Assembly (NCBI GenBank): GCA_000482145.1
Contig: AUXH01000018.1
Span: forward strand, 1 to 64,000
DNA: 64,000 bases
Direction of reading: 5' to 3'
Source of the DNA: Strigomonas culicis
Taxonomy: Eukaryota > Euglenozoa > Kinetoplastea > Trypanosomatida > Trypanosomatidae
A program made the translations under genes and the position numbers. The notes beneath the pieces are model-generated. The model searched no databases. It saw only the letters and a list, made by a program, of their open reading frames with translations, and was not told the origin of the DNA. This document shows, piece by piece, positions 1 to 64,000 of the stretch (position 1 is the stretch's first letter; every line of letters starts with the position of its first letter).

Positions 1-27
<27 letters not shown>
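1..27. repeat. (AT)n microsatellite
   Basis: Uninterrupted AT dinucleotides at the window edge; the repeat probably continues outside. It lies in the spacer downstream of the reticulon-like gene. Confidence 0.95.
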
Positions 28-31
<4 letters not shown>

Positions 32-239
32 TGTACGTACTGTATGTATTTTTAATAATATTCTTTTTTAAATATAAAAAATTTATAAAAGAGAGAAAAA
101 CAAAAAGAGAGAGATGGAAAAAAAAAACAAGATGAAAAAACAAGGTGTGATAGAATACCCTCATTTCGTCGCACACACTGTCTTTTTCATACCGAAATAA
201 ACGATGTATAATGGAATTGGACCGCTGGTTCATAACACT

Positions 240-830
240 CTACAAGTTCTTCCTCTCGTACGCTGCCTCCGCCTTCTCGGCGGCGGTCTTGCCCTTGGCG
301 GACAGCACGGCAAGGTACTTGTCGGCCAGCTGCTTCACCTGCGCAAGCAGGTCGTCAATTTCGTTCTTCTTCAGCTTGTACACAAGAGGGGCCGTGAAGG
401 TGACAATGAGCACGAGCAGCGCGAGAACCGCATCGCTGACGTAGTTGCCCACGAAGGCCACCGTGAAGGAGCCACCCACTACCTTCAGCGAGAGCATGGT
501 GTCCTTCCAGGTCACGATGTTGATGAGCTGCTCCACGGCATGCAGGACGCAAGGGCGCACACTGTCGTACACACGATCCACGTGCGCGGAGACGTCGGTG
601 GCGGAGATCTGGAGGGTCTTGGTGAAGGTCAGCGCGGCGCCGACGATCAGACTGAGCGTTGCCAGTCGGGCCACCATTGTAGTTACCGTGTACTCAAACA
701 CGACGAAGACAAGCCAGAAGGTGAAGAGGGAACCTGCATAGATGCCGGAAACGATGGGCTTGTTCCAGCGGAGCACCTCGCACGGCTTCGTGGTTTCAAG
801 GTCACGGAGGATAGTCTTTACAGAATCCAT
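240..830 (-). CDS. Reticulon-domain ER membrane protein
   Basis: The 196-residue protein has two long hydrophobic hairpins (about residues 25-65 and 120-155) separated by a hydrophilic loop. It starts with a short basic/acidic N-terminus and ends in a lysine-rich helical tail. This W-shaped hairpin layout, with the start 'LRWNKPIVSGIYAGS', is the reticulon homology domain, which bends ER tubules. Trypanosomatid members have been annotated as 22-kDa 'paple22' proteins. A splice acceptor at 935-936 leaves a 104-nt 5' UTR with this ATG as a sensible start. No luminal signal peptide is visible. Family call is firm; localisation is inferred from the family. Confidence 0.85.
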   Translation of the reverse strand: MDSVKTILRDLETTKPCEVLRWNKPIVSGIYAGSLFTFWLVFVVFEYTVTTMVARLATLSLIVGAALTFTKTLQISATDVSAHVDRVYDSVRPCVLHAVEQLINIVTWKDTMLSLKVVGGSFTVAFVGNYVSDAVLALLVLIVTFTAPLVYKLKKNEIDDLLAQVKQLADKYLAVLSAKGKTAAEKAEAAYERKNL

Positions 831-1207
831 TTGTAAAAGTGGTGGTACTTTAATTGTGGTAAGGGAGGGGGTACGAAAAAAAGGGACGAGCCTTTTTTGT
901 AGAATAATCGTGTGGTTAATAGAGAATCGTAAATCTACAAAAAATAAAAGAAAGAGAGAGAGAGAGAGAGAGGAGGGATAACGAGAGCAACAGATGAATC
1001 AGCAAGAACAAGATGAGCAGTGGTAGTATGGAAAACAACGAACAAAAAAAAAAAAGAGCACTATTGCCACGGTGAATAACGTAAAGATGTAAAAAAAAAG
1101 AAGATTATCAAGGTGCTATGAAGAGACATAAACGCACAATAAATATTTGACAGGAATTCAATGAAGAGTAACAACACCAAAAGACCACGGTCCGCAGCGG
1201 TGGTTGC
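831..1207 (-). promoter_or_regulatory. Spacer with trans-splice acceptor for the reticulon gene
   Basis: On the sense (minus) strand a pure CT tract, seen as (AG)n at 953-972 on plus and extending over 937-985, runs into the first AG at 936-935. This is a textbook spliced-leader acceptor. The rest of the spacer is A-rich and holds no ORF that I can support. Confidence 0.65.
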
Positions 1208-2509
1208 TCAGCTCGTTGAGAAGTAAGGCAGCATGGCGCCACCGCGCTTCAAGAAGGTGTCGATGCACTCACTCGGCTGCACGTCACGGTAGTGATCCCA
1301 GCGTGTGTGGAACGCCTCGCGGTCCAGCTCCTTGAGCCCGTACAGCGCGCGGAACTGCTCCATGTAGCTGATGAAGATGCCCCAATACCACAAGTTGTAC
1401 CCGCAACGCTGCAGCGCTTCTCCGATGAGCTTCGTCAGCACCGCGCCAAGGGTGGCTGCGGTGCGGTTCATCGTGTACATGGTGAAGTCATGGTACACGC
1501 AGCCGAGCGCGAAACCGCAACAACCCGCCACGACCGTCCCCGATGTACGCTCGACCATCTCGATGACCAGCACTCTCACTGTGTTCGTCCCAGCCGGGGC
1601 GTCCGGCACCCTCCCCGCGAGTCCCTGCACGTGGGAGAGCGCGGTAATATAATCATCTAAGAGCCACGTAGAGCCGTGCCGCTCCACGTGGTAGGCTGCC
1701 GCGCGCTGCAGCGACGTCTGGATCGCCTCCGGCGTGTCGCGCACGACACACGCATACGCGCTGCTGGCGAGGAGGCGCTTCACCTTCCTGCTGCGCCGCC
1801 ACGGGTAGGCGCAGCACGGGGGCGGGTGCTCGTCGCTGAGCGCCACGCCCTCCGGCCGATGCAAGCGGCGGTCCTGTAGGTCGATCACGCAGCACTGCGG
1901 CGGGTTCGGCAAGTGCAGCAGCCACAGCACTTGGCGGGCGTTGATGGGCACGTCCTCCGGGAGGACAAAGAGGCCCTGGTAAAAGAGCAGCGGCAAGAGC
2001 GACGTGACGGAGGGCAAGCGCAATGGGTCCGGTGCAATCGTGTACATGAATGCATGCGTGCCCTGATGCAGCGGGCAGTCCACAAAGTCCGGTCGCCGGA
2101 GCAGCTGCGCATCGGAGAGTGTCCGTGCACAGGTCGCCGTGCTAAACAGGGCTTTATAGAGCCCATGCAACTCTTCGGTGGGGACGCTTACAAGCGGTTC
2201 TTGGTGGTCGCCTGCGTCATCGCCTGTCGTGTGCACGAACTGCAGCACGTAGCTCGTCGATGGCGTCAGCGCCCAAAACGTGCAAATCCAGAACGTCTCC
2301 TTTTCTGGGAACTTCCGCTTCCAAGGCGCTATTGCATCGACCACCGCCGCGCCGTATCGTGCCACGTGGCGATATGGTAGTTCATGGGAGGTCACCGTCT
2401 CCTGCAGTGTGTGGTTGCCATCATTGGCAAACAGCGAGGCCCGCAATGGCTCACAGCTAATACAATCGATATGTGTGGCGCCGCAGACCACTTTGCATAC
2501 GTCCGACAT
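1208..2509 (-). CDS. Leucyl/phenylalanyl-tRNA-protein transferase (Aat)-fold protein, atypical active site
   Basis: This 433-residue protein matches bacterial Aat colinearly over about residues 168-405. LLPLLFYQGLF (171-181) matches the Aat N-terminal LLxAYxxGIF block. RQVLWLLHLPNPP (192-204) matches ILWWSPDPR, STWLLDDYITAL (280-291) matches TWITxxVxxAY, and the GNAT core GCCGFALGCVYHDFTMYTM (329-347) matches GMYGVAxGxxFxxESMFS. Aat transfers Leu or Phe from tRNA to N-terminal Arg/Lys (bacterial N-degron pathway). By my alignment the E. coli catalytic positions Glu156, Asp186 and Gln188 are Phe342, Tyr375 and Gly377 here, so activity is doubtful. An extra ~165-residue N-terminal part is trypanosomatid-specific or unrecognised. 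The acceptor AG at 2524-2523 gives a 13-nt leader and fixes the start. No clear mitochondrial presequence. Confidence 0.7.
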   Translation of the reverse strand: MSDVCKVVCGATHIDCISCEPLRASLFANDGNHTLQETVTSHELPYRHVARYGAAVVDAIAPWKRKFPEKETFWICTFWALTPSTSYVLQFVHTTGDDAGDHQEPLVSVPTEELHGLYKALFSTATCARTLSDAQLLRRPDFVDCPLHQGTHAFMYTIAPDPLRLPSVTSLLPLLFYQGLFVLPEDVPINARQVLWLLHLPNPPQCCVIDLQDRRLHRPEGVALSDEHPPPCCAYPWRRSRKVKRLLASSAYACVVRDTPEAIQTSLQRAAAYHVERHGSTWLLDDYITALSHVQGLAGRVPDAPAGTNTVRVLVIEMVERTSGTVVAGCCGFALGCVYHDFTMYTMNRTAATLGAVLTKLIGEALQRCGYNLWYWGIFISYMEQFRALYGLKELDREAFHTRWDHYRDVQPSECIDTFLKRGGAMLPYFSTS

Positions 2510-3355
2510 AATAAAAAAAATACTACGAAAGGCAAATGAGAACAGAGGAGCGAAGGTGAATTATACAACCATGTTCGTGTGAGCCCGTGAAGAGTTAGTA
2601 TGTGAAAAGGGTGAGACAAATAAGCCAGTAAAAGGGGGAACACAGACACAAGCAAAACATCGAATGAAAACAGAACGAGTTGGAGCTCAATTATTTCCTT
2701 TTACTTTTTCCTGTTTCACGTATAGAGTGGATTCAGCGCGTAAATGTATCTCCATATATGCCAGGATCACAAAACACACATGCACAAATCCTGCATTGCA
2801 TATATCACCAACATACTTCTGAAATGATAGAAAGAGAACAAGAAAAACAAACGAAGAGTGTAAAAAGAGAAATAATAATAGTAAAAGAAACTGAACGAAC
2901 AGATCTCTTTCGTAACGATATCATGAAATATTTTTATGTGTTGATGTACTCGGTACTTGGCAATGCATTTCTTGCGCTTGCTTCACTTTTACATGCACTC
3001 ATCCAGAGGGAAAAAAAAAGAACCGGGAAGATGTGAAAAAAAAAAACCACATAATCTCTCTACTTACGAGAAAGAAAAATGTGGAATGAAGATAACGGAC
3101 ACGAAAAAGTGTCTTCTTATATATATATATATATATATAAACATAGGCGATAACTGCTAAATGCGGAGGGAGGCAAATAATGAGAACTGAACTTTTGATG
3201 TTCGCATTATTCGACTTCTCCTAAACGATACAATAGTAACCTCGAATGCTTATATATATGGAGACGTAGATGGAGCGGTTCCTATTAGTTCGTTCTATAT
3301 TTTTGTGTCACCGCACACACATGGGTGCCTTCTGCATGGACGTCTAGCGGAACGG
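2510..3355. other. 845-bp spacer, no gene seen
   Basis: A+T-rich. It holds the 13-nt leader and acceptor of the Aat-fold gene near 2523, a purine-rich stretch (plus) at 2820-2900 and 2995-3050, and an (AT)n run at 3119-3139. Reading frames here are short and A+T-biased, so I support none. Confidence 0.6.
3119..3139. repeat. (AT)n microsatellite
   Basis: Perfect AT dinucleotide run in the spacer downstream of the formate-THF ligase gene. Confidence 0.95.
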
Positions 3356-5224
3356 CTAGGACAGACCCGTGATCTTGCCCGTGTGCACGTCGATGTCGAT
3401 GCCGTAGAAGCAGGGCCGCGTCGGGAGACCGGGCATGGTGGAGATGTCACCCAGCAGCGGAAAGATGAAGCGCGCCCCGCCGTTCACGCGGACATCGCGG
3501 ATCGGCACGATAAAGTCGCTCGGTGCGCCGCGGAGCTCGGGATTGTGCGAAAAGCTGTACTGCGTCTTCGCCATGCAGATAGGGAACGAGCCGTAGCCCT
3601 GCGCCTCAAACGCGCTCAGCTTTTCCTCGGTGCCGTTCAGAAACTCGACCCCCTTCGCGCCGTACAGCTCCGTGCAGATGGTGGTGATCTTGGCCTTGAG
3701 CGACGCATCGTCCTGGTAGAGGAACTGGAAGTGGGGCTCCACCGTCTCGGTGGCCTTCACGAGCGCCTGGGCGAGCTCCAGCGCGCCCTCGCCGCCCTTG
3801 CCCCAGTGGTTCGTCACGACGACGTCGAAGGCGCCGCCCTCCTGGATGGCGAGCTGCCGCACCAGCGCCAGTTCGGCCGCCGTGTCGGACGAAAACTGGT
3901 TGAGCGCGACGACGACCGGCACGCCGAACTTGCGCACGTTCGAGATGTGCCGCAGCAGATTCGCTGTCCCGGCGCGGAGGGCCTCCAGGTTCTCCACGGA
4001 CGCGTCCTTCGTCTCCACGCCGCCGTGGTACTTGAGCGCGCGCACGGTCGCGACGAGCACGGCCGCGTCCGGCCGCAGCCCGCTGGCGCGGCACTTGATG
4101 TTGAAGAACTTCTCGCAGCCCATGTCGGCGCCGAAGCCGGCCTCCGTCAGCACGAAGCCGTCCTTGCCGGCGAGCTTGAGCGCGACGCGGTCCTGCACGA
4201 TGCTGCTGTTGCCGTGCGCGATGTTGCCGAAGGGGCCCGCGTGCACCATCACCGGCGTGCCCTCCAGCGTCTGCATGAGCGTCGGCTCGATCGTGTCCTT
4301 CATGAGCACGGTCATGGCGCCCGCGCAGCCAATGTCCTCCGCAGTCACCGGCTCGCCACTGCGGCTGTGCGCCACCACGATGGCGCCCAGCCGCTCGCGC
4401 ATGTCGTTGAGGTCGTTCGCGAGGGCCAGGATCGCCATCACCTCGGAGGCCACCGAGATCTCAAAGCCCGTCTTGCGCGTGATACCCTTCTCGGCCTTTC
4501 CCTGGCCAATGGTGATCTCGCGCAGCATGCGGTCGTTCACGTCCATGACGCGCCGCCACGAAATCGTGTCGGGGTCAATGTCCAGCCGCGCGAACCGCAC
4601 GCGCTCCTCCGGTGTCAGATCAGACGGGTTCTCCTTGTGGATCCCGAGCTTCTGCAGACGCTTCTTCATGATGGGCGTGAAGTTCCTCAGCTCGGCCGTC
4701 AGGCGCTTGTAGAGCGCCTCGTCCGTCTGCGTCTGCTCGTGGAAGATGCGGGTGTCGATCGCCGCCGCGAGCAGGTTGTTCGCAGCGGTGATCGCATGGA
4801 TGTCCCCCGTCCCGTGGAGGTTGAAGTCCTCCATCGGGATGACCTGGCTGTACCCGCCGCCGGCGGCGCCGCCCTTGATGCCGAACGTGGGGCCCTGGGA
4901 GGGCTGCCGGATGCACGCGAAGCTGGGGCGGTGCAGGTGCGCGCCGAGGGCCTGGGCGAGCCCAATCGTGGTCGTGCTCTTGCCCTCGCCCAGCGGCGTC
5001 GGGCTCATGCCGGCCACGACCACGTACTTGCCGTTGGGGCCCTCGCCCAGGCGGTCGACAATCTTGAGACTGACCTTGGCGCGCGTCGTGCCGTAGGTAC
5101 TGAGCTCGGAGGAGAGGATGCCGCAAGCCTCTGCGATAGAGGCGATGGGCTGCGGGTCCACGCTCTGAGCGATTTCCAAGTCGGATGGCACGGGCACTTG
5201 GCACCGGAGGGGGCGAGCGGTCAT
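3356..5224 (-). CDS. FTL: Formate-tetrahydrofolate ligase
   Basis: A 622-residue monofunctional enzyme that makes 10-formyl-THF from formate, THF and ATP, feeding purine synthesis and formyl-Met-tRNA formation. The family P-loop TPLGEGKST is at 76-84. The hallmark block [20 protein letters not shown] lies at 106-125, followed by [18 protein letters not shown]. The C-terminus keeps [13 protein letters not shown] and a terminal G-D/S-like end. Length is slightly above the ~557 of bacterial enzymes, mostly at the N-terminus; there is no DHCH domain. The acceptor at 5279-5278 gives a 53-nt leader to this ATG. The N-terminus is not a strong presequence, so cytosol is likely. T. brucei is reported to lack this enzyme, so presence is lineage-informative (recollection). 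Confidence 0.96.
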
Positions 5225-5656
5225 ACTGGAAGAGAGTTTGCGGGAGAGGCAAATCGTTGAAACCTTGCACTAAAATACTAAACAAAAATGAAGAAAACGA
5301 CAAGAAAAAAAGGGAGAGATAAGGAAAATTAAAAAGAAATAAGAAATCACGAAGCCATACAGAAAAGTACAATTCTATACCCATTGCCCCTCTCGCTTTG
5401 TACAGCTGTGCACACAAGCGAACAAGGGCATTCAACAATAAATGACTATGGTCTATCCGTCTAGAATGACGGGACGACGTTTTTTTTTTGTTTCCTTTTA
5501 TTATTATTTTTTTTTGTCTCTGCTGTTTGTGTGTATTGTGCATACATTACTTTTTTTTCTTTTTTTTTTAGTTATGTTTTTTTTTCTTTGTCAAAACAAA
5601 GAGAAAACAGCAAGCCGAAAAAGAAGAACGGAGAGAGGCTGTATGTGTATATGTAA
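5225..5656. other. Spacer with FTL leader; T-rich distal half
   Basis: The sense-strand pyrimidine tract at 5281-5330 precedes the first AG (5279-5278). Plus positions 5478-5590 are T-rich, that is, A-rich on the transcribed sense strand, which suits a 3' UTR/polyadenylation zone of the RRM gene. No ORF is supported. Confidence 0.55.
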
Positions 5657-6271
5657 TTATCGGCCTCGTCCGCGGCCACGTCCACGACCGCGACCGTACG
5701 GCGCAAACCCCATTGCGTCTCCACCCATCATTGTGGCCATCATGGTAGCCATGGCAGCCATCTGCATCGGGTTGCCGCGGCCCCGGCCCCCGGGGTACAT
5801 GCCCGGAGCGCCGCCGCGCCCACCGCGCTGAAACGCGGGGACGTTATCGCGCTTCGGCGCCACCTTCAGCGGCGCGCCCTGCAGCGTCTGGCCGTCCTTC
5901 AGCACCGCCGCCTGCGCCTGCTCCGGCGTATCGAACTCGATGTACGCCGTCCCTTTGGGTTGGCCTGAGTAGCGGTCCTTCAAAATGGTGATGCGGGATA
6001 TGGCCCCGCACGCAGCGAAGAAGATGCGGAGGTCGGCATCCGTCACGCGGGTGTCCAGACCGCCCACGAACACGGACGTGTTGGTCTTGCCGCCGGCAGA
6101 GGCGCTGCCCGTGCTCTTGCGCGTCCCCTCATCCTTCGCGACAGATTCATGCAGCTGCTTCAGGTGAAGGTCCTCCTTAAGAGAGTCTACTTGGTTTTTC
6201 AGCTCCTCTAGGTCGGCCTCCGTGTCGAAGTCCAAGTCGGTGTTGAACTCAACCTTGTTCTTGTCTGCCAT
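5657..6271 (-). CDS. Nuclear poly(A)-binding protein-like RRM protein (PABPN1/PABP2 type)
   Basis: 204 residues. Order: acidic N-terminus; short coiled coil (about 18-48); one RRM with RNP2 SVFVGG at 66-71 and RNP1 KGTAYIEF at 106-113; then an Arg/Gly-rich tail ending in tandem RG dipeptides (193-204), a likely arginine-methylation target. Acidic N-terminus, coiled coil, single RRM and RG tail is the PABPN1 architecture, so the expected role is binding nascent poly(A) tails in the nucleus. A methionine-rich patch (169-187) is unusual. A TA dinucleotide run sits 4 nt 5' of the ATG. Another single-RRM RG protein remains possible. Confidence 0.75.
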   Translation of the reverse strand: MADKNKVEFNTDLDFDTEADLEELKNQVDSLKEDLHLKQLHESVAKDEGTRKSTGSASAGGKTNTSVFVGGLDTRVTDADLRIFFAACGAISRITILKDRYSGQPKGTAYIEFDTPEQAQAAVLKDGQTLQGAPLKVAPKRDNVPAFQRGGRGGAPGMYPGGRGRGNPMQMAAMATMMATMMGGDAMGFAPYGRGRGRGRGRGR

Positions 6272-6836
6272 GTTCTATATATATATATATATCTTTTTTT
6301 TATTATTTATGTATGAAAAGAAAAACTGTTAGTCCGTTAAAATAATAATAAGCATGAAAAAAGGAGAGGAAAAATAGAGGGAGGGAGAGGGGATAATAAA
6401 GGGAAAAACAGAAGAACATAAAAAAGGGAAGAGGTTGTGTACAGTGAAAAGGGAGAGAAGAATGAAGTGAGAACAGACAATTATGATATTCGATTGACGT
6501 CACACAATAAGTTTGCAGGAAAAACTACGTTGTGAGGATAGTGAAAGTGACATCACTAGTACCCAACTCGCTAATGAACATGTTTTTTTTCTGTTTTTGT
6601 TTGTCTGTTTGTAGTTGAATCGAAATAGAAGATAGTGGTATAGATATGTATGAATAAGAAACAACTGAAAGCAAAACTCAGTACATCATGATACAGTAAC
6701 AAATAAGCCCATACGTATCAAATACACTATTCCTATCTACTAACGATAGGGATACATAAGAAAGCGTATACAGTAGCTAATTCAAGGCCCGGTAAGGTCT
6801 GGAGCACACCTGTCGCCAGGCCCCGAAACATCACAC
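6272..6836. other. Spacer: leader of RRM gene and 3' region of next gene
   Basis: Sense-strand CT-rich tracts correspond to plus 6357-6450, with a likely acceptor AG at 6327-6326. Plus 6786-6830 is a locally GC-rich 3' UTR segment with short GGCC/GGCCC repeats, just downstream of the next gene's stop. No ORF is supported. Confidence 0.5.
6276..6292. repeat. (TA)n run in the 5' UTR of the PABPN1-like gene
   Basis: An alternating TA tract ends four bases upstream of the initiator ATG (sense strand). A similar run sits just upstream of the RFC start, at 10178-10195. Confidence 0.9.
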
Positions 6837-8582
6837 TCACCACCATTTCTGATAGCGCTCTTCGATCTGCGCTAGCAGCATCTTATCCATACCCCGTCGC
6901 TCTGAGTACTGATCCTCCATCGGCCGCCCCACGTGCATCAGAGGAGGGCCCTGCGCCTTTGTGTGGCTCGCGAAGGGCGGGCGCGGCACCGTTCCCGAGC
7001 GGCTGGTCGTGCGAGGCGAAGCGCTGCTGTCTCGACCGCTGCGGGTCTGCGTCCTGGACGGGGAGGTGCTGCCGGGAAAGAGCTGGCGGTGGTGCGCCGC
7101 GTCTTCGCCCGCGTCGTGGTCGCGGTGGGGCACCGAGGAGGGCGTTGCCTTTGTGTCGCGCGACTGTGGCGACGACGACTGCTGACGGCGGCCCTTGCGC
7201 TGCGCCTCCGGCAGACTCGCGCCGCAGTGTGCGAGGGCCAGGTGCGCGGGGCCCTTCGCCGTGGCCGGCGCCGACCGCGCCGCGCCGCGCTGCGTCGAGC
7301 GCTGCTTCCTGCTGCTGCCGGCACCGCTCCGCGTGTGCGGCTCCTTCGACGGCGGCGGCAACGGAGCCGCGACGGCGGCCGCCGCGGCACTCTGCCGCAG
7401 GCGCTTCATTATTGCTGGGGACGTGGCCGTCACGTTCCCCGGAAAGCGCTCGGGGGGCACCTCCTCCGGGCCGATGGCGCCCTCTGCGTAGAGCTGCTGC
7501 TGGTAGTGGAGGACAAAGTCGTACTCGTACACGCGCAGCTGTCTAAGGAAAGATAACGAGGGGATTTCCCGCAGGTGCTTCACTGCCTTTACAATGTGTG
7601 CGCGCGCGCTCGCCACCGACGGCACCGGTGTCTGGGAGGGAAAGAGACGCTTATAGATCGTAATGAACTTCTCATCATCCGTATAGTTGGTGAACACCTC
7701 ATAACTGAAGAGGCGCTCTTTTATCGTCGGCCCGTAGAAGATGAAATCGGACAGGGTCAACGTCGCCTTCTGATCGCAATATTCGTCTAGGAAATCAAAG
7801 GCCTCGCACTTAGACGCGCCAGGGCTTGTGAACAGCACCAACGCCTCGTGTATATCTTCGGCGACAAGATTCTCTCTGTTGTGCGACAGCAGTAAGAAGA
7901 GATCCATTGCTCGCATGCAGTTCTCGTCATCGGTGTCTCCCGCGTCAAGGGCTGCTCCTGCCTCTGTAAAGTCGATAACCTCAAACAGGAGGCGGATAAA
8001 GCGCACCCTGGAGAGTATAGCGTGGCTGATGGGGTCGCCACCGGACGCAAGGAATGACGCGCTTTGCTGCTCAGACGTGTCTCCGGGCTGCTCCGTCTCG
8101 GCCCCCGATTCCATGCGCTTTCTGGAACCGGCTAAGCAGCGGTTTACTACGAGCTCCAAGGAATCGTGCAAGTGCGGATTCTTCGCGCGGGACGAGTCGC
8201 TGGTGAGCATCAGCTGCCTGGCCGGCGACGCGCCATTGGCCGATGGCTGCACGCGGCCCTTTGCGTGCGCGACCTCCAGCGGCGGGAGGCCCCGCGGCTC
8301 TGCGCCCGCTGACGGTGCAGCGCTGAACGTACCCTCGTTCATCGTCGGCACGTCGTAGCGCTTCACCTCTTTGTGTTCCGCGTGTATTCCGAGGTGGAAG
8401 TAATTGTCTACCGCTACAGTGTCCGCTACGTCGAGCGGCAAGCCTTCGTCGGGCATCGGACACTCGTTACGCGGAGAGGACACATGAGCACTTTCAGGTT
8501 CGTTCGCTGCCGGGACCGGATATCCGTCCTTGATGTGGCAGCCCTGATCAAGCTTATGCGAGTCGGCAGAGGAGGAGCTCAT
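6837..8582 (-). CDS. Conserved-type hypothetical protein, helical core, disordered tail
   Basis: I do not recognise this 581-residue protein. The first ~130 residues are low-complexity. Residues ~190-390 are a folded, acidic helical region with pairs resembling degenerate EF-hand helices (for example the stretch around LLFEVIDF, AMDLFLLLSH and ALVLFTSPG). The last ~180 residues are Arg/Ser/Ala-rich and probably disordered. The start is set by the acceptor AG at 8605-8604, immediately after a CT tract, leaving a 21-nt leader. The longer in-frame extension to 8807 lies upstream of that acceptor and is A+T-rich, so it is excluded. An EF-hand-derived fold is only a guess because no canonical calcium loop is present. 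Confidence 0.75.
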   Translation of the reverse strand: MSSSSADSHKLDQGCHIKDGYPVPAANEPESAHVSSPRNECPMPDEGLPLDVADTVAVDNYFHLGIHAEHKEVKRYDVPTMNEGTFSAAPSAGAEPRGLPPLEVAHAKGRVQPSANGASPARQLMLTSDSSRAKNPHLHDSLELVVNRCLAGSRKRMESGAETEQPGDTSEQQSASFLASGGDPISHAILSRVRFIRLLFEVIDFTEAGAALDAGDTDDENCMRAMDLFLLLSHNRENLVAEDIHEALVLFTSPGASKCEAFDFLDEYCDQKATLTLSDFIFYGPTIKERLFSYEVFTNYTDDEKFITIYKRLFPSQTPVPSVASARAHIVKAVKHLREIPSLSFLRQLRVYEYDFVLHYQQQLYAEGAIGPEEVPPERFPGNVTATSPAIMKRLRQSAAAAAVAAPLPPPSKEPHTRSGAGSSRKQRSTQRGAARSAPATAKGPAHLALAHCGASLPEAQRKGRRQQSSSPQSRDTKATPSSVPHRDHDAGEDAAHHRQLFPGSTSPSRTQTRSGRDSSASPRTTSRSGTVPRPPFASHTKAQGPPLMHVGRPMEDQYSERRGMDKMLLAQIEERYQKWW

Positions 8583-8925
8583 CAACTTGACTACTCTCAC
8601 TAACTGAATAAAGAAGAAGGAAAGGGGAAAGTGAGAAAAAAAAGGTAAGAAAAGCCTTCGTAAATGTACAAAGGAAACCTTCGACCAACGACCAATAAAG
8701 GTACGCAGTTTACGTTTAAGGCAGAGAACGACACACAGAGAAAGAAGACGACGGAAAAGGGAAAGGAATAAACTTGAAAAGGGAAGTGAACAAGTATCAT
8801 TTATCATTATGCAAGTCGAGCGAGCCGGAAAGAGTGTGTAATCATAAAAGCGATTATAATACTATCTGTATTCTTTTTATTGGCTCTGCGGTTAGCTATT
8901 ATCATTGTCGTGTCTTGTGCTCGTA

Positions 8926-8967
<42 letters not shown>

Positions 8968-9124
8968 CACGGTAAAAAGAAAAGCGTCTTTTCCATATTG
9001 TCAAAAGGAAGGGTGAGTTCCTCGTTGCCAAGACCATACTCCTTGACGGCTGTGTCATCTATGAGTGGACCACCACCCGGTTTGGGTGTATACACGGACG
9101 GACGATCCCATCGTCTGCTTCTAT
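8583..9124. other. Spacer with (CA)n microsatellite
   Basis: Contains the acceptor for the 581-residue gene at 8605-8604 and its tract at 8608-8660. The long CA repeat at 8927-8965 lies in the downstream (3' UTR) region of the RFC gene. No gene seen. Confidence 0.6.
8927..8965. repeat. (AC)n microsatellite
   Basis: About 19 uninterrupted AC units on plus, read as TG on the sense strand. It is about 160 bp downstream of the RFC stop codon and probably inside its 3' UTR. Confidence 0.97.
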
Positions 9125-10174
9125 TTATATGGCGCAAATCGCCCCGCCAATGTCCAACAGCTGTAGAAAATCGTCGCCACCATCCGAGAGCCGCTTTTCG
9201 CACTCGCACAGCTTCAGCATCAGGTTCCCTCGCTGCACCGCATTGAATGGACACGCGGTGCTGACTAAGTAGTTTTGCAGCTGCGTCAAGAGCTGCAAGG
9301 CCGCGAAGCCCTGGCCGACGAGCTGCCGCGTCTTGGCGATCACGTGGTCCAGCTTCTTGGACAGCAGCACCTGAACGAACTCGTCAAACAGCTCGGGCGG
9401 CACCGAGCCCGACACCGCATTGAAATCCTCGTTTGTGAGGTCGTTCCCATTGGCCTTCTGAGAAGACTGCAGATGCATGATCGCCAAGCGCAGATCGCCG
9501 CCGCTGACCGTGTCTAACGCTACCAGCGACTTCTCCGAGATGGTGATGCCCTCCGCTCTGCACACAAAGCGGATGCGGTCGTACAGCGCCTGTTGCACTA
9601 GCGGGCGAAAGCGGAACTTGGCGCAGCGACTGGCGATGGGGTCGATAATGCGGCTCACGTAGTTACACAGGATGCAAAAGCGCGTCACCTCACTGAAGTC
9701 CTCCATCATGCGCCGCAACGCAGCTTGCGCGTCGGGCAGCAGGGCATCCGCCTCGTCCAGAATGATCAGCTTGAAGGGCGGCACTGGGTAGAACTTGCCG
9801 TCCGACTGCACGGCGCGCTGCCCCGCCGTGCCCACCGCGCCCTGCGCGAACACCTTGATCTTCTCCCGCACGACGCTAATACCACGATCGTCGGAGGCGT
9901 TGAGCTCCCGCACGCGGGTCTTCACAAAGTCGGGCCCGAACAGCTCGTGCGCGACGACGAGCACCGCCGTCGTCTTGCCCGTCCCCGGGGGGCCGTGGAA
10001 CAGCAGGTGCGGCATGTTCGCGCCGTCCTTCAGACACGCGCGCAGGGCGCTGACCACCTCCTCCTGCGACTGCACTTCGTCCAGGTTTCGCGGTCGGTAC
10101 TTCTCGACCCATGGGGTTGTGGATTCTCCCGTCCCATCGTTTTTCACGCGTTTGGTCGGGGGCTCTTCCGACAT
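9125..10174 (-). CDS. RFC4: Replication factor C small subunit (human RFC4 / yeast Rfc2 type)
   Basis: 349-residue AAA+ clamp-loader subunit that helps load PCNA at primer-template junctions in the nucleus. Visible motifs: WVEKYRP (22-28, RFC box II), Walker A GPPGTGKT (61-68), LNASDDRG (91-98), Walker B ILDEADAL (138-145), sensor 1 region CNYVSRI (170-176) and the SRC arginine-finger motif (182-184). The LNASD.RGI..VREK and RFCxxCNYVSRII blocks match the RFC4/Rfc2 branch better than RFC2, RFC3 or RFC5 from memory. The start is the first ATG after an AT run; the longer in-frame form reads through that run (YIYIYIN) and is unlikely. Confidence 0.93.
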   Translation of the reverse strand: MSEEPPTKRVKNDGTGESTTPWVEKYRPRNLDEVQSQEEVVSALRACLKDGANMPHLLFHGPPGTGKTTAVLVVAHELFGPDFVKTRVRELNASDDRGISVVREKIKVFAQGAVGTAGQRAVQSDGKFYPVPPFKLIILDEADALLPDAQAALRRMMEDFSEVTRFCILCNYVSRIIDPIASRCAKFRFRPLVQQALYDRIRFVCRAEGITISEKSLVALDTVSGGDLRLAIMHLQSSQKANGNDLTNEDFNAVSGSVPPELFDEFVQVLLSKKLDHVIAKTRQLVGQGFAALQLLTQLQNYLVSTACPFNAVQRGNLMLKLCECEKRLSDGGDDFLQLLDIGGAICAI

Positions 10175-10571
10175 GTTTATATATATATATATATAACGTT
10201 GTAATGTCCCGGTTGCAGTTTGTATTGTTGAATGACACACTTCTACCAAATGCGCCACCCACCTTTAAGAATCCAATTATGGCGTCACTTCTCTGTGAAG
10301 CGTCACGCAATGCAGTACACGTTCTCGATAACGGAGAGAGAAGGAAAAAAAAACAGAGCGGAAGGAAGAAGAAGATTGTATGGTTCTAAAAACAACAGAA
10401 ATATATAGGGGCAAGCAACAGGTTCATAAAACAAAACAAAAAAGCAAGCGACAATACTAATAGTAAAAAGAATGTTCTATTTCCGCTCTTCTATTTGTAT
10501 TCCGCCCTTCTACGGAAAGAAAGGGGAAGAGGTCGACTCCTTCTGGTACAACGCATACACGGCAAAACACT
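10175..10571. other. Spacer and RFC 5' UTR
   Basis: Sense-strand CT tract at plus 10327-10376, then a long leader of about 150 nt that ends in an AT run. The region 10381-10500 is A-rich on plus. No gene seen. Confidence 0.5.
10178..10195. repeat. (TA)n run in RFC 5' UTR
   Basis: Alternating TA ending three bases before the RFC initiator ATG on the sense strand; compare 6276-6292. Confidence 0.92.
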
Positions 10572-12548
10572 CTACTTCATTGTCAAGCGAGTTTGCTGTA
10601 TCTTCTCTTTGAGCGAAGAGGACATCTTCAACTTCTTCTCATCCACCAGTGTGGCGTGGATAGCATGTGTACCGTTCTGACGGTGGAGTGACAGCGGCAC
10701 GGCGACGTCTCCCGCCGTCCTGATGGGGCTGCGCTCCTTGATCGGTGGCAACGTGTCGCCGTGCGTGCGTGAGGGCACAATTTGGCGTTTCCCAACCTCT
10801 CGCTGCAGTGGCGCCCGCTCACGCTTCATGACATGGTCATCCTCGTCCTTTGGCATGTGGCCGCCCCGACCGCCAAACCCGTTCTCATGCGTGAAGCTAG
10901 ACGTTTTCTCCATGTTCCGTGGCGGTACTGGAAGTGGGCGATCGTCCAAGTTACGCGGCTGCGGAATGGCAGGGGCCTTCCACGGCAGATTCGAGGACGA
11001 GTTGGACGAGCCGAGGACGGGTGAACCAGGCTTGCTCTTCGTGAACAGCGCGCGTGCCGAGGACTCCAGCTCGTTTGCCTCAAACAGCAGGCTCTCCAGG
11101 TCGTGCGGGCCGCCCTCCATCGCCTGCAGCACCTTCGCACGCTCGGTCTCGATGAGCTTCAGCGTGCGCTCCTCCGTGATGGGGATGGCGGCCGACGTCG
11201 CGGCCGCGACGACGGCGCACAGTGCCCGTGCCATCTTGCGGCTGGGCGAGTCGCCAATGTCGACGTACTTCACCGCGGCGGCGACAATCGGCGCGCTCAT
11301 GGAGCGGAGGTAACGGCAGTCCGCCTTGTACGTGGCCGCCGACACGCACAAGGCAAGGTAGGCCAGGCACTTGCGGCGCAGCTCCGTCTGCGTGCCGTTC
11401 TCCAGGGCAGCGAGGATGGTCGTGGACACCAACGGATGCCCGTGACTTTGGATGGTGACGTCCCGCATCGCCTTATCGGTTGCCTGCGAGATGGCCGACA
11501 CCGTGACGTACACGCCCTTCGCCAGCGAGGCCGTCCACTTGGCGAGTACAGACCCCACCGGTCCGCTGCCCGCCTCCACCTCCTTCGTGAACGCGGGCTC
11601 GAGGCTAACACGGTTCATGAGCAGCGACACAAGGTCGCACGCACAGCGGCACAGCGCGGATCGCTTTTCCCTTGTCAGCACCTCTACCGCGCCGGCGAGG
11701 GTGGTGAAAATATCGGCCATGTGGGTGGCGAAGAAGTCGGTGTCGAGCTCCGACACCCAAGAGCTAATGGTCTTCGTCGCCTTCAATCGATCACCCGCCT
11801 TTTTCTGGGCGTCCTTCGCCACGTCCGCCCTCACCTTGAGCGCCTCGAAGAAGTTGGCCAAGGGCGGGAGCGGCTCGAAGACATCCTCATCGAGGAGCTT
11901 CTCGAGGGTGCCGGTCTGCATGCTCATGCCGAAGGCGGCGCAGCCGCTGTGCGACCCCCTGCGATACGTGCTCGCAAAGTTCACGTCGCCACAGTCCTCT
12001 AGCATCTGCAGCAGTGTGCGTTCGTCCTCGACCATGTAAAAGCTGTAGAGCGTGTTCTTGTCGCCCCCAGAGCGGGCGTCGATGAAGTTAAGATACTCCA
12101 CCGCCTCCTTGACATTCTTCTCGGCTGTCCGAATGTCATTGCCGTCCTCAATTTTCACGCGAAGTGCTGCACGCACGTCGCGACAGAGCCCCACGTACAC
12201 CATCAGTTCCTCATGCGGAATGCGCTCACGCAGCAGGGGCTCCAGCTCGATGGCCGTCTCGCGGGTCAGGACCTTGGCCTGGTGCATGGGCACGGACCCG
12301 TCCTGGTGCTGCGCGTCGAAGCTGACAGAGCCGCCCACACTGATGTACATGAAGCACTGAAACAGCGTGTCCACCTCCGTGTTCAGCTCCGTCGCATACT
12401 TGCGCATTTTATGAAAGAATTCGTGGAAGTTTCGCATGTTATCACGCAGCTGTATGAGTTGGTCTGCGTTGGAGGGAGGGCGCCGTACAGAACTGTGTAG
12501 CTCCATTTGCCGCGTGAGCAGTGTACCCACATCCATCTCTGTATTCAT
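10572..12548 (-). CDS. Helical-repeat protein, possibly TOG/HEAT-like with BAR-like N-terminus
   Basis: 658 residues, not recognised by name. Residues 1-260 are long amphipathic helices in a pattern compatible with a BAR or coiled-coil module. Residues ~270-460 are a run of short antiparallel-type helices (FFATHMADIFTTLAGAV, ALCRCACDLVSLLM, RRKCLAYLALCVSAA) that look like HEAT/TOG repeats such as the CLASP N-terminal domain. Residues ~480-658 are proline/serine-rich, basic and probably disordered. A microtubule or membrane-cytoskeleton role would fit but is inference only. No catalytic motif is seen. GC-rich third positions across the whole frame support it as a real gene. Confidence 0.75.
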   Translation of the reverse strand: MNTEMDVGTLLTRQMELHSSVRRPPSNADQLIQLRDNMRNFHEFFHKMRKYATELNTEVDTLFQCFMYISVGGSVSFDAQHQDGSVPMHQAKVLTRETAIELEPLLRERIPHEELMVYVGLCRDVRAALRVKIEDGNDIRTAEKNVKEAVEYLNFIDARSGGDKNTLYSFYMVEDERTLLQMLEDCGDVNFASTYRRGSHSGCAAFGMSMQTGTLEKLLDEDVFEPLPPLANFFEALKVRADVAKDAQKKAGDRLKATKTISSWVSELDTDFFATHMADIFTTLAGAVEVLTREKRSALCRCACDLVSLLMNRVSLEPAFTKEVEAGSGPVGSVLAKWTASLAKGVYVTVSAISQATDKAMRDVTIQSHGHPLVSTTILAALENGTQTELRRKCLAYLALCVSAATYKADCRYLRSMSAPIVAAAVKYVDIGDSPSRKMARALCAVVAAATSAAIPITEERTLKLIETERAKVLQAMEGGPHDLESLLFEANELESSARALFTKSKPGSPVLGSSNSSSNLPWKAPAIPQPRNLDDRPLPVPPRNMEKTSSFTHENGFGGRGGHMPKDEDDHVMKRERAPLQREVGKRQIVPSRTHGDTLPPIKERSPIRTAGDVAVPLSLHRQNGTHAIHATLVDEKKLKMSSSLKEKIQQTRLTMK

Positions 12549-12842
12549 TGTGGAATAATAATGTAAGAAAAAAAAAGAAGATCTATGTGTGTCTATTTGA
12601 TGACTGATGACACCCTCTACAAGGTTCTGTTTGGTCTTAATTCAATAATTGCTGTAAGAAAGAAAGGGAAAGAATAACTCAATAAAAGAACAGAAAAACA
12701 GTGCCCGGTGTCGCAAAGGCAGGCTTACGATGAACAGCACAATTCACTTCCCTTTCAATCTATATGCACGCGCATCCTTTGCACTTCTTTCCTATTGCTT
12801 GTGCTATTTCTGTAGTGTACAAAAAGAAATAGAGACGCCGCT

Positions 12843-13148
12843 CTACCTGGACGCAGCAACGAACACCTCGCCCAGTAGGACTCCTGAGGCAAATGCGTCT
12901 CCTCCATACGTAAGCTCACCGCTGCCCTCCGAGCCTCCGGCCGGCGCCGTGAGGAGCCGCTCGCTCACACCACGCACGACGGAAGCGGCGCGCTGCTGCT
13001 GAAGGTAAGGGAGGTAGACCGCGAGGACCTCCTGCCGCGTCACACTGCTAGGGAAATCGCAAAGGAGCGGCGACGCGCGCCCGCCCATCTGCGCGCGTCG
13101 AAACGCCTCTCCTAAAACATCCTCCTCGACCTGGGTAGAGGAGTTCAT
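12843..13148 (-). CDS. Small hypothetical protein (101 aa)
   Basis: A short GC-rich frame flanked by A+T-rich spacers, which argues that it is coding. The N-terminal half carries an amphipathic helix pair (VEEDVLGEAFRRAQMGG and RQEVLAVYLPYLQQQRAAS); the C-terminal half is glycine/serine-rich. No domain recognised, no signal peptide, no membrane span. Upstream on the sense strand a CT-rich tract lies at plus 13165-13215. Function unknown. Confidence 0.6.
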   Translation of the reverse strand: MNSSTQVEEDVLGEAFRRAQMGGRASPLLCDFPSSVTRQEVLAVYLPYLQQQRAASVVRGVSERLLTAPAGGSEGSGELTYGGDAFASGVLLGEVFVAASR

Positions 13149-13396
13149 GGCAGCATCTATGTCGGCTGTGGAGAAAGCAGGAGAGAATAAGAAGAAAGGG
13201 GAGAGAAAATGCCAGTAATAAACAGAACAAAACGATGGCCGTAAAGCACCACCGATTTACTGTCGCGAGGACGGAAGCTGATCGAAACGGTACCCCGCAA
13301 AGGCTTGCAGTGGAAATGAACTACATTACAGAATCAAACAGACATCCATATATATATGCGTGTGTGTGTGGGCGTGTGTGATTGGAAACACATAGG

Positions 13397-13413
13397 ATTA
13401 CATTACATTACAT
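13397..13413. repeat. Short (ATTAC)3 tandem repeat
   Basis: Three pentamer units plus a partial one, just downstream of the stop of the elongin-B-like gene. Confidence 0.8.
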
Positions 13414-13422
13414 CATTAACAA

Positions 13423-13869
13423 CTACATTTCTTCGCGCGCAGCCTCCGACTGCTGGATGGACGCCTCTGCAGCTGAGGCATTGCCGCCATCCGGTACAAC
13501 CCCTCCTTCGCCGAGGGTGTTTTCGCTGCTCGGCTGCACGGCCGCCTTCGGGGGCAAGAGCGCATCATTGACGGTTTCAAAAATAAGATCACCGTCTACC
13601 GTTTTCTGCCCGCTTGAGTACACCATGACCAGCTCCGTGCCATCCTTCTCGATGCCACAGTTCAGTAGTGTAGAGCCGTCCTCCAAGTTTTGCTTGTCTA
13701 AGTACAGGCGAATGAAATAAAATGTTTTGCCGGTGAGCTTCTCCACCCGCTCCTTGATCGCCTGCACGGAGTCCTGCTGGAAATCACACTGCAGAAATAA
13801 AGTGCGGTTGAAGCGCTTGAGCCTCAAATAGTTGGGCGGCATGGAAGACGCGGTGGAAATGGACGCCAT
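13423..13869 (-). CDS. Ubiquitin-fold protein, elongin-B-like
   Basis: 148 residues from the ATG at 13869; an upstream GTG is ignored. Residues ~15-85 form a ubiquitin fold: [16 protein letters not shown], then [15 protein letters not shown], then [22 protein letters not shown]. This follows the elongin-B signature (hydrophobic strand, helix, IRLYxDxQxLED, TL..CGI), and the FETVNDAL segment after the fold resembles elongin B's own C-terminal extension. In other eukaryotes elongin B pairs with elongin C in cullin-RING E3 ligases. There is no C-terminal Gly-Gly, so it is not a conjugated modifier. The tail is acidic and low-complexity. Confidence 0.65.
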
Positions 13870-14241
13870 CACAAGGTAACCTTTTTCTTGTTCTTTTGAT
13901 CAAGTAAATGGAAATATATTTCGTTGTTGCAGCATAAGCAAACATAGGAAGACAGGAGATAGTAAAAGAGGAGAGGGAGAGCGAAGATGAGGCCAGAGGA
14001 AAGGATTCCTTTTCATTGGAGTGACCCTAAAAGCGCGATGCCAGCACAGTGATACACGTTACGCAATGCGAGCCCATGGGGACCTCTCTTTAATCATGTA
14101 ATTACAACAACGCTTATCAGACACCATAAGCGAACATATATAATGAAACACACGTTTAACCTGTAAACAGTCATACCCGTGACGTTGTGCTGTGTTCATT
14201 CTCCTTTATTCGCTTCTTTCTTTTTTTCTTTGTGTTCGGCA
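13870..14241. other. Spacer
   Basis: A CT tract on the sense strand (plus 13937-13990) with the first AGs near 13885-13895 suits the elongin-B-like gene. Plus 14190-14240 is T-rich. No gene seen. Confidence 0.5.
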
Positions 14242-15498
14242 CTATTCGTTATACTCCTTCGCCCTAATGTACTTTGCAAAATTGTTATCCGCATCCCGGA
14301 GCATCTCTCGCGAGCTCTGGCTTCGGCGGCGGCGGTAGGGGTTACCCATGTCCATCACAACACGGTTCACGCCCGGCTGGACCTCCTTCTCGCGGCCGAT
14401 GGGTGCATTCAGCTCATACTTGAAGTCACGGTGCACTTGATGAATCGTCGGTGAGTAGCGCAGCAGCTCCTCGGGCGTCGGGGCATTGGTGAGCACCTTT
14501 GCCTTCCGCATCCAATGCCCGCGCATCGTGTGGATGCGGCCGGCGAAGTCTCTCATGTTGAAGAACTTCTGGTCCAGCAGCTCCTTCCGCGTCGTGAGCA
14601 CGCGGATCACGTCCGCGCGGTCCCCGTCACCGCACTGCTTGTCGTAGAACTGCTCCGCCCGCGCCAAGCACTGGTCCGCCAGCGCAAACGTGCGATCGTA
14701 GTCGAAGGGTGAGAAGTAGAGGAACTTCTGTTCGTGGTTGAGGTTGAAGCGCCGCCCGAGGCGCGGCAGCAGTCGCAGCATGCGGTGCGAGCTGCCCATG
14801 TCGTGGTACTGGCGCACAACGTTCACCGCCTCCTCGTACACGCGCCCCGCATCGGCCTCGCCGAGTGCCTCCTTCGTCAGCCCTAGCTCCAGCAGCGCCT
14901 CGACAATGAGCTCCAGAGAGGGCTGGGCGTTGCCATCCAAGATCTGCAGCGCCGCCTCGGCGTTCGCCTTGCCACTCTCCAGTCTATTGGTGCGACGGAA
15001 CGCGCCGGCGAGCTTGATGCGGATGCCAGCCTGTTGCGTGTGCCCGGCCGGGTACGCTAGCTCGTACGCCTTGGCCACCACCCCGTAGAACTCGAGCGCC
15101 TCCTGGTGCAAGCCGCCCTCCGTGAGGTAGTCGCCCTGCAGCTCGAGCTTGGCTACCTCGCCCAGCGGTGCGTACGGCCGCGGCGGCCTCGCCTCCGTCA
15201 GCGAGGACGCCTCGGCGTCGGGGCGCATGTGCGCGAGATCCGTGCTCGCCGCGTCCTTCCACGCGATGCCCTCCACCGCCGCATGCTCCGCCTTGTGCGG
15301 CGACGTGGCTTTGCCTTCTCGCGCCATGTGCACGGACACCCCGGCCGGCAGGCGGGACTTGGGCACCACCATCTGATTAGGGAACAGATCGCCCTTATAG
15401 AAGGACGTGTACAGGCGCGTAATGCGCCGGCGCGGCTCGCACAGCGCAAGCGACGCCGTCGCACCCGCCTGAAGGGACTGCAGCAGCCGACACCGCAT
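14242..15498 (-). CDS. TPR-like protein with mitochondrial-type presequence
   Basis: 418 residues. The N-terminus MRCRLLQSLQAGATASLALC followed by EPRRRITRLY is Arg/Leu/Ser-rich without acids, typical of a mitochondrial import signal. Residues ~110-260 contain TPR-like helix pairs (LELQGDYLTEGGLHQEALEFYGVV, KANAEAALQIL, EALLELGLTKEAL). The C-terminal third is basic with aromatic residues and no repeat, ending in conserved-looking YRRRRSQSSREML. A role in a mitochondrial assembly such as the ribosome or RNA editing machinery is plausible but not shown. The ATG at 15498 is preferred; the longer frame upstream is A+T-rich and hydrophobic. Confidence 0.75.
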   Translation of the reverse strand: MRCRLLQSLQAGATASLALCEPRRRITRLYTSFYKGDLFPNQMVVPKSRLPAGVSVHMAREGKATSPHKAEHAAVEGIAWKDAASTDLAHMRPDAEASSLTEARPPRPYAPLGEVAKLELQGDYLTEGGLHQEALEFYGVVAKAYELAYPAGHTQQAGIRIKLAGAFRRTNRLESGKANAEAALQILDGNAQPSLELIVEALLELGLTKEALGEADAGRVYEEAVNVVRQYHDMGSSHRMLRLLPRLGRRFNLNHEQKFLYFSPFDYDRTFALADQCLARAEQFYDKQCGDGDRADVIRVLTTRKELLDQKFFNMRDFAGRIHTMRGHWMRKAKVLTNAPTPEELLRYSPTIHQVHRDFKYELNAPIGREKEVQPGVNRVVMDMGNPYRRRRSQSSREMLRDADNNFAKYIRAKEYNE

Positions 15499-15816
15499 TG
15501 CTTCGCTTTTGGGAGGGAATGTATAGATATAGATAAATACACCAAATTCCTTTGAGTGGAAAGAGAACGAAATGAGACAGAGGAGGAAGGGACGCAGACA
15601 ATACAAGTGACAGCAGCAGGTCGTCAAGCAAGCGTATGATTGATATCAGAGAGTACAGGAAAGATGCAGGAGAACCAAAACGATACGAAATGGCTCACTA
15701 AGCGAAGAGGCTCCAATTATAATGGGTGTTATTTAAAGTTAACAGGTAAAAGGACTAGTATCCTCGACAGCATGTAGGGGTATGGGAGGGAGGGGGGGGG
15801 AGGAGGTGAAGACGCA
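15499..15816. other. Spacer with C-rich sense tract
   Basis: A purine-rich plus stretch at 15556-15592 is the likely splice tract for the TPR gene. A G-run (plus 15785-15803) lies just past the stop of the next gene. No gene seen. Confidence 0.5.
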
Positions 15817-16923
15817 CTAGAGATTGTACGGGTTGTCCATGCCTCTCTCGCCGCCAACCGTGCTGTAGCCGCCGTACTGTGGGCCTGACCTCACATTATT
15901 CCAGAACAAGAGGCACCTAAGGATACAAGAGCGAAAAAAGTCAATATGAGGCACCATCTCAGGAAAGTCCAGCATCCCATTTCGCGAATAATTGTAGTAG
16001 CTCCCAGCGATTAGATAGACAACAACAATCAGAAACGCGTAGCACAACAGCGTCAGAAAACTCATCCCTTCCGTGTCTGACTTCGCTGTGGATTGACGGT
16101 TAGGGACAGGGCTGCCAGGTGAAACAGTAGTCCCTGATCCCTTGTTGCTACCCTCTTCCAGCGTCCACATCACCGTGAGATACAAGAACATATAAGGGTC
16201 GCTGTTAGACAAGTCAGGCTGGTAATAGTATTTCACCGTCTTCCCCGCTCCCACAAGGATCACCTGACCCAGTGCATGTGGCTCCCACTGTTTTTCATCC
16301 GCAGACAAAACGTAGACGCCCGTGTTCTCGCTGGAGCCTGTCGTCCTCACAATAAAGCCGTTCATGTCAGCTGGGAGCGTTGTCTGGAAATAGATGACGG
16401 CAGCGCTGCCTCCATTATCGCGGACCGCGCGTGGAATGAGGGCGACGAACGCGTTCGTGGGTGATACAGGAATAAAGCAACTGGGATAGTTAGAGTGGTA
16501 GCTAAAGAAACGAAAAGGAACAGGACCGTCTGGACGCTGACGGTTCACCCACACCTCCACTTGCGAATTAGGAGACACACTATTCAATTTGAGAATCCCA
16601 TTGGCATCGCAAGCGGCCACGGTTCTCGATCCTGCCGAGGTTGTGTACGTTGCGTTGAAGGAGAGCCAGTTCTGGGTGAAGGCCCCCACATTGACCGGAA
16701 AGGCCCGCGCCACCAGTATAACCGCCTCGGCAGCGTCCGACGGGTCATGCGTCACGGCAATGCGGAAATGGTCATTATACTCTCCGGCGAAGCCGTGCAC
16801 CTCGTCACAGAGCGCCACGTCGCGCGGGGGGGTATCCACGCCCGTGACCACCATAAGAGGGACGAGGAGAAGGAGCACAAGACCCACACGCATCGCTCTT
16901 AGGGGGTACATCGTAATCGCCAT
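15817..16923 (-). CDS. Type I membrane receptor with MRH/ATG27-like C-terminus
   Basis: 368 residues from the ATG at 16923; an ATG 10 codons later starts directly at the signal peptide (MRVGLVLLLLVPLMVV). The luminal part (~30-285) has several cysteines and many Asn/Ser/Thr. One transmembrane helix lies at ~288-307 (LLCYAFLIVVVYLIAG), followed by SYYNYSRNGMLDFPEMVPHIDFF. The motif of a small-residue TM end, YN, then PHxDFF is characteristic of the ATG27/cation-dependent mannose-6-phosphate receptor-like group. The short cytosolic tail contains YGGYSTV, possibly a Tyr-based sorting signal. Likely a Golgi/endosome cargo receptor. The MRH fold itself is not proved by eye. Confidence 0.65.
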   Translation of the reverse strand: MAITMYPLRAMRVGLVLLLLVPLMVVTGVDTPPRDVALCDEVHGFAGEYNDHFRIAVTHDPSDAAEAVILVARAFPVNVGAFTQNWLSFNATYTTSAGSRTVAACDANGILKLNSVSPNSQVEVWVNRQRPDGPVPFRFFSYHSNYPSCFIPVSPTNAFVALIPRAVRDNGGSAAVIYFQTTLPADMNGFIVRTTGSSENTGVYVLSADEKQWEPHALGQVILVGAGKTVKYYYQPDLSNSDPYMFLYLTVMWTLEEGSNKGSGTTVSPGSPVPNRQSTAKSDTEGMSFLTLLCYAFLIVVVYLIAGSYYNYSRNGMLDFPEMVPHIDFFRSCILRCLLFWNNVRSGPQYGGYSTVGGERGMDNPYNL

Positions 16924-17821
16924 GTTGACACAACCACAGTTACAGACACACACGAAAACGAAAAAAAAACGTGTGATTATATCGCCGCGGATGTATAAAT
17001 CGGTAGTAACGAATCACTGTTACGCTTGAGAGTGATGATTGCAATAATAACAGTGGCAACAACAGCTTCGACAAGAAAGAAAAGAGAGAGCAAAGTAGAG
17101 AGAGGAAGAGCGATGAAACGAGGTAAGAGGGAAATATATTCCAAGCCACCCTCAAACGAATGTACGTTAATACACCACTTCAGCACCGGATATATGCTCC
17201 ATAAAGGGATAAGATACACGTATTAAGAGTCATTAATAAAAGAGCACAACAATCAGAACACTATAATAAAAACAATCAATAAAAATTGTGCTTTGAATCT
17301 CTCTCTCTCCCTCTATGAAGGGACGGAGAAAAAAAAAACTACATGTGACATGTATATATTTACGGGACAACAATTACTAAAAAGGTATAGGTTTTGTTTC
17401 TTTTATAGAGATCGTTCCACGTCATATCACTGCGCATTTCGTACCAAATCGAATTCAACATTCGCTTGTCTTAGAGGTTTGTGTGCTGGACAAAAATGGC
17501 ACCTCCACGTGGGGACGACGAGGACAACCACACAGTAATAAGTGGAGTATGAGTAGAGACGCACAGAAACGATGCAAAAGAGAATGCAACTATAAGCATC
17601 GGGGAGGGGGAACAAAACTAAAACCTCAAACAGTGGGAAGGGGGTGAGATAGATTTCGGTCAAGGACGACAACGCTCAAGCCTCTACACACACGTACACG
17701 TGTGCGTATGTGTGTGTGTGTCTAATCCCGTTCTCACGGGATGAACCCAATGAGAGGAGAAGTGTATTCCATTACACGGCTACGGTACGACCACCTCATC
17801 CAACTGAACACGATCGTCCTT
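16924..17821. other. ~900-bp spacer
   Basis: The MRH-receptor gene's acceptor candidate is AG at 17067-17066, after a CT tract at plus 17070-17118. Plus 17293-17315 is CT-rich, (TG)n occurs at about 17699-17721, and a small perfect hairpin lies at 17725-17742. Short frames such as 17293-17538 have A+T-rich third positions and are not supported. Confidence 0.5.
17725..17742. other. Short perfect inverted repeat
   Basis: A 7-bp stem (ATCCCGT / ACGGGAT) with a 4-base loop, about 80 bp downstream of the SLC35-like stop on the sense strand. It could be a 3' UTR RNA hairpin. Confidence 0.6.
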
Positions 17822-18736
17822 TCAGATTATATCTTCATCCGAGTGCACAGGACCAATGGGTCGCTTAGCTTCAACCGCATCCTTGTACTGAGCATAGCTG
17901 TACATGGCGAGACCACTAAATGTAATGACGGCGCCTATCATCAATTGCAGGTTGATGGAGGGCCGTATGGCGAGGTCAATGATGAGCACTAGGATTGTCT
18001 TGATGTAGACCATGACGTTCACGGTCAGTGGTGAAGTGACAGACGCCATGAAGAACAAAGAAAAATTGCAAAAGAAAGCCAATGTGCAGGACACCGCCAA
18101 GGACCCAAACATAAACAGATCCGGTTTGTAGTCGAGGAGCTTCGGTACGTCGTCGAAGAAGGGGATCATGAAAAAGAGCAGTATCGCGCTTATCGGCGCC
18201 TGGTACGTGAGAACTTGCATCGGGGTCGCGGCCCACTCTTTTTGCTTGGTCGAAAGCCAAAGGTTGTACGTGGAGTTGAACGCTATGGATAAAATCATCA
18301 CGACTCCGCCCCCCAGTGTGAGATTCACCTCGCCAAACACGGAGAGGAAAGCGCCGAAGCACACCGGCACGAGTGAGAGCTTCGTCAAGGTAGACGTCCT
18401 GTACCCTTTTCCCATCTGTAAAAGAAGTACGGTTGGAGTGGTAAATATTTTCGCGCACTGATACACCATCAAAGTGTTTTTCAAGAGACATAAATTTGAT
18501 GAAACGATGGCGCCACCAAAAACAAGGCACATGGGCAACACTTTAATAATTGACAATTGTTTGTGTTTGAAGAAACCAACACTACAGAAGACCAAACACC
18601 CGCAGGTGATAACGACAAAGTGGATCAACGTCAAACACGTGACAAAGGGAAACTGAGCCGCGCCGAAGACTAAAAACTTGTTGACGCATACGATGCTCAC
18701 ACCCGCAAAAATATTTAAAATGAGTGGGAGCAACAT
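17822..18736 (-). CDS. Nucleotide-sugar/triose-phosphate transporter family protein (SLC35E3-like)
   Basis: 304 residues with about nine or ten hydrophobic helices and little soluble sequence, as in the DMT/TPT superfamily. Blocks such as YQCAKIFTTPTVLLLQ, KLSLVPVCFGAFLSVFGEV and QVLTYQAPISAILLFFMIPFF match the SLC35E3 subgroup pattern. The C-terminal PLTVNVMVYIKTILVLII helix also fits. Substrate is unknown; the GDP-mannose motif of LPG2-type carriers is not seen. Predicted Golgi or ER. The acceptor at 18881-18880 gives a leader of about 143 nt. Confidence 0.82.
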   Translation of the reverse strand: MLLPLILNIFAGVSIVCVNKFLVFGAAQFPFVTCLTLIHFVVITCGCLVFCSVGFFKHKQLSIIKVLPMCLVFGGAIVSSNLCLLKNTLMVYQCAKIFTTPTVLLLQMGKGYRTSTLTKLSLVPVCFGAFLSVFGEVNLTLGGGVVMILSIAFNSTYNLWLSTKQKEWAATPMQVLTYQAPISAILLFFMIPFFDDVPKLLDYKPDLFMFGSLAVSCTLAFFCNFSLFFMASVTSPLTVNVMVYIKTILVLIIDLAIRPSINLQLMIGAVITFSGLAMYSYAQYKDAVEAKRPIGPVHSDEDII

Positions 18737-19232
18737 GTCGAGAGCGATGCGTGAACGAATCTAATAAATAAGTGCAGGGCAACAAAATGAAAAAAATAAA
18801 AGTTGCCTATTAATATATTAAAAACAAAAACGAGAGAAAAAAACACAAAAAGTGAAAAGTAGATTTGGATCTAAGAAAACTGAGAAAAACAAAATAAGGT
18901 GAAGAGGGAGAGAAGGCGAGCAGGACGAAGATTTACAGATGAGTGGCGATACCACCTTCACGACGAGAGAAACTAGTACGATATGCATAATCAACAAGAG
19001 AAGGAAAACGCTGCAGGTGGCATAACAAGTATTAGCACAACAGAACACAAATCTAAATAACAAAATCTACAGTCCGCATTGGAAGAAAAAAAAAAAAGCG
19101 TCTAAAGTGAAGCACAAAAACCACCATCACAAGCACGAGATAGGATCTTGTGGATGTACAAGTCCATAGGCCTCTCCACAGTTCCTTCTACAGTCCAGAA
19201 CGGGGGGGGAGGGGAGGGGCTTCTCAACTCCT
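18737..19232. other. Spacer
   Basis: A-rich leader of the SLC35-like gene with its CT tract at plus 18885-18925. A G-rich run at plus 19201-19219 lies just downstream of the SH3 gene's stop. No gene seen. Confidence 0.5.
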
Positions 19233-20021
19233 TCATTGGGCTTGAGGGCGGGCATAACTCCTCTGGGCACTATTGACAGGTGTGGCTGCCAAGCTATTGC
19301 CGGCGCTCGCCGGTGCGATCACCTGGTGAGAGGACAGCGAACGGCTCACGTAGGCCTTCTCCTCCTCCACACGCTCCGACCAGCGGTGCCGCTCCCGCTC
19401 CAACACCTGGTCAAGTTCATGTAGCTTCTTCGCCAGGGCGGCGTTCTTGTCCTTGCAGGCGGCGACCTCCATCATGGCGTCCTCCAGCCCCAGCTGCATC
19501 TTCACGAGCGCGTCCCCGCGCTGACGCATGAGCTGCTTGTAATACTCCTCATTTTTCATGAAGGCGTCTACGATGCTATCGGGGTTCTGCAGCAGCGACG
19601 CGGACACGGGACCAGCCGCAGCCTGCGCCGGTGTGAGTGCGGTGCCCGCGCCGGGGCTGCCCTCCCGCCGCGGGTGCTGCTGCGGGGACTGCCTTTCCGC
19701 GGCTACCAGCCGCTGCGGGCTCTGCTCGGTGGACGGTGGTCGCGGCTGCGAGGAGGGCGACACGCTTCCGCCCATCGCTCCGGGGGATCGCGCTGGGCGG
19801 GGGGAGGCGGCGGCGGACGGCCGTTTCGCCATCTCGGCCGCAGAGATCTCCTTCAGATACGACAGGGGCACAAAGCCGCGTCGCGAGTCATCCTCGGCGG
19901 CCACCACCTTGATCCACCCGTCTTGCACGACGTGGTCCACGGCCGCCAGGTACTCGCCCTTGGTGACCGACAGCTCCACCGCCTCCTCCGCGTTGAACGT
20001 GTGCGCAGCCTTGAAGTACAT
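19233..20021 (-). CDS. SH3-domain coiled-coil protein
   Basis: 262 residues from the ATG at 20021; upstream in-frame sequence is CT-tract read-through. Residues 1-60 are an SH3 domain: AAHTFNAEEAVELSVTKGEYL (ALYDY/RT-loop region), DGWIKV (with the conserved Trp), GFVPLSYL (the G-x-P-x-x-Y/L end). Residues ~65-150 are Pro/Ser-rich and could bind SH3 domains. Residues ~165-240 are a coiled coil. SH3 domains are rare in trypanosomatids, where they occur in cytoskeletal or flagellar-pocket-associated proteins. The acceptor AG at 20072-20071 follows a CT tract. Confidence 0.8.
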   Translation of the reverse strand: MYFKAAHTFNAEEAVELSVTKGEYLAAVDHVVQDGWIKVVAAEDDSRRGFVPLSYLKEISAAEMAKRPSAAASPRPARSPGAMGGSVSPSSQPRPPSTEQSPQRLVAAERQSPQQHPRREGSPGAGTALTPAQAAAGPVSASLLQNPDSIVDAFMKNEEYYKQLMRQRGDALVKMQLGLEDAMMEVAACKDKNAALAKKLHELDQVLERERHRWSERVEEEKAYVSRSLSSHQVIAPASAGNSLAATPVNSAQRSYARPQAQ

Positions 20022-20321
20022 CGTGGATACCAAGAGGTAAAGAAAGCAAAAAAAAAAAAAGTGAAGAGGACTCAAAGGGAAGAAGGGTGGAGAAACAAGA
20101 AGAAAAGTACACACACTAAAACAGGATGATGTAAACAAAAAGTAAAAAGACAATAGGAAGGGAAACATTGCATGCGTAGTCGTCTCAACACCAACAACAA
20201 AAAACAAAGGTTAAATGAGTGTATAAAACCAAGAGTCGAGAGAGCAAAATGTTGCAAAAAAAAAAAAGCAAACTCTTGCCTGTTGTTGTTGTTGTGGGTA
20301 TAGTATTTTGTCTCATTGTCC
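20022..20321. other. 300-bp spacer
   Basis: SH3-gene leader and splice tract (plus 20075-20106); the remainder is A-rich on plus. No gene seen. Confidence 0.5.
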
Positions 20322-21242
20322 TTACTTGATAATATTTCGTTGTTGCGTAATAGTCTGTCCTCCAGCGCCACCCTTCTCCATGTAACTCAAAGAGGTAAGT
20401 GTGCGGTTGATAGCCGGGTCGATCCACTCGCGGCTTTGCGCGTTGCCCACCGTGCGCAGAGGCATCAGACACACCTCCGACGAAGACTTGATGCACAAAT
20501 CATACACATTACCACCCATCGTCGTAGAAAACACGTTTGCATTGATGGATGGCGTACCGCCGCCTCGATTCGAACGCAGAAGAATGGGTTTATGCTTCTC
20601 CACTGCGGTGGGTTTATTAGCAACGGGTGTGGTTGGGGACAGAGAGGAATCTGCCTCTTTCGTGGGTGGCACCACCTCCGTGTGCGCCTCTACAAGTTTT
20701 CTTCTCTTCTGCTTGCTTTCCTCCAGATAGCTCTTCACCTTATCCAGCACCTGAAACCCAACCGAGAAGGGGAGGTCGAGCACGTCCAAGTAGACGTTCT
20801 GCTTCAAACTGCTCAAGAGGACGTCACCACTCTTACGGGAAAGCCCCGTACAGCTCATCTGAAGGCAGGTTAAGCTGCTTTCTCGAATAAGTGTACTCAA
20901 TGCGCCAACCGAGGCATCCGTGATGTTCATGTTCTTGCACAAATTGAGCGTTTTCAGACGATTCTTCGCCAGGACGGCGGGAACAATGTAGTACTGCACA
21001 TCCCTGTCCTTGATCGAACAGTTCTCTAAGTCTACATGTTGGATATAGTTAATGTCCTTCAGGATGGCGCACACTACAGCAACACCATCGTCGTTCAATG
21101 TGCTGCCGTTGAGACTGAGCCGCACGTAGAAGTCATTCCGCACCAACAGTTTACGAAGAGCATCGAGTACCTTAACGTTCACCGCATCGCCTTGATTGCA
21201 TAAGTTGATGCGTCGGTTCTCTTGCTCTAACACATCATTCAT
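20322..21242 (-). CDS. Leucine-rich-repeat (RNI-like) protein
   Basis: 306 residues from the ATG at 21242; an in-frame codon at 21275 would add 11 residues. Residues ~40-170 carry LRR units of ribonuclease-inhibitor type, for example VRLSLNGSTLNDDGVAVV, IQHVDLENCSIKDRDV, LKTLNLCKNMNITDASV and LTCLQMSCTGLSRKSGD. A short basic helix follows at ~180-195, then an unstructured tail. LRR proteins of this kind are often cytoskeletal or flagellar scaffolds in kinetoplastids. Partner unknown. Confidence 0.8.
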   Translation of the reverse strand: MNDVLEQENRRINLCNQGDAVNVKVLDALRKLLVRNDFYVRLSLNGSTLNDDGVAVVCAILKDINYIQHVDLENCSIKDRDVQYYIVPAVLAKNRLKTLNLCKNMNITDASVGALSTLIRESSLTCLQMSCTGLSRKSGDVLLSSLKQNVYLDVLDLPFSVGFQVLDKVKSYLEESKQKRRKLVEAHTEVVPPTKEADSSLSPTTPVANKPTAVEKHKPILLRSNRGGGTPSINANVFSTTMGGNVYDLCIKSSSEVCLMPLRTVGNAQSREWIDPAINRTLTSLSYMEKGGAGGQTITQQRNIIK

Positions 21243-21882
21243 GTTGTGCCTGTGGGTGTTAGTGCAGCAGAGCAATTCGCAACTAAAAGAAGAACAAATG
21301 AGCAGCGCAAAAGAAAAAAAAAGAGCACGTGTCTTTAAAGATACACCCTCCTTTAAAATCTATTATGAATGGGCGTCGTTAGTCTCTATTGCCTACTGAA
21401 GACAAGAAACAAATTAAGAGAATCATGAGGGCGGGCCAAAAGAAACAGGATGTAAAACACATTGCGGAATTCCAACAGATAGCGCGCAAGTGCTAAACGC
21501 AAACATACAGAGGAAGGGAGACGAAGAGACTCCGCCACCGTGGTTAAGAAGGGAAGAAAAAGAAAAAAAACGAATCGCGGAATGCAAAGCGTTGTATCTA
21601 AAGTATATATTATGTAGCATTAAATCGTAGTGCAGCAACAAGCACAATAATTTAAATACTGATGGATAGGTAAACAACAAGAAAAAAATAAAAAGAAGGG
21701 AAAAAAGTATATGAAATCTGTAGAAAACAACGCAAGTATAAAAGAAGTTATTCTACAAAAACAAATCGGAGTAGAGTAAAAAGGGGCTGAGGGAAGCTTC
21801 ACGCATTGTGAATGCAGCCAAACGCACTGGCCGTTCTCACGGAAGACATGAGCTCTGCCGAGAACCAGAGGCACTTCCCTGG
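21243..21882. other. Spacer
   Basis: A+T-rich, A-rich on plus throughout. No clear tract or ORF beyond the leader of the LRR gene. Nothing else seen. Confidence 0.5.
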
Positions 21883-24312
21883 TTATGGCGCGGTAGGGGA
21901 CTTTGGCGAGGACGCCTCGCTCACGTTGCCCACGTCCTCCGTGTAGTGCCGCGATATCTTCTCTCGCAATGCAGCTGTGAGGACAGGGGTGATTTCCTTT
22001 CGGACTAAGTTGGCGGCGTGCGATTCGGCCTCCTTGTCTCTTTCCTTCTTGCGGCCGTCTTTGTGTTCTGCATCGACCGCATCTTCCTCTTCCTCCTCGT
22101 CCTCCTCCTCCATGTCATCATCGTCTTCTTCAGTCTCCTCACCGAGTTCTTCCTCCGAGCTGCCATCTTCTTCGTCATCGTCTGACTCATCATCGTCGTT
22201 GATTTCAATCTCTGTCGTCACGTCATTCATCTTCCTCTGTGAGGTGTCCTCTCTTTTCTTCTCCTGTCCTCTATTGGTGGAGGGTGGAGACGCCTTGACC
22301 GCGGAGGACTCATAAGGCGGCAGTTGCTTCGGGATGACCGAGGGAAGATTTTCCTGCGTCGCCACCGCAGGTTCGCCGTCGTGCTCTGCCGTGTACTCCC
22401 GCACGGCGGCGGTGGCAGCGTGCGCATCCGTCTCCTCCACCACCTCCACCTCCACCTCTGCATCCACCTCTGCATCCATCTGCGTCTCTAGTCGGTGCGG
22501 CTGCTCAAGAAAAAAGGTCCACAGCCGCTCCGCCTGTCGCTTGGTGATGATCTGCGCCGCCGCGAACTGTAGCAGATGATCCAGCCCAATAGGTACCACA
22601 ATCTCCGTGTCGCACTCTGAGAGATCAAAAACGGTGTCATCTGACGCCACGGTGGGGATCGACGCGACATCGTCCAGCCGGTCCGATATGGTATCCGGCA
22701 CGTACGTTGGTTGAAGCTGTTCGTTGTAGGCAGCGGCGACGGGGAGCTCATTGGGCGTGAAGAAGCCGGCTCTAGCGAAGTCTGGCTTCTTCACCCGCGA
22801 CTGCGGGATAGCGCTTGTGGGCTTCTGCATTTTTTGCTGGGACTTGAGTGGTGGAGACCTTGAGCGGCCGCCCGCTGGTCCGTCGGGCGCTGTCTCCGCG
22901 CGAAGCGGCAGACCGCCGGCGCCACCCTTGGCGTCGACGAGCTTCGACAGGTTCTTCTCCTTCTGCCGTGCGTTCCGCAGCTCCGCCTTCAGCTGCTTCA
23001 CTTGGTCCTCCCATCCCTTCTCCTTTTCTCTCATTTTGCGCATCTGCTCCGCATTGCACTCAATCTTCTTGTTCAGCTGCTCCACGAGTGCGACCGGTCG
23101 ACGCTGCAGCCCGGTGGGCGAGGCACCTCCCTTGCGGCTTCGGTCTCGGTTAACGGCCTTCTGGCGGCCTCCGCTCCCGGAGGATCGGTTTTCCTGCATA
23201 CCTGCCGGCTCATCCTCGTCCGCCGCCGGCGTGCCGTTCTCGTGCTGCAAGCAGTTGACACCCTTCACACCGCCCTGACGCGAGTTGGTCGTGCGCGGGG
23301 CACGGCGGCCGCCGACGGGGGACTGCCGTGGTGCATCCTCTTCGTCGCCCCTCACCGGCGAGCCGTTGTTCAGTCGGCGGCGCACGTCCTCCACTAAGCT
23401 GTAGTTCCGCGGCAGACAGTGCCGGTCGTACCCATCCGGCGCCTCCACGTCCGACCCGTCATCTCTGCCAGCCCCCTGACTCGACGGTGCAGGGGGAGTC
23501 ACGCGCTCCCTCAGGGCGATTCCGTTCTTCTTCGCCTCACTCAGCTGGTAGATGGCGTCGACCGGCAGAGACTGGGTGTCGTGTTTGCGACCGTTCTTGC
23601 CGCCCTGCGGCGACGCGCCCACGCCGAGTCGCTCGGACAGGCAGGGAGACCGCTGCACGAGTTGGATGGGAAGGGAGTTGGTCTGGTGCTCGCCCCCCTC
23701 CTGCCCCCGCTCGCCGCGCGGCGACAGGAGGGCACGGCCGTTCGCATTCTTTTGCCCCACCTTCGAGACGGCTTTTTTCCCGTTATTCACACCTAACCGA
23801 TCCGCGCCAATGCGCGCCGGCTCTTGCGGCGATGTCCTCTTGTCCTTGGTGCGTTGCGATACGGGATTCGTCGGCTGCTTCTGTTCCACGGGCGTCGCAA
23901 CGAAATTGGCCTGGCCATCCTCAAAGTTGAGGATGTAGCGATGTACCTCTTCTCCACTGGAAGGAACTAAATTTCTAATGTTCTCCGTCTGTTGACTCAG
24001 TGGGGACACCCGGTCGGGGACGGGCGAGCGGGAGGCCACAGCCGCCGCCGTTGTGGGGCTCGTCGCCTTCACCGCAGGGCCTGCATCCCCCGCGTCCGCG
24101 CGCTGGCCGAGCGCGAGGCCTGGAGGAAGGCCTATTTTGCTAGAGCGCCTACCACCATGACGGCCTTGCTTGCGCTCCGCCATTTCAGCCATTTGGCGGT
24201 CTAAGGCCTCTCGGAGGGCCTTCTGTTTCTGCTGTTTGATGAGTGCATCCTGCATCCGCTCCTCTGTGATGGTGACCGGCTTGCTATATACATGATCATC
24301 GGCACTAAACAT
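21883..24312 (-). CDS. Large coiled-coil/acidic hypothetical protein
   Basis: 809 residues from the ATG at 24312; the 200 codons upstream in frame are A+T-rich UTR. The N-terminus has a charged helix (MQDALIKQQKQKALREALDR) like those of centrosomal/axonemal proteins. The middle is basic and disordered with a coiled coil at ~407-460. Residues ~704-742 form a near-continuous Asp/Glu tract. A Val-Glu repeat (EVEVEVVEE-type) lies near 620-635. No catalytic domain. Possibly cytoskeletal or nuclear; unknown. Confidence 0.75.
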   Translation of the reverse strand: MFSADDHVYSKPVTITEERMQDALIKQQKQKALREALDRQMAEMAERKQGRHGGRRSSKIGLPPGLALGQRADAGDAGPAVKATSPTTAAAVASRSPVPDRVSPLSQQTENIRNLVPSSGEEVHRYILNFEDGQANFVATPVEQKQPTNPVSQRTKDKRTSPQEPARIGADRLGVNNGKKAVSKVGQKNANGRALLSPRGERGQEGGEHQTNSLPIQLVQRSPCLSERLGVGASPQGGKNGRKHDTQSLPVDAIYQLSEAKKNGIALRERVTPPAPSSQGAGRDDGSDVEAPDGYDRHCLPRNYSLVEDVRRRLNNGSPVRGDEEDAPRQSPVGGRRAPRTTNSRQGGVKGVNCLQHENGTPAADEDEPAGMQENRSSGSGGRQKAVNRDRSRKGGASPTGLQRRPVALVEQLNKKIECNAEQMRKMREKEKGWEDQVKQLKAELRNARQKEKNLSKLVDAKGGAGGLPLRAETAPDGPAGGRSRSPPLKSQQKMQKPTSAIPQSRVKKPDFARAGFFTPNELPVAAAYNEQLQPTYVPDTISDRLDDVASIPTVASDDTVFDLSECDTEIVVPIGLDHLLQFAAAQIITKRQAERLWTFFLEQPHRLETQMDAEVDAEVEVEVVEETDAHAATAAVREYTAEHDGEPAVATQENLPSVIPKQLPPYESSAVKASPPSTNRGQEKKREDTSQRKMNDVTTEIEINDDDESDDDEEDGSSEEELGEETEEDDDDMEEEDEEEEEDAVDAEHKDGRKKERDKEAESHAANLVRKEITPVLTAALREKISRHYTEDVGNVSEASSPKSPTAP

Positions 24313-25046
24313 CGCCTTGCGTCTGGGGGTGATGCGAAAATGCTGGAAAAGAAAACTATGCAACGAATGAACGGGAAAAAAAAAAGATGGTAAAAGAACG
24401 CAAGGCACGTATATATGGATGTAAGAAATGTGTATATCAACAACCCTTCTCTCGCAGCGAAAGGAAAAAGGTTCAAAAAAAAAATCTTGTAGTAAAAGCA
24501 CAGAAGTGAGTGCAGAAAACTTCAAGAACAGGTTTCTTTTGGAAAGTGGAAGAGAGCGAGCGAGCGAGAGACAGAGAAAGAGAGAGAGAGAGAGAAAGAG
24601 AGATGTACAAAGGAGAAGAGTAACACAAAAGGTCAAAGCAGAAGTCAGATCAGGACGGGGAAACGAAGTATCCCCCGCTTCTGACAGATTGACTCCTGTT
24701 GCCAGCGCTGCTCTTCGTGTCGTTGGGACTAGATAGCAAAAGGAAAAGGGAGTGATAATAGTTCCACAGTAATCCTGTACTAATACAGACACACACACAC
24801 ACAAACAAAAAAAAAAAAAATAGTCTATAAGGAAGATGGAAATAAGGAAATGGGTTAGCAAACACGTAATCGTAATCATTATAGCAATCGCAATAAAATC
24901 GAAGGATATCACACGAGTTCCTTTTTTATTCTCGGTTTCATCATTATTTACTTCGTTAAAGTTTTATGAGTTTTTTTTTTGAAGTTGTGATTTGACACGT
25001 TAGTTCTTTTTGTTTTGCCATTGATGGTGTTGTCGGTGTCATGCTT
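24313..25046. other. Spacer with GA-rich microsatellite
   Basis: Plus 24551-24602 is GA-rich, that is, a CT tract on the sense strand that could serve as splice signal. Plus 24788-24822 has CA then poly-A. No gene seen. Confidence 0.5.
24551..24602. repeat. GA-rich imperfect microsatellite
   Basis: Mostly (GAGC)n and (GA)n units on plus; a CT-rich tract on the sense strand. Confidence 0.8.
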
Positions 25047-27122
25047 TCATCGCTTGAGCCACAATTGCATTAATTTGTTGTACGCCTGGTCTCGCTGCAA
25101 GAAACTGGTCATGTTGTAGTGGTCGTTGAGGTGCGTAATAATCTCAATCGAATTCTCCAAGATCTTCGCCGACTTGGTCTTCCGTATATCCTTAATCTCA
25201 TCAAACTCAATGGTGAACTTGGAGCTGCCGATGGTGCCGGCAAAGCACACCCAGTGGCTCCCTATGTACACAAACCCTTGGCGCAGAGCAGCGCCGTCCT
25301 GCCACGCGCAGCTGTATGTCTCAACGAGTTCATCTGTGGCGGCAATGTCAGGGAAGTTCTTCTTGAAGCTGGCCTCCATGTTGCTGCGCAGCGCATCTGT
25401 CGCGCCCGTCACGTCAAGCACAGCGCCGCCCACAACGCGGCTGACCGTCAGCGGGGCCTTGAGCACCTCGAAGCCGCCGCGCATCGCGAGGCCCGCGACA
25501 TCGCCCAAGTTGAAGTTGCTTGTCCGCGGGCCCGGCTGGTCGAGCGACGCCAGCTGTACGGTGGGCTGGAAGGCCTCCATGGCCTGCGCGGAGCCGGATG
25601 CCGGCATCACCAACGCAGAGGGCTTCTCGTTCGCCGTGTCGACGACGCGCTTCACCACAGAGTCCGGCACGTCTTCCTGTCCGACCGTCGTGAGGCCGCG
25701 GTGGGTGAAGCCCAAGATGGCGGCGGCCTTGCTGGCAACAGGGGCCGACCGCGCCGTGTACGCGGTTACCATCGCGTACTCTGGCGCGTCCTTCACTAAG
25801 CTGATGACGTGGAGCACCTCCTCCATCTTGCCATCTCGCACCAAGCAGTCCTGGACGAGGGCAGTGGGACCCATCGCCGGCGGACGCTCCACGAGTGTGT
25901 AGCAGGTGAAGAATTTGTGCGTCTCGTCCTCGCTGTTGCCGAGGCGCCACGCGCAGATGGGCATCTTGGACAAATCCTTCTCGTTGGCGACAACCACCTC
26001 ACCGAGGGTGGACTCGAAGGGGACCATCTCGACACACTCCGTGTCCAGCACCTCACACAGGAGATCTGCCTGCACGTCCTCGTCGGCGCGGATGTAGCTC
26101 TTCAGGATGAGATGGGCAATACTACCGGGCCGTAGCAGTTTTACGTAGTACTGGACCGCCACCTTTTTGCTCATCATCACATCGACCGGGCTGAACACGT
26201 TCGGCCGGGTGCCCATCACCATGGGGCCCAGTGCGTCCTCCACGGTGGTCGTCACGTAAAGCAGCTTCGGCTCCATGGCGGGGTCCGCCGCGGCCGACGC
26301 TACACCCCCGTACTCCCGCGCGGACAGCTTTCTCGCACCGAGCCCTGCCTTTTTGCGTGCGCCGGCGGCCGCCGCCGCTTGAAGCGCCGCCACCTCCGGG
26401 TCCTCCGAGGCCTCCCCCGAAGGAGCTGGCACTGCCGCCAGGTGCGTCTGGCCGTCCGCCTCGGCCGCTACCTCCTGCTCCAGTGGTGCCTTCTTCTTCT
26501 TGGCCGGTTTGGCCTCCCTCTCGGTGGCGTCCTCCTCGCCATCCACATGCTTCTTCTTCTTCCGCTTCGTCACAGCCGCCGCCACGTCTCCCTCCGTGTT
26601 CTCGGCGGCAGCATCGCCGTCTGTGACGGCGGCAGAGCTGATAGCCGCATCCACGGCGACAGCTGGCGTCCTGCTGGGGACCGCCGCCGCAGTTGTCGGC
26701 GGCAGTGCAGACGCGCTCTCCTTATAAAAAGAGTTTTTTCCTCTTTTGAGCAACGTCATGTTTTCATTCAGCGCGCTGCTGACATCGCTAAAGTAGACCG
26801 TGAACTGCCGCGCAAATGTATTGTACAGGTTAAAGAGGAGCGGCGCGGTTGTCTCGGGGCTCGCCTTGACGACTGGGCGCATGGCCTCTCCCATGGTCTG
26901 CAGGTCTGCTAGACAGTCCACAAAGATGGACGTGCAGTGGCCAAAGTGAGCAGACAGCTGCTTCATGGACTCCAGCACATCCTTGACGGGGTCCTTACTG
27001 GAGGCTAGAATCGTCTGGAAGTTGCCGGTCAATGAAGAGACAAGCTCATTGGATGCTTTCAAGTTGGCCGACAGTCTGGAAAGATCGCGCATGATGGCAT
27101 CATGTTCCTTTTCACTGCCCAT
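25047..27122 (-). CDS. GRAM-domain protein with helical (BAR-like) N-terminus
   Basis: 691 residues. Residues 1-130 are long helices (LSRLSANLKASNELVSSL and onward) compatible with a BAR-like dimer. Residues ~130-255 are Ala/Lys-rich with KRKKKK-type clusters. Residues ~280-470 are a folded domain that could be a VASt/StART-like lipid-binding module. Residues ~590-691 are a GRAM/PH-like domain with GFVYIGSHWVCFAG and IEFDEIKDIRKTKSAK. This helical-plus-VASt/GRAM arrangement resembles membrane-contact sterol-transfer proteins, but the order is reversed (GRAM last), and the VASt call is weak. Acceptor near 27165-27164. Confidence 0.75.
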   Translation of the reverse strand: MGSEKEHDAIMRDLSRLSANLKASNELVSSLTGNFQTILASSKDPVKDVLESMKQLSAHFGHCTSIFVDCLADLQTMGEAMRPVVKASPETTAPLLFNLYNTFARQFTVYFSDVSSALNENMTLLKRGKNSFYKESASALPPTTAAAVPSRTPAVAVDAAISSAAVTDGDAAAENTEGDVAAAVTKRKKKKHVDGEEDATEREAKPAKKKKAPLEQEVAAEADGQTHLAAVPAPSGEASEDPEVAALQAAAAAGARKKAGLGARKLSAREYGGVASAAADPAMEPKLLYVTTTVEDALGPMVMGTRPNVFSPVDVMMSKKVAVQYYVKLLRPGSIAHLILKSYIRADEDVQADLLCEVLDTECVEMVPFESTLGEVVVANEKDLSKMPICAWRLGNSEDETHKFFTCYTLVERPPAMGPTALVQDCLVRDGKMEEVLHVISLVKDAPEYAMVTAYTARSAPVASKAAAILGFTHRGLTTVGQEDVPDSVVKRVVDTANEKPSALVMPASGSAQAMEAFQPTVQLASLDQPGPRTSNFNLGDVAGLAMRGGFEVLKAPLTVSRVVGGAVLDVTGATDALRSNMEASFKKNFPDIAATDELVETYSCAWQDGAALRQGFVYIGSHWVCFAGTIGSSKFTIEFDEIKDIRKTKSAKILENSIEIITHLNDHYNMTSFLQRDQAYNKLMQLWLKR

Positions 27123-27664
27123 CGTTGGGACGGAGGAGGCGGTTGTAGTGAGTACGAACGCCGCTAAACAACAGATAATGTTACAGCAACACGAATGTCA
27201 GTATCTAAGGAGTGCAGAAGATAGTTTCTTCAGAGAAGGGGTAAAAAGAGAGGAAGGGAAGTCAAATCAGTGAAGTGGTGGAAGGGAGGTACATCCAGAA
27301 CACAATGTAACAGAAAAACACAGTAGCAATTAGAGCTTGTATAGAGCTCTGAATTACTGGTTTGATCATGCTGGCTAGGGGGGAAAAAGAAATGATTGGC
27401 CAATACTACTTCACAAGTGCATTCAGATGCTATCATTAAAGAAAGAAAAAAGAAAAACGATATGAAAACGTCTGCTCCAACAAATTAAACGTGCAACATA
27501 AAATGAACCCACGCTGCCGTGGTACACAGCTAGAGGTAAGTCGCGCAAACACACCAAACAAACAAAACCAACGAGACAGATGTGCAACGAAATACAAAAA
27601 AAGAAGAAAACGAAGAAGGGGGATTTACAAGTTCTCTGTTTTTCCCATTTGCTTCTGCTGTCTT
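27123..27664. other. Spacer
   Basis: GRAM-gene leader with acceptor candidate at 27165-27164 and a purine-rich plus stretch at 27218-27265. The remainder is A+T-rich with no supported ORF. Confidence 0.5.
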
Positions 27665-30247
27665 TTACTCCTTTCTGCTCACGTAAATCAAGATGAGAAA
27701 ATTGCTCATCGCGGCGACCGCCGCCTTTCCTTCCGCTATGGTCTCGACACGGCGCAGCAGTGCACATGCAGTCTCGCGTACCGTCGCGGATGGGTGCGTC
27801 AGCTGCACGCCGACGGGGTCGAGGCCCCCGACCGCCTGGGGCATGCGCCGCAGGAAGAAGAGGATATTGCGGGGCTCCTCGAGCTCTCGTAAGATGGACT
27901 GCAGAACGGGCAGAACGCTGAGTGGGTCATCCCCCTTCGCACTGCGGCGCAGGGCCGCCGCCAGGAGGGTCAGGGAAGGGGGCTCCTGCTCGAACAGTAT
28001 CTGTGTGCCAATGCGCTCCGCCATGGACGTCACTTGACACTGGAGGCGCAGCGTCTGCATCACCGGCGTGTCGTGGGTCGCCGCGAGCGACGCCGGGCGC
28101 CTGAAGCTCGCCGACGACACGTAGTCGTACAGAAACAGCGTGTGTAGGCGCTCCTCAATCGTGAGACGGACAAAGCGGTTGCGTTCCTGCGCGGACATGC
28201 GCAGCGCGCGCGTGCGGTAAATGACCGCGACGAGGTCGTTGTACAACTGTTTCTCCTCGCCGGAGAGCTCACACGACCCGGCGAGGCCGGCGGCGAACGC
28301 AGGCAGGTTCGTGGCGAGTGCGGAGTAGAGCGACCGGCTCGTTGACTTGTGCTGCCGCTCGCCGGCGACCCGAATGGTCTTGTTGTCTAGGTCACACAAC
28401 AGGTCCCAGTGGATGACGTTTTCATTTTCAAACACGGGGTTGACCGTTCCCACAATGTAGCCGGGAACCTTAAGCATGCGCTCCACCAAGTTCACCGAGA
28501 TGTACGGGAACACCTTCTTCGTGAGGAACTGACAGTCGAGCATGTCGCCAATCAGGCCGAGGGCGAGTGCAGCCTCGCACGCGTCCGTGACCCTACCCTT
28601 GCGGGTCAGCACGACAATCTTCTTCTCGGTCAGCACGCCCTTGAGCAGCTGGATGAACGAAGGGCCAAAGAGCTCTATGAGGTTCTCCAGGTTGAAGTTC
28701 GAAAAGCTCAAGTCGTGCGAAGAGGGGGACGCCGGAATGCGCAGCCGGTGGAAGGTGCCGAAGGGCGAATCGCGGTAGTCCACGTACAGCTGCTGAGAGC
28801 CGCTATAGGTGCAGTACCGCAGCACCTCGCTCCTCAGGCGCGAGGTCTTGCTCATGGCCAGCGACACCGCAGCCGCGGCGTTGCTGATCGAGTGGAAGCA
28901 CAGCTTCAGCACCTGCTCCTGCTGCTGCAGCGCGTCGCCGTCGGTGCCGGGGATGTCAATGCAGTAGTAGGCCGCCTCGACCAGCAGAGGAAAGAAGGGC
29001 TCGAGCCACGCGAGCGACGGGCCCACCACGGCCACGCTCTTCGTCCTGCCGCCGCGCCGGACGGTGTTATCGCGCTTCGACACGACCGCACAGAGGCCGT
29101 ACAAGGGCGTGTGGTCCGCCGCGGCGTCCTCCTGCTGGGCGGACTGGAGGTCGGAGTCCTGCGTGTAGCAGTCCTCCGGCAGCTTCAGTCCGTGCGACGA
29201 GTAGTCGCTCTCGCCCCTCACGGTAGGCGTCATGCTCCTGGCGGGGGTGCCGGCCCCGCTGATCGCGACGCTGTGCGGCAGCGGGTTGTGCGGCCCCAGC
29301 GAGACCGCGTTCTTGGGGATCGGCGCCTCGTCGAAGTAGGGCACATCCGACGTGTCCAGCCGCTGCTGCTGGTCCGGCCCCGCCTCGGAGGACGTGGGCT
29401 CGGGCAGTGTGGCGGGCTTTGCCGGCGGCGCGAGCGCCGTGCCGTCCTCCCCACTGGTGGTCTCCGGCAGCGGGTCGAACGGTGGCATCTCCTCATACGC
29501 GGTGAGCGGCAGCAGCGGCGGCGTGTCCGGCTCCAGCGCCGCCGTCAGCGTCTCGACGAAGCTCCGGAAGTGCACGGTCAGCATCAGCAGACCCTCGCAG
29601 ACATTGTCGTGGTCGAGAATGACAAAGACGTAAACCGCCGGCTGCGACGCGCTGGCGCCGGTAGCGGCGCTGCTGCTCGGTACGCTGGCCGGGGAGTAGG
29701 CGTGCAGCTTGGTGGCAAACGGGGCCACCGAGCTGGGCAAGCTCGGCAGCGCCGTCACGTTGGCGGAGGTGGCCTCGAAGGGATCCACGAGGGAACGGTC
29801 CTTGTAGCGCAGCGACACGTTTGCGTTCTTGCGGTTCACCACGATCAGCTCCGCCGCGAGGGGCGCATCCCCCTCGGCCGCCTGCCGCAGCCACATGTTG
29901 CTGTCGATGCTACCGCCCTGCGGACAGAAACGATAGCAGGGAAAGCGGGAGAAGGGGGAGATCTTGGGGCGGTTGCACATGAATACGGTGCGGGCCGCCT
30001 CAATCTTTTCCGCACCATCCGGAAGCATGCAGTTCGCAAAGTACTCGCTATCGGCCATGACGTTGACAGACACGTTTTTCCGCACCGTCTTGTGCGTCCC
30101 GCCTTCGGGCACCACCACCGAGGACACGCTCTGCTTTGGGTACACGGTACGAACTGTCGCACCTAGGTCGATATCGAACTCGGACAGGATGAGACAAAGT
30201 GCTAAAGAGACATCCGAGGAGCTCTTTACAACGGAATTCGCCTTCAT
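27665..30247 (-). CDS. DENN-domain protein (AFI1/AVL9-like Rab/Arf regulator)
   Basis: 860 residues from the ATG at 30247. The N-terminus LILSEFDIDLGATVRTVYP, and later ANCMLPDGAEKI, match the longin-like uDENN module of AFI1/AVL9-type proteins. A long disordered insert (~245-370) follows. The core cDENN (~375-640) includes FGPSFIQLLKGVLTEKKIVVLTRKG (about 529-553) and NVIHWDLLCDLDNKTIRV. A dDENN-like helical end lies at ~640-715, and a helical C-terminus ends the protein. DENN proteins are mostly Rab GEFs or Arf effectors in secretion and polarity. The target GTPase is unknown. Confidence 0.8.
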   Translation of the reverse strand: MKANSVVKSSSDVSLALCLILSEFDIDLGATVRTVYPKQSVSSVVVPEGGTHKTVRKNVSVNVMADSEYFANCMLPDGAEKIEAARTVFMCNRPKISPFSRFPCYRFCPQGGSIDSNMWLRQAAEGDAPLAAELIVVNRKNANVSLRYKDRSLVDPFEATSANVTALPSLPSSVAPFATKLHAYSPASVPSSSAATGASASQPAVYVFVILDHDNVCEGLLMLTVHFRSFVETLTAALEPDTPPLLPLTAYEEMPPFDPLPETTSGEDGTALAPPAKPATLPEPTSSEAGPDQQQRLDTSDVPYFDEAPIPKNAVSLGPHNPLPHSVAISGAGTPARSMTPTVRGESDYSSHGLKLPEDCYTQDSDLQSAQQEDAAADHTPLYGLCAVVSKRDNTVRRGGRTKSVAVVGPSLAWLEPFFPLLVEAAYYCIDIPGTDGDALQQQEQVLKLCFHSISNAAAAVSLAMSKTSRLRSEVLRYCTYSGSQQLYVDYRDSPFGTFHRLRIPASPSSHDLSFSNFNLENLIELFGPSFIQLLKGVLTEKKIVVLTRKGRVTDACEAALALGLIGDMLDCQFLTKKVFPYISVNLVERMLKVPGYIVGTVNPVFENENVIHWDLLCDLDNKTIRVAGERQHKSTSRSLYSALATNLPAFAAGLAGSCELSGEEKQLYNDLVAVIYRTRALRMSAQERNRFVRLTIEERLHTLFLYDYVSSASFRRPASLAATHDTPVMQTLRLQCQVTSMAERIGTQILFEQEPPSLTLLAAALRRSAKGDDPLSVLPVLQSILRELEEPRNILFFLRRMPQAVGGLDPVGVQLTHPSATVRETACALLRRVETIAEGKAAVAAMSNFLILIYVSRKE

Positions 30248-30808
30248 CGTGACGGAAAAACAGCTAAAGGTGGGCTGTCTTATGTATGTAGAAGCACAAC
30301 ACCAGTTTTCCTTTTGGTATATTTCTTCTTTCTTTCTATGGAATACCAACACAAAATGAGTAAATCAAAACGTACTACACAGAAAGAGAGCGGGGAATAA
30401 AAAAAAACAATAATCGATACAAGTACAAAACATAGGCGGGTGGCTGGTATCACGTTTAAGGACACCAAAGACAGTTTATACATGTTGAGCTGTCTATTTT
30501 CGCAGTGTAGTGCAAAAGGAAAAAAAAAGAAAATATTGTAGTAACTCTTGGCAGTGCGCTCATTGATGCAGAGTGATTCTTATTAATTCTGGTTTTCGTT
30601 ATGATTGCATCGACTCTTGCCTAAGCAATTTGGATTGCGCCTTCCTCCGGTTACGTTACTTTATTAGAATCAAATTTAGTTATAAAGAATGTTAGTTTCA
30701 TGTGGTTGGCATCTTCTCTCTCTCTTTTTTTTTTTCTGAAAGAGCCGCTTCAGCAGACACACTGGATAGAGTAAGTCGCTAAGCAAATAGTACAACGGAC
30801 CGCGCGCG
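30248..30808. other. Spacer
   Basis: A+T-rich. Plus 30708-30740 is CT-rich then poly-T. No gene supported, although it is long enough for one. Confidence 0.5.
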
Positions 30809-32047
30809 TTAATGCATGGAGCCCTGGAACTTGGTCATCATCTCCATCACGTACGGGTCACCCATGTACTTCATGAAGGCACCGTAACCGTTCGCGCGCA
30901 CGTCTTCCATGATCTCACGCCCGCGCGGGTCCTTGAGCATGGACTGCTGAATCCCATCTAACTCCTCGCGCTTCATCTTGCCAAACGGGGTCGTCACGTT
31001 GCCCTCTGCGTCCGCCTCGCGCATCTGAGAGCCCAGGTTCGCCATCTGCATGGGGTCCATGCCGCTCTGGCCAAAGCGGCTGGCCATGTTGCCGACCATC
31101 TGGCTGAACTCGGGGTTCTGCATCATGCGCTGCGCCGTCTCCATGAACTGCGGGTTGTTCATCATGCTCGCCATGGCGCTCATGTCCGGCACGCCGCCGC
31201 CCATGCCGGGCATACCGGGCATACCGCCCATGCCGGGGAAGCCACCCATGCCAGGGAATCCGCCCGCACCGGCGCCGGCACCGCCAGCGGCGGTCAGCCC
31301 GCTGCTGCCGGCCTTCTCCTTGGCGCGCTCGAGGTCGTCCTTGTAGTTCTGGTTATCGGGATCGAGCTCGCACGCCTTGGCGAAGGCCTCGACGGAGCGG
31401 CCGTACTCCTCCTGGTAGAAGTAGGCGGTACCGAGACGGGAGTAGGGCTTGGAGTAGGACGGCTTGATCGCAATGGCGCGCTCGCAGTCGACCACGGCGT
31501 TCGCGTAGTCCTTCACGTGGGTGTGCGCTGCTGCGCGGTTGCCGAAGTAAATCGCGTTCTCGGGGTCTAGCTCGATTGCCTTGGTGTAGTACGCAATGGC
31601 CTGCTTGTACTTGGCCTGCGCCATGAACTCGTTGCCCTTGTTCTTGATCTCCTCGGCGGTGAGGCCCTCGTACGGGTTGTTGCGCTGGTTGAACTTCTCG
31701 CGGGCGCGCTCCATGAGCGTCGTGTACTCCTCGCTGCCCTTGGTGGCACTCTTAAAGTAGCCCTTCTTCTCCAGCAGTTCGACGAAGGCATTGAACTTGT
31801 CATCGTTCTCCGTGCCCTCCGTCTTCTCGGCGTGGCGCAGAGCGGTCTTGAACACCTCCAGGGCATCTACGCCAGAGTCGTAGGAGCCGCCCGTCCCGGC
31901 GGGATCCACGCCAAACACCTCGCCCAAGCCCTGGGCCAGCATCTGCACGTCCTCGTGACCCTTGACATCCACCTTACGGATCGTTTGGAGAAAGGCGAAG
32001 ACAAGCTTCTTGACGTCGTCGTTCAGAGGGATCGTTCGCTCAGACAT
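30809..32047 (-). CDS. SGT: Small glutamine-rich TPR co-chaperone
   Basis: 412 residues. An N-terminal dimerisation region (1-80) has an insert before the TPR domain. Three TPR motifs span 131-235 (NKGNEFMAQAKYKQAIAYYTKAIELDP, then NRAAAHTHVKDYANAVVDCERAIAI, then GTAYFYQEEYGRSVEAFAKACEL), with the basic carboxylate-clamp residues expected for Hsp70/Hsp90 EEVD tails. A Gly/Met/Pro-rich linker with GMGG repeats (255-287) leads to a Met/Gln-rich STI1-like C-terminus. SGT in Leishmania is a known Hsp70/Hsp90 co-chaperone. Two acceptor candidates lie upstream, 32065-32064 (16-nt leader) and 32104-32103. Confidence 0.95.
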   Translation of the reverse strand: MSERTIPLNDDVKKLVFAFLQTIRKVDVKGHEDVQMLAQGLGEVFGVDPAGTGGSYDSGVDALEVFKTALRHAEKTEGTENDDKFNAFVELLEKKGYFKSATKGSEEYTTLMERAREKFNQRNNPYEGLTAEEIKNKGNEFMAQAKYKQAIAYYTKAIELDPENAIYFGNRAAAHTHVKDYANAVVDCERAIAIKPSYSKPYSRLGTAYFYQEEYGRSVEAFAKACELDPDNQNYKDDLERAKEKAGSSGLTAAGGAGAGAGGFPGMGGFPGMGGMPGMPGMGGGVPDMSAMASMMNNPQFMETAQRMMQNPEFSQMVGNMASRFGQSGMDPMQMANLGSQMREADAEGNVTTPFGKMKREELDGIQQSMLKDPRGREIMEDVRANGYGAFMKYMGDPYVMEMMTKFQGSMH

Positions 32048-32392
32048 CCGAGTAGAATGTTAACTGAAATAATAATAAAAAATAATAATAGGATATGTAT
32101 GACTGAAACGAGTGTGAGAGAAAGAGATGAAGAGGAGAGTGAAGAGAGTGAAGAAGTACACTACATGACAGAGAAAGAACGGAAGCTAATAAAAAAGGAT
32201 ATCTTTCAAGAGAACATGTGTACAAACAGCATAGCAAAAGAGAGTGTAGAATGTGCGCATATGAATACACGTGTATGTAAAAAGGAATACGCCTTTAGTA
32301 GAATGACAACGACAACACAATACTGATCAAGGGCTCAAGCGCGCCCGTCAGCACCGCAGCCCGATTAGAGATGTTATGGACTTTACTGTGCA
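32048..32392. other. Spacer with two splice acceptor candidates
   Basis: The sense-strand CT tract at plus 32107-32155 precedes AGs at 32104-32103 and 32065-32064, both for SGT. Nothing else supported. Confidence 0.6.
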
Positions 32393-33073
32393 TTATGCGG
32401 AGTTCGTGCTCTCCATCTTTTTCTTCGCCATCGTGAATTTAAACTCCTCCGCATTGACGCCGTACTTGACTAGCACCTTGTCGAGTTCCGCTTCGCTCTG
32501 CACGCCGGAGATCTCCTTGTACATCTCCCCGGCGAGGGTCTTGGCTTGTTGGTCTAACACAAAGTTCTTCTGGATCTCCTTCTGTCGCACAAGCAGGTGT
32601 CGGCGGATGCGCTCGCCGTAGGTCGACCGCAGCTCCGGCCCCGAGCGCTTGAGGATGAAATTATCAAACCCGCCGTCGCGCTCCACCTGGAACATGGCCG
32701 CCTCCACCATGGGCACCTGCACCCAGTGATCGAGCACGTCGCTATAGTGGATGCCGGTCTTCACGTACGGGTACTTGAGCTGTCGGTAGACGTGCTGCAC
32801 TTGCCGCGACGTGCGCACCCGCTCGCGGACGCGCTCGTTCAGCCAGATGACGTCCATCTCCTGCGGCGCCTTGGGCAGGAAGGTGCGCGGGGACACGTCC
32901 GCCATGCGGTACAGCGCGTGGCGGTTCACGCGGTTGCACCACGCCGCCCACGGCGGCAGGCCCATGGACACGTAGCGGTTCACAAGACCCCGCGGGGGCC
33001 CGTGGGGCGCCCGCGCCGTCTCGGGGTTGACCGCGAAGGTGGAGAAGCAGAGCACTTCGCTTCGACGAAACAT
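32393..33073 (-). CDS. Mitochondrial ribosomal protein bL28m
   Basis: 226 residues with a short Ser/Arg/Phe N-terminus that may be a presequence. The central block RDGGFDNFILKRSGPELRSTYGERIRRHLL (~131-160) matches mitochondrial bL28, where a glycine-linked 'G(I/F)D.(Y/F)(L/I)LK' motif is followed by a basic helix. The large N-terminal extension is typical of kinetoplastid mitoribosomal proteins. Expected to be a large-subunit component. Confidence 0.75.
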   Translation of the reverse strand: MFRRSEVLCFSTFAVNPETARAPHGPPRGLVNRYVSMGLPPWAAWCNRVNRHALYRMADVSPRTFLPKAPQEMDVIWLNERVRERVRTSRQVQHVYRQLKYPYVKTGIHYSDVLDHWVQVPMVEAAMFQVERDGGFDNFILKRSGPELRSTYGERIRRHLLVRQKEIQKNFVLDQQAKTLAGEMYKEISGVQSEAELDKVLVKYGVNAEEFKFTMAKKKMESTNSA

Positions 33074-33450
33074 GCTGCCTTCAACAAGAGCTTCTATTTA
33101 GTTCACTACAGTAGGAAGAGGGAAGAGCACGCAGAGAGAGAGAAAACAAGTAGCAGTGGTGGTTCAAAAAGAACAACGAAAAAAAAAAAAGCAGATCGTA
33201 AAAGGTGGAGTAGAATCCGGAAAATCGGTTTTCGGTTGCTGTAATTGTTGGTATCTTTCTTTCAATCATTATTGTTTTCAAACCACTCAAATGATGATAT
33301 TCCTATGCATATGCGTCATATTAAGTTCATCGAGCGCAAAAAAGAACATTCAAGCTCTCAAATCCCTGCTTCACTGTTTTCTTGCTATATTAAAAAAAAA
33401 AGCACTCCAAGGAAAAAAATGAATGACAGTTGCACACTCCTTCTTTCCAC
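33074..33450. other. Spacer
   Basis: A+T-rich; sense CT tract at plus 33110-33145 for the bL28m gene. No further gene. Confidence 0.5.
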
Positions 33451-34025
<575 letters not shown>

Positions 34026-34361
34026 CTAGGCGGTAGGTAGCTTACCTTCAAGCGTGAGATTGGTGTGTGTGCCCTTAATGGTCAGCACATAGTCCTTCAC
34101 GGGGCTGTTCACATCCGGAAAGGGAGCAGTGAGCTTCGCCCCGTGGCCTTCCACTTCCACCGAGGTGATGGCACCGGTGAAGGTGCACGTATCCTCCGTC
34201 ACCAACTCTTGGGGGGCAACCCCTTCCTGCTTGGGCTCCAATGTGATCTTGAGCGTTTTCGTTCCCTTGTCATGGGGCAGGGCGTACACCACAACCAACG
34301 TGACGCGCTCGTCCGCGTGGTTGTGGATCTTGAGAGAGTAAACGTCGCGTGGGGGGAGCAT
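34026..34361 (-). CDS. Small beta-rich hypothetical protein (111 aa)
   Basis: From the ATG at 34361 the protein alternates hydrophobic and polar residues in strands (VYSLKIHNHADERVTLVVVYALP, KTLKITLEP, CTFTGAITSVEVEG, DYVLTIKGTHTNLTLEG). This suggests a single compact beta-sandwich, like immunoglobulin/VHL-beta or transthyretin-type folds. No family recognised. No signal peptide or membrane helix, so probably soluble and cytosolic. The 12 residues encoded further upstream in frame are hydrophobic leader sequence and are excluded. Confidence 0.75.
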   Translation of the reverse strand: MLPPRDVYSLKIHNHADERVTLVVVYALPHDKGTKTLKITLEPKQEGVAPQELVTEDTCTFTGAITSVEVEGHGAKLTAPFPDVNSPVKDYVLTIKGTHTNLTLEGKLPTA

Positions 34362-34735
34362 TGTGTGCGATAAGGAAAGGTGGAAAAGAGAGAACAAATA
34401 GCAATGTGGTAAACTGAATGAGGAAAGGAGGAAGAGAAGGAGGCAAACGAGAGAGGTAGAGAGAAAAAGGGAGAATTGACATGACCAGCTGAATCGAGTA
34501 AAGCATCTCGGAGACTGCCACAGCGTTCAACAATAGAACGAAGGTGGACACAAGTGGTGACAACAAGAGTGATGAACATCATGACATCCTGAAATGTGAT
34601 CACCTGGTGGCACACGCCCAGCCCTGCGGGCCTTGTTTTGAATTTTCAACACGCTACGTTAAACGCACTCGGACAGGTCCATCACCTCGTCCGCACCCTT
34701 TGTTATTATACCCTTTTTCTGTTTTCCTTGCGCCG
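34362..34735. other. Spacer
   Basis: CT-rich sense tract (plus 34371-34480) for the 111-aa gene. Plus 34590-34710 is unusually GC-balanced for a spacer and may be 3' UTR of the SOD-fold gene. No ORF with coding-type composition. Confidence 0.45.
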
Positions 34736-35542
34736 CTAATTCTTAGCCAGCGCCGCGGAGAAGTAACGATCCGCTAAAGTCCAGTTGTTCGTCTTGAAGT
34801 AGTTTCGCACATACAGCTCGAGTGCACTGGCGCCGGACTGCTGCACCAGCGGCGCGTAGTCGTACGCGTAGGCAGACGCGTGGAGGTTGAGGCCCAGAAG
34901 GGGGACGAGGCCGTTCCCGATGGGGCACGTGCCGTGCGGGAAGGCGAGTACGTCAAACGCCTTGCCGGTCCAGACCAGGTAGACCCAGCCGCAGCCGATC
35001 TGCTCGTTCAGCGCGGCCAGCAGAACCAGCCGCTGCACCTCCTGCAGCGCGTCGACGGTGCCGTTGTGGCCGTACTGCAGCTGCAGCTCCTCGCGCAGCA
35101 GCGGCGGCACACTCGTGCCCCACGGCCGCAGCGAGCGGTACCAGAAGCAGTAGTTGAAGTGCTCCGAGGCGGCCGCGTGCACGGCCGCCTGCGTGGCGTC
35201 AAACGAGCTCTTGCGGATCACCACCTCCAGCGGGTGCCCCTCTAACGCCGTGCCCAGGGTCAGCTCGTTGAGCCGCTCAACGGCGTCGCGGTGGAACACC
35301 TGCTGCATGTCGAACTGCGTCTTGGAGAGCAGCGGCGCGACGCCCGCCGCCACGTCGTAGTCCATGCGCGGGAGGAAGAAGAAGCCGCGCTCCTCTATTT
35401 CCTGGTCCGACTGGGCAGCCGCGTTCTCCGTGAGTCGGAAATTGCGTGTGGTCAAGTGGGGGCTAACCGCCGCCGCGCCTGCGGTGGGCACGGCCATCTT
35501 GGGAACATACTCCACAAAGAGTCTAGTGAGTGTACGGCGCAT
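34736..35542 (-). CDS. Superoxide-dismutase-fold protein without metal ligands (likely mitoribosomal)
   Basis: 268 residues with a mitochondrial-type N-terminus (MRRTLTRLFVEYVPK). The body aligns along the whole Fe/Mn-SOD fold: LNELTLGTALEGHPLEVVIR matches the N-terminal helical domain, HFNYCFWYRSLRP matches WNHTFYW.., GCGWVYLV matches GSGWxWLV, and LLGLNLHASAYAYDY matches LLxxDVWEHAYYxDY. In my alignment to E. coli FeSOD the four metal ligands (two His, Asp, His) are Met79, Tyr131, Asn219 and Ser223, so catalysis is excluded. SOD-fold proteins mS42/mS43 occur in mitoribosomes of other eukaryotes, which is the best functional guess. Confidence 0.75.
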   Translation of the reverse strand: MRRTLTRLFVEYVPKMAVPTAGAAAVSPHLTTRNFRLTENAAAQSDQEIEERGFFFLPRMDYDVAAGVAPLLSKTQFDMQQVFHRDAVERLNELTLGTALEGHPLEVVIRKSSFDATQAAVHAAASEHFNYCFWYRSLRPWGTSVPPLLREELQLQYGHNGTVDALQEVQRLVLLAALNEQIGCGWVYLVWTGKAFDVLAFPHGTCPIGNGLVPLLGLNLHASAYAYDYAPLVQQSGASALELYVRNYFKTNNWTLADRYFSAALAKN

Positions 35543-35905
35543 GGCGACTAGCTACACGTCTGTGATGAGCACGAGGCAGACACGCGTCTCTGGAAAACAA
35601 AAACCCAACGAGAGCACAAATGCGATGAGACTAAATACTAGTGAGATGGAAACGGAAACGAGAGGTAAAAGCGACGAATAGAAGGCAAACGAGCGGACAA
35701 GAATGGCATAGTTCTCATTCTGAGAGGTGAAATTAACGCACTAAGACCGGTATAATCATGACGAGTGACTTTCAAAAATGAAGCAGGACAAGAGCCGAAG
35801 AAGAAAAAGAACATCGTCTTGCAAGTACATTAATGATTTAAAAGAAAAAAGAATGTTAGTCGTGTGAAGCAGACGCAAAAGAAAGTGAGTAAATGAAAGA
35901 GCACC
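35543..35905. other. Spacer
   Basis: Leader of the SOD-fold gene, then A-rich sequence. No ORF supported. Confidence 0.45.
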
Positions 35906-37312
35906 TTACTCTTGTCGTAAGGATTGGCCATCCTGATAACCGTTCATGTGATAGAAAAGCGTATCCAGCGCATACGCGTCCGGTGGTGTCTGTGTGAGAA
36001 AGAGACTCGGTTCCAACATGGGCGATGGCAACAAGGAGAGCGGCTGTGTGGGCAGTGTGGGTAAAGAGCAAGGCAAGGAATACGGGACGCACCTGAACGG
36101 ATACGCCGCCGTCTCCTCCGATAGCATCGACGAATACAGCTCGTAGAACGACATGTGCTGAAGCATCGACGCATTCGGTGAGAGTGAGGTATTGCTGCTG
36201 GACGGGTGAGTGCTACCGTACGGCTCTAACGAAAGCGCGGAGGAAGTGATAGTGGAGGCCGTCTCCTGCTTCACGCCAGGCGCACGCGGCCCCTTCACAG
36301 CCTCGTTGCTCTTGGGCCCGCTCCCGGAGAGTCCGCTGCGGCCGTGGTAGCTGCTGTTCACCGTCAGCGGCGCCAATGCGCGCCGTTGGGACGGCACGCG
36401 CTCCGGTCGGTTCTCCTTTTCCGCGGAGAGATCCTCAGCGGGGCGCTGTCGCTCCGTACGTCCCATAATGCCGAGCGCCACCTGCGGATCCGGGGGCCTG
36501 GCGGCCTCCTCCGCTCTCCCCGAGTCGGCGATGGTCGCGGACGCGGTGCGGGGCAGCAGCACCTGCACAGGCGCCGCCCCGCCCGCAGCGGCGTCCGCCT
36601 CGTCCGAGAGCGGCGACACGGACGTCAGCGTGCCGCGCGACGCGCTGGGCCCGGTGCGCGCGTCCCGCTCCGCGTGGTGGTAGAGGCAGCGGGACCCGAA
36701 GGAGCAGGTGCCCGTGTCGCGGAACTGGCGACATATCTTTCCGTGCCGCCGCGCGCCCTCGCTCGACTGCGGCGACAGCCCGTATGCGCTGGAGGAGGAG
36801 GAGGGGGCGAGCGGGCGGCGCGGCGACGGGCTGCGCGGCCCGGCTCGGCCGCTCTCCGTGCGCGGTCCGCCCCGGAGCCGGTGATCGCGCAGCGCGGTCC
36901 ACCGCTCCGCAGCGCTCGGCCGCGCCTCGGGGGAGGTCTCGGTCGCGTGAGAGGCGCGTGCCGGCAGCGCGCTCGGCAGCGGGGATGCGGCAGACGGCGC
37001 CGCGACGGCGGCGGCGGGGGGAAGTGCCGGCGGCTCCGGTGGATCCACAGGAGGCAGCGCGCGCCGCCGCGAGGGGACGCTCTCGTTCGCAGTGAGCCGG
37101 CTGAGGACGGCTGCGACCTCGGGGTACAGGGCGTCCGCCGGGAAGAGACGCTGGCGCGGCAGCAGCTTCACCACGGCCGTGTAGTCGATGGCTGTGAAAG
37201 TGGATATGAGCTGTGCCGCTTCGATGAGCAACAGATACTTGCCAGGGATGCAGCGGTCTCTCATGAACGCGTTGAATGCGCTTTCGCTGGTGCCCCCTAA
37301 TGCTTCTGACAT
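35906..37312 (-). CDS. CCCH zinc-finger protein
   Basis: 468 residues from the ATG at 37312 (MSEALGGTSES). One zinc finger: Cys194, Cys203, Cys209, His213, spacing C-x8-C-x5-C-x3-H, the RNA-binding class common in kinetoplastid post-transcriptional regulators. Residues ~1-75 form a small helical N-terminal domain; Pro/Ala/Ser/Arg-rich low complexity flanks the finger; the C-terminus is Ser/Leu-rich. Likely regulates mRNA stability or translation; no target is implied. In-frame sequence beyond 37312 is A+T-rich UTR. Confidence 0.88.
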   Translation of the reverse strand: MSEALGGTSESAFNAFMRDRCIPGKYLLLIEAAQLISTFTAIDYTAVVKLLPRQRLFPADALYPEVAAVLSRLTANESVPSRRRALPPVDPPEPPALPPAAAVAAPSAASPLPSALPARASHATETSPEARPSAAERWTALRDHRLRGGPRTESGRAGPRSPSPRRPLAPSSSSSAYGLSPQSSEGARRHGKICRQFRDTGTCSFGSRCLYHHAERDARTGPSASRGTLTSVSPLSDEADAAAGGAAPVQVLLPRTASATIADSGRAEEAARPPDPQVALGIMGRTERQRPAEDLSAEKENRPERVPSQRRALAPLTVNSSYHGRSGLSGSGPKSNEAVKGPRAPGVKQETASTITSSALSLEPYGSTHPSSSNTSLSPNASMLQHMSFYELYSSMLSEETAAYPFRCVPYSLPCSLPTLPTQPLSLLPSPMLEPSLFLTQTPPDAYALDTLFYHMNGYQDGQSLRQE

Positions 37313-37634
37313 GTCGGTACGAGAAGGTGAGAGAAGAACGGTGAACAGGAGGTGTGCCTTTTTTTGCTGATGTCTTGCGAGAGCCAGATAAATAATACAA
37401 GAGAGCGGTTGTGTGAAGAACGTGGAATGGGAGAAGAGTGCCATGATGTCAGTGAAGAAGAAGCAGAACTGTATGCACACAATGTAGCAAATAAACATGC
37501 AGTAGACTGCAAAGAAGTAAAAGCAATTATATAAAAAAAAGATGGTGTAAGCATGACAGCGAAACAGCTTACGAAAGCAGAGAGGAGGAATACAAACTGG
37601 GACAAACAAAGAGGGAGTCCTCCTTTCCTTCTCT
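37313..37634. other. Spacer
   Basis: Leader of the zinc-finger gene with CT tract at plus 37317-37335. Nothing else supported. Confidence 0.45.
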
Positions 37635-38072
37635 CTATTCGAACGAAAACAAGCTTGAGCCTTTCACACAGCACGCATACTGCAGGTGCTGGAACAGACA
37701 GTAGAAGCCTGGCAGCGCGGTCAGTACAGAGGCGACGCCCACCGCCATGGCTCGCGACTTCTCCAAACAGAGCCACATGCAGCCGACGCTGATCCAGAAG
37801 AGGACAATGCTGAACCCTGCCAGAAAAAAGCCCAGTACAAACGAGCCCCAGGAGTTCCAGTAAATGCGCTGCACGCGACGTCGGGCCCGGTTCGGATCGC
37901 GGCGGTTCAGTAGTTGAAAAAATGAGTAGCCGGAGTACGAGGTAGAAGTGAAGAAACACGCCTCTTCCTCATCCGACTCCTCGGTATGCTTCTTTTTTCG
38001 CTTCTCCTCCGCTTCGAAACGCAGTCTCGTGCGGAAGTCCTCCAGCGACACACTGTTGATGGGTGCCTGCAT
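37635..38072 (-). CDS. TMEM230/TMEM134-family membrane protein
   Basis: 145 residues. The N-terminal ~85 residues are soluble and basic/acidic (EEKRKKKHTEESDEEE). Two transmembrane helices (about 75-97 and 105-127) are followed by LPGFYCLFQHLQYACCVKG, the conserved C-terminal LPGxY motif of the TMEM230/134 family. Family members act in vesicle traffic. Short C-terminus ends SLFSFE. Confidence 0.72.
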   Translation of the reverse strand: MQAPINSVSLEDFRTRLRFEAEEKRKKKHTEESDEEEACFFTSTSYSGYSFFQLLNRRDPNRARRRVQRIYWNSWGSFVLGFFLAGFSIVLFWISVGCMWLCLEKSRAMAVGVASVLTALPGFYCLFQHLQYACCVKGSSLFSFE

Positions 38073-38480
38073 GTCTACCTTACAGCGGCGGTCGTGGTTT
38101 TGTTTATTGAGCCTCTGCGACTAGTTCAACGAGAGTAAAAGAAGCGGAAGAGAAGGGCACCAAACAGTACAAGAACAAGAAGAGAAAAGACGAAAACAAA
38201 AGGAGTTTGCCGTTTACATACTCACCAAAAGGCAAGGATGTGTGCTTTTTCTGTTCTTTCTTTTCCCGTGTGTATGTAAAAACGAGGACGCCTTATACAC
38301 GGAAAAGGGGAAGAAGGTGAAAGGTCCATCCCAACGATAATAACTAAGAGGATACAACGTACGGGGAGTACATTAACCGCGAAAACGCAACATCACCACC
38401 TATCGGGCAAAAAAAAGGTGCCTCAACAAAAATACGGGCTGTAAAAAGAGGTAACAGAGGCATATGATCATCCAAAGTAT
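38073..38480. other. Spacer
   Basis: A+T-rich; leader of the TMEM230-like gene and 3' region of the mitochondrial membrane gene. No gene seen. Confidence 0.45.
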
Positions 38481-39239
38481 CTACTGCGCCTCCGCCAAGT
38501 GGCGCGAGAGGACTTCGACAATGTCGTCCACGGACTTGCGCACATCCTTCGTCTTGCGCGCGGTGATGAATACCGTCTTGGCAAAATCCAACTTGTCCGC
38601 ACGCGAGAGACAGGTGGCGACCATGGCGATGGCCATGTGCTGATTGTTCGCATACCCGTCGAAGAGGTTGGGGTAGCGGCTCCAGAGGAAAGCGTCGAAG
38701 GTCAAGAAGGGGTCGGTCCGGCTGGCCGCCTCGTACTCCTCCTTGATCTCGTTCTCCTTCGCGCGAGGGTACAGCGCCCGGAGCAAGAGGAAGCAGGAGG
38801 CCGAGGACACGGGCAGCTCCCACCAGGGCAGGCCCTGCATCGTGAACATGGGCGAGTTGGAGTCTGTAAACGGATAGAGCAGCAACAGGAAGAGCAGTGC
38901 CGTCGTGTAGAAGAGGAAGCGGAACATTTTCTGCGCGGCCGCCGGATCCGGCATGCCGGGCGGGGCCTGGAAGCCGGCCGCAAAGTTGGGGTTGCCGCCG
39001 ACCTGCCTGTCGCCGCCACTGTTCGGGATGCCCTGATGGATCTTCTGCGCGAACCGCTCGCGCAGCTGGCGTTCGCGCTCGAGCTCCTCCCTGTCTTCCT
39101 CGGCCGAGGACTTGTTGCTATGAAGCCGCACATTGGTGGGTGCCACCGCAAACGGACGGCGTTGCTGCATGCATCCACGGGGCGCAACGCCGGCTTTGAA
39201 GGCCGCGCTCGACCGCTGAATATAAAAGTTCCTAAGCAT
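38481..39239 (-). CDS. Probable mitochondrial membrane protein (252 aa)
   Basis: The N-terminus MLRNFYIQRSSAAFKAGVAPRG is a clear mitochondrial presequence. Residues ~45-105 are hydrophilic and helix-prone. One hydrophobic segment sits at ~107-125 (LFYTTALLFLLLLYPF) and a second weak one at ~140-155. The C-terminal ~90 residues are a helical domain rich in Asp/Lys with AIAMVATCLSRADKLDFAKTV. No named family recognised. An inner-membrane protein with a matrix or intermembrane-space helical domain is likely. Confidence 0.72.
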   Translation of the reverse strand: MLRNFYIQRSSAAFKAGVAPRGCMQQRRPFAVAPTNVRLHSNKSSAEEDREELERERQLRERFAQKIHQGIPNSGGDRQVGGNPNFAAGFQAPPGMPDPAAAQKMFRFLFYTTALLFLLLLYPFTDSNSPMFTMQGLPWWELPVSSASCFLLLRALYPRAKENEIKEEYEAASRTDPFLTFDAFLWSRYPNLFDGYANNQHMAIAMVATCLSRADKLDFAKTVFITARKTKDVRKSVDDIVEVLSRHLAEAQ

Positions 39240-39539
39240 GTGGCGTTTCTATGGGAGAGGGGGGAAAGAAGTGGAGCATTTAGTTTTGTTTTATGATTGC
39301 TTTCCTTTTCGAAAGATCCAAAAAAAAAAACTACAGATCGTACTTACGGAGAAGCACGATGGAAGTGAGCGAGACAAGAAAAACACACCACGGCCTGAAC
39401 AGGCAGTGATAAAATAATGATTGTAATTCACGCTTTGCCAAACCTGTAACAACTTTTCATTATATTTTTAAGAACAAAACTCAAAACGAAACAAAACAAA
39501 GTGCTCAAGTGGTCACCAAGCTCCACACTGCGCACGCCC
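39240..39539. other. 300-bp spacer
   Basis: A+T-rich, A-rich on plus. Leader of the mitochondrial membrane protein gene. Nothing else. Confidence 0.45.
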
Positions 39540-40157
39540 TCAATACAGTGCCTGCATGCTGGATAGCTTGCGGACGTGCATGCGCACCTTCACACGCTTG
39601 TTGTCGTACACCTCGCGGTCGATCGCTAGCTCCTCTGCCCCTGGAAGGTACAACCAGCACCAGTTGTGGCCCAAGTCCTGGATGCCCGTGCGGCGGTCCT
39701 TCTCCCTAAACTCAATCAGCCGCGGGTCCACGCGCACCTTGTACTGCTCCCACAGCTTCTGCGCCACGTCGCGCTTGCGCAGCGGACAGTTGAGGAGCCA
39801 GCCCTGGCCCCACGACTGGCGGCCGAAGAGCAGGTAGCCCGTGTTCACGCGCCAGTACACGTCCAGCCACTGCCGCTTGCGGGACGCGAAGTCGAGGAAC
39901 TCGTCGTTGCGCTCAATGAACCGGTCGTACTGCTCCGAGTCGGGGTTGTAGCACCACACGCCCTGGCGAAACGCGGCATCCGGCACCACGGCGTTGCCCT
40001 CCGCTAAGTACTTCTGCGCGACCTCGCGCTTGATGAGGCGCTCCTCCCCCGCGAAGCCGCCTTGGGGGCCTAAAATGGTACGAGTGAAGATGAGCGGCAT
40101 GTACTCGAGCTGCAGCTCGGCCGCCATCTCGCGGAACAGTCGTGACCTGCGAAGCAT
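39540..40157 (-). CDS. bL9m-like mitochondrial ribosomal protein (tentative)
   Basis: 205 residues with a basic N-terminus MLRRSRLFREM. Residues ~20-60, MPLIFTRTILGPQGGFAGEE then KREVAQKYLAEGNAVVPD, resemble the bacterial bL9 N-terminal domain (strand, LGxxG loop, strand, then R-x-x-L-x-x-G-x-A). The remainder is aromatic and basic (WLDVYWRVNTGYLLFGRQ, WGQGWLLNC), as in kinetoplastid mitoribosomal extensions. I would rate bL9m as plausible only. A different mitoribosomal or mitochondrial protein is possible. Confidence 0.55.
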   Translation of the reverse strand: MLRRSRLFREMAAELQLEYMPLIFTRTILGPQGGFAGEERLIKREVAQKYLAEGNAVVPDAAFRQGVWCYNPDSEQYDRFIERNDEFLDFASRKRQWLDVYWRVNTGYLLFGRQSWGQGWLLNCPLRKRDVAQKLWEQYKVRVDPRLIEFREKDRRTGIQDLGHNWCWLYLPGAEELAIDREVYDNKRVKVRMHVRKLSSMQALY

Positions 40158-40545
40158 CGCCTATTCTCCTCTGATAGGACAAAGGAACACACACACAAAA
40201 GGAAAGCAAAAGCTGTAAAGAGGGGGGAAAAAAAACAAGTGAGAGGGAAGAGAGAGAGAAAAAAAAATGCAGTACCAGGGTGATGGGACATCGCATGGAG
40301 GATAACAGCGAGTCACTGGCAAGTACAGTGAGGCAATTGAAAAAAAAAAAAGGAGGCTGCAACACGCACCACCTGTGTCAGAAAGCATGCTCAGCTTAAC
40401 ATTATCATCATCTTATATAGGTAACTTTATATAACGAAGGAAACAGGTACTAAGAATAAGAATAACATGATAATTGGAATTAATTAGTATTGTGACCACA
40501 CAGGGCAAGCGGTTCACGCACCGCAAACACCCCTTCACCCGCGCG
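40158..40545. other. Spacer
   Basis: Sense CT tract at plus 40219-40265. Plus 40340-40350 is poly-A. Nothing else seen. Confidence 0.45.
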
Positions 40546-42180
40546 TTACAGAAGGGCCGGCTTCCGCTTCTTGTCCGGAGTCGGGCGATAGTCGCACACG
40601 CTGGCCTCCGTCGTGATCATGAGCCCCGCGACGGAGGCGGCATCGACGACGCAGGAGCGGACAACGCGGACGGGGTCCACAATGCCGGCCTCAAACATGT
40701 CCACGTAGGTGCTGTTCTGCGCATCGTACCCCATGCGGACGTCGTGGTACTCCAGCACGTTCTCCACCGTCACCGCGCCCTCCTCGCCCGCGTTCTCGCT
40801 GATCTTGCGGATCGGCAGTCGGATCGCGTTGCGTACGATCTGCACGCCGGTGCGCCGGTCCTGCTCCATCTCGTCGTCGTTCAGCAGGATCTCGTCGAGC
40901 TGCTTCGAGGCGTGCAGAAGGGCGGCCCCGCCGCCGGCCACAATGCCCTCCGCCAGCGCATTCCGGGAGGCGTTGAGGGCGTCGATGACGCGGTCCTTCG
41001 ACTCGCTGATCTCGATCGCGGAGCGGCCGCCGACGCGAATGGCGGCGTACTTCTGCGTGAGCTTGGAGATGCGCTCCCGCATCGCCTCGCGCTCCTCCTC
41101 CGAGAGCAGACGCTCCAGGCGGCCCTGCAGCAGCCGCACGCGCGCGGCCGTCTCCGCCTCCCCGTTGATGATGGTGCTGTCCATCGTCTGCTCAAAGTAC
41201 TTGGCCGAGCCCATCAGGCAGCTCACATCATCCACGTAGGACACGGAGGCTACCTTCTCCACAGCGCAGTGGCAGGCGGCCGCGAGGTCGCCGAGCGCCT
41301 CTTCGTCGATCTCCGGGCACTGCACGACGCCGCAGGAGACCACCTTGTGCGTGTGGTTGTGGTAGATGGTCTGCAGAACAGACTCCGAGAAGGAGGGCCC
41401 CACGAGCACTAGGGGGCGGCTGTTCGCCTTGGCCACCTCCAGCAGGCGAATCGCGTCGTTCACCGCCTCGAGCGGCTGGTTCGTAATGAAGAGGATGGGG
41501 TGTTCGAGCCGGCTAGTGAGCTTCTCGCTGTTCGTCATGAGGGCGCTCGACAGAAACCCGTGCTCGGTGCTCCACCCATCATAGCGCGTCCACTCGGTCG
41601 AGACGGAGGTGCCATCCAGCACCGTGATGAAGCCGTCGACGCCGACCGACTGCACCGCGTGCGCAATGAGCGTGCCAAGCGGCTTGTCGCCGTTCGCGCT
41701 GATGATGGCCACATTCTCCAGCGTGGCGAGGTCCTTCACCGGCCGCGTCTGCTCCGTCAGACTCTCCAGCACTATCGACACGGCAAAGTCAATGCCTCGC
41801 TTCAGGTCCATCGGGTTCGCGCCCGTCGCAACACTCTTGTAGCCCTCCGCGAAAATGCTCCACGCCAGGATGGTCGCCGTCGTCGTGCCGTCGCCGGCCA
41901 CGTCGTTTGTCTTTCCGGCTACCTGGCGAATGAGCCGCGCGCCTATATCCTCGAACTGGTCGTGGAAGTCAATCGCACGCGCTACCGTCACGCCGTCCTT
42001 GGTGATCTTGGGCTCCCCGTCCGGCTGCCGGATGATCACATTACGGCCTTTGGGACCCAGTGTGACGCCGACCGCCATCGCGATCCGCTCAATGCCACTC
42101 AGCATCAGCTGCCGCGCGTCGCCACCGAACTCAATCGACTTGCCGCGCGTCGTCAGGAGGCGCGATGTCGTCGTAAACAT
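40546..42180 (-). CDS. HSP60: HSP60 (GroEL-type chaperonin), divergent paralogue
   Basis: 544 residues from the ATG at 42180, with a short presequence [19 protein letters not shown]. The equatorial ATPase is intact: [10 protein letters not shown] (39-48), [26 protein letters not shown] (94-106) and, near 420, GGGAALLHA. The apical domain is strongly changed: the family block corresponding to KAPGFGDxRK is not recognisable ([19 protein letters not shown] instead). The C-terminal GGM tail is absent (ends [10 protein letters not shown]). Mitochondrial matrix location is expected. The acceptor AG at 42218-42217 sets a 36-nt leader; the longer in-frame form is excluded. Confidence 0.93.
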
Positions 42181-42626
42181 GGAGACGGTAGACAAATAAG
42201 TAAAGGCACAGTCACACTCACGCAAAAAAAAGGGGGGGAACAAAGAAGAAAAAAAGAGGAAACGCTGACGCAACAAATCGAACAACTTCTGTGCAGTACG
42301 AACAACAAAACAAGACAAACCAAGAAAGCTGCAGAGCACAGAATGCAAAGGGAAAGAGGAAAGAAAGAGAGAGGAGGGAAGGAAAGAGAAGATAAAGCAA
42401 AGAACGAACATGGAAAGAAAAGAAAAAGAGTGGATGCATTATCATACACCAGATGAATATTCGCCTTCGATAGTAGTTTGTAGCCGGTGGTGTTATTTGT
42501 ATGCGGATTATCTAAATGTATAATATGTTCTCTAACAATCTATGTGGAATGCAGATTTCTATTGACCATCTAACGGACAATTCTAATAAAGAAAAAAAAA
42601 ACAATTACGTGTGAGGGAGAAGCTGT
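42181..42626. promoter_or_regulatory. Spacer with trans-splice acceptor of HSP60
   Basis: CT-rich sense tract at plus 42222-42262, then the first AG at 42218-42217, 37 bases upstream of the HSP60 ATG. The distal part is A+T-rich. No gene seen. Confidence 0.6.
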
Positions 42627-45005
42627 CTATACTCCAATCTTTTGGAGAATGGCCCGCTGGCGCGCCAAGTCGACATGCAGACGACCCGTTGTACTGCTGA
42701 GAGAAACAGGATCACTATAGGTGGTGGCGCCTTGTGGCGGAAGCAGTTTTGCAGCGCGGTCCTCGACAAGTTCCTTGCGGAGTCGTTGCTCCGACGACGC
42801 GGCCGCTTCCGCACGCTTTCTAACATCTTCAAACCGATCCAACAGCTGCTCCTTCTCCAGCTCGAAGAGCTGCCGCTCCTTGCGCAGTGCCTCGCGCTCC
42901 GCCGCCGCCTCCTGGTAGAGGCGCACCTGCTCAGCCTTCATCTCGCTGATCACGACGCGGTCCGCCTCGGTGGACTCCACCTTTTCGTGGTACTGCTCCT
43001 CGCGCGCGCGGAGCGCCTTGAGCACCTCCGTCTCATCGCGGTTCTGCCGCTCGCGCGCGATGGCCGCCTCGGAGCGCTCGCGGGCGATGGCGGCCCGCTC
43101 CGTCTGCAGCTCCGACACGGCCTCCATCTTGCGGGCGAGGAACTCCTCCTGCTGCTGCTCCATCACCTTCCGCTCGTGGGAGACCTCGGCCAGCATCATC
43201 TTACGGTCGCGGTCCGCCTGCTGCCGCAGGGTGTCGAGGTGCGCCTGCGCCTCCTGCAGGCGGCGGCGGTCCTCCTCAGCGTGCTTGCCGAAGCCGGACA
43301 GGCCGAGCTCGAACTTCGTGTAGAGCCCGGTCACACGCGCGCGCTCCTTCTCCAGCTCTTGCTTGGTGTTCCTCAGTTCCTCCAGCATCGCGTTGAGCAG
43401 CGTCTTCTGGCCCTCCAGTTGCTGCTCCCGCGTTTGCAGTGCCTGCACGCGCTCGTCCGTGAGCGTCTTGTTCATCAGCTTCGTCGCGTCCATCTCGCCG
43501 CGGAGCGTCTCAATGAGCTCCTCCAGCTTCCCCGCGTTGGCGGTGTGGCTCTCCATCATGCTCAGCTGCTTCACCTGCTGCGCCATCTGAGACTCGATGG
43601 CGGCCTCGTGGCGCTTCTCGGCCGCGACAATCGCGATCTTGTGCATCTGCTCCAGGTGCGCGCGGTCCGCCTCCGCCTGCCGCCGCACCTCCTCCACCAT
43701 GCTCCGGTACTGCGCCTTCACCTCGTCCAGCTGCGCCTTGAGGATCGCGTTGTCGCGCTCCCGCTCGTCGCTGTCCGCCCGCGCGCGGCGCTCGCGTTCC
43801 ATCTGCTCCATCTCGTCCCGCAGCTCGCGCTCGTTACGCACCCGCGTCGCGCGGTCCTCCAGGTCGCGCCGCAGGCGGGCCTCGCGCTCCTCGTCGTCGC
43901 GCTGCACGCGCTCCTCGAGGAAGGTGCGGAAACGGTCCTCGCGCTGGTCGACGGACGTCCAGAACTTCGCCTCGCGCTCCTCGCGGTCCTTGAGCTCCTT
44001 CTGCAGCTTCTCGCTCCGCTCCATCTCCTCGCGGCGGTCCTTCAGCTCCCGCTCCTTGCGGTAGCGCTCATCCTTGAGGAGCCGCTCCTTCTCCGCCGCG
44101 ACGACGGAGAGGTTCAGCTCGTGAAACACCTCGCGCACGTCCTGCGCCAGCCGCTGAAAGAGCGCGTGCGCCGCCTCCTCCTCCTGCGCTCGCTTCAGCG
44201 CCAGCGCACGCTCGCGCTCGCGGCGGCGGCGGCGCTGCAGCTCGCCCTGCTGCTGCGTCGCAGGCTCCTTCTCGGCCGCCTCGTCGTCCTGCGGGGGTGC
44301 CGTCTGTGGCGCCGCCGGCCGGGGTGCCAGCTGCTGGAGCTGCTGCGCCACGAGCTTGGCCACTTGCTCCTCGACAGAGGGTTGGCTCTGCAAGGACGCA
44401 ATTTGCTGCTCAAGCTCCCTCTGCCGCTTAATCATCGCCTCTTCCTTCTTCGCTTGCTCCTCTGCGAACTTGGCCACGGCTCGTTCGTGCGCCTCCTTCT
44501 CGACGCGGAGCTTCTCCTCCATCTTTTTTGCGAGCGCGCGCTCTTCGTTGTCAATGTCTTTCGCGACAGCCTTCGGGGCTGGAGAGACACGAGTCGATGG
44601 GGCGGGGGATGAATCCACAGGTGGAATGTAGTCGTCGCTATCGAGCACCTCCTCTTCAAAGTCATCTTCGTAGTTGTCATCGTATTCGTCCTCTGTGGTG
44701 GTGTTTTTTTTACTACTCTTGTCATTCTTCGCAGACGAAACCGACGTGTAATCATCCGTATCGCTGCCATATTTTTTATTGCTCTTGTCCTTTTTGCTCT
44801 TCTTGTCCTTCTTGTCCTTTTTTTCCTTTTTGTCCTTCTTACTCTTCGTCTTCTCTTCACTGTTCGACGAAATTGGGGTCTTCTTCTTTCCTTCACTTTC
44901 ACTCACCGTACCGATGTAATCATCGTCATCGCCGATATCGTAGGACAAGGCAAAGGCCTTTTTCGGTGCAGCCTTTAAGCTAGGAGCACCAGACAGTGAA
45001 GACAT
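42627..45005 (-). CDS. Long coiled-coil protein
   Basis: 792 residues. Residues ~1-45 are unstructured, ~45-80 are a Lys/Asp repeat (KKDKKEKKDKKDKKS), and ~95-125 are acidic. From ~150 to ~745 the protein is an almost continuous coiled coil rich in Glu/Arg/Ala/Gln. A short ordered end follows (TTYSDPVSLSSTTGRLHVDLARQ). Such proteins are typically basal body, transition-fibre (FBF1-like) or flagellar scaffold components; that assignment is inference. The long antisense frame on plus is a composition artefact. Confidence 0.82.
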   Translation of the reverse strand: MSSLSGAPSLKAAPKKAFALSYDIGDDDDYIGTVSESEGKKKTPISSNSEEKTKSKKDKKEKKDKKDKKSKKDKSNKKYGSDTDDYTSVSSAKNDKSSKKNTTTEDEYDDNYEDDFEEEVLDSDDYIPPVDSSPAPSTRVSPAPKAVAKDIDNEERALAKKMEEKLRVEKEAHERAVAKFAEEQAKKEEAMIKRQRELEQQIASLQSQPSVEEQVAKLVAQQLQQLAPRPAAPQTAPPQDDEAAEKEPATQQQGELQRRRRRERERALALKRAQEEEAAHALFQRLAQDVREVFHELNLSVVAAEKERLLKDERYRKERELKDRREEMERSEKLQKELKDREEREAKFWTSVDQREDRFRTFLEERVQRDDEEREARLRRDLEDRATRVRNERELRDEMEQMERERRARADSDERERDNAILKAQLDEVKAQYRSMVEEVRRQAEADRAHLEQMHKIAIVAAEKRHEAAIESQMAQQVKQLSMMESHTANAGKLEELIETLRGEMDATKLMNKTLTDERVQALQTREQQLEGQKTLLNAMLEELRNTKQELEKERARVTGLYTKFELGLSGFGKHAEEDRRRLQEAQAHLDTLRQQADRDRKMMLAEVSHERKVMEQQQEEFLARKMEAVSELQTERAAIARERSEAAIARERQNRDETEVLKALRAREEQYHEKVESTEADRVVISEMKAEQVRLYQEAAAEREALRKERQLFELEKEQLLDRFEDVRKRAEAAASSEQRLRKELVEDRAAKLLPPQGATTYSDPVSLSSTTGRLHVDLARQRAILQKIGV

Positions 45006-45208
45006 TAAGCAGTGTTTATTTTTTTGTAGGTGTTGCTCAGCTATTTCTATGTGTACTGTAACTAATGCAACAAGAAGTATTACTTATTCTGTCAGAAATC
45101 AATAGCTGTATCTAATGGAGAATCCCAACAGGGAAGGGAGCAACAACACACATGAAAAACAGAGAGAGAGAGAGGGAGAGTGAAGAGTAGGAAAAACATA
45201 ATAGTAAG

Positions 45209-45246
<38 letters not shown>

Positions 45247-45366
45247 TTAGCAAGCACACGATACACATGCAAAAGAAAACCAATCAGCTCAACATTGTTA
45301 ACAAGTAAGAGCATCGCTTGAATTAGAATAACCAACAACGCGAATTCTCCGCCATAATGTACAGTT
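45006..45366. other. Spacer with (AT)n
   Basis: A GA-rich plus stretch at 45160-45185 is a CT tract on the sense strand; an (AT)n run occupies 45211-45234. No gene seen. Confidence 0.5.
45211..45234. repeat. (AT)n microsatellite
   Basis: Twelve AT units in the spacer upstream of the coiled-coil gene. Confidence 0.95.
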
Positions 45367-46557
45367 TTACTCTTCACCCCAGAAGGTAGAAACCCATTTC
45401 GAAACTGCCTTTTTCAATCCTCTTTTTTCTAGTCCATGCTCACATCTTAAATCAATAATCTCCTCTACGGTACACCGCTTTATTTTAGAGGTAAAATCAA
45501 TTCCGTACTTCAGTATCCAGCGCATGGCGATCTTCAGAAAAGGGTTCACATTGCCTTCTGGAAAATGATGAAGCATGGGAATGACATCCGATAGTGAATC
45601 CTGCTGAAGTAAGATATCTCTCAAGCTGTGAATCATTGCAGCCGCTACGAACATCGTGGTATTGCGCAGCTGGTCGCCAAAGGAGAGCAAAAAATCCCAA
45701 ACACGTAGCGAATCAACAATATTGAACTCTTGAATAAAAAGTAACATAATCCAACGGAGTGCATATTGCTCGGCACATACGCCAAGCTTTTCTAAATGAT
45801 AGAACAGCTCGGGATCAAAGAAGCGAACCACGTTGTCAAAGTGACGAACAGTGCTAATGACACCCGTTGTGTGATCGTCATCCAACAGACGACAAAAATC
45901 GTCACCCAAAAAGGTTAGTAATGTCTGAAAGCAGAAGAATGTCGAAGCCTCAATATGGCGCGTGAAATGCTCATTCGATTCCTCGCAAAACGCGTACAAA
46001 AGAAGACCAACAAACTCATTCATGCCCTGAACATAACCAAGTCCTTTGTTGACACTAGCGATCATATAAATAATTCGTTTCAACGCTTTTTGTGTTCTTG
46101 TGTAGTGCTGGACACCACAGCATTCTTTCTCCGGGTCGACATGGCCACCGCTCTCTCGATGGGCGTCCTTGACATCACCGCTCTCAGTCGTGAAAAAGAC
46201 TAAATCGGGCATGGTTCTAGGTATGTCCAAGTCGATAATACGAGTCAGCTCATTCTCACAGGTGATGCAGCCGTCTTCGTCGATTTCACATATCGAACTT
46301 GTAATTCTATCGTATTCGCTCACTGCTCTCTCTTCCACTGAAGCCCACTTGCTGGATTTCAGTGGATAAAACCCCATTATGAGTTTCCAAAACGTTGGCC
46401 GATACACAGGGGGCAACCCACGTCTACAGAGTTTTGTAACTGTGAGAAAATCAACCGTCGATTGGTTTAAAGTGTCTTGATGAATGCTTCGCGTCGCTCT
46501 CACCGCGCTCTCATCGGAGGCAGTAATACGTGAGGCAGTGCTTTCTCTATTGGACAT
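45367..46557 (-). CDS. TBC-domain Rab GTPase-activating protein (TBC1D13-like)
   Basis: 396 residues from the ATG at 46557 (the TTG one codon before is ignored). TBC catalytic fingers are visible: the arginine finger I-x-x-D-x-x-R within IIDLDIPRT (Arg114) and the glutamine finger Y-x-Q within GYVQGMNEF (Gln177). Further TBC helices follow (ALRWIMLLFIQEFNIVDSLRVWDFLLSFG). The N-terminal placement of RGLPPVYRPTFWKLIMGFYP is TBC1D13-like. Expected to accelerate GTP hydrolysis on a Rab in endosome/Golgi traffic. A+T-richer codon use than its neighbours. The acceptor AG at 46805-46804 gives a 246-nt leader. Confidence 0.93.
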   Translation of the reverse strand: MSNRESTASRITASDESAVRATRSIHQDTLNQSTVDFLTVTKLCRRGLPPVYRPTFWKLIMGFYPLKSSKWASVEERAVSEYDRITSSICEIDEDGCITCENELTRIIDLDIPRTMPDLVFFTTESGDVKDAHRESGGHVDPEKECCGVQHYTRTQKALKRIIYMIASVNKGLGYVQGMNEFVGLLLYAFCEESNEHFTRHIEASTFFCFQTLLTFLGDDFCRLLDDDHTTGVISTVRHFDNVVRFFDPELFYHLEKLGVCAEQYALRWIMLLFIQEFNIVDSLRVWDFLLSFGDQLRNTTMFVAAAMIHSLRDILLQQDSLSDVIPMLHHFPEGNVNPFLKIAMRWILKYGIDFTSKIKRCTVEEIIDLRCEHGLEKRGLKKAVSKWVSTFWGEE

Positions 46558-46803
46558 CAAGGATTTCCGTTCGCTTTATATACTTGTGTGTATAAATGTC
46601 AGAAACGCCAGTGTATAATCTATTTTTTTTTTTTAATCAAGAAATGAATACGCTATACTTGAGAAAGTGAATAATCATATAAAAAAAAAACATGTAAATA
46701 AAAGTAAGATTTAAAACTGTTTTTTGCTTTCACGTCCAAAGCGCATTCTCATCAAATAATAAGGAACCAAAAAAGTTATAAAGAACGTATTGTATATCCG
46801 TAT

Positions 46804-46835
46804 CTGTAAGAAAAAAAGGGAGGGAGAACAAGAAT
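46804..46835 (-). promoter_or_regulatory. Trans-splice acceptor of the TBC gene
   Basis: On the sense strand a CT tract (TTCTTGTTCTCCCTCCC then seven Ts) ends in CTTACAG. The first AG is at 46805-46804. Confidence 0.7.
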
Positions 46836-47627
46836 AATAATCAGCACAGCATCAACAAACCATGTATTCCTTTCGTTCCCCCAACGAACACTGCATTCGC
46901 ATTACTACCATAATCACAACTGTTTTTTTTTTTTTTACGTAAGCGCTTTTGTTTTGGCTACTAAAGTACTAATTAAATAAGTTTCAGTCCAGATAATAAA
47001 CAAATACACTCTGGAAAAGTAGATTCGTTTCATTCAGTTTTTTCGGTTGTTTATTTGTGTATTTGTTTTAAATTTTGGTGTGGTTTTTTTTTTTTAGTAT
47101 GCCTCATAGAGCTGAGGTACTTTTACTATTAAACACGTTGCCCATACTCTCCAGTAATATCACTATTGTTGTCACTATTAGTAGTATTCGTGATGTGGAA
47201 TGACCACATCCGTTTTGCTAGTCCGGCTGTTGCGGTGCGTTAGAGAACAATTATTGTAAAAACTGCTTCGTCATTAAAGAAGATTACTCCACATACCTCA
47301 CACATGCTTCTTCCTTTTCGATGTTCGCTCTCCAACCAACTAACATGAGATGACACCCCTCAATGTGCCAATCTACAGAAGCAGTTGGAGATTCTATACG
47401 CACACACTAACCTAACAACAAGAGCCAAAACGAACAGCGACAATAGTAACAAATGAAAAAAAGAACGAACATTTTGCATTGAGTTCTTTCATATTTCAAG
47501 GAGAGACAGATACAAAAACAGTGAATATATTATGAATAGCTAATTTGTAACGAGGTGATAAGATGAAAAAAGCGATGATAGTAAGAAAAAGAGTGAATAT
47601 TCTTATATTTCTCTTCAAGAGAAAAGC

Positions 47628-47642
47628 ATATATATATATATG
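47628..47642. repeat. (AT)n run at gene end
   Basis: TA dinucleotides immediately downstream of the stop of the 103-residue gene (its 3' UTR start). Confidence 0.85.
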
Positions 47643-47645
47643 TAT

Positions 47646-47957
47646 TTACGGAAAGGGATTAACGGCATCTACAAAGGAAATAATAGAACGAGTAAGAGTC
47701 GTCTGCGTATCAATAATAGGGTAGATCAATGCCATACGTCCGTCTGGCAGTGCGACATAAGCGCGACGGTCAATTCTATCAAATGTCTTCTCGTCCTCGT
47801 CGGCCAGATTGGCACGGTAGTGAGACTGCTTCAGCAGAATTGCCGTCGACGCCAGCACAAACATCAGAAAGGGGGCGTAGAAGGCCGTGGCACGGACGCG
47901 GCTGGTGTACGTCGAGGGAATTAGCAGCCCCCACAACGGACGACGAACGACAGTCAT
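47646..47957 (-). CDS. Small single-span membrane protein (103 aa)
   Basis: Residues 1-25 are basic (MTVVRRPLWGLLIPSTYTSR). A transmembrane helix covers ~26-44 (AFYAPFLMFVLASTAILL). The rest is a soluble domain of ~60 residues (EDEKTFDRIDRRAYVALPDG...). A positively charged N-terminus followed by a single span is typical of small mitochondrial inner-membrane subunits of kinetoplastids, but no family is recognised. GC-rich relative to the spacers. Confidence 0.65.
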   Translation of the reverse strand: MTVVRRPLWGLLIPSTYTSRVRATAFYAPFLMFVLASTAILLKQSHYRANLADEDEKTFDRIDRRAYVALPDGRMALIYPIIDTQTTLTRSIISFVDAVNPFP

Positions 47958-48640
47958 TGTAGTTTTTTTTTGAATTTTTATTCCTTTCGTATTAGTACAA
48001 ACGTGTGAAAATCACTAAGCGCCCAAGAAAAGGAAATGGGGAGAAAGAAGATGCATTAAGTATCTCTACAATAAACAAAGAACAGTTGAGAAAGAAAAAA
48101 AGAAACAAGATGCTTATTATTTTATCAATAGTTCTACTTGTGCACTAGTATTGTTATAGTTAATAGACCAATTAAAATAGTATAATTTACATAATAGTAT
48201 ACTCGTTTTTTATAACAACGTCCATAAAAAAAAAAAAAACGTGCCGACAGTATAGCAATAGTAAAACAGGCAACATAATTGCAACAATGAACAGTTTTTC
48301 CTAAAACACCCTTCTCTTTAGATGAATGCACTTTTGTTCTCATTGACGACAGCAACAATAATAAGAAATATGGAAGCCGTATACATATATACATGTGTGT
48401 GCGTGTGTGTCTCTGTGTGCGACTGGGTGCATTATCCATACAGGTAATGGCACTTTATCATACTTCTTATCACGATCCGATACGCCGTTCTCTTTTGAAC
48501 AAGATTGATAAACGCCTGAAGTGATAAAGCCCTACTCAACTGTAAAAGTATATGTATTGTTATAATTCTGTGTTTTAGTAGTACAATACACATGCACACT
48601 GTTAGGAGCTTACGTCGAGTAGCCTTCTTGCGCATAGGGT
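47958..48640. other. Spacer
   Basis: A+T-rich with (TG)n-like runs at plus 48391-48420. Short frames with A+T-rich codons only. Nothing supported. Confidence 0.45.
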
Positions 48641-48985
48641 TCACCTCGTAAAGAATAACTTCACTGTTTCCGTATCGTCGGCAGCAGTGGAAACAGAGTT
48701 ACTGGCACGCAGCAGCCAACCATCTTGGAGTAGACACTCGGTAATAGTCGAGAAAAACTGCGACTTGTGAAGCTCATCGCAAAAGTGCTGGGACATGGTT
48801 AAACGCCAGTGATCTGGATTGTTGAAAAAATTGAATTTACTAAGTTCACTCTTGGCATTGATGGATGTAGAAGATAATTGTGGCAGCTTCTTCTCCAACA
48901 GGTGCAGCGTTTCATCCTTCATTTGCGCACCGAGAACGGTGATTACTGGGGGATTAAAAGTGCAGGATACGCACAGGTTCGGCAT
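48641..48985 (-). CDS. Small hypothetical protein (114 aa)
   Basis: 114 residues, starting MPNLCVSCTFNPPVITVLGA, then helical (KDETLHLLEKKLPQL), then a mixed C-terminal half with DGWLLRASNSVS and a final VKLFFTR. No family recognised and no signal peptide or span. A clean splice acceptor (first AG at 49020-49019 after a CT tract at plus 49021-49070) leaves a 33-nt leader, which supports expression and start choice. Codon usage is A+T-richer than most neighbours. Confidence 0.65.
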   Translation of the reverse strand: MPNLCVSCTFNPPVITVLGAQMKDETLHLLEKKLPQLSSTSINAKSELSKFNFFNNPDHWRLTMSQHFCDELHKSQFFSTITECLLQDGWLLRASNSVSTAADDTETVKLFFTR

Positions 48986-49018
48986 TGTAGTGGATGAAAA
49001 GAAATATATCTAGTAATG

Positions 49019-49070
49019 CTGATAAAGGAAATAAAAAAAAGGCCACACGGAGAGAAAGGAGAAAACACTT
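49019..49070 (-). promoter_or_regulatory. Trans-splice acceptor of the 114-aa gene
   Basis: A long CT tract on the sense strand (TTTTCTCCTTTCTCTCC, then T-rich) ends in TTTATCAG; the first AG is at 49020-49019. Confidence 0.7.
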
Positions 49071-49259
49071 GAGTCGCAACTAACGCATCATTATTTTTCC
49101 TGTTATTGCACTTACTGTTGTCGTTCCTATTTGTTTGTTTGTTTGTTTGTCTGGTTCTTATCAAGACAAGAAACACTATTATACACCAAATAAGAACAGC
49201 AACAAAAACAATAAACGCTGTTAATTGAAGAATAAGCCTTGTGTGAAAAGCTGAACCTG

Positions 49260-49642
49260 CCATGATGCTCGCACGGCGGCCTTGTTTTCTGCTCAGGGGG
49301 GGGGGGGGGGCGAGCTGGTGGCAGAGGAGCGCGTTGGCAATGGGTGACGCGCGCGCATACCCCGTCGGGCGGGGTTGACCCGAGCGGTCCTGCCGCAGGG
49401 CGGAGATGGACGGCGCTGTTACACCGAGGAGGGAGGGACGGGTGCTCCCTGCGAAGCCAAGAGGTCCGTGCATCCTAACTACTCGAGGAGGGATTTCCGG
49501 CACCCGGTGTGTTCCATTGGAGAGGGTGGAAGGGTCGCAGTAGTGGAGGGGGCACGTCACGCCCACCACTTCCTTGGATGACCGCGGAAGGGGAGCGATG
49601 GCTTTCCTCACAGCCCCGCCGTCTCGATAGTTTGGCGGTTTG
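49260..49642 (-). other. GC-rich island downstream of an SL acceptor, possible unannotated RNA or remnant gene
   Basis: About 60% GC, like coding DNA here, in an otherwise A+T-rich spacer. Immediately upstream on the sense strand a canonical CT tract ends in TTTTTAG (AG 49644-49643). A minus frame stays open from 49764 to 48943, but its ORF from the first in-frame ATG after that acceptor (49473, 176 codons) runs into the next gene's leader and CDS. A 12-codon uORF comes first. No homology recognised. Small hairpins occur at 49360-49374 and 49384-49396. Either a spliced non-coding RNA, a decayed gene, or a fast-evolving small-protein gene ending in a hydrophobic helix (encoded ~49236-49165). 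Confidence 0.4.
49296..49310. repeat. Poly-G homopolymer (15 nt)
   Basis: Fifteen G on plus inside the GC-rich island; poly-C on the sense strand. Confidence 0.9.
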
Positions 49643-49692
49643 CTAAAAACGAAGTGAAAAGGAAGCGAAACGGAAGAGATGGGGGGGGGGGG
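49643..49692 (-). promoter_or_regulatory. Trans-splice acceptor of the island transcript, with poly-G/C run
   Basis: Sense strand: twelve C (plus 49681-49692), then ATCTCTTCC, then CTTCCTTTTCACTTCG, then TTTTTAG. The first AG is at 49644-49643. Confidence 0.6.
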
Positions 49693-49804
49693 ACATGGAG
49701 ATGAAGAAGCAATGGACTGAGAAGGCGTTTCGTGAAAAAGAACATAAGCGCAAGGAAAAAACATGCAGAGTAGAAATATTACTCGCTAAGTGGGCTTAGA
49801 TATT

Positions 49805-49842
49805 AATGTATATAGTACTTGGTATATATACATACATGTATG

Positions 49843-49873
<31 letters not shown>

Positions 49874-49912
49874 ATGTATATTTATGTATATTTATATATA
49901 TGTGCGTGTGTA
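49805..49912. repeat. TA/TG-rich simple repeat region
   Basis: Imperfect TATA, TGTA and TATG dinucleotide mixture with a perfect TA core at 49841-49866. Confidence 0.85.
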
Positions 49913-50056
49913 AAACTGGGAGAGTAACTGGAAGAAAAGAGTTGATACATTACAATAAATGAGAACAATACACTCTACAAATAAATGAAAATGAACAATA
50001 CACACACACCGTGCACTCTAGTAAGGAGATATAAAAAAGAAAAAAAGAATACATGA

Positions 50057-50773
50057 TCACAGCAACAAGAATCCACCAAGCGCACCCGCCCAGAAAGACA
50101 GACGTCGCGGGATTGTTTCGGTGAGGGTAAAGACGCACCTGTGAAGCAAACGGGCCATCGCATTCGGCGAGGTCTGTACCCGGGACATGCCGTGGAGAAT
50201 AAAGTTTGAGGTGTCGGATGCCAATTCGCGCCAGTGGATCTGCGCGTAGCCGAGAACGGACAAAGTCTGCATCACTAAGATGCTGACGCCCGCATAGCTG
50301 AGGACCGGTTGGATGCAGCGGCGGACCATCGCACCGGCCAGCGAGCCGGATATCACGTTCGCCACAAACGCGGTCGACACGCGCGCGACATCACGCTTGG
50401 ACAGCGTGGGAGTTGGCGGCGCGGTCCGCCGCAGTGGGCTGGACAGATACCCCACGCCCGAGTCCGCCCTGTTCAAGTGCGTCGTCGACGTGGCGACATC
50501 TTCCCGACTGTCGGGCGGCGCCTGTAGCGAGGCGGACGCCTCCGTGAGGCTCTCCTCGCCGGCCAGCGCGCCTACCACGATGTCGCGCGCCACACCGTAG
50601 GCCTGGTTCATGCCTACCTCGGCCATGATCTTTCGCTGCCGGTTGGGGTTCACTTTGGAGGAGGCGTCGAGATCTCTGAAAAAGGTTTGGCGAAGACTGT
50701 CTACCGGCACAATGAGGACGTTTTCATCCTGCAGAGCCTCCTGCATCTCTACGACGACGCGAGGCTGACTCAT
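50057..50773 (-). CDS. FUN14-domain membrane protein
   Basis: 238 residues from the ATG at 50773. The N-terminal ~115 residues are soluble and Ser/Thr-rich with a possible LIR-like FFRDL (about 33-37). Then three hydrophobic segments follow in the FUN14 pattern: ISGSLAGAMVRRCIQPVLSY, SILVMQTLSVLGYAQIHWREL (the family's Q..S..GY..(V/I).W motif) and a final FWAGALGGFLLL. FUN14/FUNDC proteins sit in the mitochondrial outer membrane and act in mitophagy and contact sites in animals. The first AG after the CT tract is only 2 nt before this ATG (50777-50776), which excludes the longer frame. Confidence 0.82.
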   Translation of the reverse strand: MSQPRVVVEMQEALQDENVLIVPVDSLRQTFFRDLDASSKVNPNRQRKIMAEVGMNQAYGVARDIVVGALAGEESLTEASASLQAPPDSREDVATSTTHLNRADSGVGYLSSPLRRTAPPTPTLSKRDVARVSTAFVANVISGSLAGAMVRRCIQPVLSYAGVSILVMQTLSVLGYAQIHWRELASDTSNFILHGMSRVQTSPNAMARLLHRCVFTLTETIPRRLSFWAGALGGFLLL

Positions 50774-51117
50774 GGCTACGCAAACGGCGAGCGACGAGTG
50801 AGTAGTACAGTCGCAATAAGGGTAAGTTGGAAAAGGGAAAGCAAGCACACACGTACGCGCAGAATGGTGGTCTCGCGCGTTGCTGTAAGGCGTCTACCAC
50901 GTCGCGTAAATAAAGTGTCGCAACACGAGCTCTTTAGAATGCTGAGAGCAGTAATTCAATAAGAAGAAAAAAAGAGGAAGAGGGAGAGGAACAGAGAACA
51001 TATAAGCGCGGAAACAGAGGTGCGTGACAATCCTCACTCATACGAGTGTGCGTATCACAGCGATATGTATATGCATATGGATATGTATGTGTGTATGTGC
51101 GTGCATAGTACCGTGCA
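50774..51117. promoter_or_regulatory. Spacer; acceptor directly at FUN14 start
   Basis: CT-rich, AG-free sense stretch (plus 50778-50845), then AG at 50777-50776. The rest holds TA/TG repeats (51050-51090). No gene. Confidence 0.6.
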
Positions 51118-52206
51118 CTATTGCATGTGAACATCGTCCGCCAACCGCACGTCGCCACTTTGTTCGTGGGAGACACACAGGTCCATCTCGCTCTCCGCGG
51201 CGCTATAGCCCACACCGAGGACGACCCAGCCCTCGCCCGCACGCCCCCATGCACTCCCGGGGCGCACGCCGAACAGCCCCTCCGTCAGCCACGCGGTGGT
51301 GTCCAGCGGCCCGTCCGTCATGTAGAGGCGCGGGTCCTCGCGCGTGAGGACGGCGCAGGCCGCGGTCGGCCCGTTGTACGCGAGCTTGTGGTGGCCGACC
51401 GGCAGCAGCGCGGTGCCGTGCAGCAGCGGGGCGAGGCACGCGGCGGGGGCCCCGCTCGGGTGCCACAGGAGCGCCGGCACGTGCAGGCTCGCGCCGGCGG
51501 CCGCGACGCCCACGCTGGTCGCGAGACCGTAGCGCGTCAGCACCTTCGTGCCGTGCTGCGTCGCCGCGGCGGGCCCGCGGCGCGGCGGGAAGAGCGCGCA
51601 CGCGTCCGCGGTCGCGTCGAGGAAGCGCCGCAGGGCCTGCTCCCCGCCGCAGTGATAGGGGAACGAGAGCTGCAGGGCCTCGTTGTTGATGCGCCCGCCC
51701 TGCTCCAGCAGCCGCGCCATGCCAGCGACAGAGAAGTGCCGGCGACGCGCCGTGCGGTACAGCCGATCCAGAAGGTTGCCGCGCGGGGCGGCCTGCAGGG
51801 CCTGCAGCAGGCACAACGTCCCGAGCTGTCCCTCCTCCTCCTCACTCGGCGCGTGGGGCGGCGGCGCCGCCGATATGTGGCCCCTCGCAGCCGCCAGCTC
51901 GCTCACGGGCACGGGAAAGGCACCGGCCAGCCCCGGCGCGTGCACGAGTACGGTTTCGTCTTGCGGTGAGGTGTCCGAGGAGCTCGCCGGAGAGCCCACA
52001 ATGGTCAGAGGGATGCGGATGGTGCTGCCCACTTCATACACGCAAGAGAGCGTCTTACTGTCGGTCAGCTCGAACCGTTTCGTAGGCATCCGCTTCTGCA
52101 GCACATCTCTTACGTGCGGAAGCAACCGGTCTGTGATTTCAACTAGCCGCGTCTTGTCTAAACTAGGCAGCTCTAGCAAAGGAAAGGCCTTGAGCGCTCC
52201 TTGCAT
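51118..52206 (-). CDS. Hypothetical protein (362 aa), mixed alpha/beta
   Basis: From the ATG at 52206. An N-terminal helix-strand region (residues 1-80, with RFELTDSKTLSCVYEVGSTIRIPLTIVG) is followed by Ala/Leu-rich helices and a C-terminal part with Gly/Ala-rich loops (GCxS-type nucleophile not seen). No recognised family and no signal peptide or span. Strong GC3 over the whole frame confirms coding. Overlapping frames on both strands are long only because of GC content. Confidence 0.72.
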   Translation of the reverse strand: MQGALKAFPLLELPSLDKTRLVEITDRLLPHVRDVLQKRMPTKRFELTDSKTLSCVYEVGSTIRIPLTIVGSPASSSDTSPQDETVLVHAPGLAGAFPVPVSELAAARGHISAAPPPHAPSEEEEGQLGTLCLLQALQAAPRGNLLDRLYRTARRRHFSVAGMARLLEQGGRINNEALQLSFPYHCGGEQALRRFLDATADACALFPPRRGPAAATQHGTKVLTRYGLATSVGVAAAGASLHVPALLWHPSGAPAACLAPLLHGTALLPVGHHKLAYNGPTAACAVLTREDPRLYMTDGPLDTTAWLTEGLFGVRPGSAWGRAGEGWVVLGVGYSAAESEMDLCVSHEQSGDVRLADDVHMQ

Positions 52207-52462
52207 CGCGAAGGAAGGAAGAAGAGTAACTCTACTTGCGCGGTGGTGGGCTTCGTCGATGGAAAAGGGAGGGGGGAAGGTGACAGAGGGAGACAGAGAG
52301 AGAGAGCTGTATGGGGGACTACTTAACGTGTACAGTGAAGATAGATTAGGGCCTACGCCTTGGCACTTTTTTTTTTGCAATAGTTTTAGTAGTGTTTTCA
52401 CTTAAAGTCCAAAAAATATACAAAGTGAAAATGAGCCACGTCGCGCAACGCGTTCATGGTTC

Positions 52463-53863
52463 TTATTCTTCCCATGGCAGCTTGGCCTCAAAGGATGTTT
52501 CCTCCTCCTTGAGGCGTGACGAGGACTCATTCTGCAGCACCCTACTACCGGAGAGAGGCGAGGCGCCACCCACATCCGATGGGGGCTGCGGTGAAGCGCT
52601 TTTTTCCTTCTCGAACGCAGTCAGGGCGACCTGCAGCTGCTCACAGACCGCCCACAGGGAGCGGAGGGCGCTGCCATTCTCCGGGTCGAGCGACGTGCCG
52701 ACCAGGCGCTCGCGATCTTGACGCAGCTCCTCCTCCAGCTTACTGAGCTTTTTCTTGTGGTAGCTGCAGCTTTCTGAAACGGATTCCGCCAACGCCGAGT
52801 GTACGTCGCGCTTCGTGACAAGACTCTCCAGCAGCTTGACGTTGTCCTGCGCGAGCCGCGTTTCTTCCTTGATCTCACTCTCTTTTCCCGTAAACCACTT
52901 GCGCTCTTGCACGTACCGTACCAGCTTCTGCTCCACGCTGTACCAGTACTCGTTCTTGTCGGGCTCCAGCCACGTGTCGTCGTCTTCCTCGTCGTCCTCC
53001 TCGTCCTCTTCCTCGCCGCTCTCACGGCTCGCTCTCTTCTCCTCCTTGTTCTCCGGGGCGTGCGGGGCGGTGTTCTCATCCAGCCCAGCGAGCCGCTTCA
53101 TGAGCCGCAGCAGCTGCTCCGCGTTAGTGCACTTGTGGTAGAGGGCGCTCCTCCACCCCAGGCCATCGAAGAACGCCTCGTCGGAGAGCGTGGCCGGCAC
53201 GACCAGGGAGAAGACGACGTAGACGCAGTGCTCGGACGGCACCCACGCCAGCATGGCGTCGTCGGGAACGTAGTGGCACCTCTCGCCACAGGCTGTATGG
53301 ACGAGCGCCGCCGCGTCCTTGTCGTCGAGGTGGGCCAGCTCCACCACGGCCCTCCACGTGGCCTCCGCCGCCACCAGCGCACACGGTGTCAACGTGAATG
53401 TGCTCGAGTGGCCGAGCGCCGCACGCAGCAGCAACTCCCACTCGGCCTCCGAGTTCTCCCACCCGTCCGGTGGGGCCAGAAGAGACGCTTTGGTGAGGCT
53501 TTGCGCTACGGGGGGCGGCGTCACCTTCTGCACGCTGTCATGTTCCATCTGCGCGTCTCCCTCCCTCTCGCCCTCCTTTTCAGCTGGCCTCTCACCATCC
53601 TGTCCTTCTTCCTCCTTCCCGTCCGTGTTGCCATCTGCGCTCGGAACTTCCGTCGCACTGGGGTTCACCGGGGCTGTGTGAGCGTTACCCATAAGCTCGT
53701 CCAGCAAGCTCCCGTCATTGACGAGCAGTACCCCTTGGTCGGCTAACTCGTTAAGTGCGTTGGAGGCGCTGTCAAGCGCATTGGAGGCGCTGTCGATTAC
53801 AGTGGAGGCGCTGCCCAACACATTGGACGCCGTGTCTATCCAAGATGAGAAATTAGAAAACAT
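52463..53863 (-). CDS. Golgin-like protein with heptad amphipathic N-terminus
   Basis: 466 residues from the ATG at 53863 (MFSNFSSWIDTASN). Residues ~8-40 are a Ser/Ala/Asn-rich amphipathic helix built of four 7-residue units around (I/L)DSASNA, encoded by 21-bp tandem repeats. This is reminiscent of lipid-packing-sensor (ALPS) helices of golgins. A folded middle region (~155-270) with GWENSEAEWELLLRAALG and the Cys/Trp-containing block follows. An acidic Asp/Glu tract lies near 288-310, and coiled coil to ~420. The C-terminus is disordered and ends KLPWEE. Golgi/vesicle tethering is a guess. Confidence 0.7.
   Translation of the reverse strand: MFSNFSSWIDTASNVLGSASTVIDSASNALDSASNALNELADQGVLLVNDGSLLDELMGNAHTAPVNPSATEVPSADGNTDGKEEEGQDGERPAEKEGEREGDAQMEHDSVQKVTPPPVAQSLTKASLLAPPDGWENSEAEWELLLRAALGHSSTFTLTPCALVAAEATWRAVVELAHLDDKDAAALVHTACGERCHYVPDDAMLAWVPSEHCVYVVFSLVVPATLSDEAFFDGLGWRSALYHKCTNAEQLLRLMKRLAGLDENTAPHAPENKEEKRASRESGEEEDEEDDEEDDDTWLEPDKNEYWYSVEQKLVRYVQERKWFTGKESEIKEETRLAQDNVKLLESLVTKRDVHSALAESVSESCSYHKKKLSKLEEELRQDRERLVGTSLDPENGSALRSLWAVCEQLQVALTAFEKEKSASPQPPSDVGGASPLSGSRVLQNESSSRLKEEETSFEAKLPWEE
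53755..53838. repeat. 21-bp tandem repeats inside a CDS
   Basis: Units with TGGAGGCGCTG-type cores start at 53761, 53782, 53803 and (diverged) 53824 on plus, a 21-bp period that encodes heptads of the golgin-like protein. Confidence 0.8.
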
Positions 53864-54255
53864 GTAGAGCAACGGTGCAGCCTGATGTGTCCCGATACTT
53901 GTTCTTCTTCTTTCCACTCTGTGCTTGAGTCCCCCTTTTGAGAATAATAAAAACGATGAAAAACAACGCCAAGACTTAAATTCTTTTGATTGCTTTTTTT
54001 CTTCTTTTTAGGGAAAAGGGGAGAGAGAGATTAGACAGAAGGAATGAAAAAATGCGACCACGACGCTCTTTTCTTATAATTCTCACTGCTTTCATCGACG
54101 TATTGCATCGCTGTTTTGTAATGATTGTTGCTCGCATTAATTAACATGAACAAGTGGCAGAGACGTTTCGTCCTGCTCTTAATCGTACTGGTATAACAAA
54201 CAAGAATGAACAAGGGAAGCACGTTTTCTTCTTTTTCCTCTTCGCTCTGCGCCAC
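53864..54255. other. Spacer
   Basis: A+T-rich. Plus 54140-54255 contains a weak open frame that is just downstream of the PPR gene's stop; I take it as 3' UTR. No gene seen. Confidence 0.45.
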
Positions 54256-56052
54256 CTACTTCGTCTGCAGATACCGCAGCGCAATGGCGTTTGCCGTGGG
54301 GCTGACGTACCGTGTGGCGCTCCGCACGACAAGGCGGTCCTGCAGAGTCCGCGTGCGCGGGGGGATGCGCTTCAAGAACGCAAGAGAGAGCTCCCACTGC
54401 CCCTCCAGCGCGGCGGCCCACATGCCCAGGCGCTGGCTGTTGTTGTCGTAGGGCAGCCCATCCCTCCGCATCACCTCCAGCAGCGACATGACCTGGCTCC
54501 ACTTGCCGGCGCCCACGCACGCCTTCACAGCGAGACGGTGCGCCATGGGCGGCATCACGGTGCGGGGCTGCTGCTGGCGCGCCTCGCGGAACACCGCGAG
54601 CGCCTCGGCCCACCGATTCGCCGCGATGCAGGACTGCAGGACGGCGCATACGGAGAGGGGGTGCGCCTCCACGCGCACGTCGGCCTGCTGGATGCGGAAG
54701 ATGCGGGTGGCGGTCTGCCACTGCCCGCCTTTGGCGCAGGCGAGCAGCAGCGAGAGCATCGTCTGCGACGACAGCAGCTCCGGCTGGTCCTCCAGCAGGC
54801 TGCACCCCACCGCGAGGGCCGCCTCCCACTGGCCCGCGTGCTCGCAGATCTCGACGAGCTCGCACCGGCCCGCGATGGTCGACGCGTGACTCGCCTTCGA
54901 CATCCACGAGAGCGCCTCGAGGGCCTTCTCCCACTGCCGAACAGCGGCGAACGCCCGCACGAGTGTGTGGTACGTGCTGCCCGTGGCAAAGCTGTCGCGG
55001 AAGCCCTCCTGTACCGCGAGGTCGTAGATGCGCGTCGCCTCCGCCCACGCACCCGCCTCGTCACACTGCGTCAGGAGGGCGCTGACAAGCCGCTTGTCGG
55101 GCCTCACCTCTGCCGCGCGCGACAGCGCAAATAAGCGAAGGGCCGTGAGCCAACAGGGGGTCATTTCCATCACCTTCGTGTAGAACTCGGCGTCCCGCGG
55201 CAGCAGCGGCGCCGTCTCGAACGTTCTCCCCAGGGTTTCAAGCATGAACAGACACGTCTGCCATTGCTGAGCGGCGACGGTCCGCCGCAGCACCCCCTGC
55301 ACAAACGCCGCGTCCACCAGCGCGCCGTGCGCCACGCCGGCCCGGAACAGCTGGTGCGCCTCCGCCTGGTGCCCGCTCGCGGCGAGGTACGGCACGAGGG
55401 TCCCAACCGCGTACGATTCGCCGGTCGGAAAGCGCGCCTCCGCATCCCGCGCGACGGCCAGCGCGGCGGCCCAGCTGCCGTGCCGCCCGGACAGCTCTCG
55501 GATCGCATTGGCCACATCAAGCGGCCAGCCGCGGGTCGCGCAGAGAGAGAGGATCGGCTGTACGTTGTCCGGCGTAAGTAAGCTAGAGAGAAAGATAGGC
55601 GGCGGCTCTCCCTCTAAGAAGTCGCACAGCCACAGCGCGTCGAGCCACTTACCGCAGCGGTGCGCCGTGTGGCACATGACACTCACCGACGACGGTTTCA
55701 CCAGCGTCCGGTTCTCCCTCAACGACACTCGGCCGAGCTGCAGCAGGCGCCCCGCAAACGACGCGTCCACGTCAGTCGAGGAGGTCGCCGCCGCATCGGC
55801 GCTACTGCTACTCGATGAAAGCGGGGCGTAGGAGGAGCCAGACCGCGCCTGTGTGTGCGCTTCACTGGAGTGCGCTGCGTGGCTGGCAGTGCGGTGGCGA
55901 TGGCTGTACGCCGCCGAGTACAGCAGGGCCGCCTCGGTGGCCGGGGACACCTCGCTGTAGAGACGCCGCAGAAGGCCGCAGCACTGGTTGACGTCTCCCG
56001 CAGCGAGGGCTTGGTTCAGCAGCGCCACGACCCCGCCAGACTTTCCCCACAT
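54256..56052 (-). CDS. Pentatricopeptide-repeat-like protein
   Basis: 598 residues from the ATG at 56052, chosen because the first AG after a clear CT tract is at 56064-56063, leaving a 10-nt leader. The body is built of ~35-residue helix pairs, for example LVEICEHAGQWEAALAVGCSLL, LLACAKGGQWQTATRIFRIQQ, AVKACVGAGKWSQVMSLLEVMR. This is the PPR pattern, with W at the helix-1 end typical of kinetoplastid PPR proteins. Probably a mitochondrial RNA-binding protein, though no strong presequence is visible (MWGKSGGVVALLNQAL). Confidence 0.85.
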   Translation of the reverse strand: MWGKSGGVVALLNQALAAGDVNQCCGLLRRLYSEVSPATEAALLYSAAYSHRHRTASHAAHSSEAHTQARSGSSYAPLSSSSSSADAAATSSTDVDASFAGRLLQLGRVSLRENRTLVKPSSVSVMCHTAHRCGKWLDALWLCDFLEGEPPPIFLSSLLTPDNVQPILSLCATRGWPLDVANAIRELSGRHGSWAAALAVARDAEARFPTGESYAVGTLVPYLAASGHQAEAHQLFRAGVAHGALVDAAFVQGVLRRTVAAQQWQTCLFMLETLGRTFETAPLLPRDAEFYTKVMEMTPCWLTALRLFALSRAAEVRPDKRLVSALLTQCDEAGAWAEATRIYDLAVQEGFRDSFATGSTYHTLVRAFAAVRQWEKALEALSWMSKASHASTIAGRCELVEICEHAGQWEAALAVGCSLLEDQPELLSSQTMLSLLLACAKGGQWQTATRIFRIQQADVRVEAHPLSVCAVLQSCIAANRWAEALAVFREARQQQPRTVMPPMAHRLAVKACVGAGKWSQVMSLLEVMRRDGLPYDNNSQRLGMWAAALEGQWELSLAFLKRIPPRTRTLQDRLVVRSATRYVSPTANAIALRYLQTK

Positions 56053-56403
56053 GTATCTATTTCTGACAACACCGCACAGAAAGGAGAACAAAGAGAAATA
56101 GAGGAGGAGATCACAAAAAGAGATGCGTAAAGAGAAAAAAAAAGGAAATAGTCATGACCTCTCCAGACGGGCACAGTAGGACCCGCATACACACATACAA
56201 TAAAAAACAAACGAATAATAATAATAATAAACATATATGGATTAATGTATCCACGCCTACGTTGTGATTATTCGCACGGTATTCATAAAGCATCCATATG
56301 CGCATAGATTTTGTTGTGCTTTTGTAATTAGCTTTTTCCTTCCTTCCGCCTTTATTTATCACCCTTTTACAATAGTATGTATTTCACCAACAGCACTCAT
56401 CCC
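56053..56403 (-). promoter_or_regulatory. Spacer with trans-splice acceptor of the PPR gene
   Basis: Sense CT tract (plus 56079-56113) followed by GTTGTCAG, first AG at 56064-56063. Beyond it, A+T-rich. No gene. Confidence 0.65.
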
Positions 56404-57726
56404 TTACGCGTTCGCCTCCGCCCCCTCCTCCACCGTCTTCTGCGCGAGCCCGTCCCGCATCGTGGTGATCTCTACTTCGGATAGCGGGGGGCACACCGCC
56501 TTCACGCCCTCCTCCACGCGCCGCAGCACGCCGTCGAGGTTGCTGTCGTAAAGCGCGCTGACCTCGTCCACCACGCGGCGGACGTGGCGCACTACGTTCT
56601 CCTGCGTCGGGTTCTCATCGTCCTTCAGCTGCAGCTTGCGCCACTCGTGCTCGACGATCACGGAGGCGGCGAGGTCCTCCGCGGCGTGCGCCCCAAACAC
56701 GGGAAAGAGGGAGAGCAGCGGCACCACGCTCTCCACCCGCCACTGCTGGCGCGCGACGTCGGGGGAGGTGTAGAGGTACTGCGCGCGGAAGCGCAGCGCC
56801 GGGAAGAGTGTCTGCTGCTGCGCCACCGCCAGCGCGAGCTCGTGGGGCATGGTGCTGAGCGGACTCACGGGGTCGAGGCCCGACTGGCGCGCCCAGTACA
56901 TGGATATGCTACGGAGGTAGGCGGGGTCCGTGGCGTACTTGCGGAACACGTGGCCGTACAGGGACCGCTTGAAGAAGGCCTCCGCGGGGACCCGGCACGT
57001 CCGCTCGCCGGTGAAGCGGTACAGCGCGGTGACATCGAGGGGGCGCAGCTTCTCGATCGAGCCGACCTTCGTGTAGTCCGCAGGGATCATCCGCTGCAGC
57101 AGCTTGGCCTCCTTCTTGTCCAGCCGCGGGGCCTCCCCGCCGACGAGCATGGCCGCGAGCGCCCTCGCCTTGCCCTCGACGACGTCGCGCGGCAGAAAGG
57201 ACTTGGCCTGCATCTCGGCGTCGGCGATGCCGCAGGCGTCCTCCTCCACCACGCGCATCATGCAGAGGAGGTCGTGCGCGTCCAGCGGCGCGTCGGGGGC
57301 CAGCTCGCGGCGGCCCGGCACGCAGCAGCCGCGCTTCGCCTGGGCCAGCAGGAAGCGCTCGTACTCGAGGCGCGGCGCCACGCGGGAGTTGCAGTCGAGC
57401 AGGCAGGCCTGCAGGGCGGGGTCCGGCACCCTCGTCGCCTTGCCGGTCTCGATCAGCGTCAGCTGCTTCTCCATCAGCTCCTCGTACAGCTGGCGCCGCA
57501 CGTAGTACACGTGCGTGTAGCGGAGCAGCAGCTCCGGGTCACACGAGGCAAGGTCGATCTCAATGTACTCGTTCGCCTGCTCCTTCACCCGCTTGCGGGA
57601 CGTGTACCACGGGAAGACCGCCTGCAGTTGCCTAAGGAAGCGCTGCTCCACGCCAAGCGCCGGAAGGGTCCCCAGAAAAACACGGTAGGGCACCGCCGTC
57701 ATGTCAGCGGTGAGACCGGGAAACAT
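56404..57726 (-). CDS. Hypothetical protein (440 aa), all-helical
   Basis: From the ATG at 57726. Mostly helical, with many aromatic and charged residues (YTHVYYVRRQLYEELMEKQL, RSLYGHVFRKYATDP). Cys-rich in the middle (CCVPGRRELAP, LLCMMRVVEEDACG) but without a regular zinc motif. No family recognised. It could be a kinetoplastid mitoribosomal or RNA-processing protein, which often look like this. The frame is GC3-rich throughout. Ends in the acidic TVEEGAEANA. Confidence 0.72.
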   Translation of the reverse strand: MFPGLTADMTAVPYRVFLGTLPALGVEQRFLRQLQAVFPWYTSRKRVKEQANEYIEIDLASCDPELLLRYTHVYYVRRQLYEELMEKQLTLIETGKATRVPDPALQACLLDCNSRVAPRLEYERFLLAQAKRGCCVPGRRELAPDAPLDAHDLLCMMRVVEEDACGIADAEMQAKSFLPRDVVEGKARALAAMLVGGEAPRLDKKEAKLLQRMIPADYTKVGSIEKLRPLDVTALYRFTGERTCRVPAEAFFKRSLYGHVFRKYATDPAYLRSISMYWARQSGLDPVSPLSTMPHELALAVAQQQTLFPALRFRAQYLYTSPDVARQQWRVESVVPLLSLFPVFGAHAAEDLAASVIVEHEWRKLQLKDDENPTQENVVRHVRRVVDEVSALYDSNLDGVLRRVEEGVKAVCPPLSEVEITTMRDGLAQKTVEEGAEANA

Positions 57727-58254
57727 CGCTTGTGAAGTTGAGAAGAAGATTGAACTACACACAAACAAACAAACAAGAGGCTACTTTAGTATGACGAGGA
57801 GAGAGGTAAAGAAAGAGGTATGCAAACAACAACTCAAAAACAAACAACTCAGAAACCAACGAAAAAAAAATGCTGCAGACTTCGCCAAAAGGGATGGATC
57901 CTCACATCAGTCGTGTATTCCTTTTATTGTTCTTGCATTTATAAGTGCTTCCGAGAAGTAAAAACAATGAAGCCTTCAAAAAAAAAATACTATAGTAGTA
58001 AAAGGAAAAAAAAATCTCTTGCTGTTCCTAGGAAGGAATACACTTATGAAGAGAGGGAAAATGATATAGTATGATAAAAAGAAAAAGCTTGCTGTAACAG
58101 CACGGTCCTTCTCCTCCGTTGCTGTGTACATTCTTCTTTTTTTTACTTCCTTCTCGACTTCAGTGCTGCAAAACACGGGAGACAAATGACCATGCATGTA
58201 TGCACACACGCGTATTATGGGTAGATACGCCGGCGTCAAGGGCGATGGTGGCAC
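57727..58254. other. Spacer
   Basis: A+T-rich; a short plus-strand frame at 57701-57961 has A+T-rich codons and is not supported. No gene seen. Confidence 0.45.
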
Positions 58255-60003
58255 TTATGCGGTTTTAGGTTTGTCGGGCTTGATGGAAGCGAGCCGGATG
58301 GCCGAGGTAATCATGTTGGGAAGGCGGCCGTAGATGACCTGGGTCAGATTCTCCATAAACGTGAAGGCGCTGTTGCTGATGGGGTACTGCAGGATGGGGG
58401 GGACCTCCGTCTTGACACCGGGGATGCGGTCCGTCGTGGAGGCGCGCACCACGCAGTTGCCGCGGAGACCCTCGCGCCCGGCGAAGCGGTCAAATCCGCT
58501 GATCTTCACGCCACCGAAGGGCAGCGACTGGCAGAGGTAGTTGATGCCAAAGTCGTTGATGTTGATCATGCCGGTGCGCAGACGCGTCGCGATGCCCTGC
58601 GCGCGGGGGATATCCGCGCTGAAGACGCTGCCGCCGAGGCCGTACGGGCACGAGTTGACCATCGCGATGGCCTCCTCGTCGTCCTTGAACTTCATGACCA
58701 CGAGCACCGGGCCGAACACCTCCTCCTGCGCGATGGGCATGGACGGGGTCACGTTCACGAGCACAGTGGGCGGGTAGAAGTGGTCGTCGATGATCTTTCC
58801 ACCGCAGAGGAGCGTGGCGCCCGCCTTGACGGTCTCGTCGACGAGCTGCTGAATCTTGGGGATGGCGGCCTTGCCCATCGTCATGGCGCCGAGGTCGCAC
58901 ACCTTCTGAGAGGCCGCGCCCTGCGAGAGCGTCTTCACCTGCCGCACCACCTCCGCGACGAGCTGGTCGTGCACCTTCTCGTGCACCACGATGCGCTCGA
59001 GGCCGACGCAGTTCTGCCCGCAGTTCTGGAAGTTACCGCGCATCACGATCGGGATGACCTGGTGCATGTCGGCGTCGTCGCAGATGATGGCCGGGTCCTT
59101 GCCGCCGAGCTCCAGCACGACCGGCGTCAGCGTGGCCGAGGCGTTGCGCATGATGATCTTGCCGACGCCGGGGGACCCAATGAAGGTCAGCTTGTCCACC
59201 GAGCTGACTACGGCCTCGCCCGTCTCCGCGAAGCCGGTCACGAAGCTGACGAGGTCCGGCGAGTAGCCGAGCTGGCGCAGGCCGTCGCGCACAATGGACT
59301 CGTAATAGGTCGCGTAGTAGGAGGAGTACTCGGACACCTTCCCCACGAAGGCGTTACCCGCAAAGAGGGCCGAGATCATGGGGCCGAAGATGTTGTGGAA
59401 GGGGTAGTTCCACGATACGATCGCGCCGATGACGCCGAAGGGCACGTAGTTGACGGCGGCGCGCTTGTGGATGGTCATGAGGCCCACGTCGCGGACCTCC
59501 TCCTGAAGCACCTCCTCGCCGTAGCCGGCCGTCCACCGCAGCTTCTCGAGCGTCGTGAGCATCTCGCCGAGGGCGCCGTCCATCATGGTCTTGCCGCACT
59601 CCACGCAGGCGGACTCGCAGATCTCCGCCTGGTGGGACAGCACGTAGTCCATCAGCGCGAACATGAGGCGGCGGCGGGTGGAGAAGGGGGTGAGGGCCCA
59701 GATCTTCTGCGCTTCGCGGGCGCGCGCGACGACCTGGCGCACCTCCTCCGGCGTGTAGGCCTTCACGGTGCCGATGGGCGTGTTCGTGCCCTTGTCGTAG
59801 CACTGGATCATGCCCTCCGGGCCCGAGCGGGGGTTCAGCGACTCCGTCGCGGGCTTGCTGGGGAACTTGAGGGTGGGCAGCGGCACGTTGATCGTGGGCG
59901 CCGTGTAGCGGTCTATGGCCTGCAGAAGCCCCGCCAGGAGCCAGCGGAGGCAGCCCAGCTTCCACTCCAGCAGGGCCAGCACAAAGAGGCAGTAAATGGT
60001 CAT
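58255..60003 (-). CDS. Membrane-anchored aldehyde dehydrogenase (Msc7/ALDH22-like)
   Basis: 582 residues. An N-terminal hydrophobic anchor (~3-27) is followed by a full ALDH fold. NAD-binding GSPGVGK is at 276-282. The catalytic Glu298 lies in LELGGKD, and catalytic Cys332 in GQNCVG. FGPVL, the family PFGGVKISG motif and EGLRG are in place. The arrangement of an N-terminal anchor and NFQNCGQNC resembles yeast Msc7 and plant ALDH22A1. Substrate unknown; aldehydes from lipid turnover at a membrane are plausible. Confidence 0.93.
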   Translation of the reverse strand: MTIYCLFVLALLEWKLGCLRWLLAGLLQAIDRYTAPTINVPLPTLKFPSKPATESLNPRSGPEGMIQCYDKGTNTPIGTVKAYTPEEVRQVVARAREAQKIWALTPFSTRRRLMFALMDYVLSHQAEICESACVECGKTMMDGALGEMLTTLEKLRWTAGYGEEVLQEEVRDVGLMTIHKRAAVNYVPFGVIGAIVSWNYPFHNIFGPMISALFAGNAFVGKVSEYSSYYATYYESIVRDGLRQLGYSPDLVSFVTGFAETGEAVVSSVDKLTFIGSPGVGKIIMRNASATLTPVVLELGGKDPAIICDDADMHQVIPIVMRGNFQNCGQNCVGLERIVVHEKVHDQLVAEVVRQVKTLSQGAASQKVCDLGAMTMGKAAIPKIQQLVDETVKAGATLLCGGKIIDDHFYPPTVLVNVTPSMPIAQEEVFGPVLVVMKFKDDEEAIAMVNSCPYGLGGSVFSADIPRAQGIATRLRTGMININDFGINYLCQSLPFGGVKISGFDRFAGREGLRGNCVVRASTTDRIPGVKTEVPPILQYPISNSAFTFMENLTQVIYGRLPNMITSAIRLASIKPDKPKTA

Positions 60004-60786
60004 TTTCTTTACTATTATTCTTTCGTAGTAGAGAGAACAAACACCGAGGTGAGAAACAAGTTAGTTTTATGTATTAAATGTCAAAGATGTTGATTACGAT
60101 ATACACGTATATATGTATATATTTTGAATTCCTTTTGAATTATAAAATATGATTTGAAAATACTATATTACTAGAAAAGAAGAACTTGGTGCAACCAAGA
60201 TAGGAAAAAGAGAGCAGTGGGCGAACAAAACAAGTACTGTACCAACTCAGCACACCACCCCATGTATTTCTCATGAGAAGCGACATAAACCAAAGCCGAT
60301 AGACCAAAGAAAGATATAATATGCGTTGCATCTTTACACGTTCAAAAAGAATACGACAACACCTTCATACATAACGAAACACTCATGTACTGGGAGTTGT
60401 AGAAACACAATGAAATAATAATTAACAAAGAAGTAAGGAGCCGGAAGACGCGCCCTTCCAACACTATAGTGACAACGGACCGTAACGCACGCGCAAAACC
60501 CCAGGTAGATTTGAACGCATGCACCCTGAGCCTTCAAGGTAAAGAGAAACAAAAAAAAAGGATCCGCAGAAAACAATCAAACTGTAACCTGTCAAACCAT
60601 TACCGTGTGGAACAGTACACGTAAGCATAGGGGCCCATGTACAGCAACACCAGCAAGACACAATCTAACCAACACACAAACAAAACACAACTGCAAAAAA
60701 AAAAAAAGAGAGAACAGCGTCCACAGTCATCCCCACGAGTTTTTTGTTCGTCCCGCGGAGCTTACACGTATACATCTATCTACACG
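60004..60786. other. Spacer
   Basis: 780 bp, A+T-rich. Near the ALDH start the sense strand has a CT tract at plus 60029-60046. No ORF supported. Confidence 0.45.
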
Positions 60787-61956
60787 CTACTTCTTATTCG
60801 GTTGCTTCTTGTAATGCTCTACTTCGTCCCAAATCGCACGCCGCAGCTGATACTCCGAAATCTCTGCGTGCATGTCAAAAGAAAGCTCGACGGCCGGCGG
60901 CGAGAGTGTGCGGGCCGGCTCTTCCAACGCGAGCGGCTCGAAAAAGGGATGCTGCAGTGCCTCCAGTGCCGTGATGCGGTTATCCGGCTCGAAGGCAAGC
61001 ATTCTATTGACGAGGTCAAAGCCCTCCTTGGGCAGCGCCGCCAGCAGGTTGCTCAGCGGGCGCGTGCCCTTGTACTTGCGGGCCACGTCGTTCATGTGGT
61101 TGATAGCGGAGGCGCTGGTGCTCTCCATGAAGGAGGTGCCCGTGATGTTCACGCTCGCCAGCACGAGCTGCAGCTGATGGATGTAGTCGCGTCCGGCGAA
61201 GATGGGGCGCTGCGTCACGTACTCGGCCATCACGCAGCCCACGGCCCACATATCGATGGGAAAGCTATAGGAGCACATGAGCAGCAGCTCCGGCGGCCGG
61301 TACCAGCGCGTCACGACGTAGTCCGTCAGGTCGAGCGGCTCCGTGAGGTCCAGCAGGCCGGCCCGCGCGAGGCCGAAGTCGCACACCGTCGCGTTCTCTG
61401 CGTCCTTCTCGTCACGCAGCAGGATGTTGCTCGGCTTGATGTCGCGGTGCACGATGCCCATGGTGTGCATGTCCGCTAAGCACTGCAGCACCCGCGCCCC
61501 CACGCGACGCAGCATGTCGGTCGACATGTTCTTGTTCTGCCGGATGATGGCAAACAGGTCCGTATCGAATAAGTCCGTCACCATGTACAAATCTCTAAAT
61601 TCGGTGATGGGGTCTTTGGGGGGGAGCACGCGCAGCAGACGCAGCATGTTGCGGCATCCGTTCTCGCGCAAGAGGCGCAGAATCAAGATCTCACGCCAGA
61701 TGCGTCGGCCGTCAATCAGATCCTCAAACACTCTACTGACGCGTTTGATGGCTACTTCCTGGAACGTGCGGTCGTCCAGGGCAGCGCAGACGACGCCGTA
61801 CGCGCCGTGGCCCACCACGGACGTCACGGTGTATGTGTCCTCAATGTCAAAGCTCTGCCCGCGCACCTTGTACACCTTGCGGCCTCGTTGCGCAGAGATG
61901 AGCTGAACCGCATTGGCCGAAGAGTTGAAGCTGCTGTTAGGAGCTCCGACAGACAT
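60787..61956 (-). CDS. MAP kinase (CMGC), TDY activation loop
   Basis: 389 residues. Gly-rich loop GHGAYGVV (49-56), catalytic Lys71, HRDIKPSN (170-177), DFG (193-195), activation motif TDY (211-213) followed by VVTRWYRPPEL, and the SFPIDMWAVGC block. A short N-terminal extension is present and a C-terminal region of ~45 residues. TDY MAPKs are common in kinetoplastids (KFR1 and several Leishmania MPKs); I do not assign a specific orthologue. Regulates differentiation or flagellum in relatives. The ATG is directly after an AG following a T-rich tract. Confidence 0.9.
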   Translation of the reverse strand: MSVGAPNSSFNSSANAVQLISAQRGRKVYKVRGQSFDIEDTYTVTSVVGHGAYGVVCAALDDRTFQEVAIKRVSRVFEDLIDGRRIWREILILRLLRENGCRNMLRLLRVLPPKDPITEFRDLYMVTDLFDTDLFAIIRQNKNMSTDMLRRVGARVLQCLADMHTMGIVHRDIKPSNILLRDEKDAENATVCDFGLARAGLLDLTEPLDLTDYVVTRWYRPPELLLMCSYSFPIDMWAVGCVMAEYVTQRPIFAGRDYIHQLQLVLASVNITGTSFMESTSASAINHMNDVARKYKGTRPLSNLLAALPKEGFDLVNRMLAFEPDNRITALEALQHPFFEPLALEEPARTLSPPAVELSFDMHAEISEYQLRRAIWDEVEHYKKQPNKK

Positions 61957-62366
61957 CTGTTTAAAAAAAAAAACCTGTGAGTTTATTTGTAAAAGAGGGG
62001 GTTTTATTGACTTGTTTATTTAGGATAATTAAGGAGTGTGTATATGTATGTATACATATATATATATATATATAGTAGGTATATACGTATGTATGAAAGC
62101 TATGATACGAGGTTTCTGGCATACCAGTGTGCCCCATAAATCAAATGAAGTGAGGAAGGAAATGTACAAAAGGATGCGAAAGCAATAGCACGAGCTCTGC
62201 TTCGGGAAGCACTCCGGTAAGAGTGACAACAAAGAGAAGAAGGGAGGCAAACAGAAACCACACGAATGCACAAAGAGCACTGGTAGTAAACGACTTCATG
62301 CGTATTATACAGAATCTAATAAACAACAGTAGAACAAAGCGTCTCGCATTCCGCCGAGGGAAGCGG
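61957..62366 (-). promoter_or_regulatory. Spacer; acceptor abutting MAPK start
   Basis: Sense strand TTTTTTTTTTTAAACAG ends exactly at the MAPK ATG (AG 61958-61957). An (AT)n tract occupies 62041-62074. No gene. Confidence 0.5.
62041..62074. repeat. TA-rich microsatellite
   Basis: Imperfect then perfect TA run in the spacer upstream of the MAPK gene. Confidence 0.88.
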
Positions 62367-63905
62367 TCACCCCTTTGGACTCGTGAAGGCCACCTGTACA
62401 CCCGGCATCGGACTGGCCCGTCGATCTCGGGGCTGCAGAAGCGTCTGGCCGGCGCCCTCCTGCTCCCCCGGTGGGGGGAGGTGCCGCGACACGGTGGAGG
62501 AGTCCGACAGGGCGCGCACCTTGCGCAGCACAACGGCGACGTCTTTTTCGCGCTCCTTCTGGGAGACGATTTCTCGCTTCGCCTGCCGAATCGTCTTGGC
62601 CTGCAGCTCTAAGGTCTGCTGCATCTCGTCGCTTCGGCTCCGTAGCTGGGCGACTTCGCGTTCCGTCTCCTGCAGCCTCTCCTGCCAGGCGCGCTCCTTT
62701 TCCAAGAACTCCGCCACGAGCGCCACATTCTCCTTCCGCGCGAGTTCCAGCTCCGCCTGCGCGCTGCCCGGCGCGGCCGATGAGGCGGCGGCGGGGGTGC
62801 GCTGCGGCAGGGACTGACGGAACTCGAGGAGGTGCAGCTTCTGCTCCGCGAACTGCCGCGCCCGCTGCGCCTCCTGCAGCGCCGCCCGCAGCTGCTCCAC
62901 TTCGCGCTCGGGGCGGCCCGCCACACGCGACTCATCCGCCGCCGTCGCGAGGCGCTGGTTCAAAGGCGTCGCGGCGTCCGGCGCCGGGTGCGCCACGCCG
63001 CCGCGCGCCGCTCGGACCGCCTGCCGGGCGTCGCGCAGCTCCGCCTCGAGCTGCGCCTTGTCGCGCCGCAGCTGCTCCACCGCGCGCTGCAGCTCCGCCA
63101 CCTCCGGCGGGGGGCCGCGCGCGAGGGGGTGGGGCGCCGCGGCGCCGCGCGCCCAGCCCTGCTGCTCCGCCACGTCCAGCAGCAGGTGCAGCTGCGCCTC
63201 GGACGGCGCGAGGGCGCTCAGCAGCAGCGGCAGCGACGGCGCGGCCGGCGGCGGGCGGCCGGCCGACGAGTGCGGCACCGACGGCCGCAGCGCGCCGTCG
63301 ACGGTGTCGCGCACGGCCTGCAGCTCCCGCATCGTCGCGTGCACCTCCCGCGCGGTGACCTGGCCGTCGACCACGAGGAGGACGTGGCGGTAGGAGGCGT
63401 GCAGCATCGCGGCGAGGTGGGCCGGGCTGAGCCGCTCGGCCAGCAGCAGCGCGCAGGTCGTGCGCCGGAACTTGAGGACCGCCAGCGTCACGTCGCGCAC
63501 CGTGCCGAGCGTGTGCTGGACGGTGGCGGCGCTCTCCTCGGCAGAGACGGACTCGCAGACAACAGCGCTGCCATCGCGACCAAAGAGAATGCAAGACTCG
63601 TACTGGGAGTCGCTCGGCTCTAGTGTGAGCTGCCGCACGACGCTATCAAGGACGGCGTCGCCGAAGCGGCCGCTGCGCGTGGCCGAGCCCAGCAGGAGGC
63701 ACACGGAGTGCGAAAAGGGTGGGGCCTCCTCCGCCCGCCGCCGGAGAACGCCGGCCACTTGGCTCGGCAGGGCGCGCGGCACGACCTCATCCACCTCCAG
63801 CAGCGCGTCGCCCACGAGCACGTGCTCTCGGTCCTGCACCACGTAGTGCGCATGGTCGCGCGTGCGCAGCGCGTTGAGGCACAGCGTTGTGGTGAACCTA
63901 CTCAT
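62367..63905 (-). CDS. Coiled-coil protein with degenerate N-terminal domain
   Basis: 512 residues. The N-terminal ~200 residues are folded (MSRFTTTLCLNALRT, then SHSVCLLLGSATRSGRFG at ~66-83, which vaguely recalls a kinesin P-loop without the GxxxxGK[TS] consensus). From ~245 to 470 it is a coiled coil rich in Arg/Glu/Ala/Gln. The C-terminus is Pro/Arg-rich. A degenerate kinesin head is an unproved possibility. Coding by GC3 over the frame. Confidence 0.7.
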   Translation of the reverse strand: MSRFTTTLCLNALRTRDHAHYVVQDREHVLVGDALLEVDEVVPRALPSQVAGVLRRRAEEAPPFSHSVCLLLGSATRSGRFGDAVLDSVVRQLTLEPSDSQYESCILFGRDGSAVVCESVSAEESAATVQHTLGTVRDVTLAVLKFRRTTCALLLAERLSPAHLAAMLHASYRHVLLVVDGQVTAREVHATMRELQAVRDTVDGALRPSVPHSSAGRPPPAAPSLPLLLSALAPSEAQLHLLLDVAEQQGWARGAAAPHPLARGPPPEVAELQRAVEQLRRDKAQLEAELRDARQAVRAARGGVAHPAPDAATPLNQRLATAADESRVAGRPEREVEQLRAALQEAQRARQFAEQKLHLLEFRQSLPQRTPAAASSAAPGSAQAELELARKENVALVAEFLEKERAWQERLQETEREVAQLRSRSDEMQQTLELQAKTIRQAKREIVSQKEREKDVAVVLRKVRALSDSSTVSRHLPPPGEQEGAGQTLLQPRDRRASPMPGVQVAFTSPKG

Positions 63906-64000
63906 ACGCTCGTCTGCGGCCTAGGGACACGGAGCGGCAAGTAGGGACGGGTTCCGTCGTAGGCCGGTCCCTCTTCCGGTGGTAGTACAATGTATGCTTA
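63906..64000. other. Window end, 5' region of last gene
   Basis: Leader of the terminal gene. No additional feature visible before the window ends. Confidence 0.5.

What the first reader, a model, noticed from the sequence alone, without database searches (positions are those of the whole stretch)
1208..2509. A eukaryotic nuclear gene for an Aat-fold protein with replaced catalytic residues
Seen: colinear match to bacterial L/F-tRNA-protein transferase over ~235 residues (LLxxLFYQGLF, ..VLWLLHLPNPP, TWLLDDYITAL, CGFALGCVYHDFTMYTM). Known: Aat adds Leu/Phe to N-termini in the bacterial N-degron pathway, and E. coli Glu156, Asp186 and Gln188 matter for catalysis. Inferred: positions are Phe342, Tyr375 and Gly377 here, so the protein is either a dead Aat fold re-used for another acyl/peptidyl or RNA role, or has a changed mechanism. 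It also carries a ~165-residue N-terminal extension.
Basis: partly seen in the sequence, partly recalled or inferred. Interest (0 to 1): 0.75.

Follow-up and report, generated by a model that had tools for sequence, protein, structure and literature searches.

The report
Trypanosomatid Aat-fold protein, rebuilt active site
A gene of a trypanosome relative encodes a cousin of a bacterial enzyme that marks proteins for destruction, but the key residues of the bacterial enzyme have been swapped for others that its relatives share, so it probably does a related but different job.

The parts
1208..2509 (-). CDS, 433 aa, Aat-fold protein of trypanosomatids
   Evidence: ORF; ten further proteins (seven named trypanosomatids, three from unnamed sources) and T. 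cruzi P0013 aligned
2018..2509 (-). N-terminal extension, residues 1-164; poorly conserved
   Evidence: 6 of 164 residues invariant in 12; mostly beta strands, at low pLDDT, in the T. cruzi model, strands and helices at still lower pLDDT in the window's own model; no Pfam match
1232..2017 (-). Aat/GNAT-like domain, residues 165-426
   Evidence: model residues 165-426 spanned by the structural matches; hhalign 229-412
1763..1801 (-). basic helix WRRSRKVKRLLAS, residues 237-249, equivalent to E. coli SRSMKRFHKR
   Evidence: hhalign; Lys at 242 and Arg/Lys at 244 and 245 in 12 of 12
1661..1669 (-). TWL, residues 281-283, equivalent to TWI with Trp111
   Evidence: Trp in 12 of 12 and in 31 of 31 bacterial Aat
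1472..1492 (-). HDFTMYT, residues 340-346, in place of CGESMFS (Gly155 becomes Asp341, Glu156 becomes Phe342)
   Evidence: hhalign and family counts: Asp at 341 in 12 of 12, Tyr 9 / Phe 3 at 342
1379..1393 (-). LWYWG, residues 373-377, in place of LIDCQ (Asp186 becomes Tyr375, Gln188 becomes Gly377)
   Evidence: invariant in 12 of 12
2819..2890 (-). pyrimidine-rich tract ending in AG, candidate trans-splice acceptor for this mRNA (by eye, untested)
   Evidence: sequence; a second, shorter candidate lies at about 2522-2550

Best explanation
Shown: the gene encodes an Aat-fold (PF03588-like) protein of trypanosomatids with an N-terminal extension, in which the bacterial residues Glu156, Asp186 and Gln188 are replaced by a fixed set (Asp341, Tyr or Phe at 342, Trp374-Tyr375-Trp376-Gly377), while the basic helix and Trp111 are kept. 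Inferred: it is still an aminoacyl-tRNA-dependent N-terminal aminoacyltransferase, but not an L/F transferase. The pocket proposed to hold a basic N-terminus in E. coli has lost its acid and amide, so the acceptor should differ. The donor pocket is recut (Met144 to Cys, Phe153 to Tyr, Ile185 to Trp, with Gly155 to Asp beside it), so the donor may be another amino acid, possibly a cationic one held by Asp341 and aromatics. Catalysis would not need the bacterial Asp/Gln, as in the substrate-aided mechanism described for FemX. Pathway context: a genome with no detectable ATE1, a UBR-box/PRT6-type N-recognin and no ClpS domain over cut-off, so Arg- or Lys-tagged rather than Leu/Phe-tagged proteins would be the readable product.
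For: Fold and homology. Fixed substitutions in 12 of 12 against 31 of 31 canonical bacterial residues. Best conserved stretch of the protein. Retained basic helix and Trp111. No ATE_C or ATE_N match in the genome; UBR box plus PRT6_C in one 1858-aa frame; no ClpS domain over cut-off. Second Aat-like protein C169. Glu156 and Gln188 proposed to anchor the basic N-terminus, and FemX without a general base: PMC4964394, passages. A Plasmodium Aat homologue conjugates Arg: stated in PMC6135404.
Against: No activity is known for any orthologue. All three residues that matter in E. coli are gone in 12 of 12 and no new general base can be named with confidence. The Trp49 of bacterial Aat (31 of 31) seems unmatched: by eye the place has Leu/Ile. 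The donor pocket keeps a hydrophobic/aromatic cast. The model is least sure just at the LWYWG region (blocks 371-390: pLDDT 66 and 58). The absence of ATE1 is from a six-frame search of one unfinished genome, with no eukaryote among the controls. If one of the two proteins transfers Arg, C169, with Glu at Met144 and Asp186 kept, is the better candidate.
Confidence: 0.42

Rival explanations
1. Pseudoenzyme: a catalytically dead Aat fold kept as a regulator, a tRNA or N-terminus binding protein, or a partner of the C169-type Aat-like protein.
For: All three key residues are replaced in 12 of 12. The same genome has another Aat-like protein that keeps Asp186. A variable N-terminal extension would suit an adaptor (inference). 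Degenerate second Aat-like genes also occur in 2 of 100 Pseudomonadota genomes.
Against: The replaced LWYWG site lies in the best conserved stretch of the protein (14 of 23 invariant), which argues for direct selection on the pocket. FemX shows that a general base is not needed (PMC4964394).
Confidence: 0.33
2. Acyl-CoA-dependent GNAT: the fold has switched to an acyl-CoA donor and acylates protein N-termini or small molecules.
Against: The CoA signature (Q/R)xxGx(G/A) is found in 0 of 12 at 340-362. By Foldseek E-value the next matches after Aat are FemX, an aminoacyl-tRNA enzyme.
Confidence: 0.1
3. An L/F transferase after all: Leu/Phe transfer to basic N-termini with different catalytic residues.
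For: Closest fold is E. coli Aat. The T. cruzi orthologue is at the PF03588 cut-off and so named in UniRef.
Against: Residues proposed to anchor the basic N-terminus (Glu156, Gln188) are absent in 12 of 12. No ClpS domain over cut-off in the genome to read Leu/Phe N-termini. The donor pocket is changed.
Confidence: 0.08
4. The alignment is shifted around the active site, so that key residues are not really replaced (for example Asp341 stands in for Glu156, one residue off).
For: Twilight-zone identity (13-19%). Asp341 is invariant one residue before the Glu156 position. Low pLDDT of the model at 371-390.
Against: Met158, Ser157 to Thr and Phe159 to Tyr/Phe align without a shift, and LIDCQ/LWYWG is ungapped. 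No Asp or Glu lies at 371-380 in any of the 12, and Gln only at 372 in one and 379 in another.
Confidence: 0.07

Closest known systems
Aat, L/F-tRNA-protein transferase (PF03588; E. coli PDB 2cxa, 2dps, 2dpt, 2z3k, 2z3l, 2z3n)
   Different: Glu156, Asp186 and Gln188 replaced in 12 of 12; donor pocket residues 144, 153 and 185 changed; long N-terminal extension; below the Pfam cut-off except T. cruzi, which equals it
LmjF.21.0725, cytosolic Aat-like protein of Leishmania major, reported as essential (PMC6135404)
   Same: Trypanosomatid Aat-like protein, modelled there on 2cxa
   Different: Another gene: 1131-bp CDS (376 aa) against 488-493 aa for the four named Leishmania orthologues here; its printed antigen peptide is absent (best 4 of 14 in those four, 6 of 14 in any member). 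Full sequences could not be compared
P. falciparum Aat-type arginyl-transferase (ATEL1, a recalled name; described in PMC6135404)
   Same: Eukaryotic Aat homologue with changed specificity in an N-end rule setting
   Different: Sequence not available here; active-site residues not compared
C169 protein of the same genome (G000:C169:20347-20898, L122) and Sulfuricurvum kujiense WP_013450006.1 (P0014)
   Same: PF03588-type (E 0.031 and 45.2 bits); Trp at Ile185 and Gly at Gln188 as in the window protein; Glu156 lost
   Different: Asp or Asn at 186 and Glu at Met144 (GEIG); no HDFTMYT or LWYWG. C169's match to Aat by hhalign is weak (probability 15, E 0.0018; to the window family 35, 4e-4)
FemX/FemABX aminoacyl-tRNA ligases
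   Same: Next Foldseek matches after Aat (E 3e-4 and 8.6e-5); aminoacyl-tRNA donor without a general base (PMC4964394, passages)

Membership tests
Aat / L/F-tRNA-protein transferase (PF03588) | Aat fold | tested here: met
Aat / L/F-tRNA-protein transferase (PF03588) | sequence score over the curated cut-off | tested here: not met
   window protein has no hit in Pfam or NCBIfam; 7 of 12 members match PF03588 at E<=10 and 1 (T. cruzi) equals its cut-off; 0 of 10 match the NCBIfam aat model
Aat / L/F-tRNA-protein transferase (PF03588) | Glu156, Asp186, Gln188 | tested here: not met
   0 of 12 at each position; 31 of 31 bacterial
Aat / L/F-tRNA-protein transferase (PF03588) | basic helix and Trp111 on the aminoacyl-tRNA side | tested here: met
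   Lys242, Arg/Lys244, Arg/Lys245 and Trp282 in 12 of 12; their role in tRNA binding is recalled, not tested
Aat / L/F-tRNA-protein transferase (PF03588) | Leu/Phe transfer from tRNA to N-terminal Lys/Arg | not testable with these tools
   needs an enzyme assay
ATE1 arginyl-transferase | ATE_N/ATE_C domains (PF04376, PF04377) | tested here: not met
   no Pfam hit for the window protein; no match in the own genome
acyl-CoA-dependent GNAT | CoA loop (Q/R)xxGx(G/A) | tested here: not met
   0 of 12
LmjF.21.0725 orthologue | same gene as LmjF.21.0725 | tested here: not met
   length and printed antigen peptide disagree; full sequence not available
P. falciparum Aat-type arginyl-transferase | sequence similarity and Arg transfer | not tested
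   sequence not reached by any tool

The most novel reading that the evidence does not exclude
Trypanosomatids run an Arg- or Lys-type N-degron pathway without ATE1, in which two Aat-fold enzymes with rebuilt active sites feed a PRT6-type recognin. The window protein is the one whose acceptor and donor pockets were recast into an invariant Asp/aromatic cage with no bacterial catalytic residue left, that is, a new catalytic solution for tRNA-dependent N-terminal aminoacylation.
Probability: 0.22. Interest if true: 0.78.

Novelty: new variant of a known kind. Interest (0 to 1): 0.5.

Why it matters
No ATE1 domain was found in this trypanosomatid genome, yet it codes for a PRT6-type N-recognin; the two Aat-fold proteins are natural candidates for the missing transferase step. 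Another Aat-like protein, LmjF.21.0725, is reported as essential in L. major promastigotes (PMC6135404), so the pathway has biological and drug-target interest. A fixed replacement of all three key residues from T. cruzi to Leishmania makes the question of what this fold really needs for catalysis directly testable.

Tried and rejected
Single-sequence searches of Pfam, NCBIfam and PDB sequences with the window protein found no relative; profile searches of PDB sequences gave one chance hit each and not Aat. A profile search of the big protein set with A1 gave only ten proteins again, with candidates capped at 7995; it missed T. cruzi, so absence from T. brucei or others is not shown. The NCBIfam scan of 10 members gave two chance hits. 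PF03588 against the own genome gave nothing, not even the window gene. TIGR00667 gave weak places on C283 and C121 (E 0.07 and 0.23); the C121 locus was read and shows nothing Aat-like by eye, C283 was not read. The second UBR-box place (C642) was not confirmed by hmmscan of its frame. C169 in phages, P0013 in plasmids and P0014 in phages gave no match; C169 in plasmids gave the Sulfuricurvum protein, which in plasmids found only itself. Viral contigs gave no relative of P0014 or C169. C169 against 299 and P0014 against 398 Pseudomonadota genomes gave 3 and 5 weak places; the two whose positions I compared (G004, G016) lie on canonical Aat, the other six were not looked at. A tree of 44 cores (30 bacterial rows, L082 left out) separates bacterial Aat, the window family (12) and C169 + P0014, but with very long branches (C169 7.1), so the order of the three groups is not claimed. 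That C169 is the LmjF.21.0725 orthologue is a guess: it too lacks the printed peptide (4 of 14). A fibronectin-III-like N-terminal domain was suspected by eye and not tested. Guessed Leishmania gene numbers beside the FTHFS gene gave one listing, not followed. Not in print: the searches listed no paper that I could see to be on this gene; only open-licence papers are held and most were seen as listings.

Full report
Observation. The window is trypanosomatid DNA: 26 of the 29 ATG-started ORFs of 280 aa or more lie on the minus strand, and Pfam names formate-tetrahydrofolate ligase, reticulon, RRM, RFC, TCP-1 and TBC proteins among them and their short neighbours. It lies in an assembly of 17.7 Mb in 670 contigs. 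The ORF at 1208-2509 minus is 433 aa. A protein search found ten orthologues (four named Leishmania, Porcisia, two Leptomonas, three from unnamed sources) besides a fragment of the window protein itself, and a later search found T. cruzi P0013. With the window protein that makes 12 sequences, aligned in A2.

Active site. Over 12 members: position 156 Tyr 9 / Phe 3; 186 Tyr 12; 188 Gly 12; 155 Asp 12; 185 Trp 12; 144 Cys 11 / Ser 1; 153 Tyr 11 / His 1. In the 31 bacterial Aat, 156, 186 and 188 are Glu, Asp and Gln in 31 of 31. Trp111 is kept in 12 of 12, as are Lys/Arg at 242, 244 and 245 of the basic helix. Invariant residues are 51 of 433; the richest 23-residue windows (14 invariant) all lie within 355-386, against 1 of 60 in residues 1-60. 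A site that had simply died should not be the best-kept part of the protein; this is inference, but it is the main argument for a working pocket. A review states that Met144, Phe153, Leu170, Phe173 and Ile185 line the donor pocket, that Glu156 and Gln188 are thought to anchor the basic N-terminus of the acceptor, and that FemX works without a general base (PMC4964394, passages). Another says that the 3' adenosine stacks on conserved Trp residues, without naming them (PMC4052509, passages). The role of Asp186, and which Trp residues stack, are recalled.

Relatives in the same genome. Searching the own genome with T. cruzi P0013 gave the window gene and a weak place on C169 (E 0.013). The C169 ORF (340 aa from an inner Met, 398 aa in all) hits PF03588 alone in Pfam (E 0.031). 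Its hhalign match is weak by itself (probability 15, E 0.0018 to Aat; 35, 4e-4 to the window family), but its register gives Glu at Met144, Ala at Glu156, Trp at Ile185, Asp at Asp186 and Gly at Gln188. A Sulfuricurvum kujiense plasmid protein found with it (E 5e-5) matches PF03588 at 45.2 bits and has GEIGY, YTSLSGF and FWNLG. So Trp at 185 and Gly at 188 mark a wider Aat-like set; Tyr at 186, Asp at 155 and Cys at 144 set the window family apart from these two. C169 may be the orthologue of LmjF.21.0725, which Sharma et al. found cytosolic and probably essential in L. major promastigotes (PMC6135404, parts 1-5 of 7 read). Its sequence could not be fetched and C169 lacks its printed peptide, so this is a guess. 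The window gene is not LmjF.21.0725: its four named Leishmania orthologues are 488-493 aa, not 376, and lack the printed peptide (4 of 14 at best; 6 of 14 in any member, Porcisia). That paper's BLASTN found no further copy of LmjF.21.0725 in L. major.

Pathway. No ATE_C or ATE_N match was found in the genome, and no ClpS domain reaches its cut-off (best E 0.21). One 1858-aa frame has a UBR box (57.1 bits) and a PRT6_C domain (67.2 bits). A UBR box reads basic N-termini (recalled). A transferase that makes Arg- or Lys-ended proteins would fit this set better than one that makes Leu/Phe ends. These are searches of one unfinished genome.

Mechanism. I commit to an aminoacyl-tRNA-dependent N-terminal transferase with changed specificity (0.42). 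The pseudoenzyme (0.33) is close behind. An acyl-CoA enzyme is unlikely: the CoA loop is found in 0 of 12. Within the family the tree runs T. cruzi, P0011, window, then the Leishmania-Porcisia-Leptomonas group, which looks like vertical inheritance (inference).

Novelty. Aat-like proteins of eukaryotes are known, and UniRef seems to name the T. cruzi member an L/F transferase (name cut off). What I saw in no paper searched is the fixed replacement of all three residues, the second Aat-like gene, and the setting without ATE1 but with a PRT6-type protein. New variant of a known kind.

Noticed in passing
G005:C20:2301-2732 (L113) and G060:C15:51876-52367 (L114): Two of 100 Pseudomonadota genomes carry a second, weak PF03588 relative (36.4 and 32.6 bits) beside canonical Aat, apparently without the GESMF and DCQ motifs (by eye).
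   Followed up: partly
L127:251-973 (Sulfuricurvum kujiense plasmid pSULKU02): A plasmid-borne Aat-like protein annotated as GNAT acetyltransferase, with GEIGY/YTSLSGF/FWNLG motifs and a PF03588 score of 45.2 bits.
   Followed up: partly
L133:1298-6871: 1858-aa frame with UBR box and PRT6_C: a plant PRT6-like N-recognin in a trypanosomatid genome.
   Followed up: partly
window 15817-16923, minus: 368-aa protein with an ATG27 (autophagy) match at its C-terminal part, E 1e-9.
   Followed up: no
window 6837-8807, 10572-12548, 14242-15498, 21883-24879 (minus): Long ORFs with no Pfam match at E 0.001.
   Followed up: no
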